This document shows, piece by piece, positions 1-64,000 of a DNA stretch of 64,000 nt. The translations under genes were made by a program, and so were the position numbers. The notes under the pieces are model-generated. The model was not told the DNA's origin and searched no databases. It was given only the letters and a program-made list of their open reading frames with translations. Numbering within the stretch: position 1 is the first letter of the stretch; each line of letters opens with the position of its first letter. The DNA comes from Myxococcales bacterium (GTDB lineage: Bacteria > Myxococcota_A > Polyangia > Polyangiales > Ga0077539), in contig JAAFIF010000006.1 of assembly GCA_013298625.1 (NCBI GenBank), forward strand, positions 124,001-188,000. Reading direction: 5' to 3'.

Positions 1-313
1 AGCCCGCCCGGCAACGATCGCCCGGTGTGAGCGTTGTGTGATCTCTTCGTCGCTGGGTTTGTGAGAGGAACTTCTCTGCCGCTCGCGCGTCACAGGCCAA
101 TGTGCGCCGCGCTGTCACGGTCTCAGTTGTCAGTGCGACAAGGAGCCACCCCTCTGTGGCTCGTGGCGCGAGGATGAAAGTTTGTTCGTCCGGGCGCGTT
201 CGCCTCGCGTCGGACTACACTCGGCCCGAGCACCGGGTCGGCCGAGGAAGCAGCAGAGCCCCGAGCGCGTTCTCTGCCTCAGTGACGCCGCCGGTGAATC
301 GAGCGAAGAAGAG
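1..313. other. Upstream region without a recognisable gene
   Basis: No coding region could be supported here on either strand. The last bases form a purine-rich ribosome-binding-like stretch (GAAGAAGAG, about 305-313) directly before the ATG at 314. The region probably holds the promoter of the operon that follows, but no clear -35/-10 pair was found. Confidence 0.4.
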
Positions 314-2248
314 ATGACCGAAGCCGCAACGACTGGTCCAGAGCCCCCTCTCGGTCCTCCTCCCGACGCTCCGGCGGCGCGCGCCGCGATCGAGCGTATG
401 CGTGGGCGAGTGCGCTTCGTGCGCGCGGTGACCTACGCGCTGCAGGCGTCGATGGTGGGGGCGGCGTTCGCCGTCGTCGCGATGGTGCTCGTGAAGGTGG
501 GGCGCGTGAGCGACCGCGCGGGGCGGTGGATGCTGCTCGCGTCGCTGCTGTTTCCGCTCGTCGGCGCGCTGGTGGGCGCGCTGCGATCGGTCTCGACCCT
601 GTGGGCAGCGCAGCTGCTCGACGGCGCTTTTTCGCTGAAGGATCGCCTGTCCAACGCCGTTGAGTTCGCCGCGGCCAAGCCCGACGAGCGCACGCGGTTC
701 ATGGACGCGGCCATCGAAGACGCTGACGAGAAGGCGCGCAGCACCGCGCTCGACCCGAAGAAGGCGATGGCCTTCGCGTGGCCCGCTGAGGCGGGGTACG
801 CCCTCGCGTTGCTCGCGGTGCTCGGCGTCGTCGGCGCTGTGGAGCTCCGCACGCGTGTGCTTTTGCCCGCGCCGGTCGCGCAAGGCCCGCGGGACCCGCT
901 CGAGCTCGCGGACGACGACGTGGACGCGTTTCGTCAGTTCGCGCAGCAAGCGCAGGACAACGCGCAGACGCCCGAAGCGCGGCAGGCAGCCGAGCGCTTT
1001 CGGCAGTTCGTCGATCAGATCGCGGACCGCCGGCTCGACCGCGAAGAGGCGTTTCGTCGCTTGCAGCAGCTGCAGCAAGAGATGGAGGCGGGCCGCGAGA
1101 GCGACCGCGAGTCGCTGCGCGAGGCGCTGCGCGAGCTCGGCCGCGACATGCAGAACGAAGAGACCACGCGCGAGCTGTCGCGGGCCCTTCAAAACGCCGA
1201 CGCCCAGCGCGCGGCGCAAGAGATGAACAACCTCGCGCGGCAGATGCGCGAGAACCGCATGACGCAGCAGCAGCGCCAGAGCCTGCAAAACGCCGTGCGA
1301 AACTCGCAAGAGCGACGCGAGCGCGAGCAGCAGCAGCTGCAGCAGCAGCTCCAGCAGATGCGGCAAGAGATCGAGCGGATGCTGCGCCAGCAGCGCGAGC
1401 GCAACCTGACGCAGAACGAGCAGCGGATGCTGCGCCAGCGGCAGCGCGACCTCGAGCGGCTCGAGCGTCAGCAGCAACAACAGCAGCAGCGGCGAAGGCA
1501 GCTCGAGCGGCTCGACCGCGCGATGTCCCGCGCGATGCAGGACCTCATGCGAGACATGCAGCGCGCCGCGCAGAACATGGAAGAGGGCGCGCAGGACCTC
1601 AACCGCATGCAGCAGCAGCAGCTGACCGAGCAGCAAGTGGCCGAGATGCGCCAGCAGCTCGAAGAGCTTCGTCAGCGCATGCGCCAGCAGAACGGGCAGG
1701 GCGGGCAGCAGCAGCGCCAGCGCTTGCAGCGGTTCGCGCAGCGCGCCCGCGGCGGAACGCAACCGGGCGGAATGCAGCCCGGCCAGGGTCAAGGCCAGGG
1801 TCAAGGCCAGGGACAGGGCCAAGGCCAAGGTCAAGGACGGCCGGGATTGCTGCGCTTGCAGCGCGGCGGCACGGGCGGTCAGGGCCAAGGTCAGGGTCAA
1901 GGTCAGGGCCAGGGCCAGGGCCAAGGGCAGGGCGGGCAGGGCACGGACCCGGGCGGCCAGGGCTATGGCACCGAGCACGACGACAACCACCGCGGCGCGG
2001 CGACCGCAGCGCAAGGCCGCACGCAGCAGGTCAACGTGAGCGGGCAGCAGAACGGCAACGGTCCGTCGCGCTCGCAGGTGATCCGCACGGCGGCGCAAGA
2101 CGGGTTTACGACGGCGGCCTATCGCCAGGTGCACCAGGAGTACTGGGATCACGCGCGCGAAGTGATTCACGGGGGCGATGTGCCGCCCGGGTACCGCTCG
2201 TACGTGCGCCGGTACTTCCAGTTGATTCGTCCGCGGGACGAGCAGTGA
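314..2248 (+). CDS. Gln-rich coiled-coil membrane protein of a MoxR operon
   Basis: This 644-residue protein opens an operon with MoxR, DUF58 and BatA-like genes. Hydrophobic segments lie at about residues 38-61, 72-91 and 160-178. They are followed by a very long Gln/Arg/Glu-rich coiled coil (about 205-475) and a low-complexity stretch of alternating Gly and Gln (about 490-555). The last 60 residues regain normal composition and hold a compact segment around HQEYWDHAREVIHGG. The ATG at 314 was chosen over an in-frame start at 182 because it has a strong purine-rich ribosome site and the upstream codons look non-coding. Large membrane proteins with long helical domains are common as first genes of such operons, so it probably works with MoxR at the envelope. 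Its molecular role is unknown. Confidence 0.85.
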   Translation: MTEAATTGPEPPLGPPPDAPAARAAIERMRGRVRFVRAVTYALQASMVGAAFAVVAMVLVKVGRVSDRAGRWMLLASLLFPLVGALVGALRSVSTLWAAQLLDGAFSLKDRLSNAVEFAAAKPDERTRFMDAAIEDADEKARSTALDPKKAMAFAWPAEAGYALALLAVLGVVGAVELRTRVLLPAPVAQGPRDPLELADDDVDAFRQFAQQAQDNAQTPEARQAAERFRQFVDQIADRRLDREEAFRRLQQLQQEMEAGRESDRESLREALRELGRDMQNEETTRELSRALQNADAQRAAQEMNNLARQMRENRMTQQQRQSLQNAVRNSQERREREQQQLQQQLQQMRQEIERMLRQQRERNLTQNEQRMLRQRQRDLERLERQQQQQQQRRRQLERLDRAMSRAMQDLMRDMQRAAQNMEEGAQDLNRMQQQQLTEQQVAEMRQQLEELRQRMRQQNGQGGQQQRQRLQRFAQRARGGTQPGGMQPGQGQGQGQGQGQGQGQGQGRPGLLRLQRGGTGGQGQGQGQGQGQGQGQGQGGQGTDPGGQGYGTEHDDNHRGAATAAQGRTQQVNVSGQQNGNGPSRSQVIRTAAQDGFTTAAYRQVHQEYWDHAREVIHGGDVPPGYRSYVRRYFQLIRPRDEQ

Positions 2249-2269
2249 GAGTGTGAAAGGGATTCACGA

Positions 2270-3301
<1,032 letters not shown>

Positions 3302-3338
3302 GCGCTCGCGCGCGCTCGTCGCACACGGAGGCTGGGCC

Positions 3339-4265
3339 TTGGGACTGACCGACTTCTTTCGAAAGTCACTCGCGCCGCCAGCGCCCAAAGAGGACATCTT
3401 CGACGACGAGTTTCAGCGCAAGCTCGACTACCTCGCGGTCATTTCTCGCAGGCTTTTCGCTGGTCGTTTGCGCGCCGAGCGCAGGACCAAGAAGACCGGC
3501 TCGGGCATCGAGTTCGCCGATCACCGGCAGTACAACGCCGGCGACGACCTGCGCTACGTCGACTGGAAGGTCTACGGCCGCAGCGAGCGCATGCTGCTCA
3601 AGTTGTACGAAGAAGAAGAGGACCTCTCGATCTACGTCCTGCTCGATTGCAGCGAGTCCATGGCGTACGGAGAGCCCTCGAAGTTCGATCACGCCCGCAA
3701 GCTCGCCGCGGCGATGGCGTACGTCGGCCTCGCCAATTTGGACCGCGTCGCGCTGCTCGCGGTGAGCACCAAGGTCGACAAGACCCTGCCGTCCACCCGC
3801 GGCAAGGGCCGCATCTTCAAGATCTTCGACTTTTTGCGGTCCGTGCGCCCGAAGGGCGAGACCGCGCTGGCCGACGCCGCGCGGCAGTTCACGACGCAGC
3901 AGAAGCGCCGCGGGATCGCGATCATCGTGACGGACCTGTACGACCCCGAGGGCTTCGAGCGCGGGATCAACGCGATTCGCTACCGCAAGTACGAGCCCAT
4001 GGTGATCCACGTGGTCGACCCGCGCGAGAGCGACCCGGGCGCGCGCGGCGACGTCACGCTCGTCGACGTCGAGAACGGCGAGAGCCGCGAGATCACCCTC
4101 ACCGACGGGATGGTCAAGGCGTACAAAGAAGAGCACGAGAAGTGGCGCAAAGAGATCGATGACTTCTGCAAGACCCGGCAGGTGCCGTACGTCGCAGCGG
4201 ACATCACCAAGCCGTTCGAAGAGCAGGTGCTCTACCTGTTTCGTCGGCTCGCCCTGGTGGAGTGA
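3339..4265 (+). CDS. DUF58 (VWA-like) protein
   Basis: This is a 308-residue DUF58 protein. The diagnostic block is present (AGDDLRYVDWKVYGRSERM) and is followed by a VWA-like strand with a metal-site-like DCSESM. No transmembrane segment is seen, so it is probably cytoplasmic or peripheral. The start is a TTG with ACGGAG eight bases upstream; no better start was found. It lies 37 bases after moxR and about 10 bases before the BatA-like gene. DUF58 proteins are typical partners of MoxR ATPases, but their biochemical function is not established. Confidence 0.92.
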   Translation: MGLTDFFRKSLAPPAPKEDIFDDEFQRKLDYLAVISRRLFAGRLRAERRTKKTGSGIEFADHRQYNAGDDLRYVDWKVYGRSERMLLKLYEEEEDLSIYVLLDCSESMAYGEPSKFDHARKLAAAMAYVGLANLDRVALLAVSTKVDKTLPSTRGKGRIFKIFDFLRSVRPKGETALADAARQFTTQQKRRGIAIIVTDLYDPEGFERGINAIRYRKYEPMVIHVVDPRESDPGARGDVTLVDVENGESREITLTDGMVKAYKEEHEKWRKEIDDFCKTRQVPYVAADITKPFEEQVLYLFRRLALVE

Positions 4266-4274
4266 GCGATCGCG

Positions 4275-6179
4275 ATGGAGTTCTTCGGTCTCACCGCAGG
4301 GCAACTGGGGACGCTGTACCTCGGCGTCGGCGCCGCGGTTGTCGTCCTGTACATCCTGAAGCTGCGACGACGACAGGTCCCTGTCCCGTTCGCCAAGCTG
4401 TGGAAGCGCGTGCTCATCGAGCGGCCTTCGAGCGCGCTCTTTCAGCACCTCAAGCGGATCCTCTCGCTCTTGTTGCAGCTCTTGCTGCTGGGCTTGATGG
4501 TCTTCGCCCTCGCGGACCCGCGGTTCAAAGGGCTCTCGCGCGCCGGGCGCAACCTGGTTGTTCTCGTGGACGGAAGCGCGAGCATGCAGGCCACGGACGT
4601 CCCTGGCGGACGCGCCACGGCGGCGCGCGAGGCCGTGCGCAGGATGATCCGCGAGATGGGCTCGGCCGATCGCATGCTGCTCGCGCAGATGGACGGCGAG
4701 GTCACCGCGCTCAGCCCGATGACCGACGACGTCGCGTCCCTCGAGAACGCGCTCAAGGACTACGCGCCGAGGGATACGGGGCTCGATTTTGCGGGCGCGA
4801 CCCGCTTCGCGCTCGACGCGATCCGCGGGCTCGAGCGCGCGGAGGTCGTGATCGTCGGCGACGGCGGGTACGGTCCCGCGCGGGACGGCGCGGGCGAGGT
4901 GCGGCTGCCCGAGGGCGTTCCGCTTCGGCACGTGGCTGTCGGGCGTTCGGGGCGCAACGTGGGGATCTCAGCGTTCAGCGCGAGGCGGTATCCGCTCGAT
5001 AAAACGCGGTACGAAGTGCTCGTCGAGGTGCGCAACTACAGCGACCGTCGCGAAGAGATCGAGCTGTCCCTCTACGCCGACGACGCGCCGCTCGAGGTCA
5101 CGCGCATGACGCTCGAGCCCAACGGCTCGCAGCAGCGCGTGCTGCGCGATCAGTCCGGCGCCAATCAGACCCTCGAGGCGCGCGTGCAGTTCGCGGATCG
5201 CACGCGGGACGACCTCCCTGCGGACGACCGCGCGTACGCCACGCTGCCTGCGCGCCGTCGCTCGCGCGTCCTGCTCGTCAGTGACGGAAACCTCTACGTC
5301 CAAGCGGCGCTCTTGCTCGACGAGTACATCGAGAGCGAAGAGGCCACCGTCGCCGACGCTCCGCAGAAGATGCGAGAGGGCCGCTACGACCTCGTGGTGA
5401 TGGACGGCGTCACCGTCCCCGCTCCGCCAGGAACGGCAGTGCTCTACCTGCACCCCTCCGGCACGGACTCTCCGCTCGAGATCGACGGCGCGACCCCCGA
5501 AGCGGCAGAGATTCGTCGGCCCTTCTTCGAGCGCATCGACGCGCGGCACCCGCTGATGCGCTTCATGTCCGACATCGAAGACACCAACGTCGGCGTCGCC
5601 ACGCGCTACCGATTGCGCGAGGGCGATCGCGCCGTGGCCGCGAGCGCGCAGGGCCCGTTGGTCGTGGTCGGGCAGCGCACGGGCGGACGCTTCGTGGCGG
5701 TGACGTTCGATCTGCGATCGAGCGACCTTCCGCTGCGCGTCTCGTGGCCGGTGCTGGTGATCAACACCATCGATTGGATCCACGGCGAAGACCCCGCGTA
5801 CCTGTCGAGCTTCAAGACGGGCGAGTCGTGGAGGGTTCCTGTCCCTGCTGGCGTAGATCGCGCCGAGGTCGAAGGGCCGGACGGCCGTCGCTCGAGCGCG
5901 CCGGTGATCGAGGGCCGCGCGGTGTTGCGAGGGATGCGCGCGGGCTTCTACCGCGTGCGCGCGGGCAACGAAGCGCAGATCGTCGCAGGAAACCTCACGG
6001 ATCCCGACGAGTCTCGGGTCGCGCCCCGCGCGTTCGCCGAGCTCAACGGGACGCGCGCCACCGCGCCCATCGCGGGACGCGTCGGCGTCCGACGTGAGCT
6101 GTGGCTCTACCTGCTGGCGGGCGCGCTCGCGATCGTCGTGCTCGAGTGGCTGAGCTACCACCGACGCGTCACCGTGTGA
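4275..6179 (+). CDS. BatA-like membrane protein with VWA domain
   Basis: This 634-residue membrane protein belongs to the BatA/aerotolerance type. The N-terminus (EFFGLTAGQLGTLYLGVG) and the following basic segment match the BatA N-terminal domain. A second hydrophobic stretch lies at about residues 55-80. The VWA domain then begins with VVLVDGSASM, which carries the DxSxS metal site. The middle and C-terminal parts are beta-rich, and a last hydrophobic helix (LWLYLLAGALAIVVLEWL) lies near the C-terminus. It is the fourth gene of the MoxR operon. It probably exposes its VWA domain to the cytoplasm or periplasm and is acted on by MoxR. Confidence 0.9.
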   Translation: MEFFGLTAGQLGTLYLGVGAAVVVLYILKLRRRQVPVPFAKLWKRVLIERPSSALFQHLKRILSLLLQLLLLGLMVFALADPRFKGLSRAGRNLVVLVDGSASMQATDVPGGRATAAREAVRRMIREMGSADRMLLAQMDGEVTALSPMTDDVASLENALKDYAPRDTGLDFAGATRFALDAIRGLERAEVVIVGDGGYGPARDGAGEVRLPEGVPLRHVAVGRSGRNVGISAFSARRYPLDKTRYEVLVEVRNYSDRREEIELSLYADDAPLEVTRMTLEPNGSQQRVLRDQSGANQTLEARVQFADRTRDDLPADDRAYATLPARRRSRVLLVSDGNLYVQAALLLDEYIESEEATVADAPQKMREGRYDLVVMDGVTVPAPPGTAVLYLHPSGTDSPLEIDGATPEAAEIRRPFFERIDARHPLMRFMSDIEDTNVGVATRYRLREGDRAVAASAQGPLVVVGQRTGGRFVAVTFDLRSSDLPLRVSWPVLVINTIDWIHGEDPAYLSSFKTGESWRVPVPAGVDRAEVEGPDGRRSSAPVIEGRAVLRGMRAGFYRVRAGNEAQIVAGNLTDPDESRVAPRAFAELNGTRATAPIAGRVGVRRELWLYLLAGALAIVVLEWLSYHRRVTV

Positions 6180-6244
6180 GCGCACCGCGACGCGCTGCGA
6201 ACGGTGCTGGCAACAGGCTCTGCGTTCGGTTGTAGTGGAGCGCG

Positions 6245-6823
6245 ATGACTCAGGGACAATCGACACGCCAATCGCCGATGTCCGGCGTCGCGTTCTTGCT
6301 CGGCGCGGTCGCGATCGTGCTCGCGCTGATCGTGGCAACCGCGCTGCTGCTGCGCTGGTTCGTGCGTCGACCGACCGGGGACGACGTCGGAGATCGCGCG
6401 GAGCTCAACGCTGTGCAAGCGCAGCTCGCGACGCTCGACGCCTGCCATGTTTCGTACGGTAGACCCGTGCGGGGCTCCGACGCGCTTCGGAGGCAATATG
6501 GCTATCTCTACGTGAAAGAGTGCGCGGACGGGGCGTTGTCGGTGGCGGTCCCGCTCGACGAGGCGCAGTGGCAGCGCGGCGCGGCGATGGAGCTGCAGCG
6601 CAGCGCGCGATCCGAGCGATGGGGCGTCTTCGTGGACAAGCGCGCGGTGACGCTGCAGGCGACGGTCAACGCGCTCGAGGTGTTCGCGCCGGTGTTGGTC
6701 GCACGGTATCCGGCGCAGCTCTCCGCGCAGCGCGCAGCGCTGGGTCGCGTCGAGCTCGAGCGCAATCAGCGAGAGAACTCCCAGCAGACGCAGCAGCAGC
6801 AGAACGAAGCCACGTGGCGATAA
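6245..6823 (+). CDS. Small single-pass membrane protein of unknown function
   Basis: This 192-residue protein has one strong N-terminal membrane helix (about residues 15-38) and then a soluble domain ending in a Gln/Glu/Arg-rich helix with a run of glutamines. It lies 65 bases after the BatA-like gene on the same strand and may be the last member of that operon. No family was recognised. Its orientation and its glutamine-rich tail, like that of the first operon gene, are the only hints of a shared role. Confidence 0.7.
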   Translation: MTQGQSTRQSPMSGVAFLLGAVAIVLALIVATALLLRWFVRRPTGDDVGDRAELNAVQAQLATLDACHVSYGRPVRGSDALRRQYGYLYVKECADGALSVAVPLDEAQWQRGAAMELQRSARSERWGVFVDKRAVTLQATVNALEVFAPVLVARYPAQLSAQRAALGRVELERNQRENSQQTQQQQNEATWR

Positions 6824-6956
6824 CGCCCCCGCGCTGCGTCGCGCAACGCGACGCCTTCGCGCGCGCTCGTCGGCGCCGATCGACGAACACGTCTGCGCTC
6901 TTCGTGTGGCACTTCCGCGCGCTACCGAGCGCGCTGTGAAAGCGTCGGCCCCGTCG

Positions 6957-7847
6957 TCACTCGCTCCAGCGCCGCTCGTGCTTGATGCGAAGTCGCAGCG
7001 CGTCGAGCTCTGGCAGCGGCATTTCTGCGAGCTGCCCGCGCTGCGCGTCGCTCAGCGCGATGCCGAGCACTTCGCAAAGGTCCACGATGGCTGCGCGGAG
7101 CTCGGCGCTTCGTCCTCTCGCTTCACCGCGGGCTTCACCGCGGGCTTCTCCGCGGGCTTCTCCGCGAAGTTCGCTCTCGACTCGGAGCTCGTTGAGCATC
7201 TTGTCCACGGACTTCGCCAGCTCTGCGTAGCGCATCTCGATCTCCTTCGAAACAGCGTCGTCGCCAGTCATCCTGCGCAACTCCGAGCGCATGCGCAACA
7301 ACACCCGAAGCACGAAGGGCCGCTCCCACGCTGCGGCATCGAGCGCCATCGACTCGGCGAGCGCTGCACGCAGCACCGCGCCGCGACCCATCAACGGCAG
7401 CAATAGCGTGGACCGCACGCGCGGCAGCTCGCTCACCACGACGAGCCGCAGCGTTCGATCGGCGGCGCCGACGTACACGCCTCGCGGCCATGCACGGGAG
7501 CGCGCCAGCACGAACGCTTCGATCACCGATCGCGCTCGCCCCGGCGCGATCACCCATAGCAGCCGCTCGCGTCGCTGTGTCGCCCGCAGCAGCGAGGCCC
7601 GCGCCGCGCATCGATCCGCGTCCCACACGGTTGGAACCGTCGCAAACGCCTCGATCACACAGGACGCGCTCGCCATCCGACCGAGCAGCCCGCGCCGCGC
7701 GATCTCTTCGCTCGGCGCGCGCGGGTCGATCACAGCGTCGGCGTACAGGGCGTCCATCGCCACGGGCTCTTGCAGCGAGACCTCGCACACGCCGTCGAGC
7801 GCTGCGTCGATCAACGCCTTCGCCATCGCATCGAACGGGGTCTGCAT
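6957..7847 (-). CDS. Unassigned protein with GEAR tetrapeptide repeats
   Basis: This is a 296-residue predicted cytoplasmic protein. The start was placed at the ATG at 7847 (MQTPFDAMAKAL), because further in-frame sequence upstream is low-complexity and runs into palindromic DNA. The N-terminal two thirds contain RGLLGRMASAS and SCVIEAF. These resemble a family of myxobacterial proteins that may be distant PD-(D/E)XK (Rpn-like) nucleases, but I recall this only loosely and see no certain catalytic triad. Near residues 225-245 four GEAR units follow one another, encoded by 12-bp direct repeats. The C-terminus is a helical segment rich in Leu. It has no operon partner. Confidence 0.7.
   Translation of the reverse strand: MQTPFDAMAKALIDAALDGVCEVSLQEPVAMDALYADAVIDPRAPSEEIARRGLLGRMASASCVIEAFATVPTVWDADRCAARASLLRATQRRERLLWVIAPGRARSVIEAFVLARSRAWPRGVYVGAADRTLRLVVVSELPRVRSTLLLPLMGRGAVLRAALAESMALDAAAWERPFVLRVLLRMRSELRRMTGDDAVSKEIEMRYAELAKSVDKMLNELRVESELRGEARGEARGEARGEARGRSAELRAAIVDLCEVLGIALSDAQRGQLAEMPLPELDALRLRIKHERRWSE
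7121..7168 (-). repeat. Four 12-bp tandem repeats inside the GEAR protein gene
   Basis: Four consecutive 12-bp units (CTTCACCGCGGG twice, CTTCTCCGCGGG, then CTTCTCCGCGAA on the plus strand) encode the GEAR repeat. Unit length is a multiple of three, so copy-number change would keep the frame. Confidence 0.85.
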
Positions 7848-7875
7848 CGCGCGGGGCAGCGGGTTGCGCGATTCG

Positions 7876-7898
7876 TTCCAACGGGGGGGGCGTTGGAA
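7876..7898. repeat. Hairpin with G7 loop
   Basis: TTCCAACG and CGTTGGAA form a perfect 8-bp inverted repeat around seven G residues. It lies just upstream of the GEAR gene start and could be a regulator site or a structured leader. Confidence 0.5.
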
Positions 7899-7917
7899 TT
7901 CGCAGGGGATCGCGCGC

Positions 7918-7965
7918 CCGCCATGGCGGTGCTGCCGGCGTCCGCCATGGCGGCCTCCATGGCGG
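7918..7965. repeat. Three CCGCCATGGCGG palindromes
   Basis: CCGCCATGGCGG occurs at 7918-7929 and 7942-7953, with a third copy carrying one change at about 7954-7965. They lie between the divergent GEAR gene and the RCC1-like lipoprotein gene. Such closely spaced identical palindromes may be operators or a repeat element. Confidence 0.6.
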
Positions 7966-8037
7966 TGACCGTCCGAGTCCGCCCGATCAGCGGTCGGGAT
8001 CAATGCGCTGCGCTCCCCAAGCACGCAGTGGGCTACC

Positions 8038-9282
8038 GTGTCGCTCTGCACCGTGCGTCGCGCTCTGCTCGCCCTCTCTCTCGTTGGCTGCTCGCCGGGT
8101 CTTCCTCCGGTGCTCGCGCCGCCCGCTGCGCTGATCGCTCCGACGCGCGTGGCGTGGCGCTCGAGCCCCGTCGTGCGCGGCGACGCTTCGCGTGTCGTCG
8201 ACCTCGCGCTCGGCGGCGGCGTGCACTGCGCGCGCACGGCGTCGGCACGAGCGCTCTGCTTCGGCTCGTACACGCGCGCGCTGGCCAACGTCGTCGAAGA
8301 CCTCCCGCGCTCGGTCGTCTCGCTCGTCGCCGGCGATCGACACGCGTGCGCGCTGCTCGACGATCGGACCGTTCGCTGCATCGGGAGCAACGAGGTCGCG
8401 CAAGTGGGCGCCGCTCCGTCGCAGGGCCCGCGGTCGTGGACGCAGCCTGCGATCACCGACGTCCTGCAGCTGGCGGCGGGCGGACAACACACGTGCGCGC
8501 TCGACGCGCAGCGGCGCGTGTGGTGCTGGGGCTTCACGATGTACGGCTCGGCCGGCGCTCCCTCGCGCGGCGAGCGCTGCGTGGGCTCGTCGGACGAGTG
8601 CCGTTGCGCTTCTGCCCCGACGCTCATCGAGGGATTGTCCGGCGTCGAGAGCGTGCACGCTGGGGGCGCGACGAGCTGCGCTGTGACCGCAGATCGCCGG
8701 GTGTTTTGCTGGGGATTCAACCAGACGGGCCAGCTCGGGGACCACTCGACCAAGCCGACGTCCTCGCCGGTCGAGGCCGTCGACGCGCGCGGGCTGCGCA
8801 TGCTCGCGGTCGGCTCGATGCACGCGTGCGCGCTCATGCCCTCGGGGCGCGTCACGTGTTGGGGAGCCGCGACGCAGCACAGGCTCGCGCGCCCGAGCGA
8901 GCGGTGGTGCACGATTCCGATGCTCGACGGACCGCCCATGCCGTGCGATCCGTTTGCTGCCGAGGTCGTTGGGCTCGATCACGTTCGCGCGATCGCGAGC
9001 GGCGACTCGACCACCTGCGCGGTTCGTGACGATCGCACGGTGTGGTGCTGGGGCGTCCGCTACGGAGCCGAGTTGACGCCGCACGGCTGGCGCGCGCTGG
9101 GCGTCCACCGCGTCGACGCCTTCGACGGAGCGACCGACGTCCGCGTGGGCGGTCGCAGCATCTGCGCGCGCGGCGAGCGCTTCGATTGGCGCTGCGTGGG
9201 CGGCGGCTTCTCCACTGATCGAGCGGGCATGGACGGTTCGATCGCGCCCCGTTCGTTGTCGCTGACCGAGGTGTCCGAGTGA
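8038..9282 (+). CDS. RCC1-repeat lipoprotein
   Basis: This is a 414-residue secreted lipoprotein. The start is a GTG, and the signal peptide ends in the lipobox LVGC (about residue 18), so the mature protein is lipid-anchored. The rest is built from RCC1-type beta-propeller repeats, seen as repeated WCWGFTMYGSAG, CWGFNQTGQLGD, CWGAATQHR and WCWGVRYG blocks, each preceded by a HxCAL or TxCAV motif. RCC1-like propellers in myxobacteria are usually surface proteins thought to bind partners; no enzyme site is visible. The stop overlaps the GTG of the next lipoprotein gene by four bases, so the two are translationally coupled. Confidence 0.88.
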   Translation: MSLCTVRRALLALSLVGCSPGLPPVLAPPAALIAPTRVAWRSSPVVRGDASRVVDLALGGGVHCARTASARALCFGSYTRALANVVEDLPRSVVSLVAGDRHACALLDDRTVRCIGSNEVAQVGAAPSQGPRSWTQPAITDVLQLAAGGQHTCALDAQRRVWCWGFTMYGSAGAPSRGERCVGSSDECRCASAPTLIEGLSGVESVHAGGATSCAVTADRRVFCWGFNQTGQLGDHSTKPTSSPVEAVDARGLRMLAVGSMHACALMPSGRVTCWGAATQHRLARPSERWCTIPMLDGPPMPCDPFAAEVVGLDHVRAIASGDSTTCAVRDDRTVWCWGVRYGAELTPHGWRALGVHRVDAFDGATDVRVGGRSICARGERFDWRCVGGGFSTDRAGMDGSIAPRSLSLTEVSE

Positions 9283-9962
9283 GCGCGCGATGGTCGCTCG
9301 CGCTGTGCGCGCTGCTCGGCGGGTGCGCGCACGAATCGCAGAGCGGGTGGCCGCATCCGCCTGCGGTCGCGAGGCGCTCGTCGAGCGCTCCTTCGCGATG
9401 GGAGCGCTTCGCGCCGCCGATGTACGGGGCGTGCGACGAGCGCAACGGACCGTGCCCGCCGAGGCTGCTGCGCGTCGAGCTTCGATGGGACGCCGCGGGG
9501 ACAGACCTCGACCTGCACGGCGCCCTCTCGCAATGGGGGCTCGGCGATCGCGTGTGGTTCACCGTGGCGGACTCGCACTGGCACATCCCCGAGCCGCGCA
9601 TGATGTTCGCCGGAACACACCGGCTCGTGAACGACGTCACCGACGCGAGCGCCGAGCCCGAGGTCATCGAGGCTCGCACCTCTGGCCCCACAGGAGACCT
9701 CGTGATCGCCGTGCATTTTCACAGCGACATGCGGCGCGTCGGGCGCAGCACGGCGACCGTTGATTTCGTGTGCGACCGTCATCGATACGCACGCGTCACG
9801 CGCACGCTCGAGAGCGGCTCGCAGGGCGAGCGAAGCAACGACTTTTGGCAGGTCGCGAGGGTGAGCCTCAGCGCCGGGATGGGCTGCACGGTGACCCCTG
9901 TGGACGTCGTGACGCCGACGGCCGAGATCGATCACTGGCGCTTCTCGAGCACACGACGCTGA
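9279..9962 (+). CDS. Lipoprotein with GTDLDLH motif
   Basis: This is a 227-residue lipoprotein with signal peptide and lipobox LLGGC (about residues 12-16). The mature part contains WDAAGTDLDLHGAL, which resembles the (T)DLDLH motif of beta-sandwich domains common in myxobacterial lipoproteins. Further on, HWHIPEPRMM and EVIEARTSGP continue that pattern. It overlaps the RCC1-like lipoprotein gene by four bases (GTGA), so the two probably form one cell-surface unit. Its function is unknown. Confidence 0.8.
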   Translation: MSARWSLALCALLGGCAHESQSGWPHPPAVARRSSSAPSRWERFAPPMYGACDERNGPCPPRLLRVELRWDAAGTDLDLHGALSQWGLGDRVWFTVADSHWHIPEPRMMFAGTHRLVNDVTDASAEPEVIEARTSGPTGDLVIAVHFHSDMRRVGRSTATVDFVCDRHRYARVTRTLESGSQGERSNDFWQVARVSLSAGMGCTVTPVDVVTPTAEIDHWRFSSTRR

Positions 9963-9995
9963 CGGCAAAGCGCGTCGCGCTCGGTCGATCGCCGC

Positions 9996-11765
9996 TCAGA
10001 TGAGATTCAGCGCTGGGCCGTATGCGCGCTCGAGCGCCCACCGCGCGTCCGGCGCGAAGACCTTTCGCGTGAGCGTCAGGCGCCAGAGCTGGGTCTGCAG
10101 CGCCTCGTCGCACAGCACAGCAGCGGCGTCGTCGTCGGCCGCGCCAGCGAAGAGCGTCAGCTGCCGCAGCGATCGGGCGAAGCTCGCCTCGCGCAGGGCG
10201 GACGCGAACCGCGCCGTGAGCTGCCGTGGCGCGAGCTGCAGCGACTCGAGGCCGGACAGCGCTGGCGATGAGCACAACGCGAGCAGCGCCGGCTCGTTCA
10301 TCGAAGCGCTGAGCGAGAGCGAACGCACGTTGGTGAGCCACGACGAGCGCAAGAGCGCGATCAGCGCACGGTCCGAGACCGGGACGGTGCTCAGCTCGAC
10401 CCGCGCGAGCTTCGGCGCCGGCGACGCTGCGGCGAGCGTGTCGAGCGCGGCGTCTCCGAGCTGCGTGAGCTTGAGCGAGCGCAGCTGCGCGAAGCTCGCG
10501 TTCGTTGTGATTTCTGCGATGACCGAGCGGGCCTGTTCGGCAGAGAGCGTGAAGTCGTTCCACTCGAAGCTCGAGAGCGAGCGGAGCTGGCACGCGCGCA
10601 CGAACTCGATCGCCGTCGCGGACGCGCGCTGATCGTACGTTGGCCGAACGCTGAGCGATTCGACCTGCGAAAACGCGCGGTCTGCTGCGAGCTGCGCGGC
10701 GCCCTTCGCGGTGAGCGCCGCGTGCGTGAGCTCGAGCGTGAGAAGCGTGCTCGCAGGTGTCGCCGCGGCGAGCGCGTCGATGTCCTCGTCGGTGATCGTC
10801 GAGCCGTACATCCGCAGGTGCGCGAGCGCGCCGAGTCGCCCTGTCGCGCACAGCCGCCGCAGCGCGCCGACGCTGCCTGGCGCAAAGCTCGCGTAGCGGA
10901 GGCTCTCGAGCTGCTCGAACGCCACGCCGAAGTCGTCCAGCGCGTCGTCGAGCACCGAGGTCGTGGTGACGCCCAAATCACGCACCGATCGCAGCGCCGA
11001 GCAGCGCTTCAGCGCCTGCATCCCTGCGAGCGACGGCTCGCCGACGTCGAAGCGTCGCAGGCCCTCGGGCAGCGAGTCGACCAGCGGCTCGATCGACGCC
11101 TTGCGGTGGTGCGCGCTGAGCTGAACGCCGTGGATCTCGCTCGCCGACAGCAGCTCGATCGCCTCTCGAATGAGCTCGAGCTTGTTGGCGTCGAGGTGAA
11201 AATCCACCGACACATCCCTGCGAAACTGCGCGCGGCGCCGGGTGAACGCGCGCGTCCACTCGACGGGGCTGCGTCGGCTGGCGCTCACGCTGGTCGACAG
11301 CGCGAGGCGCGGCTCGTCGAGCCCGTCGAGGGCGCGCGCCACCCACGGCGGAGGCGCCGGTCCGAGGGGCGCGTCCACCGCGGCGATGGCCGCTGCGAGC
11401 GCGGCCTCGGGGCAGGCCTCGAGCACGAGCTCGATCGAGGGCGTCGCGTAGCCGGTGTGAGACCGAATTCTGCCAAGCGACTTGATTGTGTGTGCTCTGT
11501 GTTCTGCGCGGAGGTCCGCGCCCGCCCACGCGAGGAGCTGATCGACCGATGTGATCTTCGCGCAGCGCACCGCGCGCAGGGCGTCGAGGTCTGCGCCGGG
11601 GCCGTAGAGCAGGCCGTCGTAGCGCTTCTGCTTGGCGGTCGTGAGTCGTTGGCTCATGCAGTGCGTGAGCGACCTCGCGAGCGCGGCGCGCGGATGCGCG
11701 TCGACGTTGCACTCGAACACGCAGAGGTGCAGCTCGTCGGGGCTGGTCGGCGGCGGCTCGTTCAT
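9996..11765 (-). CDS. Leucine-rich-repeat-like protein
   Basis: This is a 589-residue protein, last in a minus-strand operon with an unknown gene and a cysteine synthase-like gene. From about residue 240 to the end it shows a repeating pattern of LRSL, LESL and LRxLxL blocks (for example LRSLKLTQLGDAALD and VRSLSLSASMNEP), typical of leucine-rich repeats. The N-terminal 200 residues are not recognised. There is no signal peptide. The ATG at 11765 was chosen because it lies 7 bases after the preceding stop. LRR arrays bind proteins, but the partner is unknown. Confidence 0.8.
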   Translation of the reverse strand: MNEPPPTSPDELHLCVFECNVDAHPRAALARSLTHCMSQRLTTAKQKRYDGLLYGPGADLDALRAVRCAKITSVDQLLAWAGADLRAEHRAHTIKSLGRIRSHTGYATPSIELVLEACPEAALAAAIAAVDAPLGPAPPPWVARALDGLDEPRLALSTSVSASRRSPVEWTRAFTRRRAQFRRDVSVDFHLDANKLELIREAIELLSASEIHGVQLSAHHRKASIEPLVDSLPEGLRRFDVGEPSLAGMQALKRCSALRSVRDLGVTTTSVLDDALDDFGVAFEQLESLRYASFAPGSVGALRRLCATGRLGALAHLRMYGSTITDEDIDALAAATPASTLLTLELTHAALTAKGAAQLAADRAFSQVESLSVRPTYDQRASATAIEFVRACQLRSLSSFEWNDFTLSAEQARSVIAEITTNASFAQLRSLKLTQLGDAALDTLAAASPAPKLARVELSTVPVSDRALIALLRSSWLTNVRSLSLSASMNEPALLALCSSPALSGLESLQLAPRQLTARFASALREASFARSLRQLTLFAGAADDDAAAVLCDEALQTQLWRLTLTRKVFAPDARWALERAYGPALNLI

Positions 11766-11772
11766 GAAGCGC

Positions 11773-12462
11773 TCAGTGTACGGGCGCGAGGGACAAGAAG
11801 ACGCAGCCTGACTCGAGGCCGCCGAGCACGACGCCTCGCGCGTTGATGGCGCGGATCGTCCGCTCGTCGAGCAGCGCTGCGATCGCGGCGAGCGGCGCTT
11901 GTCGCGCGGTGGCGTTGAGCACCAGGCCGCGGGGAAGGGCGCGCCAGAGCACGGTGTCTGGCGGCGGCGAATGGGCTGTCTTCCACCGGAGCGCGATCGC
12001 GTCTCGCGCGAGGGTCTCGCAGGCGACGATCGCGTCGCTGTTTGCTCCGAACGTGATCGCGTCGAGGTAGTCGAACGGAAAGCTGCGAGCGTTGGCGGCG
12101 TCCCGACCCTCGGCGTCTTCGATCGGCTTCGAGCGCCAACCTTCACGGAGCATCCGTCCTCGGCCGAACACGCGACGGCTGTCGTCGAGCCAGTCGAGCG
12201 GGACGAGCCCTCGCGCGACGAAAGACTCCCACACATCGGCGCTCTCGATGGGGCCGAGTCGCTGTCGATTGAGCAGCCAATCGAGCGGCGTGTCCGCGTC
12301 GAGCACCGCGCGCAGACGCTCGGGCGAGTCGTCGAACACCGCCGCGAGCGCCTCGACCAACCGTTTGTGTTTGGGCCCGCGGTAGCCGAGGCTCAAGTGA
12401 TCGAGCAACGCCCGTCCTGTGAGCGCCGCGGGATCGACGGGCGCTGCGCTGTCGTCAGTCAC
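11773..12462 (-). CDS. Unknown protein of a VPxxW paralogue family
   Basis: This 229-residue protein shares GTGA with the stop of the cysteine synthase-like gene and ends 7 bases before the LRR-like gene, so all three are probably co-transcribed. The start is GTG with GGAGCA upstream. The segment ADVWESFVARGLVPLDWLDD, a following R-x-F, and later PPPDTVLWRA match the protein at 18185-19129 in the same order. No known domain, membrane helix or catalytic motif was recognised. Confidence 0.8.
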   Translation of the reverse strand: MTDDSAAPVDPAALTGRALLDHLSLGYRGPKHKRLVEALAAVFDDSPERLRAVLDADTPLDWLLNRQRLGPIESADVWESFVARGLVPLDWLDDSRRVFGRGRMLREGWRSKPIEDAEGRDAANARSFPFDYLDAITFGANSDAIVACETLARDAIALRWKTAHSPPPDTVLWRALPRGLVLNATARQAPLAAIAALLDERTIRAINARGVVLGGLESGCVFLSLAPVH

Positions 12463-13403
12463 GATTGCTCCATCGCTTGCATCCACGGCTTGGCGCGATA
12501 GCGGTCCCACGAGTCTGGGAGCACCGTCACGACGGGGCCCTCGAGCCCGCCGCGCGCGGCGACGCGCAGCGCGGCGACGACGTTGGTCCCTGCTGAGCCG
12601 CCGACGAGCAGGCCCTCTTCGCGCACGAGCCGTCGGACCATGGCGAAGCTCTCTTCGTCGCTGACGCTCTCGACGCTGTCGATCACGGCGCGGTGCAGGT
12701 TGTCGGGCACTTCGCTGCCGCCGATTCCTTCGACCGCGTAGGCGCCGTCGGGGCCGAGCTCGCCGCGCTCGATCCATCCCGCGAGCCGCGAGCCCACGGG
12801 GTCTGCGAGGACCACCAGCGCCGCGGGGAGCGCGTCCTTCAGCGCCCTTCCGACGCCCGAGATGGTCCCGCCCGTCCCCGCGCCGGCGACGAAGGCGCCC
12901 ACCCGCCCGTCGCACTGCCGAAGGATCTCTCGGCCTGTGCCCTCGCGGTGCGCGCGCACGTTGGCCTCGTTGGAGAACTGCTCAGTGAGAAACCAGCCGT
13001 TTTCTTCGGCCATCCTGCGCGCCACGTTGCGAAAGTTCTCTGGCTGCGACGGCGGAGCGTTCGGCGTGATGATCACCTTCGCGCCCAGGGCCGCGAGCGC
13101 CGCGCGCTTGTCGAGGGACATCTTCTCGGGCATCACGCAGACGAGCTTGTATCCGCGGATGGCCGCGACGAGGGCGAGGCCGACGCCGGTGTTTCCTGCG
13201 GTGCCTTCGATGAGCGTGGCGCCGGGCGCGAGCAGGCCCCGCTGCTCGGCGTCGTCGACGATGGCGCGTGCGATGCGGTCCTTGATCGAGCCTCCCGGAT
13301 TCAAGTGCTCGCACTTGGCGAAGACCCGCACGGGAAGGCCGCGCGCGACGCGGTCGAGCGGGACGAGGGGCGTGTTTCCGATGCAGTCGAGCGCGGATGC
13401 CAT
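12459..13403 (-). CDS. PLP-dependent cysteine synthase-like enzyme
   Basis: This is a 314-residue fold-type II PLP enzyme of the cysteine synthase / cystathionine beta-synthase family. The Schiff-base lysine is Lys41 in NPGGSIKDR, and the substrate loop reads EGTAGNTG. A glycine-rich phosphate-binding loop (GAGTGGTISG) binds PLP. Full length for a CysK/CysM-type catalytic core, with no CBS domain pair. It probably makes cysteine (or cystathionine) from an activated serine and a sulfur donor; the exact substrate cannot be told from sequence. The ATG at 13403 fits the family start. It is first in an operon with two uncharacterised genes. Confidence 0.92.
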   Translation of the reverse strand: MASALDCIGNTPLVPLDRVARGLPVRVFAKCEHLNPGGSIKDRIARAIVDDAEQRGLLAPGATLIEGTAGNTGVGLALVAAIRGYKLVCVMPEKMSLDKRAALAALGAKVIITPNAPPSQPENFRNVARRMAEENGWFLTEQFSNEANVRAHREGTGREILRQCDGRVGAFVAGAGTGGTISGVGRALKDALPAALVVLADPVGSRLAGWIERGELGPDGAYAVEGIGGSEVPDNLHRAVIDSVESVSDEESFAMVRRLVREEGLLVGGSAGTNVVAALRVAARGGLEGPVVTVLPDSWDRYRAKPWMQAMEQS

Positions 13404-13487
13404 GGGTGTCGCGCGCGCGATGCTCGCACGATGGTGCGCGCGCTGCATCGATGAGACAACGCTGAGCGCGCAGGGCACACTCGCGCG

Positions 13488-14084
13488 GTGAGCGTCGGAT
13501 CGGATCGCCCCGTCGTGCTCGTGCACGGGATCTGGGACTCTTCATCGCGGCTCGAGCCGCTGCGCGCAGGGCTCTCGGCGCGCGGCATCACCAACGCGAC
13601 CGCGATCGACCTGCGGCCCAACGACGGGCGCGCGTTGATCCCCGTGCTCGCCGCGCAGGTGGCGCACGCGGTGGACTCGGCGAGCGATCGCGACGAGCGC
13701 GTCGACCTGGTGGGCTTCTCGATGGGCGCGCTCGTCTCGCGCTGGTACGTGCAGCGCGGCGGCGGTCGCGCGCGCATCCGCCGCTTCATCTCCATCTCTG
13801 GCCCCCAGCACGGAACGCTCAACGCCTACGCCCTCCCGCTCGCCGGCGTCCGACAGATGCGCCCCGACAGCGAGCTCTTGCGCGACCTCGCCAGCGACGC
13901 AGACCCCTGGGGCCCTGTCGAAGTGCACACGCTCTGGACCCCGTACGACCTCATGATCGTCCCCGCTCGCTCGAGCCAGCTCGTCGGCGCGCGCTCGGAC
14001 CAGCGCGTGCCCGTGGGGCTTCACCGCTGGATGCTCAGCGACCCGCGCGTGCTCGATCGCGTCGCCCAATTGCTCAGCGCTTGA
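13488..14084 (+). CDS. Alpha/beta hydrolase (lipase/esterase-like)
   Basis: This 198-residue alpha/beta hydrolase starts at a GTG. The oxyanion region is VHGIW (about residues 12-16), the nucleophile elbow is GFSMG with Ser78, and the likely acid and histidine are Asp154 (TPYDLMIVP) and His179 (VGLHRWM). The length and motifs resemble small triacylglycerol lipases of the LipA/EstA type. No signal peptide is visible. It lies 84 bases from the divergent cysteine synthase-like gene. Substrate cannot be predicted. Confidence 0.88.
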   Translation: MSVGSDRPVVLVHGIWDSSSRLEPLRAGLSARGITNATAIDLRPNDGRALIPVLAAQVAHAVDSASDRDERVDLVGFSMGALVSRWYVQRGGGRARIRRFISISGPQHGTLNAYALPLAGVRQMRPDSELLRDLASDADPWGPVEVHTLWTPYDLMIVPARSSQLVGARSDQRVPVGLHRWMLSDPRVLDRVAQLLSA

Positions 14085-14093
14085 TTGTGTGTG

Positions 14094-15503
14094 TCACGGC
14101 GTGTCGATGACCCGCACCGTGCGCGCGCACGGGTCTCGGTACCACTGCCCGATCGCCGCGGGCAGCGTCGTGGCGCCGACGCGCGAGCTCCACGCGTCGC
14201 GCTTGTTCATCAGCACGTGCGTCGTCGAGAACAGCGAGAACAGCCCGTACTGCGGCCGCAGCGTCGGAAACACCGCCCGCTTCGCCGCGGCGTAGCGCTG
14301 CGCAAACGCCTGCATGTTCGCGTTTCCCGGGTTGTTGACGCCGAAGTCTCCGAGCTGGTTCGAGTCCATCTGCGAGTCCACGACGAACAGCGGCGTGCTG
14401 ATCTCATCGGTCGCGAGCAACCGAGAGGCGATGTTGCACTCGATGTTCATGGCCCCGAAGCGCGCGATGCAGCTCGCGTCGCCGACGGGGTTCCACGCGG
14501 CGAAGCGCTGGGTGATCGACGGCCCTGTGGGCGCCGGTCCCGCCGCGCTCTCGCGGCCCGTCGCTGGGTCGTACGCGGGGTACTCGACCCCGTACGCGCC
14601 GTCGATCATCCCGATGAAGCGCGGGACCGTCGCCAGCGTCGTGCGCGTCTCGTCGATGTTCGCCAGCGTCCCCGCGCCCCCGGCGGACGAGCCCATGAAG
14701 AACACCTCTCGCGCGTCGTTGAGCCCATGCGAACGAACGAGCTCCGCGATGACCGAGCGCACGATGCGCTTTCCACGAAAGTGAAAGCGTCGAATGTCCC
14801 CTGCAGGAGCGCCCGGCGTCGCGCCCACGTCGCCCGACCACAGATCGCTCGAGCAGTAGTTCAGCAGCACCACGTTGGCGTCGTAGAAGTCCGGGTTCAC
14901 CGCGGCGTCCGACGACAGCACGCCGAACAAGTTCTGCGTCACCGTCTGCCCGTCGGTCCGCATGATCCCCGCGGTCGAAGACAGCTCCTGCGGCCGCGCC
15001 GCGCACCCGTCGGGGGTCAAGCACGAGCCTCCTCCCTCGAGGTAGATCACCCACCGTCGCGACGCGTCCCCAGAGCCGCGCCGCACGAAGAACGCCGCCG
15101 GCGTCCCGTCGTTGCACACGCTGTTCGGGTACCGCGCCTGGTCGAGAAAGCGCACGATCGTCGGCGTGCTCGTCGCGCCCGCGTGCGTGATGGTCACCGG
15201 CGGGATCGCGCACGAGCCTCCGTCGCTGCTCGCGGCGTCGCCCGTCGCTCCGCTGTCCTGCGCGACGCCCGTGTCTTGCACCACACCGCTGTCGACGCTC
15301 ACGCCTGTGTCCTGCGCTGCGGCGTCTTGCGGCGCGCTGCCGTCGAGGGGCGTCGCGTCGCCGACGGGCGTCGCGGCGTCGGTCGGAGGCGAGCCGCTGT
15401 CCTCGGGCGAAGGCCTCGGACCGCCGCACGCAGCGAGGGCTGCTGCGACGGTGAGGAGCGTGATTGGCGAGCAAATTGTCCGATAGTGTGCGCGTGCGTT
15501 CAT
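14094..15503 (-). CDS. Pectin acetylesterase/Notum-like lipoprotein
   Basis: This is a 469-residue exported lipoprotein. The signal peptide ends in the lipobox LAAC and is followed by a long Asp/Ala/Thr-rich linker (to about residue 100). The catalytic part carries the family marks in order: WVIYLEGGGSC, YCSSDLWSG and FFMGSSAGG, where the Ser of GSSAGG is the nucleophile. A late histidine lies in THVLMNKRDAW. Pectin acetylesterase-like enzymes, including animal Notum, remove acyl groups from carbohydrates or lipidated substrates. The local substrate is unknown. The gene ends 10 bases from the convergent hydrolase gene. The start at 15503 gives a proper signal peptide. Confidence 0.9.
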   Translation of the reverse strand: MNARAHYRTICSPITLLTVAAALAACGGPRPSPEDSGSPPTDAATPVGDATPLDGSAPQDAAAQDTGVSVDSGVVQDTGVAQDSGATGDAASSDGGSCAIPPVTITHAGATSTPTIVRFLDQARYPNSVCNDGTPAAFFVRRGSGDASRRWVIYLEGGGSCLTPDGCAARPQELSSTAGIMRTDGQTVTQNLFGVLSSDAAVNPDFYDANVVLLNYCSSDLWSGDVGATPGAPAGDIRRFHFRGKRIVRSVIAELVRSHGLNDAREVFFMGSSAGGAGTLANIDETRTTLATVPRFIGMIDGAYGVEYPAYDPATGRESAAGPAPTGPSITQRFAAWNPVGDASCIARFGAMNIECNIASRLLATDEISTPLFVVDSQMDSNQLGDFGVNNPGNANMQAFAQRYAAAKRAVFPTLRPQYGLFSLFSTTHVLMNKRDAWSSRVGATTLPAAIGQWYRDPCARTVRVIDTP

Positions 15504-15572
15504 CGCGCGGAGCTGTAGCACTCAGCGTTCCAACGGTTGAAGAGCGCGATGTGCGCGCGGGACGAGCGCGGT

Positions 15573-15590
15573 TGCGGACTCGAGTCCGCA
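15573..15590. terminator. 18-bp perfect palindrome between two minus-strand genes
   Basis: TGCGGACTCGAGTCCGCA is a perfect palindrome in the gap between the acyl-CoA dehydrogenase gene and the pectin acetylesterase-like gene. It could terminate the dehydrogenase transcript or serve as an operator. No T-run follows, so a terminator role is uncertain. Confidence 0.4.
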
Positions 15591-15628
15591 GGGCTGCCGA
15601 GGACCGCGCCCCGCAGCGGCTTCGCAGG

Positions 15629-17350
15629 TCACGTGACCGCGTCGAACGGGTAGCCGCCGTCGCCGTACGCGCGGGTCGCGATGCCCTTCAGCAGCTCGTC
15701 GTCGTTTTCGTCGAAGCTCGCGACGATGCCCTTCATGCGCTTCTCAGCAGCGTTGGCGAAGGCCGCACACAAATTCATCTCTCGTCGCGCGCCCTCTTCG
15801 CCCTTCTTGTCGAGCGCGCGCGTCGTGCGCGAGACCGTCGCCGCGACGCCGAACAGGTCGATGGCGAGGTCGGCGATCCTGCGCTGGGTGTACTGCATCT
15901 CAGCGATCTCGCTGCCGTGCCTGCGCAGCACCTTGTCGACCTGCCGCGTGAGCTGCTCGGTGTACTGCTCGAAGAGCACGGTCTCGCGCCGCAGCGCGGG
16001 GTGAGCCTTGTCGAGCCGCTCGCGTCCGAGCGCGCTGCGGGCCTTTTGCAGGGCGAAATCGCTCAAGAGCCCGAAGCCCTTGATGGGCTCGCGAATCGCG
16101 CGCGCCACGTCGGTGATGCGCTGCCCCGGCCCCTGCATGCCCGAGAGCGCGATGAACGCGCGCAGGATCTCGTTGGTCCCTTCGAACACGAGCATCGCGC
16201 GGGCGTCGCGCAGCAGCCGCTCCCACGCGTGTCGCTGCACGAAGCCCTGCCCGCCTGCGACCTGCATCGCCTCGTGCGCTGCGCGCCAGAGCGTCTCGCT
16301 GCCGAACACCTTGCAGATGGCGCTCTCGATCGAATAGTCCGCGCTGCGTCCGTCGGCGAGCCCCGCGGTCAAGTACGTCATGGACTCGAGCGCGTAGAGG
16401 TCGGTCATCATGCGCGCGATCTTGTCTTTGACCAGGCCGAACTCGCCGATCGCGCGGCCGAAGGCCTTGCGCTTCTCGCATCGGTCGACGGTGAGCTTCA
16501 CGAGCCGCTTGCATGCGCCGACGCAGCTCGCAGCGAGGGTGATCCTCGCGTCGTTGAGCACTTCGACGGCGACGCGGTGTCCGCGGCCGACTTCTCCGAG
16601 GACGTTGGCCGTCGCGACGCGCACGCCGTCGAGCTGAATGTTGCCGAGCGGCAGACCGCGGACGCCGAGCGTGGGCTCTGCGGGGCTGGTCTTCATGTGC
16701 TTCGATCGCTCGACGAGGTAGGCCGTGAGCCTGGGGCGCGAGCCTTCGTCGTCGGACGTGCGGGCGAAGACCGTGAAGATGTCCGCGATGGGCGCGTTGG
16801 CGATCCAGCACTTCTCTCCGTCGAGCTGGACGCTCACGCCGTCGCCGACGACGCGGGCGCGGGTGGCGATTCCCGCGGCGTCCGAGCCTGCGCCGGGCTC
16901 GGTGAGGGCGAAGGCCGCGATGCTCTCGCCGGTGGCGAGGCGGGGGAGGTACTTCTTCTGCTGCGCGTCGGTGCCGAACTGCAGCAGCGGGCCGAGGCCG
17001 AGCGTCCCGTGCGCGCCGACGGTGAGGGCGATGGAGCCATCGAGCATCGCGAGCTCTTCGAGCACGCGCGCGTAGCTGGTGGTCGACAGCCCTTTGCCGC
17101 CGAATCGCGAGGGAATTCTCAGTCCGAACAGCCCCTGCGCCCCCAGTCCCTTCATCACGGACTCGGGGATCTGCGCCTCGCGGTCGACCTTGGCGCTGTC
17201 GACCTCCTTCGCGATGAACTTGCGCACCGACTCGAGCAAGAGCGCCGTGTGCTCGCGCTCTTCTCGCGAGACCTCGGGAAAAGGAAACACCATCGGTTCG
17301 GGGATCACCCCGAAGAAGAGCGATTTCAGCAGCGATTGCGCGTCGGCCAT
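15629..17350 (-). CDS. Very-long-chain-type acyl-CoA dehydrogenase
   Basis: This is a 573-residue flavoprotein acyl-CoA dehydrogenase, longer than the usual 380-400 residues. The FAD/substrate signature reads FALTEPGAGSDAAG, then QVAGGQGF, and the catalytic base lies in VFEGTNEILR (about residue 392). The FEGTNEILRAFIAL block and the extra C-terminal domain of about 170 residues match VLCAD/ACAD9-type enzymes. The reaction is alpha,beta-dehydrogenation of long-chain acyl-CoA in beta-oxidation, passing electrons to ETF. It has no operon partner. Confidence 0.93.
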   Translation of the reverse strand: MADAQSLLKSLFFGVIPEPMVFPFPEVSREEREHTALLLESVRKFIAKEVDSAKVDREAQIPESVMKGLGAQGLFGLRIPSRFGGKGLSTTSYARVLEELAMLDGSIALTVGAHGTLGLGPLLQFGTDAQQKKYLPRLATGESIAAFALTEPGAGSDAAGIATRARVVGDGVSVQLDGEKCWIANAPIADIFTVFARTSDDEGSRPRLTAYLVERSKHMKTSPAEPTLGVRGLPLGNIQLDGVRVATANVLGEVGRGHRVAVEVLNDARITLAASCVGACKRLVKLTVDRCEKRKAFGRAIGEFGLVKDKIARMMTDLYALESMTYLTAGLADGRSADYSIESAICKVFGSETLWRAAHEAMQVAGGQGFVQRHAWERLLRDARAMLVFEGTNEILRAFIALSGMQGPGQRITDVARAIREPIKGFGLLSDFALQKARSALGRERLDKAHPALRRETVLFEQYTEQLTRQVDKVLRRHGSEIAEMQYTQRRIADLAIDLFGVAATVSRTTRALDKKGEEGARREMNLCAAFANAAEKRMKGIVASFDENDDELLKGIATRAYGDGGYPFDAVT

Positions 17351-17412
17351 GACCTATGACCGACGGAGCTTACACCCCCGCCGCGAACAGATACGCTTCA
17401 TCGCACGCAGTC

Positions 17413-18096
17413 ATGACAACGGTTCGACGCACCGCGCTCGGCACCGGCGTGCTCGTCGTCAGCGCGCTCGCACTTTGGCCCAGGGATTTGCCTGCGTCCG
17501 TCGAGGACCAACGGGCGCGCTTGCCGGCCGCGCCCGAGGCGACCGGCTGCGCCGACGAGGTCTCGGGCGTGTGGCGCGCGCACGTGTACTACCAGCGCCT
17601 GCGCGACTGGTATCGCTACGAGCTGCGCGTCGAGCGCCGCGGCGACGCGCTGACGGGCAGCATTCACCTGCGCGGCTGGACGGGGCGCCCCGAAGAGACC
17701 GAGCCTCCGCCGTGCCGCCCAGGGCTGCGCGACGCCGAGTGGTCCGAGCCCGCGACGGGCTCGGTGAGCCGCGGCGCCAACGGGTTGACCGTGCGCTTCG
17801 ACGCCACGAGCTGGCGGCTCGAGCGCACGCACTGCGGCGATCCGAGCGGCGACTACGCGCTCGATCACTTCTCGGGGCTGCTCGACGAGCGGCGGCAAGA
17901 GTTTACGTCGACCAACACGTACACGTTTGGCAACGGCGAGACCTTCGCGGACCCGACGCTCTTTCGCCGGGTTTCGTGCACGCCGCGCGCATCGAGCGAG
18001 AGTCGCCCGCGGGTCGTGGTCGAGGGCGCCGGCGCGCAGCCGCCTCCCGCGCTGCCCTCTGCGCGGCGACGCAGCTTGTTCGGCTGCGGTCGATGA
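17413..18096 (+). CDS. Exported protein of unknown function
   Basis: This is a 227-residue protein with an N-terminal hydrophobic segment (VLVVSALALWPRD), which is a signal peptide or anchor. The mature part has YQRLRDWYRYELRVERRG, GSIHLRGW and WRLERTHCG blocks, probably a beta-sandwich or lipocalin-like fold binding a ligand. The start at 17413 was preferred to an upstream in-frame ATG (17356) because it places the basic residues directly before the hydrophobic core. It diverges from the acyl-CoA dehydrogenase gene with a gap of about 60 bases and ends just before tRNA-like copy 1 on the other strand. Confidence 0.75.
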   Translation: MTTVRRTALGTGVLVVSALALWPRDLPASVEDQRARLPAAPEATGCADEVSGVWRAHVYYQRLRDWYRYELRVERRGDALTGSIHLRGWTGRPEETEPPPCRPGLRDAEWSEPATGSVSRGANGLTVRFDATSWRLERTHCGDPSGDYALDHFSGLLDERRQEFTSTNTYTFGNGETFADPTLFRRVSCTPRASSESRPRVVVEGAGAQPPPALPSARRRSLFGCGR

Positions 18097-18098
18097 GG

Positions 18099-18171
18099 TG
18101 CCGTCGTCTGGGCTTGCACCAGATAGGTCGCCCTTGGCGAGAGCGCTGCTCGAGTCTTCGCACTCGACGGC
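18099..18171 (-). ncRNA. tRNA-like cloverleaf element, copy 1
   Basis: On the minus strand this 73-nt sequence folds as a full tRNA cloverleaf. The acceptor stem is perfect, GCCGTCG with CGACGGC. A 3-bp D stem (TGC/GCA) closes a 10-nt loop, and the anticodon stem CGCTC/GGGCG closes TCGCCAA (positions 34-36 GCC). The variable loop is ACCTA, and the T stem TCTGG/CCAGA closes TGCAAGC. The T-loop keeps T54, C56, A58 and the G53-C61 pair, but position 55 is G. Position 8 is A and position 33 is C, so it is not a canonical tRNA. The base after the stem is A, followed by CC then T (not CCA). It lies just after the stop of the unknown gene at 18185. Confidence 0.6.
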
Positions 18172-18184
18172 GGGCGAGAGTCTC

Positions 18185-19129
18185 TCACACTCGAACGGGA
18201 CGCTGCGACGGCGGAAGCTGCGTCGAGAGCGCCACCGCCGACGGGTGCTCGACGCAGAGGTGAACCCCTCGCGCCAGCAGCGCGAGCCACGGCTCGAACG
18301 GGTCTGCGATCTGGCTTCGCGCGGGCATCGTGAACGACCAGGTGTTTCGCGGGCTGGACACGACGGTGGGCGCGTCGGGCGCTGTCTCGCGAAGCGCGCG
18401 AAGCATGCGGTGCGCGGCGTACGCGCGCTGCACGACGCTGATCGCTTGACGGTCGAAGCCGCGCTGGACGAGCTTCTCCTCGAGGGTGACCCCGCTCCAG
18501 TTCGACGGCGGTCCGAGCTGGTCCGAGAGCGCCTCGCGCAGCGGCTCGGAGAACCGCGGCAGGTCCGCGAGCAGCACGTCGAACGCTCGCCAGTAGTAGC
18601 TCGCGCCGCGCAGGGCGAACTCGAGCGCCGCGCTCGTCGCGGGCCGTCGCCTCGCGCGCGCGACCCACACCGTCGTGCTCGGCGGCGCGATCTGCGCGAT
18701 CTGCGCGCTCGGTGGCGCGCTCGTCATCCCCGCGCTGCGCACGACGAACTCGCGTGCGAGCGCCTCTGCCTCGATGAGCGTGGGCCCCATCGCCGCGAGC
18801 ATCGCCGCCCAGCTGCGGTCGATCGGCGCGGGCGCGGCGCGCACTTGAAAACCTGTGCCGATAGTGACGGGCTTGACCAGCGACGGATCCACCCACTCGA
18901 GCGCGCGTTTTCTGCGATAGAACTGCCGCGGAAGCGCGAACCACCGCGAGGCGTCGCTCACCCACTCTTGCGGGACGTACCCGTTGGCCGAGAGCGCCTC
19001 CCACGCGCTGACCCCGTCGATGTGCCGGTTGGCGATGCGCGCGCACTCGGCCCACCGCTCGAGCTTCTGCGGAAGCATCGCCGCGAGGTACGTTGAGATG
19101 TCTTCGACGATCGCGTCCTGGGTGCTCAT
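18185..19129 (-). CDS. Unknown protein of a VPxxW paralogue family
   Basis: This is a 314-residue protein whose ATG overlaps the stop of the AlkB-like gene by four bases (ATGA), so the two are translationally coupled. The block VSAWEALSANGYVPQEWVSD, an R-x-F, and later PPSTTVWVARA correspond in order to the protein at 11773-12462. The C-terminal half (from about residue 190) is helix-rich and has no recognised domain. There is no signal peptide or membrane helix. The tRNA-like copy 1 starts about 13 bases after its stop. Function unknown. Confidence 0.8.
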   Translation of the reverse strand: MSTQDAIVEDISTYLAAMLPQKLERWAECARIANRHIDGVSAWEALSANGYVPQEWVSDASRWFALPRQFYRRKRALEWVDPSLVKPVTIGTGFQVRAAPAPIDRSWAAMLAAMGPTLIEAEALAREFVVRSAGMTSAPPSAQIAQIAPPSTTVWVARARRRPATSAALEFALRGASYYWRAFDVLLADLPRFSEPLREALSDQLGPPSNWSGVTLEEKLVQRGFDRQAISVVQRAYAAHRMLRALRETAPDAPTVVSSPRNTWSFTMPARSQIADPFEPWLALLARGVHLCVEHPSAVALSTQLPPSQRPVRV

Positions 19130-19692
19130 CGCTCGCTCTCGATCCTCACTGTACGAAAGGTGACCGAGACTCGCCTGCCGCGCGCGACGCGGACGCCGTC
19201 GATCACGTCGCTCTTGCGGGCGGCGATCCCGTGCTTCCACGCGAGGCGCGCCTCGCCGCTGAGCGCGAGCAACGAGCGCGGCGCGAGCGTGATCGCGCGC
19301 GGGGCGGCGCCTTCGCGTCGCAGGTCCATCGCGCACCCCGAGCCGAGCGAGAGCGAGAGCACCACGGGCCCGAAGCACGGGACGCAGTCGATGTGCGCCG
19401 CGATCCCTTGGCCGGGCTCGTATTCGTTGACGATCACCTGCTCGGGGCGCGCGCTGAGGCCCTCGCGCTCGACGCGGTCGGCGAGCGCCTCGGCCCACGG
19501 CGGCAGCGGCCCGAGCCGCATCGACGCGTCGATCGAGCGCGCTTTGTAGTCGTAGCGCCAGCCGTAGTGCTGCACGCGTCGAGAGAGGTCCGCGCGCCAC
19601 GCTTCGGCGTCGATCGCGCAGAGCAGCGCGGCCGCTTCGTCCGCAGAAATCCAGGCGTCGATCAGCCGAAGTCCGTCGATCTCGTCGTGCAT
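19126..19692 (-). CDS. AlkB-like 2OG-Fe(II) oxygenase, ALKBH8-like
   Basis: This 188-residue oxygenase has the AlkB fold. The iron ligands are His100 and Asp102 (AAHIDCVP) and His154 (AWKHGI); Arg174 and Arg180 in RRVSVTFR would bind 2-oxoglutarate. The stretches NEYEPGQGIAAHID, VVLSLSLGSG and PRSLLALSGEARLAWKHGI closely follow the oxygenase domain of animal ALKBH8, which hydroxylates the modified wobble uridine of tRNA. Bacterial homologues are common and mostly uncharacterised, so a tRNA substrate is an inference. The start at 19692 was preferred to an upstream in-frame start because it gives the family length. It lies between tRNA-like copies 3 and 1 and is coupled to the following unknown gene. 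Confidence 0.88.
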   Translation of the reverse strand: MHDEIDGLRLIDAWISADEAAALLCAIDAEAWRADLSRRVQHYGWRYDYKARSIDASMRLGPLPPWAEALADRVEREGLSARPEQVIVNEYEPGQGIAAHIDCVPCFGPVVLSLSLGSGCAMDLRREGAAPRAITLAPRSLLALSGEARLAWKHGIAARKSDVIDGVRVARGRRVSVTFRTVRIESER

Positions 19693-19744
19693 CAAAGGGC
19701 CCCTGGCAGTGCGCATCGGCCTCGCGATGCACAAGTGGAGCAGG

Positions 19745-19819
19745 CGCCGCCGCCGCAGACTTGCACCGCGGTAGATCGCGCTTTGGAGGCGCGAGGCTCG
19801 ACTCTTCACCCTCGGCGGC
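19745..19819 (-). ncRNA. tRNA-like cloverleaf element, copy 3
   Basis: On the minus strand this 75-nt sequence forms a cloverleaf. The acceptor stem GCCGCCG/CGGCGGC is perfect. A weak D stem (GGT/GCC) closes GAAGAGTCGA, and the anticodon stem CGCGC/GCGCG is perfect and closes CTCCAAA. That loop is identical to the tRNA-Trp loop: T33 is present and positions 34-36 are CCA. The T arm has one extra pair, CCGCGG/CTGCGG, and loop TGCAAGT. The D-loop is shared with copy 2. After the acceptor stem come G, CC and T, so the 3' end lacks an encoded CCA. It lies between copy 2 and the AlkB-like gene. Confidence 0.6.
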
Positions 19820-19839
19820 GACGGCGATGGTACTCGAAA

Positions 19840-19912
19840 CGCCGCGGTCTGGACTCGCACCAGATAGGACGCGCGTGTTCAGCGCGCTGCTCGACTCTTC
19901 GCACTCGGCGGC
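19840..19912 (-). ncRNA. tRNA-like cloverleaf element, copy 2
   Basis: On the minus strand this 73-nt sequence has acceptor GCCGCCG/CCGCGGC with one C-C mismatch at pair 6. D stem TGC/GCA closes GAAGAGTCGA, and a perfect anticodon stem CGCGC/GCGCG closes TGAACAC. The variable loop is TCCTA, and T stem TCTGG/CCAGA closes TGCGAGT. T54, C56, A58 and the G53-C61 pair are kept. It begins 8 bases after the TPR gene stop (19921) and lies about 20 bases before copy 3. Confidence 0.55.
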
Positions 19913-19920
19913 GAGAGAGC

Positions 19921-22401
19921 TTAGCCCTTCATCAGCTCTTCGAACGCACGATCGACGTCGTCCATCTCGGGGACGTTGGACGGCCGCGCGCCCGCCGCTT
20001 GCGCGAGGCGAGCGACGCGCTCTTGCACGTCCCTGAACTTGCCGTCGCGTCGCTCGGCCATGCGGAAGTAATCGAGGGCTTTGACGAGGTCTTGGGTGAG
20101 CTCGTGCGCGTTGCCGAGCTCGTAGAAGAGCCCCATCTCTTCTCGGTCCGAGCGCAGCGGCGCAGAGAGCGCCTGCTCGAACCACGGGATGGCCGCGCCG
20201 GGGTCGCCGTTCTCCATCAAACACAGGCCGACCATCGTCTGCGCGAGGCACTGTTTGCGCGGGGCCTGCGCGGCGACCATGAACTCGTTCATCGCGTCGT
20301 CGGTGAGGCCCATCTCTTTGTAGGCGATGCCGAGGTCGTAGTGCGTGTCGGCGTCGTCCGCGCTCACGACGCGCTCGACGCCCTTTTTGAACTGCGCGAA
20401 CACCGTCTCGACGTCGATCATCTGATCGGCGCCCGCGAACTGCGCGTCGCCCGCGCCCTGGACCTGCACTTCTTCGGCGAGCTTCTCTGCGAGCGCGAAG
20501 GACTCGTCCGTCCCGCCTTGCGCGTGCGCGAGCGCTTGCACTTCTTCCCAGCGCTCGAGCACGAGCGGGTGCTCGGGGTGCGCTTCGACGAGGTTGCGCA
20601 GCGAGTCGAGCGCTTCGTTGTACATCCCTTGCGAGACGTAGAACTCGACCTCGTCGAGCCCGGCTTCGACGTCGGGCGCGAGGCCTTCAGCGTCGCCCTC
20701 GACGATCGCGGCGTCCTCGTCGATGAGGCTCTCTTCTGCGGCCGCGTGCTGCTCGGCGATGGGCTCGTCTTCGGGCATCGCCGCGACCTCGGCGATGCGC
20801 GCGTACAGATCCAGCGCCTCGGGGTTGCTCGGGTCGAGCTCGATCGCGCGCAGGACCGCCCACGTGGCCGCGTCGAGGTCTTGCGCGGCGAGCACCGCGG
20901 CGACGTACGCGCCGTGCCGAGCCGCTGCGACGCGGTCTCCGTGCGACTCGAGCACGTCGCGCAGCCTCGCGTGCACGCCGAGCGCGCGCGGGTCGATCTC
21001 GAGCGCCTTGGACAGGTGCGCGATCGCCTTCGTGCGGAGGTTGTACTTCTGAAAGATCTCGACCTCGGCGACGAGCTTGGCGACGTCGGGGTGCAGCGGC
21101 TCTTGCGCGATGAGCTGCTCGGCGATCTGCCGGCCTTGCTCCGTGGCGACGAGCGCTGGGGCCGGCGCGGGCTCGGGCACCGCAGGCATGCGGGGCAAGC
21201 TCTTGGCGCGGGTCGGCGCGGGGACGCGGTCGTGCTGCGCGGCTGCTGGCGCTGCGGCTGCGGGCGTGGCCGCGGCGATGGGCTGCGGCTGTTTGGCCGG
21301 GCTCTGCGCGGGCGAGGGCTGCGGGGTCGGCTTGCGCGCGGGCTGCGCGGGCTGCGGCGCGCTCTTCGGTCGCTGCGACGCGCGGTCGAGGGGAATGGGA
21401 GCGGATTTCGACTCGTCATCGTCGACGACGACGACCTCTTCTTCGACCTCGATGTCAGGCTCGTCGTGCTGAACGACCGGCGCTTTGGCCGCGGCGATGG
21501 CCTTGCGGGTCGCGTCGAGCGCGGCCTTGGCGTCGGCGTCATCGGGGCTGATCTCGAGGATGCGAATGCAGATCGCGGCGCGCTTCTCGAGCTCGTTTTT
21601 CTCGAGCAGCAAGCGGGCGATCTCTTTGAGAACGCTGACGGCCTTGGGCCCCTGGCCGAGCGCGATAAACGACTCGGCGAGCATTTCGAGCACGACGATG
21701 TCGCGCGGGTTGGCCTTGAAGACCACCTGCAGCTTGGGCAGGGCGCGCTTGGCGTCGTGGCGATCGAGGTAGTGCTTGGCGAGGTCGCGCGCGACCTTGG
21801 CGTCTTCGGGGCGGTGATAGAGCAGCCGTTCGGTGACGCGCGCCCAGTCATCGAGGCGGTTGGCCTTGAGCAAGAGCTCGCCGCCGAGCTCGAACTCCTT
21901 CGCTGCATCCGCGTTTTTGCCGAGCTTCGAGAGCAGCTCGGCGAGCTTGACGCGCATCGCGACGTTGGTCGGGTCGATCTGCACCATCTGGCGCACGACG
22001 CCGACGAGCTTGTCGTCGCTGCCAGCGCGGGCGTAGCGAGCGGCGAGGGCTTCGAGGTTGACGAGCGCGTCGGGGACGAGGCCGAGCTGGACGTAGAGCT
22101 CGGCGAGCTTTCCGTGCAGGTCCGTGAGGTTGGGGTCGATCGAGAGGATCTGCTTGTAGACCGCGATCGCCTTGAGGGCGAAGCCCTGATCTTCGTAGCC
22201 GCGCGCGACCTTCGAGTACGTGGCGACGGCGTCTTCGCGCGCTCCCCTGCGAAATTGCAGGTCGCCGATCTTGAGCAAGATGCGGACGTCGCTGGGGTCT
22301 TCTTTGACGAGCCGCTGGTACTCCGCGATGGCCTTGTCGAATTGGCCTTTCGCGGCGAACTTCTGCGCGCTGTCGAGGACCTTCTGCCGGTCGATGCTCA
22401 C
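19921..22401 (-). CDS. TPR-repeat protein
   Basis: This is an 826-residue predicted cytoplasmic protein made mainly of tetratricopeptide repeats. The first are at about residues 10-160 (AIAEYQRLVKEDPSD, AVATYSKVARGYEDQG, AIAVYKQILSIDPN). An acidic and Pro/Ala/Gln-rich linker lies at about residues 300-405, and more TPR units follow to the C-terminus. Such proteins are scaffolds, and myxobacteria have many in motility and regulatory roles; nothing here fixes the partner. The start is GTG. It is divergent from the inositol-phosphatase-like gene, and tRNA-like copy 2 begins 8 bases after its stop. Confidence 0.85.
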   Translation of the reverse strand: MSIDRQKVLDSAQKFAAKGQFDKAIAEYQRLVKEDPSDVRILLKIGDLQFRRGAREDAVATYSKVARGYEDQGFALKAIAVYKQILSIDPNLTDLHGKLAELYVQLGLVPDALVNLEALAARYARAGSDDKLVGVVRQMVQIDPTNVAMRVKLAELLSKLGKNADAAKEFELGGELLLKANRLDDWARVTERLLYHRPEDAKVARDLAKHYLDRHDAKRALPKLQVVFKANPRDIVVLEMLAESFIALGQGPKAVSVLKEIARLLLEKNELEKRAAICIRILEISPDDADAKAALDATRKAIAAAKAPVVQHDEPDIEVEEEVVVVDDDESKSAPIPLDRASQRPKSAPQPAQPARKPTPQPSPAQSPAKQPQPIAAATPAAAAPAAAQHDRVPAPTRAKSLPRMPAVPEPAPAPALVATEQGRQIAEQLIAQEPLHPDVAKLVAEVEIFQKYNLRTKAIAHLSKALEIDPRALGVHARLRDVLESHGDRVAAARHGAYVAAVLAAQDLDAATWAVLRAIELDPSNPEALDLYARIAEVAAMPEDEPIAEQHAAAEESLIDEDAAIVEGDAEGLAPDVEAGLDEVEFYVSQGMYNEALDSLRNLVEAHPEHPLVLERWEEVQALAHAQGGTDESFALAEKLAEEVQVQGAGDAQFAGADQMIDVETVFAQFKKGVERVVSADDADTHYDLGIAYKEMGLTDDAMNEFMVAAQAPRKQCLAQTMVGLCLMENGDPGAAIPWFEQALSAPLRSDREEMGLFYELGNAHELTQDLVKALDYFRMAERRDGKFRDVQERVARLAQAAGARPSNVPEMDDVDRAFEELMKG

Positions 22402-22599
22402 GGGAGACCAGAGGCCAGGAGGGAGAGTGAGAAAAACGCTACGCGCCCGAAGCGCGCGTCGTCAAGAAATGCGAACGACGCGGTGTGTGATGACCGAGGG
22501 TCGCTGTTCGATCGATGGCGCGAAGAGCGTACGAGCTTGCGCGCGGGGCTGCGCGACGAAATCAGGACAGTCCCGAGAGATTGTGCGAGAGCGAGCGGC

Positions 22600-23409
22600 G
22601 TGAACGAAGGTTTGACGCGCAAGGACCGCAGGTCCGTCCGACGGGTGCTCGAATCGATCGCGCGCGACGCGGCGGCGGAGCTCATGCTGGGCTTTCGTCG
22701 GGGGGCGAGGGTCGAGTTCAAGGGGCCGGTGGATCTGGTGACGGAGTTCGACCGTCGCAGCGAAGCGGTGATTCGCGCGCGTGTGGCCACAGAACTCGCG
22801 GGAATTGCGCTCGTTGCCGAAGAAGGCGGCGGCGCCGAAGGGCAGGGACGCCCTACACTCTACGCCGACCCGCTCGATGGAACGACGAACTTCGCCCACG
22901 GTCATCCAGTATTTTCGGTTTCGTTGGGGCTGATCGAGCCCGGGATCGGGCCGACGATCGGGGTGGTCTACGCGCCGGTGCTCCGGTGGCTGTGGTCTGG
23001 GATCGTCGGCGAGGGCGCGCAGCGCAACGGTGAAGTGATCGCCGTGAGCCGCTGCGAGCGGCTCGGCGAGGGGCTGTTGGCGACGGGGTTTCCGTACGAT
23101 CGAAGGACGAGCGACGAGAATAATTTCAAAGAGTTTGTTGCGATCGAACGAAGCGTCGCGCAGGGGGTACGAAGGCTCGGCAGCGCCGCGTGCGACCTGT
23201 GCCTCGTGGCCGACGGGACGTACGACGGGTACTGGGAGAAGAAGCTTTCTCCCTGGGATCTCGCTGGTGGAGCCGCGATCGTCCTGGCCGCTGGCGGAGC
23301 CGCCACGGGCTACGACGGCGCTCCGGTAGACGTTCGCTCGGGCGCCGTGGTGGCCACGAACGGCCACGTTCACGCGGCGTTGATCGAAGTGCTCGCGGGC
23401 GCGCGGTAA
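22600..23409 (+). CDS. Inositol monophosphatase-family phosphatase
   Basis: This is a 269-residue enzyme of the inositol monophosphatase / FBPase fold. The metal-binding motifs are VAEEGG, YADPLDGTTNFAHG and WDLAGGAA, in the normal order and spacing. Such enzymes release phosphate from inositol phosphates, sugar bisphosphates or related substrates in the cytoplasm using Mg2+. The start is GTG at 22600; no ATG fits the family length. It is followed after 12 bases by a VWA lipoprotein gene. Confidence 0.92.
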   Translation: MNEGLTRKDRRSVRRVLESIARDAAAELMLGFRRGARVEFKGPVDLVTEFDRRSEAVIRARVATELAGIALVAEEGGGAEGQGRPTLYADPLDGTTNFAHGHPVFSVSLGLIEPGIGPTIGVVYAPVLRWLWSGIVGEGAQRNGEVIAVSRCERLGEGLLATGFPYDRRTSDENNFKEFVAIERSVAQGVRRLGSAACDLCLVADGTYDGYWEKKLSPWDLAGGAAIVLAAGGAATGYDGAPVDVRSGAVVATNGHVHAALIEVLAGAR

Positions 23410-23421
23410 CTCACCAGTGCT

Positions 23422-25524
23422 ATGACCGCGGTGGACCTGATGCTTGCACTCGTTCGGACTCGTTCGCTCGCTACGATCTCGCTGACGGCGCTGGCGCTCT
23501 CGAGCGCGCACTGCGGCGCGAAGACCGGCCTCGACGCCCCGGACATCGACGCCGAAGCGGGGCCCGACGCAGCGCTCGACGCCACGCTCGACGCAGAGGC
23601 AGACGTGGCCGTCGACGTCCCGCCGCGCCTCGCCACGTGCAGGCCGATTCGATACTTCGCCCGCGTCGGCGCGGTCACCAACGTTCGACCCGACCTCGAC
23701 ACGCTCGTGACGGGGACGGGCTTTCAATGGTCGCTCGACACGCGTCCGCCCGGATCGAACGCTCGGATTTTCTCGGACGCAACGGACACCGCCGTCATCA
23801 CGCCGGACATCGTCGGCGAGTTCGGGCTCACGGTTCGTGTCCCTGCGACCAACGCTCAGATGCAGCCGCTGACATGCGTGGTCACCGTCGTCGCGCAGCC
23901 GCCGGACCCGCGCTGTCCTGGGTACGCGCTGATCGAGCCCCGCACCGCGGCGATCCCTGGCAGCACCGCGAGCATCGCGCTCGACGTGAGCTTCACGGAC
24001 CCTCGCACCGTGATGGGAACGAGCGGCGGCGTGGTGCTCTCCGAGGACCTCTCTGCGCGCGTGAGCGTCGGTGTGCTCTCGCGCCCCGCGGGCACGCCCG
24101 ACGACGCTGACGCGTGGCTCGCCCGCGAAGGCGGCGCGGTCGAGGCTGCGACGCTGAGCGCCCTCAACGCGATGGGCGAAGGGACGGGGCTCTTCATCGG
24201 CCGCACGGCGCAGCTGCGCTCGGGAGGCAACGCGCGACGGACCACCTTCAGGCTTCTGGCCGACAACGATGTGTCCGTCGACCGCGTGCGCTCCAACGTC
24301 GTGCGCGCCCTCACCGCGGGGCTCGCGGAGCTCCCTTCGGCCGGACACAGCGCGGCGCGCGCGTTCGTCGTCGAAGTGAGCACGCTCGTCGCGCCGATGG
24401 AGCAGCGCGTGCTGGTCTTGATCGGCGTCGCTCCCGAGGGGCTCGTGGACGACGGCGCGCAGATCACTGGGATTCGCCTCAACGATTTCGCCAACGTCTC
24501 GGGCATCGGCGCGGCGGGAGAGCGACTGGATACGCGCTGCCATCAAGTGCGCTCGACGCGGCCGCTCTCCGCGGATTTTCTCTGGTTCGTGGACACGTCG
24601 GGCTCGATGGCCGACGACCAGCAGCGCGTCGGTCGCACGGGATCGCGCTTCTTCGGAGACCTGACAGCAGCGGGCGTGGACTTTCGCGTCGGAGTGTTTC
24701 AGGCGGGCACCGCGACGCTGAACCTGCAGCGCGAGGGGGGCTCGGGGACGAGGAGCTTCTCGTGGATTCCTGGGACGGCGATGGACGGCGCGCGGCAGCT
24801 CGCGTGGCAGGTCACTGAAGAGTCCTTCGAGCCGTCGGACAACCTGAAGCCCTATCGAACTGCGTCCGGGACGGGGCAGGACGAGCAGCCCGTCGGCGCC
24901 GCGGTGATGGCGTACGAGGAGTTCGAGCGGCGCCGCACCAGGGGCGAGATGAACCCCGAGTGGCTGCTTCGCCCGCAGGCCGTGCGCGTCGCGTTCTTCG
25001 TGACCGACGAGCCTGGAGGTCCCAACGACATCGGCCGCTTCTTCAGCCGAGACACCGCGCGGTGGGGCGCCGACGCGCGCACGCAAGTCACCAGGGCTGC
25101 CGCGTTTTTTCGCGCGCAGAACGTCGTCCCGTTCGGGCTCGTCCCAGACATCGCGACCCCAGGACGAGCGCGTTGCTCGATGTCGGACCCCGACAACTTC
25201 GCCCAGTGCGTGATCCTCGCGGCGGGCGGGGCGTTTATCCCGATCGGGCTCGCCGACGCGCGCGAGGCGGACCGCGCGTTTTCGCAGTCCATGTCCCGCA
25301 TCGTCGACGCCATCGCCGGCGCGGGCAGCGAGTTCGTCCTGCCCACCATCCCAGTCAGCACCACGCTGCGCGCCCGCGTCGGCGGAACGCTCACGCCTCG
25401 CTCCCGCGTCGACGGCTTCGACTACGAAGACCGCGCGCGAGCCCTGGTGTTTCGCGGCGTTCGCTACCGCCCCGCCATTGGCCAGGACGTGCGGGCGGCG
25501 TACTTCGTCTGGACCCGCGACTGA
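23422..25524 (+). CDS. Exported VWA-domain lipoprotein
   Basis: This is a 700-residue protein with an N-terminal signal segment ending near a cysteine (SSAHCG, about residue 31). It is followed by an Asp/Ala-rich linker typical of the CGAKTGLD class of myxobacterial lipoproteins. A later domain contains WFVDTSGSMADDQ, which carries the DxSxS metal-site motif of a VWA domain. The lipobox is weaker than usual, so lipidation is likely but not certain. It probably sits on the cell surface and binds proteins. It starts 12 bases after the phosphatase gene. Confidence 0.82.
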   Translation: MTAVDLMLALVRTRSLATISLTALALSSAHCGAKTGLDAPDIDAEAGPDAALDATLDAEADVAVDVPPRLATCRPIRYFARVGAVTNVRPDLDTLVTGTGFQWSLDTRPPGSNARIFSDATDTAVITPDIVGEFGLTVRVPATNAQMQPLTCVVTVVAQPPDPRCPGYALIEPRTAAIPGSTASIALDVSFTDPRTVMGTSGGVVLSEDLSARVSVGVLSRPAGTPDDADAWLAREGGAVEAATLSALNAMGEGTGLFIGRTAQLRSGGNARRTTFRLLADNDVSVDRVRSNVVRALTAGLAELPSAGHSAARAFVVEVSTLVAPMEQRVLVLIGVAPEGLVDDGAQITGIRLNDFANVSGIGAAGERLDTRCHQVRSTRPLSADFLWFVDTSGSMADDQQRVGRTGSRFFGDLTAAGVDFRVGVFQAGTATLNLQREGGSGTRSFSWIPGTAMDGARQLAWQVTEESFEPSDNLKPYRTASGTGQDEQPVGAAVMAYEEFERRRTRGEMNPEWLLRPQAVRVAFFVTDEPGGPNDIGRFFSRDTARWGADARTQVTRAAAFFRAQNVVPFGLVPDIATPGRARCSMSDPDNFAQCVILAAGGAFIPIGLADAREADRAFSQSMSRIVDAIAGAGSEFVLPTIPVSTTLRARVGGTLTPRSRVDGFDYEDRARALVFRGVRYRPAIGQDVRAAYFVWTRD

Positions 25525-25732
25525 GCGTCCCTGAGCCAGCGCGACCCTGGCGCTGTGACTGGATCGTGACCAAGAGGCGGGGAAGCGCCGCGCTGGTTGG
25601 CGCGTACGGTGTTACGCATGCGTGCTAGCATCACCGGGCCAACGGCTCGGGGACTTCGCGGGTCGAAGTAAGAATTCGCCCTCGCGGACGTATCCCAACC
25701 AGCACTGCCCAGCATTGATCAGAGAGGCCTGC

Positions 25733-27931
25733 GTGAGCGCCATCACTTGTTCGAACCCGTCTTGCGGCTACGTCGTCCAGAGCGCGGACCAGAAGTTCTG
25801 CCCGAAGTGCGGAGCGTTTCTGCCGCTGCCCGAGCAGGCCGACGCCGCTGATCCGCTGGTCGGACAGCCCATCCTCGACGGCAAGTACCGCATCAGCTCG
25901 ATCATCGGCGAAGGGGGAATGGGCAAGGTCTACCTGGCCGAGCAGAAGATGGGCACCGCCACGCGCAAGGTGGCCATCAAGACCCTGCAGCCCGAGCTCG
26001 CGAACGACCCGCAAATCATCGCGCGGTTTCACCGCGAGACGCAGACGGTGATCGAGCTCGAGCACCCCAACACGATCAAGTTCTACGACTTCGGCGACCT
26101 GCCGATGCCGGACGGCAAGAAGTTTCTCTTCATCGCGATGGAGTACATCCAGGGAGAAACGCTCGCGCACGTGCTCGCGCGAGGCCCCTGCGACGTCGCG
26201 CGCACCGAGCGCATCATGACCCAGGTGTGCGGCTCTCTTCAGGAGGCGCACGAGAAGGGCATCATTCACCGCGACCTCAAGCCGGACAACATCTACCTGG
26301 TCCAGAAGGGCGCGCGCGGCGACTACGTGAAGGTGCTGGACTTCGGCATCGCCAAGCGCTCGGAGGCCACGGACGAGAAAGAGGCCAAGCTCACCAAGCA
26401 GGGCATGGTGCTCGGCACGCCTCCGTACATGTCCCCCGAGCAGTTCACGGGGCAGGCGCTCGACCCGCGCTCGGACGTGTACGCGCTCGGCGTGATCGCT
26501 TACGAGATGCTCACGGGGCAGCTCCCCTTCACGGCCGCGACGCCGTGGGAGTGGGCGACCAAGCACTTGACCACGCCGCCGACGCCCCTCGAGCAGCAGC
26601 CCGGCGGCGCCGCGATCCCGCAGCGCCACCGCGACGCGATCATGAAGGCCCTGCGCAAGAACCGCGACGAGCGCCAGAAGAACGTCGTCGAGTTCTTGCA
26701 GGACTTCGCAGGGACCGCGGTCGGCGCCGTCGATTGGTCGAGCTCGACCAACTTCAACAACACCAGCGCCGGTGTGCCCACGGGCCCCAACAACGCGCCG
26801 CTGCCGCCTCCGCCGGTGCTCCCGCCGACGGGAGGCTTCGCGCCCAATCACACCGTGCCGAGCCCGGTGCAGGGCGGCGCTCCGATGGGCGGGGGCGCTC
26901 CGACGCCCAACCCGTTTGCAGCGCAGTCCATGGGCGGCAACGCTGGCGGTGGCGCGCCCATGAGCGGTCCGTTCGGCGGCGCTCCTCCGTCGACGCCGGG
27001 GCCGTTCGGGCAAGGTCCCGCGACGGGCGGCGCGTTCGGCGCGCCCATGACCGCAGGCGGAGGCGGATACACCCCCGCGCCGTCCAACGCGGGATTCGCT
27101 GCGGTTCCGCCGCAGGTTCCGTCGGGCGGAGCTGGGTCGAACCCGAGCTTTCCGCAGCCTCCCAACGCGTTTGGCGCTATGCCCTCGATGGCCGGGACCA
27201 GCGGCGGGATGGCTGGCAACTACGGCGCGCAGCCCATCGCCCCGCAGAAGCCCAAGAGCAAAGTCGGCTTGATCATCGGGCTCTTGATCGGCGTCGCCGT
27301 GCTCATCGGCGGCATCTCCGTCGCGCTCTCGGGCGATGACGACGAAGACTCGTCGAACCACACGGCGAACAACAGCGGCAACAACACGCAGGTCGCCGAC
27401 AACACACACAATCAAGTTGGAGCCGGCGGCACCAACCCCGTGCTCACCCCGCCCAACAACGGGCAGAACGTTGTCCCCAACAACGGGATGGGCACGAACC
27501 CGCAGCTCAACCCGATCCCCAACAACAACCCGCCCACGACGGATCCGCCCACCAACAACGTCGGGTCGAACACCCCGCCCAACACCGATCCGCCGCAAAA
27601 CAACAACCCGCCGCAGAACAACAACCCGCCGCAGAACAACGACCCGCCCCAGCGCACGGGCTCTCCAGCGGTCGCCGAGGGCATGTCCGCGCTGCAGTCG
27701 AACAACTTCGCCGCGGCCATCCGCGCGATGCAGCAGGCGTCGTCTGCCGGTGACTCGAGCGGCGCGGCGCGGCTGCGTTCGGCGATGCGCTCGCGCGGCC
27801 GCAACCGCATCGACAACCTGATCCTCGCCGATCAGTGCTCCGCTGCGCAGTCGCTCTACCGTCAGCTTCGTGGCGCTGGCGCCGCGCCGAACGCTGGTGA
27901 TTCGTTCGGCGACTCGTGCCGCGCGCCGTGA
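25733..27931 (+). CDS. Ser/Thr protein kinase with zinc ribbon and membrane anchor
   Basis: This 732-residue eukaryote-like kinase begins at a GTG with AGAGAGG upstream. Residues 6-26 form a zinc ribbon (Cys6, Cys11, Cys23, Cys26). The kinase domain runs from about 50 to 320 with IIGEGGMGKVYL, Lys83, HRDLKPDN, DFGIAK and PPYMSPEQF. A Pro/Gly-rich linker follows, then a transmembrane helix at about residues 512-533, then an Asn/Pro/Gln-rich extracellular stretch and a short C-terminal domain. It probably senses an envelope signal through the outer part. Autophosphorylation targets are unknown. Confidence 0.92.
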   Translation: MSAITCSNPSCGYVVQSADQKFCPKCGAFLPLPEQADAADPLVGQPILDGKYRISSIIGEGGMGKVYLAEQKMGTATRKVAIKTLQPELANDPQIIARFHRETQTVIELEHPNTIKFYDFGDLPMPDGKKFLFIAMEYIQGETLAHVLARGPCDVARTERIMTQVCGSLQEAHEKGIIHRDLKPDNIYLVQKGARGDYVKVLDFGIAKRSEATDEKEAKLTKQGMVLGTPPYMSPEQFTGQALDPRSDVYALGVIAYEMLTGQLPFTAATPWEWATKHLTTPPTPLEQQPGGAAIPQRHRDAIMKALRKNRDERQKNVVEFLQDFAGTAVGAVDWSSSTNFNNTSAGVPTGPNNAPLPPPPVLPPTGGFAPNHTVPSPVQGGAPMGGGAPTPNPFAAQSMGGNAGGGAPMSGPFGGAPPSTPGPFGQGPATGGAFGAPMTAGGGGYTPAPSNAGFAAVPPQVPSGGAGSNPSFPQPPNAFGAMPSMAGTSGGMAGNYGAQPIAPQKPKSKVGLIIGLLIGVAVLIGGISVALSGDDDEDSSNHTANNSGNNTQVADNTHNQVGAGGTNPVLTPPNNGQNVVPNNGMGTNPQLNPIPNNNPPTTDPPTNNVGSNTPPNTDPPQNNNPPQNNNPPQNNDPPQRTGSPAVAEGMSALQSNNFAAAIRAMQQASSAGDSSGAARLRSAMRSRGRNRIDNLILADQCSAAQSLYRQLRGAGAAPNAGDSFGDSCRAP

Positions 27932-28054
27932 GAGCAGCCCGACGGTCGCGACGCTGACGGGGCGCGTCGCTTGACCCTTCGGATTGGCCGGTGCTAACGA
28001 TTGCCTATTCCCGTGTGTGGGTCGTTTTCGACAGTGGATTCACGGCGAGCGACG

Positions 28055-28075
28055 CTCTCGTCGCCGCGACGAGAG
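28055..28075 (+). terminator. Hairpin in the gap after the kinase gene
   Basis: CTCTCGTCG and CGACGAGAG form a perfect 9-bp stem around CCG, about 125 bases after the kinase stop. No T-run follows, so this is only a possible terminator. Confidence 0.35.
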
Positions 28076-28202
28076 TCCTGGTGGGTGGAGCAGGTCGCGC
28101 ATCACAGTGATGCCTTCGCTGCGACCTCGGACGCTGCAGTCCGAGGGGTGTCACGGAGCACGAAGCAAAAACATGGGTAGTCGCCGCGAAGCCGGTCGGC
28201 TC

Positions 28203-28454
28203 ATGACCTGGTCGGAGATCTGCACTTCTCGCGAGTACAGAGGCCGCTGGGTCGCGCTCGATGGGGTTCGGTACGATGAGGTCACCGCGCGACCGACGGA
28301 GGGCACCGTGGTCGACAGCGACGACGACCTCGCCGAGCTCTGCGGGCGCGTTCGAAGCAGCGATCGCTGTGGATGCGCGATCCTGTACTGCGAGGAGCAC
28401 GAGATCGTCCCCGTCGCCTCCGCCCCCAAGCGCCCGCGCTTGTCATCCAACTGA
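28203..28454 (+). CDS. Small DUF5678-like protein
   Basis: This 83-residue small protein begins at the ATG at 28203 (MTWSEICTSREYRGRWVALDG); an in-frame ATG at 28173 is possible. The WVALDG core, the PTEGTVVDSDDDLAELC segment and the following CAILYCEE resemble the short DUF5678 domain, in which a W-V-A-L motif is followed by a V-x-x-G-x-x-L helix. I recall that family only approximately, so the assignment is tentative. The gene stands alone between the kinase and PASTA genes. Confidence 0.6.
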   Translation: MTWSEICTSREYRGRWVALDGVRYDEVTARPTEGTVVDSDDDLAELCGRVRSSDRCGCAILYCEEHEIVPVASAPKRPRLSSN

Positions 28455-28525
28455 GCCGCCCGCGCGACGGTTGCCTTTTGTTGCGACGGTGAACCTCCGT
28501 CGAGCGCGTCGCATCGGTTCGTTGC

Positions 28526-29284
28526 ATGATGGATGCGATGAGCGACGACGACGAGATCGTTGTTCCTGGGCTGCCGCGCAAGGCGCGCAAGAGCGTCGTG
28601 GCGCCTTCGGCCGCGCCGAGCCAGGCGCCAGGGCTCTTCACGGTCGTGGCCACCTCGGCGGTGACCGCTTCGATCGCCGCTGTGGTCGTGGTGTTCGCGC
28701 TCGGCCGCGCGCGTCCTGCCATGCTCGCGTCCAGCGTGAGCGCGCTGCACGCTGCGCAGAGCTCAGCGCCCGCGCAGAGCGCAGAGCGCGCGGTCGCCGC
28801 GGAGGTGACGGTGCCCGATCTCGCGAGGATTCCTGCGGAAAACGTGCGGGCGATCGTCGAGGCGATGGGCCTGCGCGTGATCGTCAACGAGCGTCGCGAG
28901 CCGAGCGCGATCGCCGCTGGGCTCGTCGCAGCGCAAGCCCCGAGGGCGGGCTCGCGGCTCGCGCGCGGCGCCGATGTCGCCGTGGTGATCTCGTCCGGCC
29001 CGAGCCCGACAGTGGCTCCGAGCGGCGCGAGCCCCGCGGCCACGGGCGCAGTCGACGCGGCCAACCCCAGCGCTGACGCCGTCGTCGTCGTCCCCAGCGT
29101 GCACCGCTTGTTCGCGCGCGACGCCCGCGGCAGGCTCGCCGCCGCTGGGCTCTCGGTGGGCGCGCAGCGCCGCGGCGGCTACGACGAAGACATGTCCCCT
29201 GGGCGCATCCTGCGGCAGTCGCCCAGCGCCGGCTCCCGCGTCGCGCGCGGAACCGCGGTCGACATCTGGGTCAACGAAGAGTGA
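28526..29284 (+). CDS. Membrane protein with two PASTA domains
   Basis: This is a 252-residue protein with a transmembrane helix at about residues 38-60 and two PASTA domains. The first is at about residues 95-155 (VTVPDLARIPAENVRAIVEA) and the second at about 185-250 (VVVVPSVHRLFARDARGRLA). PASTA domains usually bind peptidoglycan fragments. The neighbouring kinase at 25733 has no PASTA domain of its own, so this protein could supply the ligand-binding part. That link is inference from proximity. Confidence 0.85.
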   Translation: MMDAMSDDDEIVVPGLPRKARKSVVAPSAAPSQAPGLFTVVATSAVTASIAAVVVVFALGRARPAMLASSVSALHAAQSSAPAQSAERAVAAEVTVPDLARIPAENVRAIVEAMGLRVIVNERREPSAIAAGLVAAQAPRAGSRLARGADVAVVISSGPSPTVAPSGASPAATGAVDAANPSADAVVVVPSVHRLFARDARGRLAAAGLSVGAQRRGGYDEDMSPGRILRQSPSAGSRVARGTAVDIWVNEE

Positions 29285-29300
29285 TCACGCTCACGCTTCG
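29275..29300. terminator. Bidirectional terminator-like hairpin
   Basis: CGAAGAGTGA and TCACGCTTCG pair with one mismatch around a 6-base loop. The site spans the convergent stops of the PASTA and CDF genes, so it could end both transcripts. Confidence 0.45.
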
Positions 29301-30199
29301 AAGTCGGGCTCGATGAACTGCCACTTCACTTCGGGCTCGCGCTTGCGGACGCGGTCTTCGAAGCTGTTGATCGACTCGGTCACGTCGCGCGCGGTGAGGT
29401 TCTCGTCGAAGCGCAGCTTGGCCGCGACGAGCACTTCGCCCGGTCCCTGCTGGACCGTGATCAACCGCAACACCTCTGCGATGCGAGGGTCTTCCTTGGC
29501 CGCGAGGCGCACTTGCTCTTCGATCTGCGGGTCCGCGCGCTCGCCGAGCAACAGGCCCTTCACCTTGCGCGCGAGGAAGATCGCGACCCACACGAGCACG
29601 AGGCCCACCATCACGCCGCCGACGCCGTCGAAGCGCGGGTCGACGTAGTACGCCAGCAACAGCGCGGCGAGCGCGAACACCAGCCCGACCACCGCGGCGA
29701 AGTTCTCGCCCGTGCACACGACCAGCTCGGCGTCCTTGGTGATCGAGAGAAACTCGCCGCGGGGAATGCTCCCGCGCTTCTTGTCGAGCACCCGGATGCA
29801 CTGCGCGAGCGCGAAGGCCTCGAGCACCAGCGAGAAGATCAGCACGCCGATTCCCAGGCCGATGTGGTGCACCGGCTCTTTGTGGATGATCTTCTCGACG
29901 CCCTCGCCGATCGAGAAGACGCCGCCGCCGAAGAAGAGCATCAGCGCGACGAGAAACGACCAGAAGTAGCTCGCGCGCCCGGTGCCCAGCGGGTGCTTCT
30001 CGCTCGCTCCCGCGGTGGACTGCTTGAGCCCGATCAGCAAGAGCACTTGATTGAGGCAGTCCGACGCGGTGTGGATCGCCTCTGCCAGCATCGAGCCAGA
30101 GCCCGAGATGGCGGCGGCGATGCCTTTGGCGATGGCGATCGTTCCGTTGACGGCGAGGCCTGTGACGACGACCTTGGTCGAGTGACCTTCTGCTGACAT
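29291..30199 (-). CDS. Cation diffusion facilitator (CDF) transporter
   Basis: This 302-residue inner-membrane protein belongs to the CDF family, which exports divalent metals such as Zn2+, Fe2+ or Mn2+ by proton antiport. Residues 40-50 (EAIHTASDCLN) carry the HxxxD metal-binding motif in the second helix (His43, Asp47). Six hydrophobic helices are seen, followed by a C-terminal cytoplasmic domain of about 80 residues. Metal specificity cannot be set from the motif alone. It is convergent with the PASTA gene. Confidence 0.92.
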   Translation of the reverse strand: MSAEGHSTKVVVTGLAVNGTIAIAKGIAAAISGSGSMLAEAIHTASDCLNQVLLLIGLKQSTAGASEKHPLGTGRASYFWSFLVALMLFFGGGVFSIGEGVEKIIHKEPVHHIGLGIGVLIFSLVLEAFALAQCIRVLDKKRGSIPRGEFLSITKDAELVVCTGENFAAVVGLVFALAALLLAYYVDPRFDGVGGVMVGLVLVWVAIFLARKVKGLLLGERADPQIEEQVRLAAKEDPRIAEVLRLITVQQGPGEVLVAAKLRFDENLTARDVTESINSFEDRVRKREPEVKWQFIEPDFEA

Positions 30200-30217
30200 G
30201 CGACGCGCGAGGGTATC

Positions 30218-31423
30218 TCAACCCCCAAACGACGCTACGGGAACCGGCGTGGGCAGATCCGGTCGGTACAACAGCGTCTGCCTGCTCGTTGTGAGCACGA
30301 AATACGGCCCGTCCGCGCGCACGGACTCCGGCGCGCCCTGCGCGATGTGCTGCCATCCCACGCGCCCCGTGTCCGCGTGGATCACGGTGAAGACCGTCTC
30401 GCGCTCTCCCTTGCGGCCGGCGACGGCGACGAAGGGGCCCAGCGACGCGAGCGGCTCGACGTCCCCTTGCGTGCGCGAGCCGCAGCCGAGGTCCGCGTCG
30501 ATCGTGTACCAGGTGCGCAGCGTGCTCGGGTCCAAGCCGACCAACTTGAATGTGTGTTCACCAGAGAGCTCGCCCAGCAGCGCGACGACGATGGCGTACG
30601 TAGCTTCGAGGCGCTCGATCGCGTAGCCCTTGATGATCTCTCCGTCGATGGACGGGCCCATCGGGGTGGCCGCGAGGCGAAAGAGATCCGCGGAGTAGAC
30701 GAAGCGTCCGCACGCGACGGGCGCGCCGCGCTTGGCGTCGAAGGGCGCGCTCGCGTGCAAGAGCACGCGGCCGGTGGGCATCTCGACGACGGCGACGCCG
30801 CCAGTGCCCGAGCCGTCGATGTCCTCGGCGCCGACGAGCACGTTTCGCGCGGCGGTTCGCAGGCGAACCTCGCTGGACGCGACGCGAAACACCGGGGACG
30901 GCCCGCGGTTCGGGTCGATGAGCATCGTCGAGAGCTGCGTCCCGTCCAAGGCGCACACGGCGAGTCCGCCGGGGACAGGAACGGGGCCGAGGTCCTTGGC
31001 GTCCGAGAGCTTCCACAGGGTGCTGCCGTAGCCGCGCTCGACGCCGATGTACTGGTCTTGCACGGTCTGGACAGCGAAGGTGCCGGGGACGCTGGGGTGG
31101 TTGGGGTCCCAGAGGTTGGGCTTTCCGAAGCCGCACTGGACGGCGCTCTCGAGGGCGGTGCGAAAGATCATCCGCCCGGAGTAGAGGTCGAGCGCCCAGA
31201 TGGCGGTGTCGTTGACGACGTACGCGCGTCCGCCGCAGATCACCGCGGGGACGCCGGTCTCGCTGACCTGCACTTCGGGCGGCGCTTCCCAGAGGATTCG
31301 GTTGGTGAGCGCGTCGATGGCGCGGACGCGGTTGCTGGCGTGGTGCAGGCCGACGCACGGCATTCCGACGAAGGTGTCGACGGCGATGGCGGTGCTCGCG
31401 TGGTCCGAGTCGAGGAGTTTCAC
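30218..31423 (-). CDS. PQQ-like beta-propeller protein
   Basis: This is a 401-residue protein with repeated short blocks typical of a PQQ-type beta-propeller (RAIDALTNRILWEAPP, IWALDLYSGRMIFRTAL, GRVGWQHIAQGAP). No signal peptide is evident from its GTG start. PQQ-like propellers usually serve as binding platforms or dehydrogenase parts; the redox residues of a dehydrogenase are not apparent. It ends 18 bases upstream of the CDF gene start, on the same strand. Confidence 0.7.
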   Translation of the reverse strand: MKLLDSDHASTAIAVDTFVGMPCVGLHHASNRVRAIDALTNRILWEAPPEVQVSETGVPAVICGGRAYVVNDTAIWALDLYSGRMIFRTALESAVQCGFGKPNLWDPNHPSVPGTFAVQTVQDQYIGVERGYGSTLWKLSDAKDLGPVPVPGGLAVCALDGTQLSTMLIDPNRGPSPVFRVASSEVRLRTAARNVLVGAEDIDGSGTGGVAVVEMPTGRVLLHASAPFDAKRGAPVACGRFVYSADLFRLAATPMGPSIDGEIIKGYAIERLEATYAIVVALLGELSGEHTFKLVGLDPSTLRTWYTIDADLGCGSRTQGDVEPLASLGPFVAVAGRKGERETVFTVIHADTGRVGWQHIAQGAPESVRADGPYFVLTTSRQTLLYRPDLPTPVPVASFGG

Positions 31424-31461
31424 GGTTACCGAGGCGGAGCATACTCGGGCACACTGCGCTC

Positions 31462-32643
31462 GTGTCGAGTTCGAGCGAAGCAGAGGGCGAGCGCGGCTGG
31501 TGGTCGCTCGCGCTTCTGTCCAATCGGTTTCCTGCGCTGCACGGGCTGAGGGTGCTCGCGATCTTGAGCGTGCTGCAGGTGCACGTGTCCGTGGTCCTCG
31601 CGGGCCGTCACATGCTGCCGATGGGAAAGCTCTTCGTCCTGTCGTCGGCCGTGTGGTTCGGGATGGATCTCTTCTTCGTCCTCTCGGGATTCTTGATCGG
31701 CTCGATGCTGCTCAGCGAGGGGGCGCAGGGCTGGCGCGGCATCGGGCGCTTCTACGCGCGGCGGTCGTTTCGGATCATCCCGCTCTACTACGTCGTGCTC
31801 GTGGCGCTGTGGCGACTCGAGAAGCCCAACGTCCCGTTTGGCAGCGTTTTGCCTGAGTTTCTCTACCTGGCGCCGTACACGCGGGTGGACATCGGCAACG
31901 TGGTGATGCCCTACGCGTGGTCGCTCTGCGTCGAGGAGCACTTCTACCTGACGGTCCCGCTGTTGGTGGCCGTTTTGCACAAGCTGCCGTCGCACCGCGC
32001 GCGGATCACGGCGCTCACGCTCTTGTGGCTCTCGGGCGTGCTCGTCCGCCACATGATCGTCTGGTTCTGGCACATCCCGTGGAACGCCGGGACCATGTTT
32101 CGCTTTCTCTACGTGATGACCCACGGGCGGTACGACACGCTCGTGGCGGGGGTGCTCCTCGCGTACGTGGTGCATCACTTCGGCGATCGACTGCGGGCGA
32201 TGTTCTCCCGCGCGTGGGCGCGGTGGCTCTGCTACGCGTTCGCCGCGGTGTGCATGGGGTCCTTGTTTCCTCCGCACCCGACGCTGCCGCGCTCTCACTG
32301 GAACCTCTGGGCCTGGGGCACGGTCACCAGCGTGATGTACGCGGCGATCGTCCTGCCGTTGTTGCACAGCCCGCCGCGCGCGTGGCTCCCGCGCGTGCTC
32401 GGCGCGCGCCCGTGGCTGCCGCTCGCGACGCTGGGGTACGGGGTGTACCTCGTGCACATTCCGCTGATGGACCACATCGTGAAGTTCGCGATGATGGGCT
32501 TCGTCGCGCTGCGCTGGCCGCCGCTGGCGCTGTGGTCGTTGGCGCTCTTGTTCTTGGCGCTGCTCAGCTGGACGCTCGCGTACGTCCTGCACGTCCTGGT
32601 CGAGAAGCCTTCGCTCTGGCTGCGCGACCGCGTCGCGAAGTGA
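31462..32643 (+). CDS. Membrane acyltransferase (OafA/YrhL type)
   Basis: This is a 393-residue integral membrane acyltransferase of the acyltransferase_3 family, with about ten hydrophobic helices. The N-terminus reads FPALHGLRVLAILSVLQVHV, which has the family's R-x-x-A-x-x-x-V-x-x-x-H pattern, and the loop SLCVEEHFYLTVPLLV is also diagnostic. Such proteins move acyl groups onto exported sugars, lipids or peptides; the target is unknown. The start is a GTG, and it is divergent from the propeller gene. Confidence 0.9.
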   Translation: MSSSSEAEGERGWWSLALLSNRFPALHGLRVLAILSVLQVHVSVVLAGRHMLPMGKLFVLSSAVWFGMDLFFVLSGFLIGSMLLSEGAQGWRGIGRFYARRSFRIIPLYYVVLVALWRLEKPNVPFGSVLPEFLYLAPYTRVDIGNVVMPYAWSLCVEEHFYLTVPLLVAVLHKLPSHRARITALTLLWLSGVLVRHMIVWFWHIPWNAGTMFRFLYVMTHGRYDTLVAGVLLAYVVHHFGDRLRAMFSRAWARWLCYAFAAVCMGSLFPPHPTLPRSHWNLWAWGTVTSVMYAAIVLPLLHSPPRAWLPRVLGARPWLPLATLGYGVYLVHIPLMDHIVKFAMMGFVALRWPPLALWSLALLFLALLSWTLAYVLHVLVEKPSLWLRDRVAK

Positions 32644-32644
32644 G

Positions 32645-34033
32645 TCAGCTCAGCCCGTGCTCTTCCATCTTCGAGTAGAGCTGCGGTCGCGCGATGCCGA
32701 GGATGCGGGCCGCTTCGGCGCGGTTGCCCTTCGAGCGCTCGAGCGCGCGCTGGATCATGCGCTTCTCGAGCGCCGCGAGCGCGTCGCGCAGGGGCATCGC
32801 GTCGTAGATCGTTGAATCTGTGGGCGTTGATTCAACTGTCACCGCGGCGGTGGCTGCAGCGGTTCGGGCGCGCACGCCGTCGGGCAGGTCGGGCAGGTCG
32901 ATCACGTCGCCGCCGCACATGGCCGCGGCGCGCTCGATGACGTGCGAGAGCTCGCGGACGTTGCCGGGCCAACGGTACGCGAGCAGCGCCTCCATGGCCT
33001 CTTCGCTGACGGCGCGGGCGCTGGTGCGGGCCAAGGCGTTGGCCACCAGCAGCGGAACGTCGCTCTTTCGCTCGCGCAAAGGAGGCAGGGCGATCTCGAT
33101 CACGCCCAAGCGGTAGTAGAGGTCCTCGCGCAGCGTCGCGCCGGGCTGCCCTGGGCGCACGGGCTTGTGCGTGGCGCTGATCACGCGGGCGGTGAAGGCG
33201 AGGGGCTCGGCGCCGCCGCCGACGCGCTCGAAGCGCCGGTCGTTGAGCACGCGCAAGAGCCGCGTTTGCAGGGACAGGTCGAGGTCGCCGATCTCGTCGA
33301 GAAAGAGCGTCCCGTTGGCGGCGAGCTCGAGGCGGCCGGCTTTGCGGGCGGCCGCGCCGGTGAACGAGCCCTTCTCGTGGCCGAAGAGCTCGGCTTCGAG
33401 CAGCGTGGGGGCGAGGGCGGCGAGGTTGACCGCGACGAAGGGCTCTTTCGACCTGGAAGAATGCTGGTGAATCGCGCGCGCGACGAGCTCTTTGCCCGTC
33501 CCTGTCTCGCCCGTCACGAGCACCGGGGCGTCCGACGCCGAGGCGCGACCGATGGCCTTCCACACGGCGAGCATCGGGGCGCTCGAGCCGATGAGCGCGC
33601 GCGAGGTCGGGCTCTCGTCGGCGTTGGGCGTCGCTGCGACGACCGTCTGCGCTCCCCGCTCGAGCGAGCGTTGCCGCGCGGCGCGGGCGACGGTCTCGAG
33701 CAGCGCGTCGAGGTCGAAGGGCTTGGTCACATAGTCGAACGCGCCGAGCTTCATCGCTTCGATCGTGCGCTCGCTGTCGCCGTAGGCCGTCGCCATGATC
33801 ACCGCGCAGTCGGGCGCGAGCGAGGCCTTCAGCTCGCGCAAGAAGCTGATCCCGTCGCCGTCTTTCAAGCGCACGTCGAGCAGCATGCAGTCGATCGCGG
33901 GGCTCGATCGCAGCGCGGCGCGGGCGTCGGTGATGCCCTCGCACGCCACGACGCTGTGGCCGACGGACACGAGTGCGCGGGTCAGCCCTTCGCGTACGCC
34001 GCGTTCGTCGTCGACGACGAGGATGGTTGCCAT
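32645..34033 (-). CDS. Sigma54-dependent NtrC-family response regulator
   Basis: This is a 462-residue transcription activator. The receiver domain has Asp53 as phosphoacceptor and TKPF as the conserved lysine. The AAA+ domain has Walker A GETGTGKE (about 175-182) and the sigma54 contact loop GSFTGA (residues 222-227), where the usual form is GAFTGA. A Fis-type helix-turn-helix is at the C-terminus (NRAEAARILGIARPQLY). It overlaps the 3' end of the partner kinase gene by 52 bases. It would activate sigma54 promoters; candidates lie at 36444-36592. Confidence 0.95.
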   Translation of the reverse strand: MATILVVDDERGVREGLTRALVSVGHSVVACEGITDARAALRSSPAIDCMLLDVRLKDGDGISFLRELKASLAPDCAVIMATAYGDSERTIEAMKLGAFDYVTKPFDLDALLETVARAARQRSLERGAQTVVAATPNADESPTSRALIGSSAPMLAVWKAIGRASASDAPVLVTGETGTGKELVARAIHQHSSRSKEPFVAVNLAALAPTLLEAELFGHEKGSFTGAAARKAGRLELAANGTLFLDEIGDLDLSLQTRLLRVLNDRRFERVGGGAEPLAFTARVISATHKPVRPGQPGATLREDLYYRLGVIEIALPPLRERKSDVPLLVANALARTSARAVSEEAMEALLAYRWPGNVRELSHVIERAAAMCGGDVIDLPDLPDGVRARTAAATAAVTVESTPTDSTIYDAMPLRDALAALEKRMIQRALERSKGNRAEAARILGIARPQLYSKMEEHGLS

Positions 34034-35373
34034 GGTTGGGTTGATCCTGCCACGTAGAGGGCGAAGACGGTCTGCGCTCCTTCGCGGCGATAGGTCACGG
34101 TGCCGCCGTGCGACTCGGCCGTCGCGCGGGCGAGGGCGAGGCCGAGGCCCGTCCCGTTGCCCTTGGTCGTGAAGAAGGGCTCGAACAGCTCGCGCTCTCG
34201 CTCTCGCGGGACGCCCTGTCCCTGGTCGATCACCTTGATTTCGTGGGTGTTGTTTCGAGACTGGATCGCGGCCCGCACCGCGGCGCCTCTGGGGCTCGCC
34301 TCGACGGCGTTGCGCAAGAGGTTGTCGATGGCGCGCGCGACGGCGTCCTCGTCGATGGGCGCGACGGCGTCGCCCGAGACCTCGATGGCGACGTTTTTCT
34401 CGTCGGCCCAGGGCTCGAGCATCGCGGCGCGCTTGCGGACGAGCTCGCCGAGCGAGCGGGGCTCGCGCTTGACGCTCGAAGGGCTCTTTCGGCTGAGCGC
34501 GAGCAGGTCGGCCACGAGGCGATCGAGCCGCGCGATCTCTGCAGAGAGCACGGTGAGGTCCTCGCGCACTTCGTCGGGGACCGCTCGGTTGCGGCCCGCC
34601 AGGTCGACGCGGAGCTTCATGGACGCCAAGGGGTTGCGCACCTCGTGAGCGACGCCCGCGGCGATGCGACCGAGGGCCGCGAGCCGCTCGTTGGCCGCGA
34701 GCTGCGAGGCCATCGTGGCCCGCTCGGACTGCGCGCGAACGAGCGCCGCTGCCATGAGTCGAACGCGCTCGGCCACCGTCGCGAGCTCGAGCACCGCGGG
34801 CGTGTCGATGGGCGCGCCGAGGTCGGTCTCGAGCCGAGAGATCCCGTCGTTGAGCACGCGCGCGCCGTCTCGAACGCTGCGCGCCGTGCGGATCGCGAGC
34901 GCAGCAGAGGCGAGCCCGCTGAGCGCGAGCACGAGCACGACGAGGCGCAGCAGCGGCTGCTTCGCTCCGACGGGCGCGACCGCGACCGCCCACAGCACGC
35001 GGCCCTGCTCGTCGCGCAGCGCGGCGCCCACGGTGAGCGCGCCGTCCTTCTCGCGCGTGGCGGTCGAGACTTCGTCGCTCGAAATGCTGCCGATCGCCTC
35101 GCGCGCGACCGCCGGTGGCATCGGGCCTTCGAGCGAGAAGCCCTGCGCAGAGAGCACGCCCGAGCGCACGCCGCGGCCCCGCTCGAGCGGTCGAAGACGA
35201 CCGGCGCGGAGGCGCTCGACGGAGTTGGTCGCGAGCTGTTCGGCGCGGGCGAGGCGCTGCTGGTTTCCGCTGCGACCGAGGAGCAGCAGTGAAAATGCAG
35301 CGGCCCCACAGGCCACCAACGCGAGCGCTGCGACGGCGGTGAGTCGAGCGTTGAGCGAGGGCGTGTGGGGCAT
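33982..35373 (-). CDS. Histidine kinase, partner of the NtrC-type regulator
   Basis: This is a 463-residue sensor kinase with two N-terminal membrane helices (about residues 10-32 and 141-160) that frame a periplasmic region of about 105 residues. The phosphorylated histidine is His243 (GVAHEVRNPLAS). The ATP-binding part shows NLLRNAVEAS, DQGQGVP and GNGTGLGLALA. It belongs to the NtrB class of kinases paired with sigma54 activators. The overlap with the regulator gene shows the two act as a pair. Its signal is unknown. Confidence 0.93.
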   Translation of the reverse strand: MPHTPSLNARLTAVAALALVACGAAAFSLLLLGRSGNQQRLARAEQLATNSVERLRAGRLRPLERGRGVRSGVLSAQGFSLEGPMPPAVAREAIGSISSDEVSTATREKDGALTVGAALRDEQGRVLWAVAVAPVGAKQPLLRLVVLVLALSGLASAALAIRTARSVRDGARVLNDGISRLETDLGAPIDTPAVLELATVAERVRLMAAALVRAQSERATMASQLAANERLAALGRIAAGVAHEVRNPLASMKLRVDLAGRNRAVPDEVREDLTVLSAEIARLDRLVADLLALSRKSPSSVKREPRSLGELVRKRAAMLEPWADEKNVAIEVSGDAVAPIDEDAVARAIDNLLRNAVEASPRGAAVRAAIQSRNNTHEIKVIDQGQGVPRERERELFEPFFTTKGNGTGLGLALARATAESHGGTVTYRREGAQTVFALYVAGSTQPWQPSSSSTTNAAYAKG

Positions 35374-35394
35374 CGGAGTGCTGCGCGCTTTCTA

Positions 35395-35444
35395 AACCAA
35401 GACCGCGACGATCGTCGTCGTCTTCTCGGTCCGCGGTCTTGGTT
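35395..35444 (-). terminator. Long hairpin upstream of the kinase gene
   Basis: AACCAAGACCGCG and CGCGGTCTTGGTT form a perfect 13-bp stem with a 24-base loop, about 20 bases before the kinase start on the minus strand. On that strand the stem is followed by TTTAGAAA. It may terminate the upstream transcript or act as a leader element of the kinase operon. Confidence 0.5.
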
Positions 35445-35485
35445 CGACTCGATTTCGACGGCTCGTTGAAAGAGCTGATCCGCTT

Positions 35486-35502
35486 GGGCATCTTCGATGC
35501 CC
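35486..35502 (-). terminator. Hairpin after the duplicated-domain gene
   Basis: GGGCATC, loop TTC, GATGCCC form a tight 7-bp stem about 28 bases after the stop of the gene at 35530. It is a likely terminator, though without a clear T-run. Confidence 0.45.
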
Positions 35503-35529
35503 GTCGCGGGCGCGGTATCGAGCGAAGGG

Positions 35530-36369
35530 TTACTGCGTCGCGACGGTCTGTCCGTTGGCGAAGGTGATGCGCTCGGCGAAGAGCGCGACGCCGCGAGCAT
35601 ACTGGTCGCCGCGGCCCTGGACCGCGAGGCGCTGACCGACGGCGAGGCTCTGCTGCGCGGCGGCCTGAGAGAGCGAGCGGTCGAAGGCGATGCTCGTCCC
35701 GTCCTGCAAGAGTACGCCGCGGATGTTGCCGCGCGGGCCGACGAGGAGGGTTTGCACCGTTCCGCTCGCGGTGCGCTGCGGGAGGGTGGCCATGTGCTGG
35801 CGCATCATCGCCATGCGTCCGTGGCCGCCCTGCGCGCCCGGTCCGCCCTGCATTCCGCGACGTCCGTGGCCGAACCCGCGGCCGGCGTGCATCCCGCGGC
35901 GCCCGTGGCCGAAGCCGCCCGGCTGCTGCGCGCCAGGTCCGCCCTGCGCGCCGGGCTGCTGCGTGAACCGCTGGATCATGCGCGGGTTGGGCTGCACGAG
36001 GACGTTGCCCGAGGCGTCACGAACGGTGGCGCCCATGATGGTGTTGGGGCTCTGCGCCGAGGCGTATCCCTGCACTTGGATGCGCGCTCCGACGCCGAGC
36101 GACTGCGCCGCGCGGTCTCCGTGGCGGCCGAGCATCACGATCTTGCCCGAGTCGAGCACGACTCCCTGAACGCGGCCCATCGGGCCGAGGACGAAGCGGG
36201 TGATCGCTCCTTGCGCGCTCGTCGCGCTGAACGCGATCGGCGTGTGCTGGCGGCCCTGCGCAGGCTGCGCGACGGGAGCAGACTGGGCCCAGGCGACGGC
36301 GCCTCCGAGAGCGAGCGTGGCGCCGAGGGCGAGCGAGACGGCGATGCGGCGGAGCGTGAGCTTCTTCAT
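35530..36369 (-). CDS. Exported protein with duplicated domain and Gly/His/Arg-rich linker
   Basis: This is a 279-residue exported protein with a signal peptide (SLALGATLALGGAVAWAQ). Two related domains are seen, one with FVLGPMGRVQGVVLDSG and the other with LLVGPRGNIRGVLLQDG; both probably form small beta-barrels of the OB/DUF5666 kind. They are joined by a low-complexity linker with GHGRRGMHAGR repeats, which could bind metal or surfaces. It lies upstream of the kinase/activator pair on the same strand, and a sigma54-like promoter with three upstream repeats precedes it. Function unknown. Confidence 0.82.
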   Translation of the reverse strand: MKKLTLRRIAVSLALGATLALGGAVAWAQSAPVAQPAQGRQHTPIAFSATSAQGAITRFVLGPMGRVQGVVLDSGKIVMLGRHGDRAAQSLGVGARIQVQGYASAQSPNTIMGATVRDASGNVLVQPNPRMIQRFTQQPGAQGGPGAQQPGGFGHGRRGMHAGRGFGHGRRGMQGGPGAQGGHGRMAMMRQHMATLPQRTASGTVQTLLVGPRGNIRGVLLQDGTSIAFDRSLSQAAAQQSLAVGQRLAVQGRGDQYARGVALFAERITFANGQTVATQ

Positions 36370-36443
36370 GGTGTGCTTCACTTTCGGTCTCTCGTCGGTG
36401 CTGCCGCGTCGTGCGGTGTGTCGCGAGAGTCGGCGAGAGCTAA

Positions 36444-36459
36444 TGCGGGGTTCGTGCCA
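36444..36459 (-). promoter_or_regulatory. Candidate sigma54 promoter
   Basis: On the minus strand TGGCACG, four bases, then CCGCA stand where a -24/-12 promoter would be, with GG and GC ten bases apart. The -24 half is perfect; the -12 half has two changes from TTGCA. The gene at 36369 would be transcribed from about 63 bases before its start. The neighbouring NtrC-type activator supports this. Confidence 0.4.
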
Positions 36460-36506
36460 ACGGGGTGCGGTCGAGAATATCCAGCAAAAATGCTGACAAT
36501 CAGCGT

Positions 36507-36563
36507 GGTGTCGCTCTGCGATACGGGTGTCGCGATTCGTGACAGGTGTCGCGACGGGTGACG
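36507..36563. promoter_or_regulatory. Three GGTGTCGC repeats, 19 bp apart
   Basis: GGTGTCGC recurs at 36507, 36526 and 36545, exactly 19 bp apart, and the remaining 11 bases of each unit share a G...AC pattern. The site lies between the duplicated-domain gene and the RNA-repair operon, which are divergent. Its position relative to two sigma54-like promoters fits an activator-binding region. Confidence 0.55.
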
Positions 36564-36576
36564 CTCGCAGGGGCTT

Positions 36577-36592
36577 CGGGGCGTCTCTTGCG
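36577..36592 (+). promoter_or_regulatory. Weak sigma54-like promoter before the RNA-repair operon
   Basis: CGGGGCG, four bases, then TTGCG has GG and GC ten bases apart with a perfect TTGC at -12, but the -24 half matches poorly. Transcription would start about 49 bases before the RNA ligase gene. In such GC-rich DNA a chance match is possible. Confidence 0.25.
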
Positions 36593-36651
36593 GACGCGCG
36601 CCCGCGTGCGTATCGCTCGCGGCCCGCAGGACGGCGGTGAAGGGGCGCGCG

Positions 36652-37341
36652 ATGGGATCGATTCCGCACAAGTTTCCGAGGACGCCGCATTTGTTCGGCT
36701 CGCTCTCGACCCGGGACGACCGGGTGTTGAGCGAGGCCGACACGCTGCGGCTGCTCAGCGAGCCTTTATCGGTCGAAGAGAAGATCGACGGCGCCAACGT
36801 GGGCGTGAGCTTCGATGACGAGGGCGCGCTGGTGATCCAGAACCGCGGTCACTACCTGGGGCCCGGCGAGCACGCGCAGTACGGGCGGCTGTGGCCGTTT
36901 GTGAACGAGCGGCTCGACGCGCTCTTCGACGTCCTGTCGAGCGATCGCATCTTGTTCGGCGAGTGGTGCTTCGCGAAGCACTCGATCGTGTACGACCAAT
37001 TGCCGTCGTTCTTCGTCGCGTTCGACCTGTACGACAAGCGCGACGGCTCGTTTGCCGATCGGGCTGCGCTCGAGATCGCCTGCGAAAAGACTGGGTGTAC
37101 GGCGGTTCCGCGCCTGGCCGAACGCGCGGTGTTGCGCACGACTGCGGCGCTCGACGCGATGATCGGGCGCTCGACGTGGGGCCCCGACCGCGCCGAGGGC
37201 GTCTACCTCCGACGCGAGTCCGAGGGGCGCCTCGTGGGCCGCTACAAGTGGGTCCGCAAGGACTTCACCGCTGGCATCACCGAACACTGGAACAGCAAGC
37301 CCCTCGTCCCCAACAAGCTCGCCCGCGGAGGCGCGTCGTGA
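36652..37341 (+). CDS. ATP-dependent RNA ligase
   Basis: This 229-residue ligase has the nucleotidyltransferase motifs in order. Motif I is EEKIDGAN, with Lys44 forming the AMP adduct. The motif III region is FGEWCFAKHSIVYD, IIIa FFVAFDLYDKRDG, IV AEGVYLR, and V GRYKWVRKDF. It seals 3'-OH and 5'-phosphate RNA ends via an adenylylated intermediate. The ATG at 36652 has AAGGGG upstream; a GTG at 36637 is possible. Its TGA overlaps the GTG of the HD-kinase gene by four bases, so ligase and end-healing enzyme are co-expressed. It lacks extra C-terminal domains. Confidence 0.9.
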   Translation: MGSIPHKFPRTPHLFGSLSTRDDRVLSEADTLRLLSEPLSVEEKIDGANVGVSFDDEGALVIQNRGHYLGPGEHAQYGRLWPFVNERLDALFDVLSSDRILFGEWCFAKHSIVYDQLPSFFVAFDLYDKRDGSFADRAALEIACEKTGCTAVPRLAERAVLRTTAALDAMIGRSTWGPDRAEGVYLRRESEGRLVGRYKWVRKDFTAGITEHWNSKPLVPNKLARGGAS

Positions 37342-38591
37342 CCGCGGTGCTGCTCCCGGTGCGCGCCGAGACTGCGCGCGGCTCGCTGTTGGACGACGTC
37401 CGCAGCGGTCGCTCGCGGTCGGTGGCGGCTCACGCTGCGCGCGCGCAGTGGCCCGAGCTCGACGCGCTCGAGCGCACCCCGCAAGACCCCGGCTGGCACG
37501 GCGAGGGCGACGTGCTGATTCACACGGACATGGTCCTGCGCGAGTGCGCGGCGATCGAGGGGGCTCTCTCGACCGAGCGCGAGCGAGGGCTCTTGCGGCT
37601 CTCGGCGCTCTTGCACGACATCGCCAAGCCCTTCACCACGCGGCGAGACGAAGAAGTGGGCCGCGTGATCGCGCGCGGTCACGAGCGGATGGGCGGCGTC
37701 GCGGTGCGGCAAGCGCTCTACGAATCGGGGCTCTCGGGCGACGATCGCAGGCATCTCTCGCAGCTCGTGGCGACGCACCACCTCGTCAAGCGCGCGGTCA
37801 AGCGCGCGGACGAGCCCGACGCGGGCGCGGCGCTCGATCGGCTGGCGACCCAGGTGGACACGCGGCTGCTCTGGGCGCTCGAGGTCGCGGACATGCGAGG
37901 GCGAGTCTGCGAAGACCAGGACGCGCAGCTCGAGCTGGTCTCGCTCTTTCGGATGCTCTGCGAAGAGCGCGGTGTCTTCGGCTGCGCGCCATCGCGGTGG
38001 GTGACGGACGAGTTTGTCTCGGGCGTGCGCTTCGCCAGCGATCGTGCGCGCAGGTACGCGCTCGACGAGGCGCATCGGCGCAGGCTCGCGGGGACCGTGA
38101 AGGACCGCTGGCAGGCTGAGGCGCTGGTGCACGAGCTCGCGCGGGTCGATCCGCCCGAGGTCATCGTGACCGTCGGCGTCGCGGGAGCAGGAAAATCCCA
38201 GGCGATCGACGCGCTCTCCGACGAGTGGACCCGCGTCTCGCCCGACGAGTGGCGCGAGGCGCACTACGGCGACGCGAGCGAGCAAGGAGACCCCGCGCAG
38301 GTGCACCGCGCGTGTCGCGAAGAGCTCAAAGAGGTCCTGCGCGCGCGAGGCCGGGCCGTGTACGACGCGACCAACGTGGTGGCCGACCGCAGGGCGCAGC
38401 TCTTGGAGCTTTGCCACGCGTACGGAGCGCGCGTCGAGCTGTGGGTGTTCGACGTCGATCCAGCGGTGGCCAAGGCGCGCAACCGGGCGCGCGAGCGAAG
38501 GGTTCCCGAGTCGGTGATCGAGCGGCAGTCCGCGAAGTTCGAGTGGCCCGCCCCGAACGAGGCACACGAAATCAAAGTGATCGAAGATTAG
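37338..38591 (+). CDS. HD-domain / polynucleotide kinase end-healing enzyme (HD-Pnk)
   Basis: This is a 417-residue two-domain protein. The N-terminal half is an HD phosphohydrolase (His62, His93-Asp94 in LLHDIAKP, His115), and the C-terminal half is a P-loop kinase with GVAGAGKSQ (about 281-289) and an RNRARERRVPESV lid. Enzymes of this layout, such as Runella HD-Pnk, open 2',3'-cyclic phosphates and phosphorylate 5'-OH ends. They thus prepare broken RNA for the ligase encoded just upstream. The start is GTG, overlapping the ligase stop. Substrate here may be tRNA cut by a nuclease or toxin; that is inference. Confidence 0.9.
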   Translation: MTAVLLPVRAETARGSLLDDVRSGRSRSVAAHAARAQWPELDALERTPQDPGWHGEGDVLIHTDMVLRECAAIEGALSTERERGLLRLSALLHDIAKPFTTRRDEEVGRVIARGHERMGGVAVRQALYESGLSGDDRRHLSQLVATHHLVKRAVKRADEPDAGAALDRLATQVDTRLLWALEVADMRGRVCEDQDAQLELVSLFRMLCEERGVFGCAPSRWVTDEFVSGVRFASDRARRYALDEAHRRRLAGTVKDRWQAEALVHELARVDPPEVIVTVGVAGAGKSQAIDALSDEWTRVSPDEWREAHYGDASEQGDPAQVHRACREELKEVLRARGRAVYDATNVVADRRAQLLELCHAYGARVELWVFDVDPAVAKARNRARERRVPESVIERQSAKFEWPAPNEAHEIKVIED

Positions 38592-39787
38592 CGCTCGAAA
38601 AGGCCTCTCAGCGCGCGGTCGGCGTCGGGCTGCGCTTCGCCCAGCGCGACGAGCGCGGCGCTGATCAGCGGGCGTCTGGAGGGCAGGGCTTCGGAGGGCG
38701 CAGAGAGGGCGCGGGCGAGGGCCGAGAGCGCCCGCTCTTGCGCTCGGACGCGGTCGAGCCAGCGGGCGAGCTCGGGGTCTGCGGGCGGACTCTGCGCGAG
38801 CGCTCCGTCGTTGGACGCGCGGTACGTCTGCAGACCGACGCGCAGGATCCATCGGTCGCGGTCGAAGAGGGCGTGCAGCGAGGGGAGCGCTCCGTCTCTG
38901 CACGCGATCTGCTCGCTGGCGCCGTCGCAGTCTGCGGGGCACGACTGCGGCGAGAGCGAGATGCGCGCGGCGCGGGTGGCGTCTGCGGCGTAGAGCTCGA
39001 GCAGCCAGCGAGGGCCCTCGAACTGGCGGAGGAGCACGACGGCTTCGTTCGCTCGATCGCCGGTAAAATCCCCGCGAAACGTGTCTTCTTCGATTCTCCA
39101 CACCCCGTCGAGCTCCGTCGTCTCGCGCAGGGCGCTGTCGGCGAAGGGGACGACGGTCTCGCCGCGCGCGCGGAGGATGGCTGTGTACGTGTTGTCGACC
39201 CGCGCGACGACGAGCGCGTTGCCGGCGCGAGAAGGGCAGCCGAAGTGGACGTCGTTGGCGCCGTCGGTGGCGTTGCGGACGAGCTCGTCGCGCTGGTGAA
39301 CGCGCGTTCGTTGCGCGGCGGGCGTCCCGAGGACGAAGGCGCGGAGCCCTGCGGCGAGGGCTGTGTTCGACGGGCGCTGCGCGGACTCGTCGGCGTCGCA
39401 GCGCGCGCGGAGTGGCTCGTCGTCGTCGCGCTGGGCGAGCTGCGCGAGGTCGACGCGCTGCTGTGATTGAGCGCCGGGCGCGTCGTTGATAAGCCGCACA
39501 CGAAATCGAGAGCCTTCGCCGCGTAGCCGCGCGTGGGCGCGCTCGACGGCCTCGCGAAAGAGCCCCGACGGAGCGATGACCGCGGCGTAGGGCAGGTCAG
39601 CTTCGGCGCGGTCCGCGTGCGGCGCAGGGCGGGGCAACGCGATCGCGGCGTCCGTCTGGGGCTGGGTTTGAGTCGGTGTCGGTGTCGGTGTCGTGCGCTG
39701 CGCTGGTGGGCGCGGCGCGGGCGTCGGCTGTGGGGGTGTGCAGCTGGCGAGCGAGACGACCAGGGCGAGGACAGTGCGATGTGGCAT
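38588..39787 (-). CDS. Lipoprotein of unknown function
   Basis: This is a 399-residue lipoprotein; the signal peptide ends in LASC (about residues 13-16), followed by a Pro/Thr/Gln-rich linker. The mature part contains DTFRGDFTGDRANEAVVLL, which resembles FG-GAP-like or VCBS-like phrases, but no full repeat domain is seen. It is convergent with the HD-Pnk gene, overlapping it by four bases. Function unknown. Confidence 0.8.
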   Translation of the reverse strand: MPHRTVLALVVSLASCTPPQPTPAPRPPAQRTTPTPTPTQTQPQTDAAIALPRPAPHADRAEADLPYAAVIAPSGLFREAVERAHARLRGEGSRFRVRLINDAPGAQSQQRVDLAQLAQRDDDEPLRARCDADESAQRPSNTALAAGLRAFVLGTPAAQRTRVHQRDELVRNATDGANDVHFGCPSRAGNALVVARVDNTYTAILRARGETVVPFADSALRETTELDGVWRIEEDTFRGDFTGDRANEAVVLLRQFEGPRWLLELYAADATRAARISLSPQSCPADCDGASEQIACRDGALPSLHALFDRDRWILRVGLQTYRASNDGALAQSPPADPELARWLDRVRAQERALSALARALSAPSEALPSRRPLISAALVALGEAQPDADRALRGLFER

Positions 39788-39800
39788 CGAGCGCGGGCGC

Positions 39801-41027
39801 TTACGGGATCACGCGCGCGAGGGGAAACGAGCGCTCGAATTGGTTCTGGTAGACGACGGCGACGTTCATGTCGCGGATCCAGAGGGAGTTTTCGTTGTTG
39901 GTCCACGCGTTGGTGGACCAGTTGGCCGAGCCCGTGGTGACCGTGGCGCCGTCGATGATGAGCACTTTGGAGTGCATCTCGTCGGTGCGAACGTTGACGC
40001 CAGCCATGCGCATGGAGGCGACGGAGGGGTCCATGGCGTAGGAGGCTCCTACGATTCCTCGGACGCGAACGCCGCGGCGGTGGGCGGCGCTGAGCGCGTC
40101 GGCGATGTCCTGGCGCGTGAAGGCCGAGACGGCGAAGTCGAGCGACGTGCGGGCGTTGTTGATCGCGTCGATGAGCGCGGTCTGCCAGCGCGGGGGCATG
40201 GTGCTCGGCGAGCGCGGCGAGAAGTACACGGCGAAGCGCGCGGCCGGAGAGGGCTCTGCTTCGGGCGCGATCGGGCCGAACATCCGCGTCTCGAACATGC
40301 GTCGAAACTCCGCGGCGTACGTGGCGATGGTGGGCGCGTCCTCGATGACGATCGCGTTGTTCTCGTCGGTGCAGAACGACTGGCGCGTCATGTTGGCGCT
40401 GGCGACCCAGATCCGCGCTCCGTCGGCGATGATGAACTTGTGGTGCATCAGCGTGGTGCGGCCGTCGTCGATGATCTGCACGCGCGGGTGCCCTTCGAGC
40501 CGCGAGAGGGCGCACGAGCGCGCGCCCATCACGACAGGGCACTGCTCGTCGTCGGTGACGATCCGCACGCGCAGCGCGGGGACCGCGGCGAGCCGCGCGA
40601 GCACGACGTCGACGAAGCACGCGCTGTTCGCTTGATAGAGCGCCATGTCGAGCGTCTGCGTGGCGCACGCGACGAGGTTGTTGAGCTGTCGCTGCAGTGC
40701 GTCGGTCCCCGGCGTAAACGTGGGCTCTTCGGTGTTGGGCGGCGTGCACGTCGCGGGGATCGGGGGGCACGCGCACGCAGGGGCCGCGTCGCGGGGTGCG
40801 TCCGTGGCGGCGTCGGGCGGCGAGGGCACGTCGATGGTTGCGTCCATGGGCGCTGCGACGTCGGGCAGCGACGGGACGTCCTCGGGCACCCCCGTGTCGA
40901 TCACGGCGCGGTCGGGGAGGACGCCGGTGTCGACGCGGCCGCTGTCGACGAAGGGCTCGGGCTCCGCCGGGCAGCCGACGAGCGCGAAGAGCGAGAGCGA
41001 AAGCGCAGAGCGACGCAGCAAAGACAT
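39801..41027 (-). CDS. Phospholipase D-like lipoprotein
   Basis: This is a 408-residue lipoprotein (lipobox ALVGC, about residues 15-19) with an Asp/Pro-rich linker up to about residue 85. The rest is a phospholipase D-superfamily protein with two HKD motifs: MHHKFIIADGARIW with ASANM, and MHSKVLIIDGATVT with GSANW. Both have the His, Lys and Asp needed for the two-half active site. Substrates can be phospholipids or nucleic acids, so the target is not fixed. It ends 14 bases upstream of the gene at 39787 on the same strand. Confidence 0.9.
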   Translation of the reverse strand: MSLLRRSALSLSLFALVGCPAEPEPFVDSGRVDTGVLPDRAVIDTGVPEDVPSLPDVAAPMDATIDVPSPPDAATDAPRDAAPACACPPIPATCTPPNTEEPTFTPGTDALQRQLNNLVACATQTLDMALYQANSACFVDVVLARLAAVPALRVRIVTDDEQCPVVMGARSCALSRLEGHPRVQIIDDGRTTLMHHKFIIADGARIWVASANMTRQSFCTDENNAIVIEDAPTIATYAAEFRRMFETRMFGPIAPEAEPSPAARFAVYFSPRSPSTMPPRWQTALIDAINNARTSLDFAVSAFTRQDIADALSAAHRRGVRVRGIVGASYAMDPSVASMRMAGVNVRTDEMHSKVLIIDGATVTTGSANWSTNAWTNNENSLWIRDMNVAVVYQNQFERSFPLARVIP

Positions 41028-41134
41028 GGAATGCGATCGTACAACGACCGCGTTGCCCCCTTCGTGTCCAATCGCAGCGGCGCTCGTGCGACCCGTCTCG
41101 AATCCGTTGTATACCGCCCCGAACCACGGCACTG

Positions 41135-41770
41135 ATGAGCGAGACCACTGATTCACCTGCAAAAGAAGCGGACAACCGCGGCACGACCCGCGCCGAGCGC
41201 GAGGTGAGGGCGCTCCCCGTGGTCGCCGTGTGCGTGCTCTTGCTCACGGCGGCGGTGGCCCTCTACGCCGGTCGTCGCGAGGGGCCGGCGCGCGCTGCGG
41301 CCGTCGAAGCGCCGAGCGCCGTGCGCGACGCGGATCACTACGTCGAGGGCTCTGCGCCGTGGGTGGCCGAGCGGTTCTTGCGTGCGTGGATGCGGCAGCG
41401 CTACGACCTCGCGCGGGACCTCGCGTTGGGCGCGCTGCGAGATCGCTGCGAGCTTCGGCAGCGCGAGCTCGACGCGCTCGAGCCGTCGCAGCGGGCTGAG
41501 ATCGATCGAACCCGGTCGTTTACCGCGGCGACGCACTACGACCTCGAGCACGTCGAGTCGCGAGACCTCCCGCCGGACGCCGAGGGACGAGCGCGCAAAG
41601 AAGTGCGGGGACAGGGGCACGCGCGCGGCTCGTACGCGGGGTATCGCGTAGACTCACGGCGAGGTCAGACCTTCATCTTGGTGCAGGTCGACGGGCGTTG
41701 GCGCGTGGCGGATCGCACGTGGGAGCGCCTCGCGGGAGATCGCGACGCCGACGCGGGCGCCGGTCTCTGA
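41135..41770 (+). CDS. Membrane protein of unknown function
   Basis: This is a 211-residue protein with one N-terminal membrane helix (VVAVCVLLLTAAVALYAG). A soluble domain rich in charged residues follows (WVAERFLRAWMRQRYDLARD), probably with an alpha-beta fold ending in FILVQVDGRWRVADRTW. Similar layouts are seen in small exported domains of the SnoaL/NTF2 type, but this is not certain. It is divergent from the phospholipase D-like gene. Confidence 0.7.
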   Translation: MSETTDSPAKEADNRGTTRAEREVRALPVVAVCVLLLTAAVALYAGRREGPARAAAVEAPSAVRDADHYVEGSAPWVAERFLRAWMRQRYDLARDLALGALRDRCELRQRELDALEPSQRAEIDRTRSFTAATHYDLEHVESRDLPPDAEGRARKEVRGQGHARGSYAGYRVDSRRGQTFILVQVDGRWRVADRTWERLAGDRDADAGAGL

Positions 41771-41807
41771 GCGCTCGCGCCGAGCGATCACCACCCGAGG
41801 AGCGCCC

Positions 41808-42764
41808 GTGAACGACGAGATCGAAGCCTTCATCGCACGCACGATCGAGCTGCGCGTGCTCGAGCCGGACGCCGAAGCGGACTCGTGCGGATCGACGTTC
41901 GAGCAGTTCGTCCGCGATCGCATGGACGAGTGGCACGCGGCCATCGACGCCTTCGATCAGCGCGGAACCGACGGGCTCTCGCGCGAGGTGTTCGTCACTC
42001 GCTCAGCGCTCGAGCTGTGCACGCGCGCCGATCAAAACCCGCCGTGGACACGCACGCTGGCGCTGGCGGCGGAGCTTCGTCGCGTGACGGCGTGCAGCCC
42101 CATCGACCGGCCGTGCATCGAGGCCGTCGCGGCGCTTCGGTCGCGCTGGGAGCCTGGTTTTCGTCAGTCCAAACGCTGGCAGATGACGGTCTCGCTGTTG
42201 AGCCCAGCGTGGGCCGTCCCGTGGATCGTCCAGCCGTGCCGAGAGATCACGCGCACGATCCGCGGGGTGTGGACGGACCGACCGTCGCCCCTCGCGCCGT
42301 GGATCGCTTTGTGGTCGCGGGGGGTGTGGGCGATGCCGCTCGGAGACGGCGGCGTGGGCGTGTGGGTTCCGCCCGTGGACGAGGGTGAAGAAGGGATCGA
42401 TCGCGCGCTCTCGCAGCGGCTCGTCAACGAGTGGACTCAGACGGACCTGACCGCGCTCGGCTTCTACGCGCCGCACACGCAGCGCGGGCCAGGGTGCGGC
42501 GGCGTCGAGTTCTTCGGCTACACGCAGACCGATCTGCTCGACCAACAAGAGCCGCTCTCGCTCAGGCCTCGCGCGCCGGCGATGGCGATCAACCCAGGGC
42601 CTCCGCCGGTCATGCCGCCGATCCCGACGAACATGCCAATGCCGACGCCCAACCTCCCTACGCCGCCGAGGCCGGTCACGGCGGAGGCAGAGCCCGCGCG
42701 AGAGCCGTCGCCCGATGAGCCCGTCTCGACGCTCGATCGCCTGCGACGTTGGTTCAAGAAGTAG
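41808..42764 (+). CDS. Unknown protein with Pro-rich C-terminus
   Basis: This is a 318-residue protein with a GTG start and GAGGAGCG upstream. The N-terminal region is helical, the middle contains RGVWAMPLGDGGVGVWVPP, and the last third is a Pro/Met/Thr-rich tail ending in RLRRWFKK. No family was recognised. It lies 37 bases after the previous gene and may be co-transcribed with it. Confidence 0.65.
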   Translation: MNDEIEAFIARTIELRVLEPDAEADSCGSTFEQFVRDRMDEWHAAIDAFDQRGTDGLSREVFVTRSALELCTRADQNPPWTRTLALAAELRRVTACSPIDRPCIEAVAALRSRWEPGFRQSKRWQMTVSLLSPAWAVPWIVQPCREITRTIRGVWTDRPSPLAPWIALWSRGVWAMPLGDGGVGVWVPPVDEGEEGIDRALSQRLVNEWTQTDLTALGFYAPHTQRGPGCGGVEFFGYTQTDLLDQQEPLSLRPRAPAMAINPGPPPVMPPIPTNMPMPTPNLPTPPRPVTAEAEPAREPSPDEPVSTLDRLRRWFKK

Positions 42765-42802
42765 CGCAGAGGGGACGCTTGATTGCGGGGGTGGATATTC
42801 AA

Positions 42803-44140
42803 ATGGCGGTGCGCACTGCGATGCTCTTCTCACTGACTCCCCACGACGATCCGACGCGGCCCACGGCGACGTGCGGGCACAGCGACGTCGAGCGCTCTCC
42901 GTCCCTTTGGTTCACCGGCGCTGGATCGCAGCGGTACTGGGTGTGCTCCGAATGCGCTGGGCGCTATCCAGTTGCGCCGCCGTGGATCGACGCGACGCCC
43001 GAGCAGCTCGCGCGTATCGAAGAGGACGTCGAGATCGCGACGATCGTGGGCGTTCCGCAGCCGCGCGAGCGAGCCACCAGCGCGCGATTCGAGTCCGTCG
43101 ACGTGCCGCTCAGCACAGCGACGAACATCGTCGACGTGCATCCGTCGAGCGCCGAGACCGACCATTGGTACGCGATCACTCGCGGCGGTGAGCTGCTGCG
43201 CTTGCGCGTGACGAACGAAGCGCTCGTCGAGCAGAGGTTCTCCCGCGTCGACTGGGGCTTCGCGCTCGACGATCAGTGCGCGGTCTCGGTCTCGCCGTCG
43301 TCGAGGTTCGTCGTGGTCTATCAGGGCTCGGGCTCGCTCGGCGTGATCGTTCGCGCGAGCGACGGCGCCGTCGTTCACCGCATCAACCGCGGCGACTACC
43401 ACGAGGAGAACAGCAAGTTTCCTCTGGCGTTCTTCAGGCACGACGATCGCGAACACGTCGTGTGCGGCAGCGACTGGAACCGGCTCGACGTCCTTCGTCT
43501 CGACGAGAGCACGGCGCACGCCGAGCTCGTCACTCAGCGCACGATCGCGGAGTACTCCGAAGGCTCCAAGCAGCCAGAGCACTACCTCGACTACTTTCAC
43601 GGATCGCTCTCGGTCTCGCCCAACGAGACGTGGATCGTGGACGCGGGGTGGATCTGGCATCCAGTGGGCGTCGATCGCGCGTGGTCGCTGGGCGCGTGGA
43701 TGAAGAACCCGTTCGAGTCCGAGGACGGCGCGTCCGTCGTGAAGTTTCGCTATCACGACAACTGCTGGGACACGCCAGTGTGTTGGATCGACGACGACAC
43801 GCCCGTGCTGTGGGGCTTCGGCAACGACGACCAGAGCATGATCGCCGCAGCGCTCGTGTACTCGATGCGCGAGCAGCGGCTCGAGCGTTGGTTCGTCGGC
43901 CCGAGGGTGCGGCCGAGCCGCGCGTTTCCGCCGCGGTCGCTGGCGGACTCGTGGGTGTTCGATCGTTGGCTCTTCGCGATCAGCGACGAAGAGGGGACGA
44001 CGGTGTGGGACACGGCTTCGGGTGAGCGTATCGCCAGCGATCCGCAGCTCAAGCCCACGCGCTATCACCGACGATCACGCGTGTTCGTCACCGTGGGCGC
44101 GGACCACTTGCGCGTCAGTCGATTCGTCTACGAGCCGTAA
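42803..44140 (+). CDS. WD40/beta-propeller-like protein of unknown function
   Basis: This is a 445-residue protein; the ATG at 42803 was chosen because the previous gene ends only 38 bases upstream. A CxxC pair lies near the N-terminus (WVCSECAGRYP). Later blocks such as HWYAITRGGELLRLRV, RFVVVYQGSGSLGVIV and TWIVDAGWIWHPVG look like propeller blades. No catalytic motif or signal peptide was recognised. Confidence 0.7.
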   Translation: MAVRTAMLFSLTPHDDPTRPTATCGHSDVERSPSLWFTGAGSQRYWVCSECAGRYPVAPPWIDATPEQLARIEEDVEIATIVGVPQPRERATSARFESVDVPLSTATNIVDVHPSSAETDHWYAITRGGELLRLRVTNEALVEQRFSRVDWGFALDDQCAVSVSPSSRFVVVYQGSGSLGVIVRASDGAVVHRINRGDYHEENSKFPLAFFRHDDREHVVCGSDWNRLDVLRLDESTAHAELVTQRTIAEYSEGSKQPEHYLDYFHGSLSVSPNETWIVDAGWIWHPVGVDRAWSLGAWMKNPFESEDGASVVKFRYHDNCWDTPVCWIDDDTPVLWGFGNDDQSMIAAALVYSMREQRLERWFVGPRVRPSRAFPPRSLADSWVFDRWLFAISDEEGTTVWDTASGERIASDPQLKPTRYHRRSRVFVTVGADHLRVSRFVYEP

Positions 44141-44573
44141 GCGCTTCGCGCAGCGCGGGTGTGGGCGCGAACTCGGAGGGGCGACGATGAACCAATATGC
44201 GCTGTCGCCCGCGAATGGGAGCTGCATCGACGGTGTCGTGAGTCTCAACGGTACGAGCGCTGGGCAGTCGAGGTTCGGGCATGCGCTCCGAGACAAGTCC
44301 GATCACTCCGACGGACTCTCCAGCGACGATCCGTTCTGCATCACACAGAGTCAGCAGTGCTGGCTCGGGATCGGAGATCACTCGTACGACGAAAGCAGTG
44401 ACCCCTCCTGAGAACGCGAACACGTCGTCAACTGCCAGCGTGAAGGCCCCAATCGACGCGCTGATGGGCGCCTGCTTCCACTCACAGACGAACGGCCGCC
44501 ATGTCCACTTCCCCAAAGCCCGAGCAATGCAGAATGGGAGGCTGAGACATCCAACCGCCGGTTGCTCGGGCAC
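44115..44573 (-). CDS. Possible small protein (hypothetical)
   Basis: This is a 152-residue reading frame with protein-like composition in its middle (VFAFSGGVTAFVVRVISDPE) and a GTG start. It overlaps the end of the convergent propeller-like gene. The region is less GC-rich than its neighbours, and no family or ribosome site was found, so it may be a remnant or chance frame. Confidence 0.35.
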   Translation of the reverse strand: MPEQPAVGCLSLPFCIARALGKWTWRPFVCEWKQAPISASIGAFTLAVDDVFAFSGGVTAFVVRVISDPEPALLTLCDAERIVAGESVGVIGLVSERMPEPRLPSARTVETHDTVDAAPIRGRQRILVHRRPSEFAPTPALREALTARRRID

Positions 44574-44719
44574 ACGTGAGCCGTTGGCGACCCATTAGCC
44601 CGTTGCCTCGCCGCCGTCCCTTCGCTCGATGCTGTGAGGACGCGAGCGTCTCGCCGCGTCGCTGCGTTTGGCGCTGAGTTCGCTGGTGATGCTGCGTTGA
44701 CCGCTGAAGCTCTTGACCG

Positions 44720-45508
44720 TCACGCCGTGGTCGCTCGGCGACGTCGAGAGAACAGGCTCGCGACGACGCCCAGCGCGATCCACGCAGCGCGTGGCGCGTG
44801 CGCGTGCGCGCTCGCCGTGCAGCCCTGTGACATGGCCATGGGTGCCGCGGCGTCCGCGTGCGCGCTGCCGTCGCCAACCATCGACGCGCCGTCGGTGGGG
44901 CTCGACGCGTCCGGTGTGTGCGCGCCGTCCATGGTGATGGCGGCGTCGCGCGTCGTGGCGGCGTCGGGAGCGCCGGCGTCCATCGCCATCATCGTGTCGG
45001 TGACGGTGATCATGAGCGAGCCGGTGTTCCATTGATCGCCGCCAGCGCTGAAGTTGCTGTTCGTCGCGTTCGCTGCGGCGTTGATCGTCGCGGCGCCCGA
45101 CGCCGCGGGCGCGCTCCATCGAAACGCAATCCTCCACTCCCCCGACGGCGTCCCAGCGATGCGAGCGCTGTGCGTCACTTCGCCCGAACGCAGCTGCGTC
45201 TGTGTGGCTTCTGCTGCGGTACCCAGCGTCCCGCTCGTGGCGCTGATGTCCAAGCCCGCGCTGTCCTGCAAGAACCCCATGTTGGTGATCACCAGCGTGT
45301 ACGTGTTCATCGATCCACGAACGACCGCGGTCGGCCCCTCGATGCGAACGCTGGTCGAAATGCTCGACGCTCCGTGGCAGCCCGCTCCGCCGCAGCCCGA
45401 GACCGACACTCCTGTGATGCCGCCAGAGCGCGCGAGAGCGTCGCGCGGACACACGATCGCGACGGCGGCGCACACGATCGCGGCGAGCGCCGCGTGACGA
45501 TGATTCAT
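44720..45508 (-). CDS. Secreted protein with MYXO-CTERM-type tail
   Basis: This 262-residue exported protein has a signal peptide (LAAIVCAAVAIVCPRDALA). An N-terminal domain contains SGCGGAGCHG and later SGEWRIAFRWSAP, similar to the choice-of-anchor V/reeler-like domain. An Asp/Ala/Pro-rich linker follows. The C-terminus has a MYXO-CTERM-type signal: a Gly-Cys near residue 230, a hydrophobic helix and a final RRRR. Such tails mark proteins sorted to the cell surface in myxobacteria. Confidence 0.85.
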   Translation of the reverse strand: MNHRHAALAAIVCAAVAIVCPRDALARSGGITGVSVSGCGGAGCHGASSISTSVRIEGPTAVVRGSMNTYTLVITNMGFLQDSAGLDISATSGTLGTAAEATQTQLRSGEVTHSARIAGTPSGEWRIAFRWSAPAASGAATINAAANATNSNFSAGGDQWNTGSLMITVTDTMMAMDAGAPDAATTRDAAITMDGAHTPDASSPTDGASMVGDGSAHADAAAPMAMSQGCTASAHAHAPRAAWIALGVVASLFSRRRRATTA

Positions 45509-45863
45509 GCCGCTGAGCATTCACTGCCGAGCGCAGCGGGCGCAACGAGGATTTCGTGTATGTCTGCTGCGTGCGCGACGGCCTTCCGGTCTCGCGCCGT
45601 CACCGTTCAACGCTCCCGCTGTTGGGCGTGTTCGGGCAGGCGTGGCTCGCTGCCCTCCACGCGCTCATGCGAGGACGCAGGGGCGCCGGGTTGGAGTTCT
45701 TTGCTACGCGCCGAGAGCGCTACGACCTTCGTCGCGGCCGTGGCATCGGGCGCGTCGGAGGCGTCTTGATTACAGGGGATGCTATTCGAGTGAGCCTCGA
45801 TCGCGCGCCAGCGTCGCACATCCGAGTGCGCCGAGCGCGCGCGGTGCGCTATCGTCCCGGGCC
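45509..45863. other. Gap without a supported gene
   Basis: About 355 bases lie between the divergent MYXO-CTERM protein and methyltransferase genes. A short reading frame is open in places (45556-45867) but lacks a recognisable domain. No promoter or RNA could be assigned. Confidence 0.35.
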
Positions 45864-46664
45864 GTGACAGCAGAGCTCGAGCCGGGCGCGGTGCAGCACT
45901 ACGAAGACGCGCTGTACTACGACTACACGTACCGAAGGCGCGTCGAAGACGTGGGTTTCTACCGGCGATTCGTGCGACAGCACGGCGGCCCGGTGCTCGA
46001 GCTCGGGGCGGGCTCGGGGCGCGTCACCCTGCCGCTCGTCGAGGACGGCGCCGAGGTTGTCGCGCTCGAAGCCAGCGCCGCGATGATCGCCCGCGCCGAA
46101 GCGAAGGCCGACGAAAGCCTCGCGCCCGCGCTGCGAAAGCGGCTCGCCTTCGTGCACGGTGACATGCGGGAGTTCTCTCTCGATCGCCGGTTCAACCTGG
46201 TGCTCGCGCCCTTCAACACGCTGCTGCACTTGTACGAACCCGGGGACTTTGCGCGCTGTTTTCGCTGCGTGGCGGCGCACCTCGCGCCGGGCGGGCGGTT
46301 CGTCTTCGACGTGCGAGTCCCCTCGCTCAGCGAGCTCGCGCGAGACCCCGACCGGGTCTACAAGGCGCGCCCGTTCAAGCACCCGACGCTGGGCTACAAG
46401 ATCCAGTACGAAGAGCAGTTTCGCTACGACCCGATCAAGCAGGTGCAGCACGTGACGATTCGCTTCGCGCCCGGCGAGGGGGCGCCCAAGCGATCCAAGG
46501 TGCACGAGGTGCTGTTGTCTCAGAGACAGATCTTTCCGAACGAGCTGCGGGCGCTGCTGGCGTTGGGCGGGCTCGAGCTCGCCGGGCGCTACGGGGACTT
46601 CACCGGGAGGCCCCTCGACGAGAGCGACGCGCAGCAGATCGTCGTGGCGCGGGCAGCAAAATAG
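45864..46664 (+). CDS. SAM-dependent methyltransferase
   Basis: This is a 266-residue class I methyltransferase. The GTG at 45864 gives the natural start. The SAM-binding motif is VLELGAGSGRVTLPL, followed by VVALEASAAMIARAEAKA and a post-motif LVLAPFNTLLHL. The substrate cannot be told from sequence. Upstream is a 355-base gap; downstream the MuiA-like gene starts after 45 bases, so it may share a transcript. Confidence 0.88.
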   Translation: MTAELEPGAVQHYEDALYYDYTYRRRVEDVGFYRRFVRQHGGPVLELGAGSGRVTLPLVEDGAEVVALEASAAMIARAEAKADESLAPALRKRLAFVHGDMREFSLDRRFNLVLAPFNTLLHLYEPGDFARCFRCVAAHLAPGGRFVFDVRVPSLSELARDPDRVYKARPFKHPTLGYKIQYEEQFRYDPIKQVQHVTIRFAPGEGAPKRSKVHEVLLSQRQIFPNELRALLALGGLELAGRYGDFTGRPLDESDAQQIVVARAAK

Positions 46665-46709
46665 CTGGTCAATCGACAACGACAACGACGTCAACGCGAG
46701 AGGGAGCCG

Positions 46710-48812
46710 ATGGTCGAGAGCAACAGGGTGGTGTGCGCGAGTCGGGTCGACCGCGTCACGCTGTACGCGCGCGGCGCGGTCGTCACGAGGGTCGTCACCG
46801 TGCCCGAGGCGCTTCCGCCGGGGCCGTGCGCGCTCGAGCTCGACGCGGGCCGAGCGCTCTTCGACGGCCGCTCGCTGCGCGCAGAGGGCGTGGGCGCGCG
46901 CCCCATCTTGGCGCTCGACGCGCGCCCGGTCGATCGATCGTCCCGCGTCGAGCTCGGCCCGATCGCGGCCGAGATCGAGCGGGTCAAGCGCGAGCTCGAC
47001 GCCGTGCGCGAGCGTCGCGCGCGCTGGGCCGAGCGGCAGAGCGGCCTCGCGTCGGTGTGGCCGGACCCACGGCTGCGGCCGCGCAAGCGCAGCGAGGACG
47101 CCGCGGCGCGCATCGACGACGGGCTCGCGGTGAGCGCGCTCAGCGAGGCGCTGCTCGAAGCCGCGCACGAGGAGATCGACGGGTGTGACGCTCGCGAACG
47201 ATCGCTGACCGACGCGCTGCGCGCGCTCGAAGTGCGCTATGCGCAAGGGTCGTCTGCGGGCGAGGGTCGGGACGTCGAGCGGGCGATGGCGATCCTCGTG
47301 CAGCTCGGCGCGAGCGAGGACGGCTCGTCGTTGACCGCGCTCGAGGTCGAGTACGTCGTGGACGCAGCGCGCTGGTGGCCCGCGTACAAAGTGCGGCTCT
47401 CGGACGGCGCGCGGCGCGCGCAGTGGTCGCTGGACGCGTACATCGCGCAGTCCTCCGGCGAAGACTGGACGGACGCGCTGGTCTCGCTATCGACCGCGGA
47501 CCTCGTGCGGGACGTGCGGCTGCCCACGCTCGCGTCGCTGCGCCTCGGCCGCGCGCAGCCGCCCAAGCGCGCGTACCGACCGCCGCCGCAGGGGCTCGAC
47601 GAGCTGTTTGCAGGGTACGATGCGGCGCAAGCGAAGCCGGCGCCCCCGAGCAGCGGCTCCGCGGCATACGAGGGGCCGAGCACGACGCGGGCTGCTGCTG
47701 TCGAGCCGCCGAAGCCCACGCTGAAAGAAGCGCTGCTCGAGCAAGAGAGCGACGGCGTCGCGTTCGGGAGCGCGGGCGCGTACCCCGAAGAGATGGCGAA
47801 GAAGTCGGCGCCGCCGTCCCCTGCGGCGTTCGCGGCGCCCATGGCTGCTCCGGCGATGATGGCGAAGATGGACTTCGAGCCGCAGGCCTCGCGCAGCCGC
47901 GGGGGGCGGTTGATGAGCCGCGACGAGGGGGCCGCCGCGCCGAAGCAGCAGTTCGCGGCGGTCTCGGGCGAGCTCGACCCTGATGAGCAGTGGCTCGACT
48001 ACGACGGCCTCGCGCTGTCGGATCCGCGCGACGCGGCGGCGCAGCGCGGGCGATTGACGCGGGGGCAGCAGGACCCGCTCGCGTCGGTGCGGTCGTTTGT
48101 GCTCGACGCGATCGAGCAGAAGCGCGGCCCGTCGGGCACCGTCGATCCGAGAGATGCCCGCGGCATGTTCGATCACCGCTACGAAGGAACAGCGCGGGTC
48201 GACGTCCGCTCCGACGGCGCCCTGCACCGCGTGTCCGTCGCGCAGGCCGAGGGGCATTCGAAGCCCAAATTCAGGCTCGTCGCGAAGGAGGCCGCGGAGG
48301 TGTATCGCGAGGCCGAGGTGCAGAACCCCTTCGATGCGCCGCTGCTCGGCGGGCCCGCGGAGGTGTTCTACGACGACGCGCTGATCGCGCGCGCGCAGGT
48401 GGCGCCGGGCGATCGAGGCAGCACGATCGCGCTGGGATTGGGGCTCGAAGAGCGCATTCGAGTCGCGCGCAACGCGAAGGTGCACGAGGCCAGCGCGGGG
48501 CTGCTCGGGGGGACGACGCAGGTGGATCACACGGTGACGATCGAGCTCAGCTCGTCGCTGGGCGAGGCGGTGACGGTGGACGTGATCGATCGCGTTCCGA
48601 CTGCGAAAAAAGGGGATGAAGTGGAGGTGACGATGACGTCCGCGCGCCCCAAGCCGCAGGTGTATACGCAGGCCGAGCGCGGCGCGCCCATCGAGGGCGG
48701 GCTGAAGTGGGCGCTCGACGTCGCGGCGGGCGCGAAGGCGAGCGTCGAGTTCTCGTACCGCATCACGTTCTCGTCCAAGCTCGAGCTCGAGGGAGGAAAC
48801 CGCCGTGACTGA
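46710..48812 (+). CDS. DUF4139/MuiA-like protein, first of two
   Basis: This is a 700-residue protein of the mucoidy-inhibitor MuiA type: an N-terminal DUF4140 part (VDRVTLYARGAVVTRVVTV), a coiled coil (about residues 85-150), then the DUF4139 beta-rich domain. The domain includes EVEYVVDAARWWPAYKVRL and a disordered Pro/Ala-rich insert (about 300-410). No signal peptide is obvious. It overlaps the next gene by 8 bases. The family is linked to surface polysaccharide phenotypes, but the mechanism is unknown. Confidence 0.85.
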   Translation: MVESNRVVCASRVDRVTLYARGAVVTRVVTVPEALPPGPCALELDAGRALFDGRSLRAEGVGARPILALDARPVDRSSRVELGPIAAEIERVKRELDAVRERRARWAERQSGLASVWPDPRLRPRKRSEDAAARIDDGLAVSALSEALLEAAHEEIDGCDARERSLTDALRALEVRYAQGSSAGEGRDVERAMAILVQLGASEDGSSLTALEVEYVVDAARWWPAYKVRLSDGARRAQWSLDAYIAQSSGEDWTDALVSLSTADLVRDVRLPTLASLRLGRAQPPKRAYRPPPQGLDELFAGYDAAQAKPAPPSSGSAAYEGPSTTRAAAVEPPKPTLKEALLEQESDGVAFGSAGAYPEEMAKKSAPPSPAAFAAPMAAPAMMAKMDFEPQASRSRGGRLMSRDEGAAAPKQQFAAVSGELDPDEQWLDYDGLALSDPRDAAAQRGRLTRGQQDPLASVRSFVLDAIEQKRGPSGTVDPRDARGMFDHRYEGTARVDVRSDGALHRVSVAQAEGHSKPKFRLVAKEAAEVYREAEVQNPFDAPLLGGPAEVFYDDALIARAQVAPGDRGSTIALGLGLEERIRVARNAKVHEASAGLLGGTTQVDHTVTIELSSSLGEAVTVDVIDRVPTAKKGDEVEVTMTSARPKPQVYTQAERGAPIEGGLKWALDVAAGAKASVEFSYRITFSSKLELEGGNRRD

Positions 48813-50403
48813 CCCCAACCTCTCTGTCTTCAACAGCGGCGAGTCCGCGGCGGTCGAGAGCCGCGCGACCCGCGTGACGTTCTTCGAAGACCGCGCCGAA
48901 GTGCTGCGCACCGCGCGCGTTCGTGTGCCCAAGGGGCGATCGGAGCCGTGGGTGCGGGGCCTCTCGCTCTTCGTCGACGACAGCTCGCTGCGCGTGAAGG
49001 TGATCACCGGCGGCGCCACGGTGCTCACCGCGAGCGTCGCTCGTCGCAGCCGCAAAGAGCGCGCGCTCACGGACGATGACCTCGCCAAACTCGAGGCGAC
49101 CCGCGACGAAGCGCGCGCGGAGTGCCAGCGATTGCTGCGGGCGATCGAGCTCGTCAACGGCGACGCGGACCGAGTGCGCACGCTCGCGTCGCATTGGCTG
49201 AAGGCGCTCGGCGAGGTGCCCAAGGCGATGAGCGACGCCGAGGTGTCCGCGCGGTGGAAGGGCGCGTACAGCGCGCTGGTGTCTCGGCACGAAGAGAGCG
49301 CGTCTCGCCTCGCGCAGCTGAGGGCGTCGTTGTCCGAGCAAAAGCGCGTCGACGAGCTGGCGTCCCGCGCGCACCGCGAGGGCCTGATCGAGCGCCCGAC
49401 GATGACGGCCATGGCAAGGGTGCAGCTCGAGTGCGCAGACGAGGGCGAGGTGGAGCTCGAGGTGGTCTACCGTGTTCCGTGCGCGCTCTGGCGGCCCGAG
49501 CACAGCGCGCGGCTCGAGCGCGCGGCGGACGGGACCGCGAAGGTCCACTGGAGCACGGCTGCGGTCCTCTGGCAGCGATCGGGTGAACGCTGGGAGGACG
49601 TCGAGGCGCGGTTCTCGACGGCGCGACCGGCGCGCGCGGCGTCTCCGCCGCTCGCGAGAGAAGAGCTGCTGGCGTGGCGTCGCAAGACCGACGCCGAGCG
49701 GCAGCGGGTGGTGGTCGACGCGCGCGAGCAGACGATCGCTGTCGCGGGGCTCGACCGTGGGGCGCGATCGGTCTCAGAAATGCCTGGCGTCGATGACGGC
49801 GGCGAGCCCGTCACGCTGCGCGCTTTGTCGCTGGTCACCGTCCCTTCGACCGGCAGGCCGCTGCGCGTCGAGGTCTCGCGCGCGACGATGGACGCGACCG
49901 TCGATCGGGTCTTGTTCCCCGAGCGCGGCGGGGCTCCGCACCTGCGCGCCACGCTCACCTGGAGCGCCAAGCTCCCGCTGCTCGCCGGTCCCGTGCGCGT
50001 CTCGCGCGCGAGCAGCGTGGTGGGGCGAGGGCGCGCGGCGTTCGTGGCGCAAGGAGAGCCGTTCGAGCTCGGGTTCGGCCCCGACGACGCGGTGCGCGTG
50101 CGGCGTCGCGTGGACGAGTCGCGCGAGACGGTCCCGGTGCTCGGGACGCAGAAGGTGCGGCGGGTGGTGCGCGTCTTTGTGAGCAATTTGAGCGGCGAAT
50201 CGCGGACGGTGCGGATCGTCGAGCGCGTTCCGGTCAGCGAGATCGCCGACGTGGAGGTGCACTTGGCGGCGCACGAAGGGTGGAAGCCCAAGCCCGCCGA
50301 CGGGATGCTCGAGCGCGACGTGACGCTCGCCGCGCGCGAGGGCAAAGAGCTCTCGTTCGAGTACGAGCTGCGCGCGGGCTCGAAGGTGGACCTGCCGTTT
50401 TGA
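48805..50403 (+). CDS. DUF4139/MuiA-like protein, second of two
   Basis: This is a 532-residue paralogue of the preceding protein, with the same domain order: ATRVTFFEDRAEVLRTARV (DUF4140-like), a coiled coil and a DUF4139-type domain (VELEVVYRVPCALWRPEHS, VRRVVRVFVSNLSGESRTV). It overlaps the first gene by 8 bases, so both are co-translated, probably as partners in one complex. It lacks the long disordered insert. Confidence 0.85.
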   Translation: MTDPNLSVFNSGESAAVESRATRVTFFEDRAEVLRTARVRVPKGRSEPWVRGLSLFVDDSSLRVKVITGGATVLTASVARRSRKERALTDDDLAKLEATRDEARAECQRLLRAIELVNGDADRVRTLASHWLKALGEVPKAMSDAEVSARWKGAYSALVSRHEESASRLAQLRASLSEQKRVDELASRAHREGLIERPTMTAMARVQLECADEGEVELEVVYRVPCALWRPEHSARLERAADGTAKVHWSTAAVLWQRSGERWEDVEARFSTARPARAASPPLAREELLAWRRKTDAERQRVVVDAREQTIAVAGLDRGARSVSEMPGVDDGGEPVTLRALSLVTVPSTGRPLRVEVSRATMDATVDRVLFPERGGAPHLRATLTWSAKLPLLAGPVRVSRASSVVGRGRAAFVAQGEPFELGFGPDDAVRVRRRVDESRETVPVLGTQKVRRVVRVFVSNLSGESRTVRIVERVPVSEIADVEVHLAAHEGWKPKPADGMLERDVTLAAREGKELSFEYELRAGSKVDLPF

Positions 50404-50419
50404 GAGAGGCCATCGGCGC

Positions 50420-50713
50420 GTGAGCGACCTTCGAATCACCGAGCGAGCGGGCGAAGTGCGGGTGACCGTGCGCGCGCAGCCGCGCGCTTCGCGGGACGCG
50501 GTCGTGGGCGTGCACGACGGAGCGCTGAAGATCGCGATCACCGCGCCCCCGGTGGACGGCGAGGCCAACGCGGCGATCGTCGCGTTCATCGCGAAGAAGC
50601 TGGGCGTCGCGAAGCGGGCGGTGCGCGTGGTGAGCGGTGACAGCTCGCGCGAAAAGGTGCTCGCGATCGAGGGGGTCACCGCCGACAGCGTGCGCGCGCT
50701 GGCCAACGGGTGA
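50420..50713 (+). CDS. DUF167/YggU-type protein
   Basis: This is a 97-residue protein of the DUF167 (YggU) family. The core contains VTVRAQPRASRDAVVG, KIAITAPPVDGEANAAIVAF and VRVVSGDSSREKVL, matching the conserved family blocks. The domain is small, cytoplasmic and widely conserved but of unknown function. It starts 16 bases after the second MuiA-like gene. Confidence 0.9.
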   Translation: MSDLRITERAGEVRVTVRAQPRASRDAVVGVHDGALKIAITAPPVDGEANAAIVAFIAKKLGVAKRAVRVVSGDSSREKVLAIEGVTADSVRALANG

Positions 50714-50724
50714 GCGGCGCAGCT

Positions 50725-50938
50725 GGGCACAACGGGGGACGGTGTTCAATAGTTCACGAACTCGGTTTGTTCTGCATTTGGACAGTCAGAAACACGTTCG
50801 TGAACGATTGAACACCGTCCGCGTTGTGCCGCTGTGCCACGAGCTCGCTCGGCGTGAGCTTCCCGCGGGGCTTGCTCGGCGCGTATGTGATCTCGCGGGG
50901 TTATCCGGGGTTCTTGAACTATTGAACACCGTCCCCGG
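50725..50938. repeat. REP/MITE-like inverted repeat element
   Basis: A near-perfect inverted repeat of about 35 bp lies at 50725-50761 and 50796-50830, with a loop of about 34 bases. Its core GGACGGTGTTCAATAGTTCA recurs in reverse at about 50914-50938 (CCGGGGACGGTGTTCAATAG on the minus strand). The core resembles the GGGGACGGTGTTC ends seen near REP-associated transposases. No transposase gene lies nearby, so this is a non-autonomous copy. Confidence 0.7.
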
Positions 50939-50968
50939 TGCGCTGCCCTCTGCTGCACACTCGCGGCT

Positions 50969-53047
50969 ATGGCCAAGAAGGGCGCGAAGCGAACCGCCGC
51001 AGAACCCGTTCCCCTCGACGATCCCGCCGTCGAAGCGCTCGTCGCCCGCGCTGCGTCGCTCGGTGACAGCATGTTCGCGCCCATGCTCCGCACGTGGCTC
51101 TCGGCCAACAGCCGACAACGCGACGGCTTCTTTGTGGGCCTGCAACAGTGGCTCGTGCGCGAGACCTCCGCGGCGGCCACAGTCCCGCTGCTGTTCGAGC
51201 TGCTCCCGCTCGTCGACGAGCCTCGGGTACTCCAGTTGCTCACCACGTTCGTCGCCATGTTCGCGGGCGACCACCGCAACTGGCTCGGCGCGACCCGCTT
51301 CGACGCCGAGCGCGTCGTGGCCGGAGACGCCGTGCGCGCAGCCAATCACCGCGCGCTCGTCGCGATGCTCCCAGCCCTCGCGCCGCTCGCCGTCGATCGA
51401 TCGCCCGACGTGCGCGCCCGCTTCGCCTTCGTCGCCGCGTGGCTCGGCGTAGACGCGAGGGACACCGTCGTTTCGCTGCTCGCTGCGCAGTGTCGCGACC
51501 CCGAGCCCGTCGTGCGCGCGCACGCCGTCGTCGCCCTCTCGATGCACGAGCAGCGCGCGACGCTCGACGCCCTTCGCTCGGACCCCGACGAGCGCGTTCG
51601 CTGCTGCGCCGCCATCGCCGCGAGCTCGAACGGCGGGGACGAAGCCGCCCTCGACGCGCTCGAGCCGTGGATCGCCGCTGAGAGCGCCCCGTGGCCCGAG
51701 CTCGCGTTCAACAACGGAGCGCTGTCCGAGTGGGCCGCGCAGCGGTGCGGCGCGATGTACACACGTTTTCAAGATCGCGTCGGGGCCGCGCTGCTCGGCG
51801 CGCTCTCTTCGAAGACCGCGCCCGTCGTGCGCGCGGCGTTCGCTGGGTGGGAGCGCGGCGCCGAGTTCACCGCGCTGCAACGCGCGGTCGTCGCGCGCGT
51901 GATCGCCGACGAAGCCATGCAGACCATCGCGTGCATCCAAGAGCTGCGTCAGGCCGGGCTCGTCTCGAACCAACCGGGAATCACCACCGCAGACCTCTTC
52001 GACGAGCTGCGCGCGCGCTTCGACCTGCCCCGACCTCCGCCGCTCTTCGGCCCGAAGGCCCTCGTCTCTGTCGACGACACAGCGAAGTACGCGCAGCACT
52101 GGCTCGCAGACTACGCGCTCGATCCGCAGCCCGATCGCGCAGCGCTCATCGCCCGCGCCATCGCCGAGACCATCGAGACCGACGCCCTCGTCGAGCTGCT
52201 CTTGCGCTTCTCTGTGGACCTCGACGGATCGGTCTTGCCCTTCGAGCGCGTGGCCGATCGCTCGTACGACGTCGCGCCGTTGCCCGGCTTCGAGCGCGCG
52301 GGCGAGCGCTGGATCGCGTCGCCCGAGCAGTGGCCGCAGCGCGTGCGCGACTGGATCGCCGAGCGCGAGCGCGAGGGTTGGCTCGTGGCCGAGCTCGGCT
52401 GGCTGGGCTTCGACGCTCGGTTCGCCCTCTTCGATCTGCGCGGTCGACACCTGGTCATGCAAGTCGGACACGAGTGGACCATGGACGGGCCCAACTACAG
52501 CCAGACCCGCGCGCTCGTGTGGCCGAGGCATCGGTTGACTCCGCTCGTGGCCAGGGCGGCGCGCGAGAGGGATCCCGCGGCGTTCGACGCCGTGATCGCG
52601 CAGTGGCTCGAGACCGGCAAGAAGTCTGCCGAGCGCTGGGTCTCGGGGCGCGTGGCGAGGCTCGCCGTCGAGCTGTTCGCGGGGACGAGCGCTGAGCCGC
52701 CTTCGCTCTACGACGAAGCGCTGCGCCGCGCGCAGGTCGATTGGGGAGGACTGTTGAGCCATACGCTGGCGTACGGAGCGCTCTTGTCCGACGCGCGTCG
52801 CGAGGCTCTGGCGCTCTCGATCGCAGCAGAGACGCGCACGTTGCTGCCGCAGCTCTACGCGCTCTCTCGGAGCCGCGCCGTGTTCGACGCGCTCGCTCCG
52901 CGGCTGCGCGAGCAGACCGCCGCGTGGGCAGCGTGGCCCGAGTCGCAGCGGCGGTCTTGGGCGATGGTGATGGGCGACGAGGCTGCGGACGAGCTGGTGC
53001 AGGCGTCGAGCGAAGGCGCGCCGCGCAAGCGGACGAAGCGGCGCTGA
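50969..53047 (+). CDS. Large HEAT-repeat-like protein
   Basis: This is a 692-residue protein with helical repeats of the HEAT type in the first half (VVRAHAVVALSMHEQ, RVRCCAAIAASSNG). The second half holds long alpha-helical blocks without a known domain. There is no signal peptide. HEAT arrays are protein-binding solenoids. It is convergent with the kinase gene at 53053. Confidence 0.7.
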   Translation: MAKKGAKRTAAEPVPLDDPAVEALVARAASLGDSMFAPMLRTWLSANSRQRDGFFVGLQQWLVRETSAAATVPLLFELLPLVDEPRVLQLLTTFVAMFAGDHRNWLGATRFDAERVVAGDAVRAANHRALVAMLPALAPLAVDRSPDVRARFAFVAAWLGVDARDTVVSLLAAQCRDPEPVVRAHAVVALSMHEQRATLDALRSDPDERVRCCAAIAASSNGGDEAALDALEPWIAAESAPWPELAFNNGALSEWAAQRCGAMYTRFQDRVGAALLGALSSKTAPVVRAAFAGWERGAEFTALQRAVVARVIADEAMQTIACIQELRQAGLVSNQPGITTADLFDELRARFDLPRPPPLFGPKALVSVDDTAKYAQHWLADYALDPQPDRAALIARAIAETIETDALVELLLRFSVDLDGSVLPFERVADRSYDVAPLPGFERAGERWIASPEQWPQRVRDWIAEREREGWLVAELGWLGFDARFALFDLRGRHLVMQVGHEWTMDGPNYSQTRALVWPRHRLTPLVARAARERDPAAFDAVIAQWLETGKKSAERWVSGRVARLAVELFAGTSAEPPSLYDEALRRAQVDWGGLLSHTLAYGALLSDARREALALSIAAETRTLLPQLYALSRSRAVFDALAPRLREQTAAWAAWPESQRRSWAMVMGDEAADELVQASSEGAPRKRTKRR

Positions 53048-53052
53048 GGCTT

Positions 53053-54360
53053 CTACTTGGGAATCTCCAGCGTAAACGTCGATCCCTTCTCGGGCTCGCT
53101 CGTCACGCGCACGCTGATCCCCAGCAGCGACGAGAGCTTCTTCACCACCGCGAGGCCGAGGCCCGCGCCGCCGTGTGCGCGCTCGGCGCTGCCGTCCGCT
53201 TGGACGAAGGGCTCGAAGATGCGCTCGATCATGGCCGCGGGGATCCCTTGCCCTGTGTCTTCGACGCGCACCGTGTACCCGTGCGGCCGCGGCGCGAGCG
53301 CGATGGTCACGCGCCCTCCGTCCGGCGTGAACTTCACCGCGTTGGCCACGAGGTTCACCAGGATCTGAACCAGCTTCTTTCGGTCGGTCTCGACCGTGTG
53401 CTCCGCGTCCGTAGGAACGTCGAGCGCGACGATCAACGGCCGCGATCCGACGAGCATGCGCGCGGTGGCGGCGATCGCCGAGAGCACCTCGCCGAGCTCG
53501 ACCGTGCTGCGCTGCACTTCGAGCCCGAGCGCTTCGTCCCGCGCGAGCACGAGCAGCGAGTCGATCAGCTCGAGCAGCCCCGTCGCGCTGCTGCGGATCG
53601 TGCGGATCGCGTCGCGCTGCTTGTCGGTGACGGGGCCGTAGATGCCCTCTTCGACGAGCTCGCCCATGCCGAGGATCCCGTGCAGCGGCGTGCGAAGCTC
53701 GTGTGTGATGTTGGCGGTGAACTCGCTCTTGGTGCGGCTCGCGTCGACGAGCTCTCTCGCGCGCGCTTCGAGGGCGCGCTCTCGGTCGCGCAGGCGCTGC
53801 ACCATGATCGCTACGTAGAGCCCTGGGACGAAGAGCACGCACCCCACGTACGCGACGAACACAACCACGTGCGCCGTCGTCGGGTGCGCAGGGATGATCG
53901 ACGGCATCTTGCGCAGGACGCCCCCGGCTTCGAGCCCCACCATCACCGAGTACGAGGCGAACGAGCCGAGCACCGTGGCGACCGTGAGCCCCGCGTTGGT
54001 GAGCAGCGCCATCACGGACACTTCGACGAAGTACAGCGAAACGAGCGGCGAAAACGCTCCGCCCGTGAAGTACACGCCCCCCGTCATGAGCAGCACGTCC
54101 GCGGCGATGTTGGCCGTCGACGCTTCGATCACCAGCCGTCGCTTCGCGAGCGCCGCCCACGCGACAGAGTTGCTGACGAACTTCACCGCGAGCAGCACCA
54201 GGGCCCAGCGCCGCTCGGCGAGCAGCCCGAAATGGTGCGCCGCGAGCACGAGCGCGAGCAGCGCGAACACCGTCGCGTACCCAGTGAACACCCCCGTCCG
54301 AAGCTTCGGCCGAAACGCCTCGCTGCCCACCTCGGCGAGCGACGCCGGGTAGCGGCTCAT
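53053..54360 (-). CDS. Histidine kinase with multi-pass N-terminus
   Basis: This is a 435-residue kinase with about six N-terminal membrane helices (residues 25-190). The histidine is His220 (NITHELRTPLHG), and the ATP domain reads NLVANAVKFTP, DTGQGIP and GAGLGLAVVKK. It overlaps the receiver gene by four bases (ATGA), so the pair is coupled. The membrane part probably senses a membrane or small-molecule signal. Confidence 0.92.
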   Translation of the reverse strand: MSRYPASLAEVGSEAFRPKLRTGVFTGYATVFALLALVLAAHHFGLLAERRWALVLLAVKFVSNSVAWAALAKRRLVIEASTANIAADVLLMTGGVYFTGGAFSPLVSLYFVEVSVMALLTNAGLTVATVLGSFASYSVMVGLEAGGVLRKMPSIIPAHPTTAHVVVFVAYVGCVLFVPGLYVAIMVQRLRDRERALEARARELVDASRTKSEFTANITHELRTPLHGILGMGELVEEGIYGPVTDKQRDAIRTIRSSATGLLELIDSLLVLARDEALGLEVQRSTVELGEVLSAIAATARMLVGSRPLIVALDVPTDAEHTVETDRKKLVQILVNLVANAVKFTPDGGRVTIALAPRPHGYTVRVEDTGQGIPAAMIERIFEPFVQADGSAERAHGGAGLGLAVVKKLSSLLGISVRVTSEPEKGSTFTLEIPK

Positions 54361-54734
54361 GCGCCGATCAAGTGACGGATGCGCGTGAGCATCGCGCCGA
54401 GCGAGAACGGCTTCACCAGGTAGCTGTCCGCGTGCACGCCCTCGCGCCCGTAGCGCTGCTCGTCTTCGCCGCGCAGGATCGCGCTCATCAAGACCACGGG
54501 CTTGGGCTCGGGCTCGCGCTTGAGCTCGAAGCACACCTCGAAGCCGCTCTTCAGCGGCAAGAGCACGTCGCACAAGACCAGGTCTGGCGAGAGCGCTTTG
54601 GCCATGGTCACGCCGCTCGCGCCGTCGGTGCTCGTGTGCACTTCGTAGCCGTGCGCGGTGAGATAGTCGCGAATCGCGATGCGGCCGACGGGGTCGTCTT
54701 CGATCACCAGGATCTTCTTCGCCGTTGTTTCCAT
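54357..54734 (-). CDS. Single-domain response regulator
   Basis: This 125-residue CheY-like receiver has no output domain. The phosphoacceptor is Asp56 (LCDVLLP), the acidic pocket is EDD at 12-14, and the conserved lysine is Lys108 (LVKPF). It is translationally coupled to the downstream kinase gene. It probably relays phosphate to another protein. Confidence 0.93.
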   Translation of the reverse strand: METTAKKILVIEDDPVGRIAIRDYLTAHGYEVHTSTDGASGVTMAKALSPDLVLCDVLLPLKSGFEVCFELKREPEPKPVVLMSAILRGEDEQRYGREGVHADSYLVKPFSLGAMLTRIRHLIGA

Positions 54735-54844
54735 GGTTGGAAGCGTATCGCGTTCGCGTTGTTCGCGCTCGCGATCGGTCAGTGAAATTCCTGGTGATTG
54801 TGCAAGCGTGCGTTTGTTGGTGCACTCACGCGCGACCCGCGTCG

Positions 54845-55858
54845 CTATCGGCAGGTGCCTTCAGCGTCGGGCAGCAAGCACGCCGCGCCGCACGGGCACA
54901 CCCGCGCGCCTTCGCACACGCCTGGGCGACCGGCGACCGCAGGGCAGTCTGCGTCGCGCCAGCATCGGCCGCGATCCGCGGGGGGATCTTTGCAGACGCC
55001 GACGGCGACGCCGCCCGAGCACGTCGCGTTGGGCGCGCAGTACTGACGTCCGCGGCAGTCGGTGTCGGCCGCGCAGCAGCCCGCTCCGACACGACACGAG
55101 CCCGAGCCTGCGTCCGGGCAGACGCCCATCGACGCGAGGCCGACGCCGGCGTTGCTGAGCTCGCAGGTGTTGCCGTAGGTCACGCCGTCGCAGCCGCACA
55201 CGGGGATGTACACGAGCGGACAGGGCGAGAGGGGCGCGCACGTTCCGCTGGCGCCGCAGGCCGCGATGCCGCGGCACACGTTGCGGCCCGTGCACTCTGC
55301 GTTGCTGCGGCAGAGCGCGCTGCCCGAGTCCGTCGCGCCCGCGTCGACCACAGGGCACGCCCCGCGCGAGCGCACGCCGACCCCGGCGTTGTCAGCGAGG
55401 CAGGGGTTGCTGTACGTCACGCCGTCGCAGCCGCACACGGGGTCGAGCTCGCGACCGCACGCGGTCGGGGGAGCGCAGCGGCCCGTTGCTCCACAGGACG
55501 CGATCCCGAGGCACGCGCTGCGGCCGCAGTCGGCGTTGCTGCGACAGACCGCGCTCGCGCTGTCCATGGGCACGCCGGTGTCCGCGGGCGTGATCGCGTC
55601 GGGGCGCGAGCCTGCGTCGGTCGGAAGCGCGACGTCGGGCATCGATCCCGAGTCGATCGCGACGACGTCGGGCAACGCTGCGCTGTCGGGCAGCGATGCG
55701 CCGTCCGGCATCGACGCGCTGTCCATCGACTGCGCTGCGTCTGCGCTCGAACGATCTGCGCTGGCGTCGCCGAGCGCGGCGTCCGGCGTCGAGGGAGCGC
55801 CGCACGCGGCAGCGGTGAGGGCGAAGACGAACAGCGAAGGCGATGCGAAGCGTCTCAT
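54845..55858 (-). CDS. Cysteine-rich Kazal-like lipoprotein
   Basis: This is a 337-residue lipoprotein with lipobox AAAC (about residues 16-19) and an Asp/Ser/Pro-rich linker to about residue 105. Two Kazal-type segments are seen (DPVCGCDGVTYSNPC and IPVCGCDGVTYGNTC), each with its cysteine-rich frame, then another Cys-rich region. Kazal domains often inhibit serine proteases. Here an inhibitor or adhesion role at the cell surface is possible. Confidence 0.85.
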   Translation of the reverse strand: MRRFASPSLFVFALTAAACGAPSTPDAALGDASADRSSADAAQSMDSASMPDGASLPDSAALPDVVAIDSGSMPDVALPTDAGSRPDAITPADTGVPMDSASAVCRSNADCGRSACLGIASCGATGRCAPPTACGRELDPVCGCDGVTYSNPCLADNAGVGVRSRGACPVVDAGATDSGSALCRSNAECTGRNVCRGIAACGASGTCAPLSPCPLVYIPVCGCDGVTYGNTCELSNAGVGLASMGVCPDAGSGSCRVGAGCCAADTDCRGRQYCAPNATCSGGVAVGVCKDPPADRGRCWRDADCPAVAGRPGVCEGARVCPCGAACLLPDAEGTCR

Positions 55859-55903
55859 GCAGAGAGTGTCGCACGCGTGATCGCCCCCGCGAAGCGCGGC
55901 AGG

Positions 55904-56287
55904 TCAGTGCTTCTTCTGCGAGGCTTCGAGCGCGCGGCGCTCGTCGGGGTGCTCGTTGTAGAAGGCCTCGCGGGACTCGCGGGTGATGTCGATCGTGACG
56001 AGCCCGTCGCGCTGGATCTTGGCCTGACAGCCGAGGCGCGAAGACGAGCGGACGTCGAAGGCCTTGTCCAAGATGTCGAGCTCTTCGTCCTCGGCTTCGG
56101 AGAGCAGCGAGAGACCTTCGGTCACGTAGACGTGGCAGGTCGAGCAGGCGCAGACGCCGCCGCAGGCGCTTCCGTGGGGGACGTGGGCTTTGCGTGCGGC
56201 GTCGAGCAGGGTGGTGCCGACGGGGACCTCGACTTCGATGGCGGCGCCGTCGGGGCTCTTCTCTTTCGTGTATCGAACGATGGGCAT
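55904..56287 (-). CDS. fdx: ISC-type [2Fe-2S] ferredoxin
   Basis: This is a 127-residue adrenodoxin-like ferredoxin. The four ligand cysteines are Cys42, Cys48, Cys51 and Cys87, with the ACGGVCACSTC loop, at the same positions as in the ISC ferredoxin of E. coli. It supplies electrons to IscS/IscU during cluster assembly. The ATG at 56287 lies one base after the hscA stop and was preferred to the in-frame ATG at 56323, which would overlap hscA. It is the last gene of the operon. Confidence 0.95.
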   Translation of the reverse strand: MPIVRYTKEKSPDGAAIEVEVPVGTTLLDAARKAHVPHGSACGGVCACSTCHVYVTEGLSLLSEAEDEELDILDKAFDVRSSSRLGCQAKIQRDGLVTIDITRESREAFYNEHPDERRALEASQKKH

Positions 56288-56288
56288 T

Positions 56289-58208
56289 TCAGCTCTCTCT
56301 TCGCTGGGCGTGGTCGCTGACATGCGCGTCTACACCGCGCGCGTGGGCGACGTCACCCTCGACCGACTCGACAGTGCGGCCCTTCATGGCCTCGCGCATG
56401 GCGCGGTTCATCCGTCGCTCGGCCAAAGGAACGCTCGCTCGATCGAGCGCCTCGGTCCGCAGTCGAATCCCCTCGCTGTCGCGCGAGGCGATGCTGTCGG
56501 CGAGCGCGCGGAGCGCTCCGTCGAGCTCGGCGCGCTCGTCTTCGTCGAGCAGGTCGCCGTCCTTGTCGAGCGCCTTGTGGGTGGCGCTGATGACCTGCTC
56601 GGCCTCGACGATGCGCTCGGTGAGCTGCCTGAGCTTGAGGTCTTCTTCGGCGTGCTCGTACGAATCCATGAGCATTTGCTCGACGTCTTCGTCACTGAGC
56701 CCGTAGCTGGGGACGACCTCGACGCTCTGCTCGAGCCCGGTGGCCTCGTCCTTGGCGGACACGGTGAGCATGGCGTTTTCGTCGACGCGAAAGGTCACCA
56801 TGAGCCGCGCGGCGCCTGCGGTCTGCGCCTTGAGTCCGCGCAGCGTGAAGCGGGCGAGCGAGCGGCAGTCGCGGGCGAGCTCGCGCTCACCCTGCACGAC
56901 GTGGATGTCGAAGCCGGTCTGGCCGTCGGCGTACGTGGTGAATTGCTGGGCGCGCGCGCAGGGGATGGTGCTGTTGCGGGCGATGATCTTCTCGACGATG
57001 CCGCCCATGGTCTCGACGCCGAGCGAGAGGGGGAGGACGTCGACGATGAGGGCGTCGTTCTGCTGCGTTCCGCCGAGGATGTCGGCTTGAACGGCGGCGC
57101 CGAGGGCCACCACTTGATCGGGGTCGATGTCGGTGAGCGGCTCGTGCTCGAAGAGCTTCTTCACGTACGCGCGCACGAGCGGAACCCTGGTCGATCCCCC
57201 CACGAGCACCACGCCATCGAGCTCTGCGGGCTTGATCCCAGCGTCCTTCAGGGCCCGTCGGCACGCGGGCCCTGTGCGCTCGACCACCGGGAGGATCAGC
57301 GCGTCGAACGCCTCTCGCGTGAGCTCGTGCGCGAACTCTCGTTGCCCGAGCGAGAGCGCGAAGGTGCTCGCCGGCCGATCGGTGAGCTCGTGCTTCACGC
57401 GCCGGGCTTCGATCATGGCCGCGCGCCAGTTGGCCTGCGAAAACGGCTCTGTTTCTCCTGCTTGCGCGAGCATGGCCAGCGCGACGGCGCGGTCCATGTC
57501 GTCGCCGCCGAGCTGCGAGTCGCCGCCGGTCGAGCGCACTTGAAACACCCCGTCGTCGAGCGAGAGGACGGTGATGTCGAACGTTCCGCCGCCGAGGTCG
57601 TAGACCGCGTACGTGCCGCGGGTGCGCTGCGTGCCGATCCCGTAGGCGAGGGCTGCCGCTGTGGGCTCGTTGACGAGCCTGAGCACCTCGAGCCCGGCGA
57701 GCCTCGCGGCGTCCTTGGTGGCCTGTCGCTGCGCGTCGTCGAAGTACGCAGGAACCGTGATCACCGCCCCAGACACCGAGCCGAGCTTCTCTTCAGCGCG
57801 TCGCTTGAGCTCCTTCAAGATCAGCGACGACACTTCGACCGGCGTCACCTCGCGGCCGTGCACGACGAACCGCACGACGTTGGCCTGCCCCTCGCGCATG
57901 GGCGCGAAGTGGTAGCCCCGCTCGCGAGCGGTCTCTGCGTCGTTGTGCCCGCGGCCCATGTAGCGCTTGACCGAGACGATCGTCTCGGAGGGCTGCGAGT
58001 AGAGGTACGCGAGCGCTTCTTTTCCGACGATGGTCTGTCCGTCGGGCAAGAAGGCGACGACGCTCGGGACGATCGGGTCGTCGTCGCAATCGAGGATGGA
58101 CGTCGGCTCGCCGTCGCTCACCCACGCGACGAGCGAGTTGGTGGTCCCGAGGTCGATGCCCACCGGCGTCGGCTTCGCCGACGGGTCGAAGATCTGCAGC
58201 AGTCCCAT
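56289..58208 (-). CDS. hscA: HscA, ISC-specific Hsp70 chaperone
   Basis: This is a 639-residue Hsp70-family chaperone of the HscA type. The ATPase domain starts with [14 protein letters not shown] and shows [13 protein letters not shown]. The substrate-binding region and helical lid follow from about residue 380. HscA works with HscB to release clusters from IscU and recognises its LPPVK motif, which is present in the IscU encoded upstream. It lies between hscB and fdx. Confidence 0.96.
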
Positions 58209-58231
58209 GTCGAGAGGGTCTCTTTGCGTTC

Positions 58232-58735
58232 TTAGATTTCGTCGAGCTCGTCGCGGAGGCGGTAGAGGTATTTGAGCCTCACGCCCGCGAGGTACGCGCG
58301 ATCGAGCAGTGAATTTTCTGGTGGAAACGCGGTCCCGTCGAAGGCCTCTCGCAGCGTGGACTCTTCGTCCGCGACGCGCGAGGCCACGCGATCGACCAGC
58401 GCCTCTGCCGAGCGGCCTTGCGAGCGCGCGTCGTCGACGGCCTCGCGCAGCTCCATGATCTCCATGAGCAGCGCGGGCTCTGCGCGCGCGGTCTCTTCGA
58501 GAGGCCTGCCCGCGGCGGACAGCAGCGCGAGCACGCGGGTCATCGGGTCGCGCACCGCCCGAAAGGCCTCGTTGAGCGCCACCGTGCGCTCGGCAGCCGC
58601 GCGGCGCTCCGCCGGGGATTTGTCCGCGAATCGGTCGGGGTGCGTGGCGCGCGACAGGTCGCGAAACCGCTGCTCGACCTCTTTGACGTTGAGCGCGAAC
58701 GTGCGCGCGATTCCCAGCGTCTCGAACGCGTCCAT
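58232..58735 (-). CDS. hscB: HscB, J-domain co-chaperone
   Basis: This is a 167-residue co-chaperone. The J-domain contains the HPD motif (residues 32-34 in ATHPDRF), needed to activate HscA. The C-terminal helical part (about 80-160) binds IscU. Its ATG overlaps the iscA stop by one base (TGATG), and hscA follows. Confidence 0.95.
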
Positions 58736-59142
58736 CAGACGCCGAAGCTCTCACCGCAGCCGCAGCCGGCCTTCTCTTGCGGGTTCACGAACTTGAACCC
58801 GCGCTGCATGAGCTTCACTTCGTAGTCGAGCGTCGAGCCGTTGAGCAGCACCAGGCTCTTGGGGTCGATGACCACGTCGAGCCCGTCGAACGTGAACACC
58901 ACGTCCTTCGTGCGCTTGGTGTCCGAGAACTCGATCACGTACGCGAAGCCCGAGCAGCCTCCGCCCTTCACCCCGAGCCGCAGCGCCGCCGTGGGCGTCC
59001 CGCGCTTGATGAGCGCCTGCTTGGCCATGGAGACGGCCTTGGGCGTGAGCTCGATCGACATCGCGGGCTTCGCGTTCGCGTCGCCTCCGTCGGTGCGCGC
59101 GGGCGTCGGGGTCGTGCTGATGGGCTGAGCTTCGGTGGTCAT
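58735..59142 (-). CDS. iscA: IscA, A-type iron-sulfur carrier
   Basis: This is a 135-residue A-type carrier with the three conserved cysteines, Cys63 (GGGCSG), Cys127 and Cys129 (AGCGCG). The first 28 residues are an Ala/Thr-rich extension; Met28 would give the usual length and may be the real start. It delivers iron-sulfur clusters or iron to target proteins. It overlaps hscB by one base. Confidence 0.94.
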
Positions 59143-59193
59143 GGCAGTGTCACGAGCGAGTGTGGGAGTGGCGTGCGGGAGGAGGCCTTCGAG

Positions 59194-59595
59194 TCAGGCC
59201 TTCGCTTCGCGTTTGACCGCTTGTTTCTTACGAAAATCGTCGATCGCGCTCTTGATCGCGTCCTCGGCGAGGACCGAGCAGTGGATCTTCACGGGCGGGA
59301 GGTTGAGCTCTTTAGCGATGGTCTCGTTCTTGATCTCCGCCGCTTGCTCGAGAGTCTTGCCCTTGATCCACTCGGTGGCGAGCGAGCTCGACGCGATGGC
59401 CGAGCCGCAGCCGAAGGTCTTGAACTTCGCGTCCTCGATCACGCCGTCATCGCTGACCTTGATCTGCAGACGCATCACGTCGCCGCAAGCCGGGGCGCCG
59501 ACGAGCCCTGTTCCCACGGTGTCGTCGTTTTTGTCCAGCGTCCCGACGTTGCGGGGGTTCTCGTAGTGGTCGATGACCTTGTCGCTGTACGCCAT
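59194..59595 (-). CDS. iscU: IscU, iron-sulfur cluster scaffold
   Basis: This is the 133-residue scaffold on which new clusters are built. The ligand residues Cys37, Asp39, Cys63, His105 and Cys106 match E. coli positions. The HscA recognition motif LPPVK is at 99-103. It lies between iscS and iscA. Confidence 0.97.
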   Translation of the reverse strand: MAYSDKVIDHYENPRNVGTLDKNDDTVGTGLVGAPACGDVMRLQIKVSDDGVIEDAKFKTFGCGSAIASSSLATEWIKGKTLEQAAEIKNETIAKELNLPPVKIHCSVLAEDAIKSAIDDFRKKQAVKREAKA

Positions 59596-59643
59596 GAGTG
59601 TCTCTTCGTGAGTGCTTTGGGTGGTGAAAGATAGGACCTGCGC

Positions 59644-60891
59644 TCAGTGCGCGGTCCACGCGATGGACTTGAGGTCGATGCCCTCTTTGGCCATCTCGTA
59701 AAGCGGCGACATCGAGCGCAGCCGCTGAATGCTGTCGACGGTGAGCTTCGCCGCGTAGTCGACCTCTTCTTCGGTCGTGAAGCGCCCGAGGCCGAAGCGA
59801 ATGGACGTGTGCGCGAGCTCTTCTTCGACGCCGAGCGCGCGCAGCACGTACGAGGGCTCGAGGCTCGCGCTCGTGCACGCAGAGCCCGACGAGACGCTCA
59901 CGTTCTTCAGCGACATCAAGATCGACTCGCCTTCGACGTACGCGAACGAAATGTTGAGGTTGTTCGGCAAGCGACGGACGACGCCGCTCGCGTCGACCGC
60001 GGGCCACGGGCCGTTGACGAACACCTCGTCGAGCTCGCTGGTGATCTTCTGATGCAGCCGGTCGCGCAGCGTCGTGACCCGCGCCGCCTCCGCGCGCCAC
60101 TCGGTCGTGACGAGCTCGGCGGCCTTGCCGAACCCCACGATCCCAGGGACGTTGAGCGTGCCCGAGCGATAGCCGCGCTCGTGACCGCCGCCGTCCATCT
60201 GCGACACGAGCCGCACGCGCGGCTTGCTGCGACGAACGTAGAGCGCGCCGACGCCCTTGGGCCCGTACATCTTGTGCGCCGTGATCGAGGCGAGGTCCAC
60301 GTTCATGGACTGCACGTCGAACTCGCAGCGGCCGATGCCCTGGACAGCGTCGGTGTGAAACAGCACGCCGTTGGCGCGGCACACAGCGCCGATCTCGCGG
60401 ATCGGCTGCACCGTACCGACCTCGTTGTTGGCCAGCATGATCGAGCAGAGGATCGTGTCGGGCCGGATCGCCGCGCGCACGCGCTCGGGGTCGACCATCC
60501 CGTACTTGTCCACGTCGAGGTACGTGACCTCGAAGCCCTGCTTCTCGAGCCGCTTGCCCGAGTCGAGGATCGCTTTGTGTTCGATCCTCGACGTAATGAT
60601 GTGCTTGCCCTTGTCGCCGTAGAACTCAGCGATGCCCTTGAGCGCCAGGTTGTCGCTCTCGGTGGCCCCCGAGGTGAAGATGATCTCTTCGGGCTTCTCG
60701 GCGTTGATCATCGAGGCGACGCGCTCGCGGGCCACGTTGACGGCGGCGTCGGCCTTCCAGCCGAAGGCGTGCGTACGCGAGGCGGCGTTGCCGAAATCCT
60801 CCGTAAAATACGGGAGCATCTCGTCGAGCACCCGTCGGTCAACGGGCGTCGTCGCGTGGTAGTCCAGGTAGATCGGGAGCTTGAGGGCCAT
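59644..60891 (-). CDS. iscS: IscS, cysteine desulfurase
   Basis: This is a 415-residue PLP cysteine desulfurase, which takes sulfur from cysteine and passes it to IscU. The PLP lysine is in [12 protein letters not shown], and the catalytic loop cysteine is near residue 339 (SGSACTSAS). The N-terminus is the usual [14 protein letters not shown]. It is the first structural gene of the operon, 46 bases after the MerR regulator gene. Confidence 0.97.
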
Positions 60892-60937
60892 GAATGTATG
60901 TGCCGATATTCGAGTGGCGTCTGAGGGTGTGTGAGGC

Positions 60938-61465
60938 TCAGCTCTTGGCGTGGAGCCCCGCGATGAGTTCGGGCGCCGAGTGCTCGTGCATGTCGCAGCG
61001 AGTGCAGGCGTTGATCAGGCGCTCGGGCGCGCAGGTGTCGCAGGTGTCGAGGTAGGTGATCGAGCTCTCGAGCTCGCGCTCGAGCAGGGTCAGCCGCGCC
61101 ATCTGCGTGCGGGTCTCTTCGAGCTTCTGCTGATAGAGCACGCGGATCTTGGCCATCGCGACCGAAGCCGAGCCCGACCGCTCCCACTCCGCGAGCACGT
61201 CGCGGATCGCAGGGAGCGAGAAGCCCATGTCCTGCAGCTTCGAGATCCACCGCACGCGAAGCACCGCGCCCGCGTCGTACAAGCGGTAGTTGCCCTTGCT
61301 GCGGTCGATCGGGGTCAAAAGACCCAGCTCTTCGTAGAGGTGCAGCGCGCGGACGGTCTTCTGTGTGCGAGCCGCCAGGTCGCCGACGCGCAACGGCTCG
61401 CCGTCCGTTGCATCAACGGGGCTGTGGTCGCAGTGGGCGGCGGCGATCGGAAGCTTGGTTGCCAT
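60938..61465 (-). CDS. MerR-family regulator with four cysteines, heading the ISC operon
   Basis: This is a 175-residue MerR-family regulator. The DNA-binding helix-turn-helix is at about residues 26-50 ([20 protein letters not shown]), followed by a coiled-coil region. Near the C-terminus four cysteines form C-x2-C-x8-C-x2-C (142, 145, 154, 157), which could hold a metal or an iron-sulfur cluster. It is located where many bacteria have IscR, so it probably controls the ISC operon and itself. Two ACCCTxACGTcAGGGT-like sites upstream support this. Confidence 0.85.
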
Positions 61466-61479
61466 GCGCGGCGAGCTGG

Positions 61480-61524
61480 ACCCTGACGTAAGGGTGAGAG
61501 TTTGTCAAACCCTGACGTGAGGGT
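61480..61524 (-). promoter_or_regulatory. ISC operon promoter with two near-identical dyads
   Basis: On the minus strand ACCCTCACGTCAGGGT (61509-61524) is followed by TTGACA (61503-61508, a perfect -35 box) and ACCCTTACGTCAGGGT (61480-61495). Both dyads are the same imperfect palindrome. The spacing suits activation or repression by the adjacent MerR-type regulator. The ATG of the regulator is at 61465. A -10 box is not clear. Confidence 0.65.
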
Positions 61525-61578
61525 GAGGGTTGAAAACAAGCCACTGGGGGACTGGCTCTGGTAGGTGGGGAGTCAGCC

Positions 61579-63174
61579 GTGACCTATCGAGACCCAAGTG
61601 CTGGGCGCGCTCCGTTGAGCGCTTTGTTTTTGCGCTCGTGCATCGCGTCCTTCGACTCGCTGCACGGGCCGTTCGTGGCGCCGTACCTCGACGCGAAGAA
61701 GCTGCAGGGCGCCCTCTCGTACGCGCCGCAAGCGCAGGGCGAGCAGCCGTTGGCGGTGGTGGACGACTCGATCACGGGCTCTGCGAAGGCGGGGCTCTTG
61801 GTGACCGATCGGGCCGTGTATCTGTCCGCGGGGCGCGTGCGCGTGCCGCTGGAGGTGATCACCGAGCCTCCAGTGTTTCCGAAGGAGCCGGGGCGGCCGG
61901 GGATGCTCTTCACGTCGATGGGGCAGGTGCCGTTCGACAGCTCGCTCGACGAGGTGAAGCGGTCGATGTGCAACACGCTGCGCGCGATCGCGTTCTACAA
62001 CCGCGGCGGGTATCGAGTGCACTACGGCAACGTTCCGATCGCGGGGCCTGTGGGCGAGCTGGCCGCGCGAACGCTGGTGCACCCGTCGCTGCCCATGACG
62101 CCGACGATGCCCATTCGCGCCGTGCACGCCGCGTCGAACGTGCTCGGTCAGTGGCTCGACTACGACGACGGCGAAGAGCTGCTCGCGTTTCTCGACGAGA
62201 CCGGCGGCGGCGAGGGCGATCGGTTCACCGCGTTGACGGACCGACGGCTGCTCTCGCTCTCGATGGACGAGCCCGTGGAGGTTATGTACCGGGCGGTGCA
62301 AGGCGCCACGCTGAAGACGGGCGTGCTCACCAACACCATCACCGTGCAGAGCGCGCTGGGGGTGCAGAAGGTCGAGACGATCTCGTCCGCGGCGGTCTCT
62401 CGGCTGCTCGTGGACTTCTTGCTGCATCTCACGACGATCGCGCCCGAGCATCGTCGGGCGTGGCCGGCCAACGGGCCGAGCGCCGAGGATCCGTCGGGCG
62501 CGGCGGCGATGATGCAGGCGTTTTCGTGGCCGGATTTGCGGGTCGCTTCGCTGCTCGAGCTCGTGCACGCCTCGACGGCGTCCGGCGCGATGCCCGTCGA
62601 GACCGCCAAGGACCTGGTCGTTCGCGTCGCCCGCCTGCAGCGCACCCTCCGCGGCGCGCACGGAACCACGCAAGGCTGGTCTCGCTCTCCCCTCTCGGCA
62701 GCGGACTTCGAGCTGCTGCTCACGACGGTGTTCGGCCCGCCCGTGCGACAGGCGATGATCGACGCGCGCACGGGCATGCTCGAGTACGACCTGCGTCGCG
62801 CGGGCAGCGCCGCTGGGACCATCGCGTCCAACGTGATCGGGCTCACGCTGCTCGCCGTGGTGGGCATCGGGTGGATCTCGTCGGGCGGCGGCGGGACGCA
62901 GACCGTTCAAGTGCGGATCATGGAGGCGCCCGGCGGCGCGGGGTTCATCATGTCCGACTCGTTCGGCGTTCCGCTGGCGAAGAAGAACGCGAAGCTCGCG
63001 GGCGGACTGCTCGAGTCGCTCTCGATGCTCAGCGCCGGCGTGCTCGTGCGCCGCGCGCTTCTCGGGTGGAATGTTTCTCCGCAAGCCCTCGTTGCTGAGC
63101 CGCTGCCCTCGCTCGACGCCCGCGCCCGCGCCGTCGTCCCGCACATCGACCTCGCGCCGTTCTCCAGCGGCTGA
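61579..63174 (+). CDS. Unknown protein with one membrane helix
   Basis: This is a 531-residue protein with a GTG start. A single hydrophobic helix lies at about residues 412-436 (NVIGLTLLAVVGIGWIS). Other parts include SITGSAKAGLLVTDRAVYL, resembling a PH-like or GRAM-like beta domain, and TDRRLLSLSM, which repeats that pattern. No catalytic motif was found. It is divergent from the MerR gene, so its promoter may also be affected by that regulator. Confidence 0.75.
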   Translation: MTYRDPSAGRAPLSALFLRSCIASFDSLHGPFVAPYLDAKKLQGALSYAPQAQGEQPLAVVDDSITGSAKAGLLVTDRAVYLSAGRVRVPLEVITEPPVFPKEPGRPGMLFTSMGQVPFDSSLDEVKRSMCNTLRAIAFYNRGGYRVHYGNVPIAGPVGELAARTLVHPSLPMTPTMPIRAVHAASNVLGQWLDYDDGEELLAFLDETGGGEGDRFTALTDRRLLSLSMDEPVEVMYRAVQGATLKTGVLTNTITVQSALGVQKVETISSAAVSRLLVDFLLHLTTIAPEHRRAWPANGPSAEDPSGAAAMMQAFSWPDLRVASLLELVHASTASGAMPVETAKDLVVRVARLQRTLRGAHGTTQGWSRSPLSAADFELLLTTVFGPPVRQAMIDARTGMLEYDLRRAGSAAGTIASNVIGLTLLAVVGIGWISSGGGGTQTVQVRIMEAPGGAGFIMSDSFGVPLAKKNAKLAGGLLESLSMLSAGVLVRRALLGWNVSPQALVAEPLPSLDARARAVVPHIDLAPFSSG

Positions 63175-63194
63175 GCCTCTTCGTCGTCCCTCCG

Positions 63195-63704
63195 ATGCCC
63201 ACGCTCATCTCGAAAGAAGAAGCGCTCGCGCGCATCGTCGCCGAAGGCGGTCAGCCCGCCTGCCTCATGTGCGCGGTGCTCGAAGGGCGCGTGGGCGGCA
63301 TCTACACGGTCTTCGAAGACGAGCGCGTCGTGCTCATGCTCCCTCGCTACGTGCGCTGCTGGGGGCACGTCGCCGTGGTCCCGAAGGCCCACGTGGTGAC
63401 CTTCGAAGAGTGCGGCGATGAATTGTGGCTACACATTCAAAGCGTGGCGTTTCGAGCCTCGCGGATGATCGAGTCGCTGCGGTCGCCCAAGCGCGTGTAC
63501 AACACGTCGACCGGGTCCAACACGCGCGAGCTGACGCAGACCTCGCGGCACATCCACGTGCACGTGATCCCCGTCGACAGCGAAGAGGACAGGCCGTCCG
63601 ACGTGTTCACCTGGTCCAACGGGATCTGGGTGGGCGAGCACGACGAGTGGGTCGCGCTGCGCGACGAGTACCGCGCGTGGTGGCAGCGATCGCTCACGCC
63701 ATGA
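63195..63704 (+). CDS. HIT-family hydrolase
   Basis: This is a 169-residue HIT (histidine triad) protein. The active-site motif HIHVHVIPV, with its HxHxH core, is at about residues 120-128. A CxxC pair near the N-terminus (CLMC, about residues 23-26) resembles the zinc-binding pattern of some HIT hydrolases. Such enzymes split nucleoside phosphoramidates or diadenosine polyphosphates; the substrate is open. Its end overlaps the convergent gene by 11 bases. Confidence 0.9.
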
Positions 63705-64000
63705 GCGCGAGCATCTCTTTGGCGCGCTGCAGGTTCTTCTCGTACTGAGCGCGCGCGCTCTGATACTGCGCGGGCCACTCGATGTCCGCGTGGCCGAGCT
63801 CGGCCGCGGCGTGCAGCGTCCACGAGGGGTCCGCGAGGTGCGGGCGCGCGATGGCGCACAGGTCCGCGCGGCCGGCGGCGATGATGGTGTTGACGTGGTC
63901 GTGCTCGAAGATGTTTCCCACGGCGATCGTGGGGATGCCGAGCTCGTTGCGGATGCGATCGCTGAAGGGGACCTGAAACATCCTGCCGTACACAGGCCGC
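63694..64000 (-). CDS. Old-Yellow-Enzyme-like oxidoreductase, C-terminal part (truncated by window edge)
   Basis: Only the last 102 residues or so are in the window. The segment [20 protein letters not shown] and the following [10 protein letters not shown] match the end of the FMN-barrel of NADH:flavin oxidoreductases, in which R-x-x-L-x-D-P-x-W is typical. The last part ([12 protein letters not shown]) resembles the C-terminus of salicylyl-CoA 5-hydroxylase/oxidoreductase fusions. The gene continues beyond 64000. Confidence 0.8.

Follow-up and report, generated by a model that had tools for sequence, protein, structure and literature searches.

A genus-bound family of tRNA-shaped elements beside an ALKBH8-like oxygenase gene, with its nearest relatives found among viral array tRNA-type genes

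An AlkB-type gene, an orphan gene and three cloverleafs

The window, that is the whole stretch of DNA analyzed, comprises 64,000 nucleotides of a Myxococcales bacterium (contig JAAFIF010000006.1, positions 124,001 to 188,000), and coordinates are given relative to its first letter. At the locus studied, all features lie on the minus strand. Two protein-coding genes form its center: one for an AlkB-type 2OG-Fe(II) oxygenase of 188 aa (19126..19692; PF13532, E = 6.7e-22; 3thp, E = 7.3e-28), and one for an orphan protein of 314 aa, here called X (18185..19129), with no known family or fold match. They are flanked by three tRNA-like elements, c1, c2, and c3, so that the order on the coding strand is c3, c2, alkB, X, c1. 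Element c3 (19841..19912) starts 8 nt past the stop codon of a TPR gene, c2 (19746..19819) is separated from the AlkB start by 53 nt, and c1 (18100..18171) begins 13 nt past the stop codon of X. No promoters were found by consensus, and terminators were at chance level.

Each element folds into a cloverleaf with acceptor, D, anticodon, and T stems of 7, 3, 5, and 5 bp (6 bp for the T stem of c2) and with anticodon, T, and variable loops of 7, 7, and 5 nt. Without the discriminator base, which adds one base to each, the lengths are 72 nt (c1), 74 nt (c2), and 72 nt (c3). The triplets at the anticodon position are GCC in c1 (with C33), CCA in c2 (with U33), and AAC in c3 (with G33). A first-pass annotation, made from the sequence alone, had proposed three minus-strand cloverleafs with covarying stems, A at position 8, and G at position 55, and these features were all recovered at the above positions. 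The covariation noted in the acceptor stem corresponds to T5-A68 in c1 vs. C5-G68 in c2, the T stem indeed changes on both sides between copies, and the G-T wobble reported for the anticodon stem of copy 1 is T30-G40. Two details had to be corrected, as the acceptor stem of c3 contains a C6-C67 mismatch and the T stem of c2 has six pairs.

The closest solved structure to the oxygenase is ALKBH8 (3thp, 100.9 bits), followed by a DNA N6-methyladenine demethylase (53 bits), and E. coli AlkB is absent from the best 10 structure matches. The stretch carrying the AHID and HGI motifs aligns with ALKBH8. In contrast to ALKBH8, the protein is 188 aa long and its Pfam content is limited to PF13532, the RRM and methyltransferase domains being absent. 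Relatives in the protein database numbered 2944 at E up to 0.001. Bacterial ALKBH8-type proteins, also without the RRM and methyltransferase parts, are known from a previous study (PMC4051686), which reports that tRNA-Gly(UCC) was unchanged in an Agrobacterium ALKBH8 knockout, that the bacterial ALKBH8s assayed repaired DNA to a varying degree, and that its authors still considered RNA a possible substrate of the bacterial enzymes.

Gene X had no match in Pfam, PADLOC, or PHROGs, and its predicted structure (pLDDT 75.9, pTM 0.80) gave no PDB match at E up to 0.001. A search of 5.8 billion proteins returned at least five matches including X itself; since only part of the candidates was scored and the X proteins of two relatives (G001 and G002, 35-38% identical) were missed, five is a lower bound. 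Two peptide patterns for X, run over 84,980 species genomes, pointed only to the records of G001 and G002, a count from which records near the window may be left out. Weak paralogues of X occur elsewhere in its own genome. Neither AlkB nor X matched phage records.

Conservation of the fold and of the cassette across the genus

As the first-pass annotation had suggested, a covariance model (R1) was built from c1-c3 and run on related genomes. In the window genome (G000), it scored c1-c3 at 90-96 bits, with the next best match at 26.1 bits. The 96 related genomes yielded five further copies: G1a and G1b on contig C9 and G1c on contig C20 of G001, as well as G2a and G2b on contig C112 of G002. 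The family thus comprises eight copies in the three genus genomes examined (3/3), and copies in different genomes are 79-86% identical. Six other genomes had one R1 match each at 35.5-47.5 bits. Two of these lie within tRNA arrays (G020 and G034), one is near two tRNAs (G055), two are on tRNA-Met (G063 and G050), and at one ARAGORN recognized no tRNA (G091). A second model built from all eight copies (R2) was run on 183 genomes of the order, where it recovered the eight copies at 84-96 bits and 19 places outside the genus at 33-50 bits (maximum 49.6). ARAGORN, run on 16 of these weak places (all except L122, L123, and L126), called 14 tRNAs, including 10 tRNA-Met, and did not call L118 and L050. 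The R2 search used strict filters and its output lacked the R1 matches in G020, G034, and G055; it therefore shows the absence of strong matches only.

Searches with simpler probes were less informative. A D-loop/T-arm pattern matched the window's own genome twice, both times at window copies, but a backward control gave three matches, so that these hits prove nothing. A search of the same genome with c3 gave 41 matches at E up to 10, of which those beyond the window copies were short and were set aside; one of them, on contig C106, looked coding by eye.

The pairing of the cloverleaf was compared with shuffled data. For c1-c3 alone, 98.4% of 61 cells were paired and 5 of 21 pairs had both sides changed; the paired percentage was matched by 3 of 500 shuffles, the doubly changed pairs by 3 of 500, and the number of pair types by 58 of 500. 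With all eight copies from three genomes, 98.8% of 161 cells were paired and 7 of 21 pairs had both sides changed. Here, all 500 shuffles fell short of the paired percentage, the covariation score, and the count of doubly changed cells; the pair count was reached in 12 of them and the number of pair types in 156. Pair 10-25 is seen as GC, UA, AU, and CG. Across the genus, doubly changed pairs are present in all four stems, which supports the earlier proposal of selection on structure. A cloverleaf scan of the window, which required T54, A58, G53-C61, A14, and a 5-bp T stem and tolerated one mismatch, found c3 and c1 and none in 30 Markov shuffles that kept dinucleotide frequencies; c2 was missed because its 6-bp T stem falls outside the scan. 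Folding energy was set aside as evidence for the fold, as the z-scores of the three copies were weak (-1.96, -1.38, and -0.09); the minimum-energy fold of c1 differs from the cloverleaf.

The elements have the canonical cloverleaf outline (stems of 7, 3/4, 5, and 5 bp and 7-nt anticodon and T loops, apart from the 6-bp T stem of c2) and lack the canonical core and elbow (U8, pyrimidine 48, GG at 18-19, U55). Position 8 is A and position 48 is A in 8/8 copies, the D-loop is without GG in 8/8, and position 55 is G in 6/8, with T55 in G2b and G1c. The elbow between D-loop and T-loop is no longer consistent between copies. U33 occurs in 3/8 copies and C33 or G33 in 5/8, the variable loop reads NCCTA in 6/8, the discriminator base varies, and a CCA end is encoded in 0/8. 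Each of the three genomes has one GCC and one CCA copy, at differing positions. The view that these are not normal tRNAs was borne out by tRNA searches: ARAGORN found no tRNA in the window, Rfam had nothing at gathering level in the window and no tRNA match over 17900-20100 at E up to 10, and RF00005 gave 61 matches at E up to 10 in the whole own genome (57 above cut-off), among which c1-c3 were absent. The copies of G001 and G002 were not called as tRNA by ARAGORN either. No ARAGORN tRNAs lie in the window or around the G001 and G002 copies, i.e. there is no tRNA-array context. The window's own genome also encodes an ordinary tRNA-Trp(CCA).

All copies but one (7/8) lie next to alkB-X and are encoded on the same strand as alkB. 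The order is G1a, G1b, alkB, X in G001 and G2a, alkB, X, G2b in G002, and the element preceding AlkB ends 41 nt before its start in both. Elements downstream of X occur in G000 and G002, and model R1 found none after X in G001. The remaining copy, G1c, stands alone, with no AlkB or X within the surrounding 19.9 kb. In the window, the stop codon of X and the leader before c1 (18172..18187, minus strand) read GAGACTCTCGCCC, nearly identical to the segment before G2b; the leaders are GTGAGAGACTCTCGCCC before c1 and GTGAGAGACTCTCACC before G2b. Judged by this shared leader, c1 and G2b likely occupy the same position.

In each genome the cassette occupies one of two chromosomal addresses, and the other address is then empty. 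In the window it follows the TPR gene, whose orthologues in G001 and G002 are without AlkB, X, and element (1.5 kb alongside). In G001 and G002 it lies beside an Oxidored_FMN gene, whose orthologue in the window genome is without the cassette (1.5-kb flanks). Of the 183 order genomes, only the three of the genus gave a match to X at E up to 1e-6; AlkB (E up to 1e-15) was detected in these three and in G149, at 45% identity. In 377 genomes drawn from the phylum, AlkB was found in five at E up to 1e-25. AlkB loci beyond the genus were examined in G149, G395, and G477, and the stretch read contained neither an element nor a tRNA in any of them (0/3). The association is therefore genus-bound, and, as the three genomes belong to one genus, the co-occurrence is not phylogenetically independent.

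Relatives in viral tRNA arrays

Viral contigs were searched with a combined D-loop/T-arm pattern (GAAGNNGTCGAG, 24-34 nt, GGTGCRAGTCC), which returned 15 stretches, two of them from one contig. ARAGORN tRNAs were present in 13 of the 15, mostly as large arrays. The top R2 scores in these stretches, 71.9-73.3 bits, belonged to cloverleafs in L106, L100, and L104 (IMG/VR) whose triplet is TTC, which the code would assign to Glu. Such TTC genes are present in five of the viral stretches; they stand among tRNAs, encode GCCA (shown for L106 and L100), and are missed by ARAGORN as well. L106 is a tailed phage, as judged from its terminase. The TTC genes of L100, L104, and L106 share with the genus copies A8, A48, a 3-bp D stem, and a [GA]AAG...CGA D-loop; their variable loop is TCCTA, comparable to the NCCTA found in six of the eight genus copies, and G55 is likewise present in six of the eight. 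When 227 cloverleafs were placed in a midpoint-rooted tree, all eight genus copies grouped with two viral TTC cloverleafs in a 10-leaf clade (support 0.92), although the tree rests on 77 columns and is therefore only a guide. For six copies, mean identity to G55 cloverleafs exceeded that to T55 cloverleafs by 0.05-0.08; for G2b and G1c it was 0.47 to G55 vs. 0.46 and 0.45 to T55 cloverleafs.

All eight genus copies combine A8 and A48 with the [GA]AAG...CGA D-loop, and among 18 G55 cloverleafs of array loci with an [GA]AAG-type D-loop (15 from viral contigs and three from genome records, including one CAAG loop admitted by the motif test), 17 have both A8 and A48 and one has neither. A8 and A48 occur in 10 and 3, respectively, of the G55 cloverleafs with other D-loops (n = 61), and in 19 and 12 of the T55 cloverleafs (n = 125). 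The search pattern included the D-loop and G55, with A8 and A48 lying outside it. A CCA end is encoded in 11 of the 18 array genes, which stand among many tRNAs, whereas the genus copies show neither feature.

In isolated phages, relatives of a His-type gene are annotated as tRNA-His in the Gordonia and Streptomyces phage entries listed. In Gordonia phage Sixama, the tRNA-His combines the A8/A48 core of the genus copies with a retained GG in the D-loop and with T55, and the gene of phage HaugeAnator is without the [GA]AAG...CGA D-loop. Searching phage records with c3 gave no match, a stricter pattern found nothing in viral contigs, and AlkB, X, and their neighbors had no match at 1e-3 in the 15 viral loci. 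In the open-licence PMC literature, we found no description of a G55/no-GG tRNA class or of a cassette combining AlkB with tRNA-like elements. Among the sequences searched, the elements come closest to tRNA-type genes of viral arrays with an alternative core (A8, A48), and they point to a class of array tRNAs built on a different core. The earlier alternatives, a new tRNA-like family or diverged tRNA copies, both appear to apply: the elements form a one-genus family whose closest relatives found are viral-array tRNA-type genes.

Possible roles of the elements

The analysis shows that the fold is conserved with compensation, that the elements have viral relatives, that they accompany a cassette, and that the cassette has two addresses. 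Four observations speak to function. As the whole cloverleaf is kept by compensation, something likely recognizes the tRNA shape. A decoding function is unlikely to be what selection maintains, since U33 is lost in 5/8 copies and U8 and pyrimidine 48 are lost in 8/8. Every genus genome carries a GCC and a CCA copy. The AlkB neighbor is a relative of a tRNA-modifying enzyme, and the simplest account would be a non-decoding, tRNA-shaped RNA that stems from the alkB-X operon and serves AlkB as a substrate for modification. Tentatively, we favor the reading of a one-genus cloverleaf family, nearest among the relatives found to the alternative-core tRNA class of viral arrays, that sits in one cassette with the ALKBH8-like gene and X at two addresses and probably gives non-decoding RNAs which the oxygenase would modify. 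The elements would descend from virus-type tRNAs; tRNA-like element(s), alkB, X, and a further tRNA-like element would be co-transcribed; RNase P and RNase Z may cut the RNAs out of the transcript; and the oxygenase, possibly assisted by X, could target a base in them. Against this reading stand the solitary copy G1c, the lack of an association at the AlkB loci read outside the genus, the weak energy z-scores, the T55 of G2b and G1c, and, for bacterial ALKBH8-type proteins, the unchanged tRNA-Gly(UCC) of the knockout and the DNA repair shown by some of them. For such enzymes, a cassette with its own tRNA-shaped sequences offers a concrete candidate substrate. A bolder version appears doubtful to us: that the genus has domesticated tRNAs of the virus type, their tertiary core rewired, to serve the ALKBH8-type oxygenase and X as dedicated RNA partners without a decoding role, which would make them the first natural RNA partner for a bacterial ALKBH8 and the cassette a mobile RNA-modification unit on tRNA mimics.

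The main rival places the function in cis. The cloverleafs would be sites of RNase P/RNase Z processing, or of binding, within the leader and trailer of alkB-X, and the released RNA would have no job. This accounts for most of the same facts, as an element ends 41-53 nt upstream of the AlkB start on the coding strand in 3/3 genomes and elements also follow X in G000 and G002. We nevertheless consider it unlikely, given that G1c is solitary and without such a cistron, and that each genome keeps one GCC and one CCA copy at differing positions, as if loop identity mattered. Alternatively, the copies could be what is left of an imported viral tRNA array, decaying without a selected function and with alkB-X carried along as a hitch-hiker. 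This would explain their viral affinity, their varying number and address, and the inconsistent elbow; we hold it to be decidedly unlikely, as copies that are 79-86% identical across genomes show doubly changed pairs in all four stems. It is quite improbable that the elements are working, if unusual, decoding tRNAs (Gly GCC, Trp CCA, and Asp GTC) that add to the host set. Although the GCC and CCA triplets recur in 3/3 genomes and a relative in the isolated phage Sixama is annotated as tRNA-His, this reading has to contend with C33 or G33 in five copies, a host that already possesses tRNA-Trp(CCA), an unconserved discriminator base, and the lack of any encoded CCA.

Two further readings concern DNA sites and catalysis. 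Elements serving as the ends of a mobile unit, i.e. as recombination sites in the way tRNA genes serve integrases, would fit the two addresses and the presence of elements on both sides in G000 and G002. However, the unit contains alkB and X only and no integrase gene, R1 finds no element after X in G001, and a DNA site would not need compensated stems, so that we regard this as very improbable. We give almost no credence to a Twister-sister-like ribozyme within the GCC/GTC-type copies. Rfam scores for Twister-sister (RF02681) reached 22.5 bits for c1 and 29 bits at most, for G1a-G1b, against a gathering score of 34; the consensus 3′ segment GGCGCUCAU is unmatched, reading GCCGCUGAG in the match, and the T-loop of G2a is TGAGAGT.

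Known tRNA-like systems in bacteria offer partial parallels. GG18-19 is replaced in the non-proteinogenic tRNA-Gly of Staphylococcus (PMC4052509); a Gly-type triplet is present in 3/8 genus copies, which differ in having other triplets too and an alternative core. For an RNA of this kind a tRNA-dependent transferase would be expected as partner; neither X nor AlkB matched a transferase family in Pfam. The bacterial Y RNA YrlA likewise involves tRNA mimicry in bacteria, but it carries a permuted T-arm/D-arm module, whereas the window elements are full cloverleafs, and YrlA (RF02553) had no match over 17900-20100 at E up to 10. Permuted tRNA genes in an array of the window's own genome were also considered and rejected: two units match YrlA, and these YrlA-like units lie elsewhere than the window elements.

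Elbow of array tRNAs

A side observation concerns the array tRNAs themselves. Scanning 20 loci (15 viral and five from genome records) gave 225 distinct cloverleafs, with L104, which duplicates L100/L102 sequences, merged in the counts. The elbow classes were T55 with GG (133), G55 without GG (79), G55 with GG (7), T55 without GG (4), and C55 with GG (2). Without the cloverleafs picked by the search pattern, the numbers were 133, 67, 6, 4, and 2 (Fisher p = 1.9e-42, uncorrected for relatedness). Most G55-no-GG cloverleafs (62/79) came from four loci of three contigs, where their share was 18/18 in L100, 4/4 in L102 (on one contig with L100), 13/17 in L106, and 27/33 in L108. By eye, the D-loops of these cloverleafs mostly have AG in place of the expected GG, and the combination of AG with G55 suggests, from sequence, that the 18-55 pair has been swapped. 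The idea that position 55 pairs anew with a CG in the D-loop was dropped, since the CG is also present where position 55 is T. Viral contigs exist in which most cloverleafs have G55 for U55 and a D-loop without GG, and such tRNAs would escape the U55-modifying enzyme and readers of the usual elbow.

Elbow nucleotides in viral tRNA arrays

Most or all of the scanned cloverleafs in the five viral tRNA-array stretches L100, L102, L104, L106 and L108 carry G55 and a D-loop without GG. These stretches come from the IMG/VR contigs 3300029286_000196, 3300028559_002697, 3300047678_000846 and 3300045391_005805, with L100 and L102 on one contig. The 18-55 elbow pair is likely swapped across their tRNA sets. 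A stretch of ~95 nt in L106 (~4223-4318) was also found to match Caulobacter phages such as CcrRogue (H3) with 79% identity. No annotated feature underlies this match among the Caulobacter phage entries listed. On visual inspection, the stretch resembles a tRNA-Ser that has escaped annotation.

tRNA arrays in the window's own and a related genome

In the window's own genome, a tRNA array lies beside a TROVE/Ro60 gene (PF05731) on contig C22 (~177.4-182.7 kb; L091 7400-12700). Two of its units resemble permuted tRNAs and match YrlA with 53.4 and 44.7 bits, both below the gathering score of 69; these units are probably Y-RNA-like. In the tRNA array of the related genome G020 (contig C469, L045/L058), T-loop inserts of ~70 nt were seen by eye in at least three tRNAs, sharing one common sequence that begins GTGAACTAGGGTCCT.

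Further relatives and surroundings of X

Homologues of the orphan gene X and of the ALKBH8-like oxygenase AlkB were found on contigs of equal size for two pairs, i.e. P0003 and P0006 (39440) as well as P0005 and P0013 (4278), which are probably further instances of the X-AlkB cassette. The own genome also encodes a distant X paralogue (L129, C42:18728-19645), near which no tRNA-like element was found. In the congeneric genome G001, X is followed by a tandem repeat with a unit of ~90-100 nt (L054 11683-11884), of which one more copy occurs in the stretch from G002, another genome of the genus.
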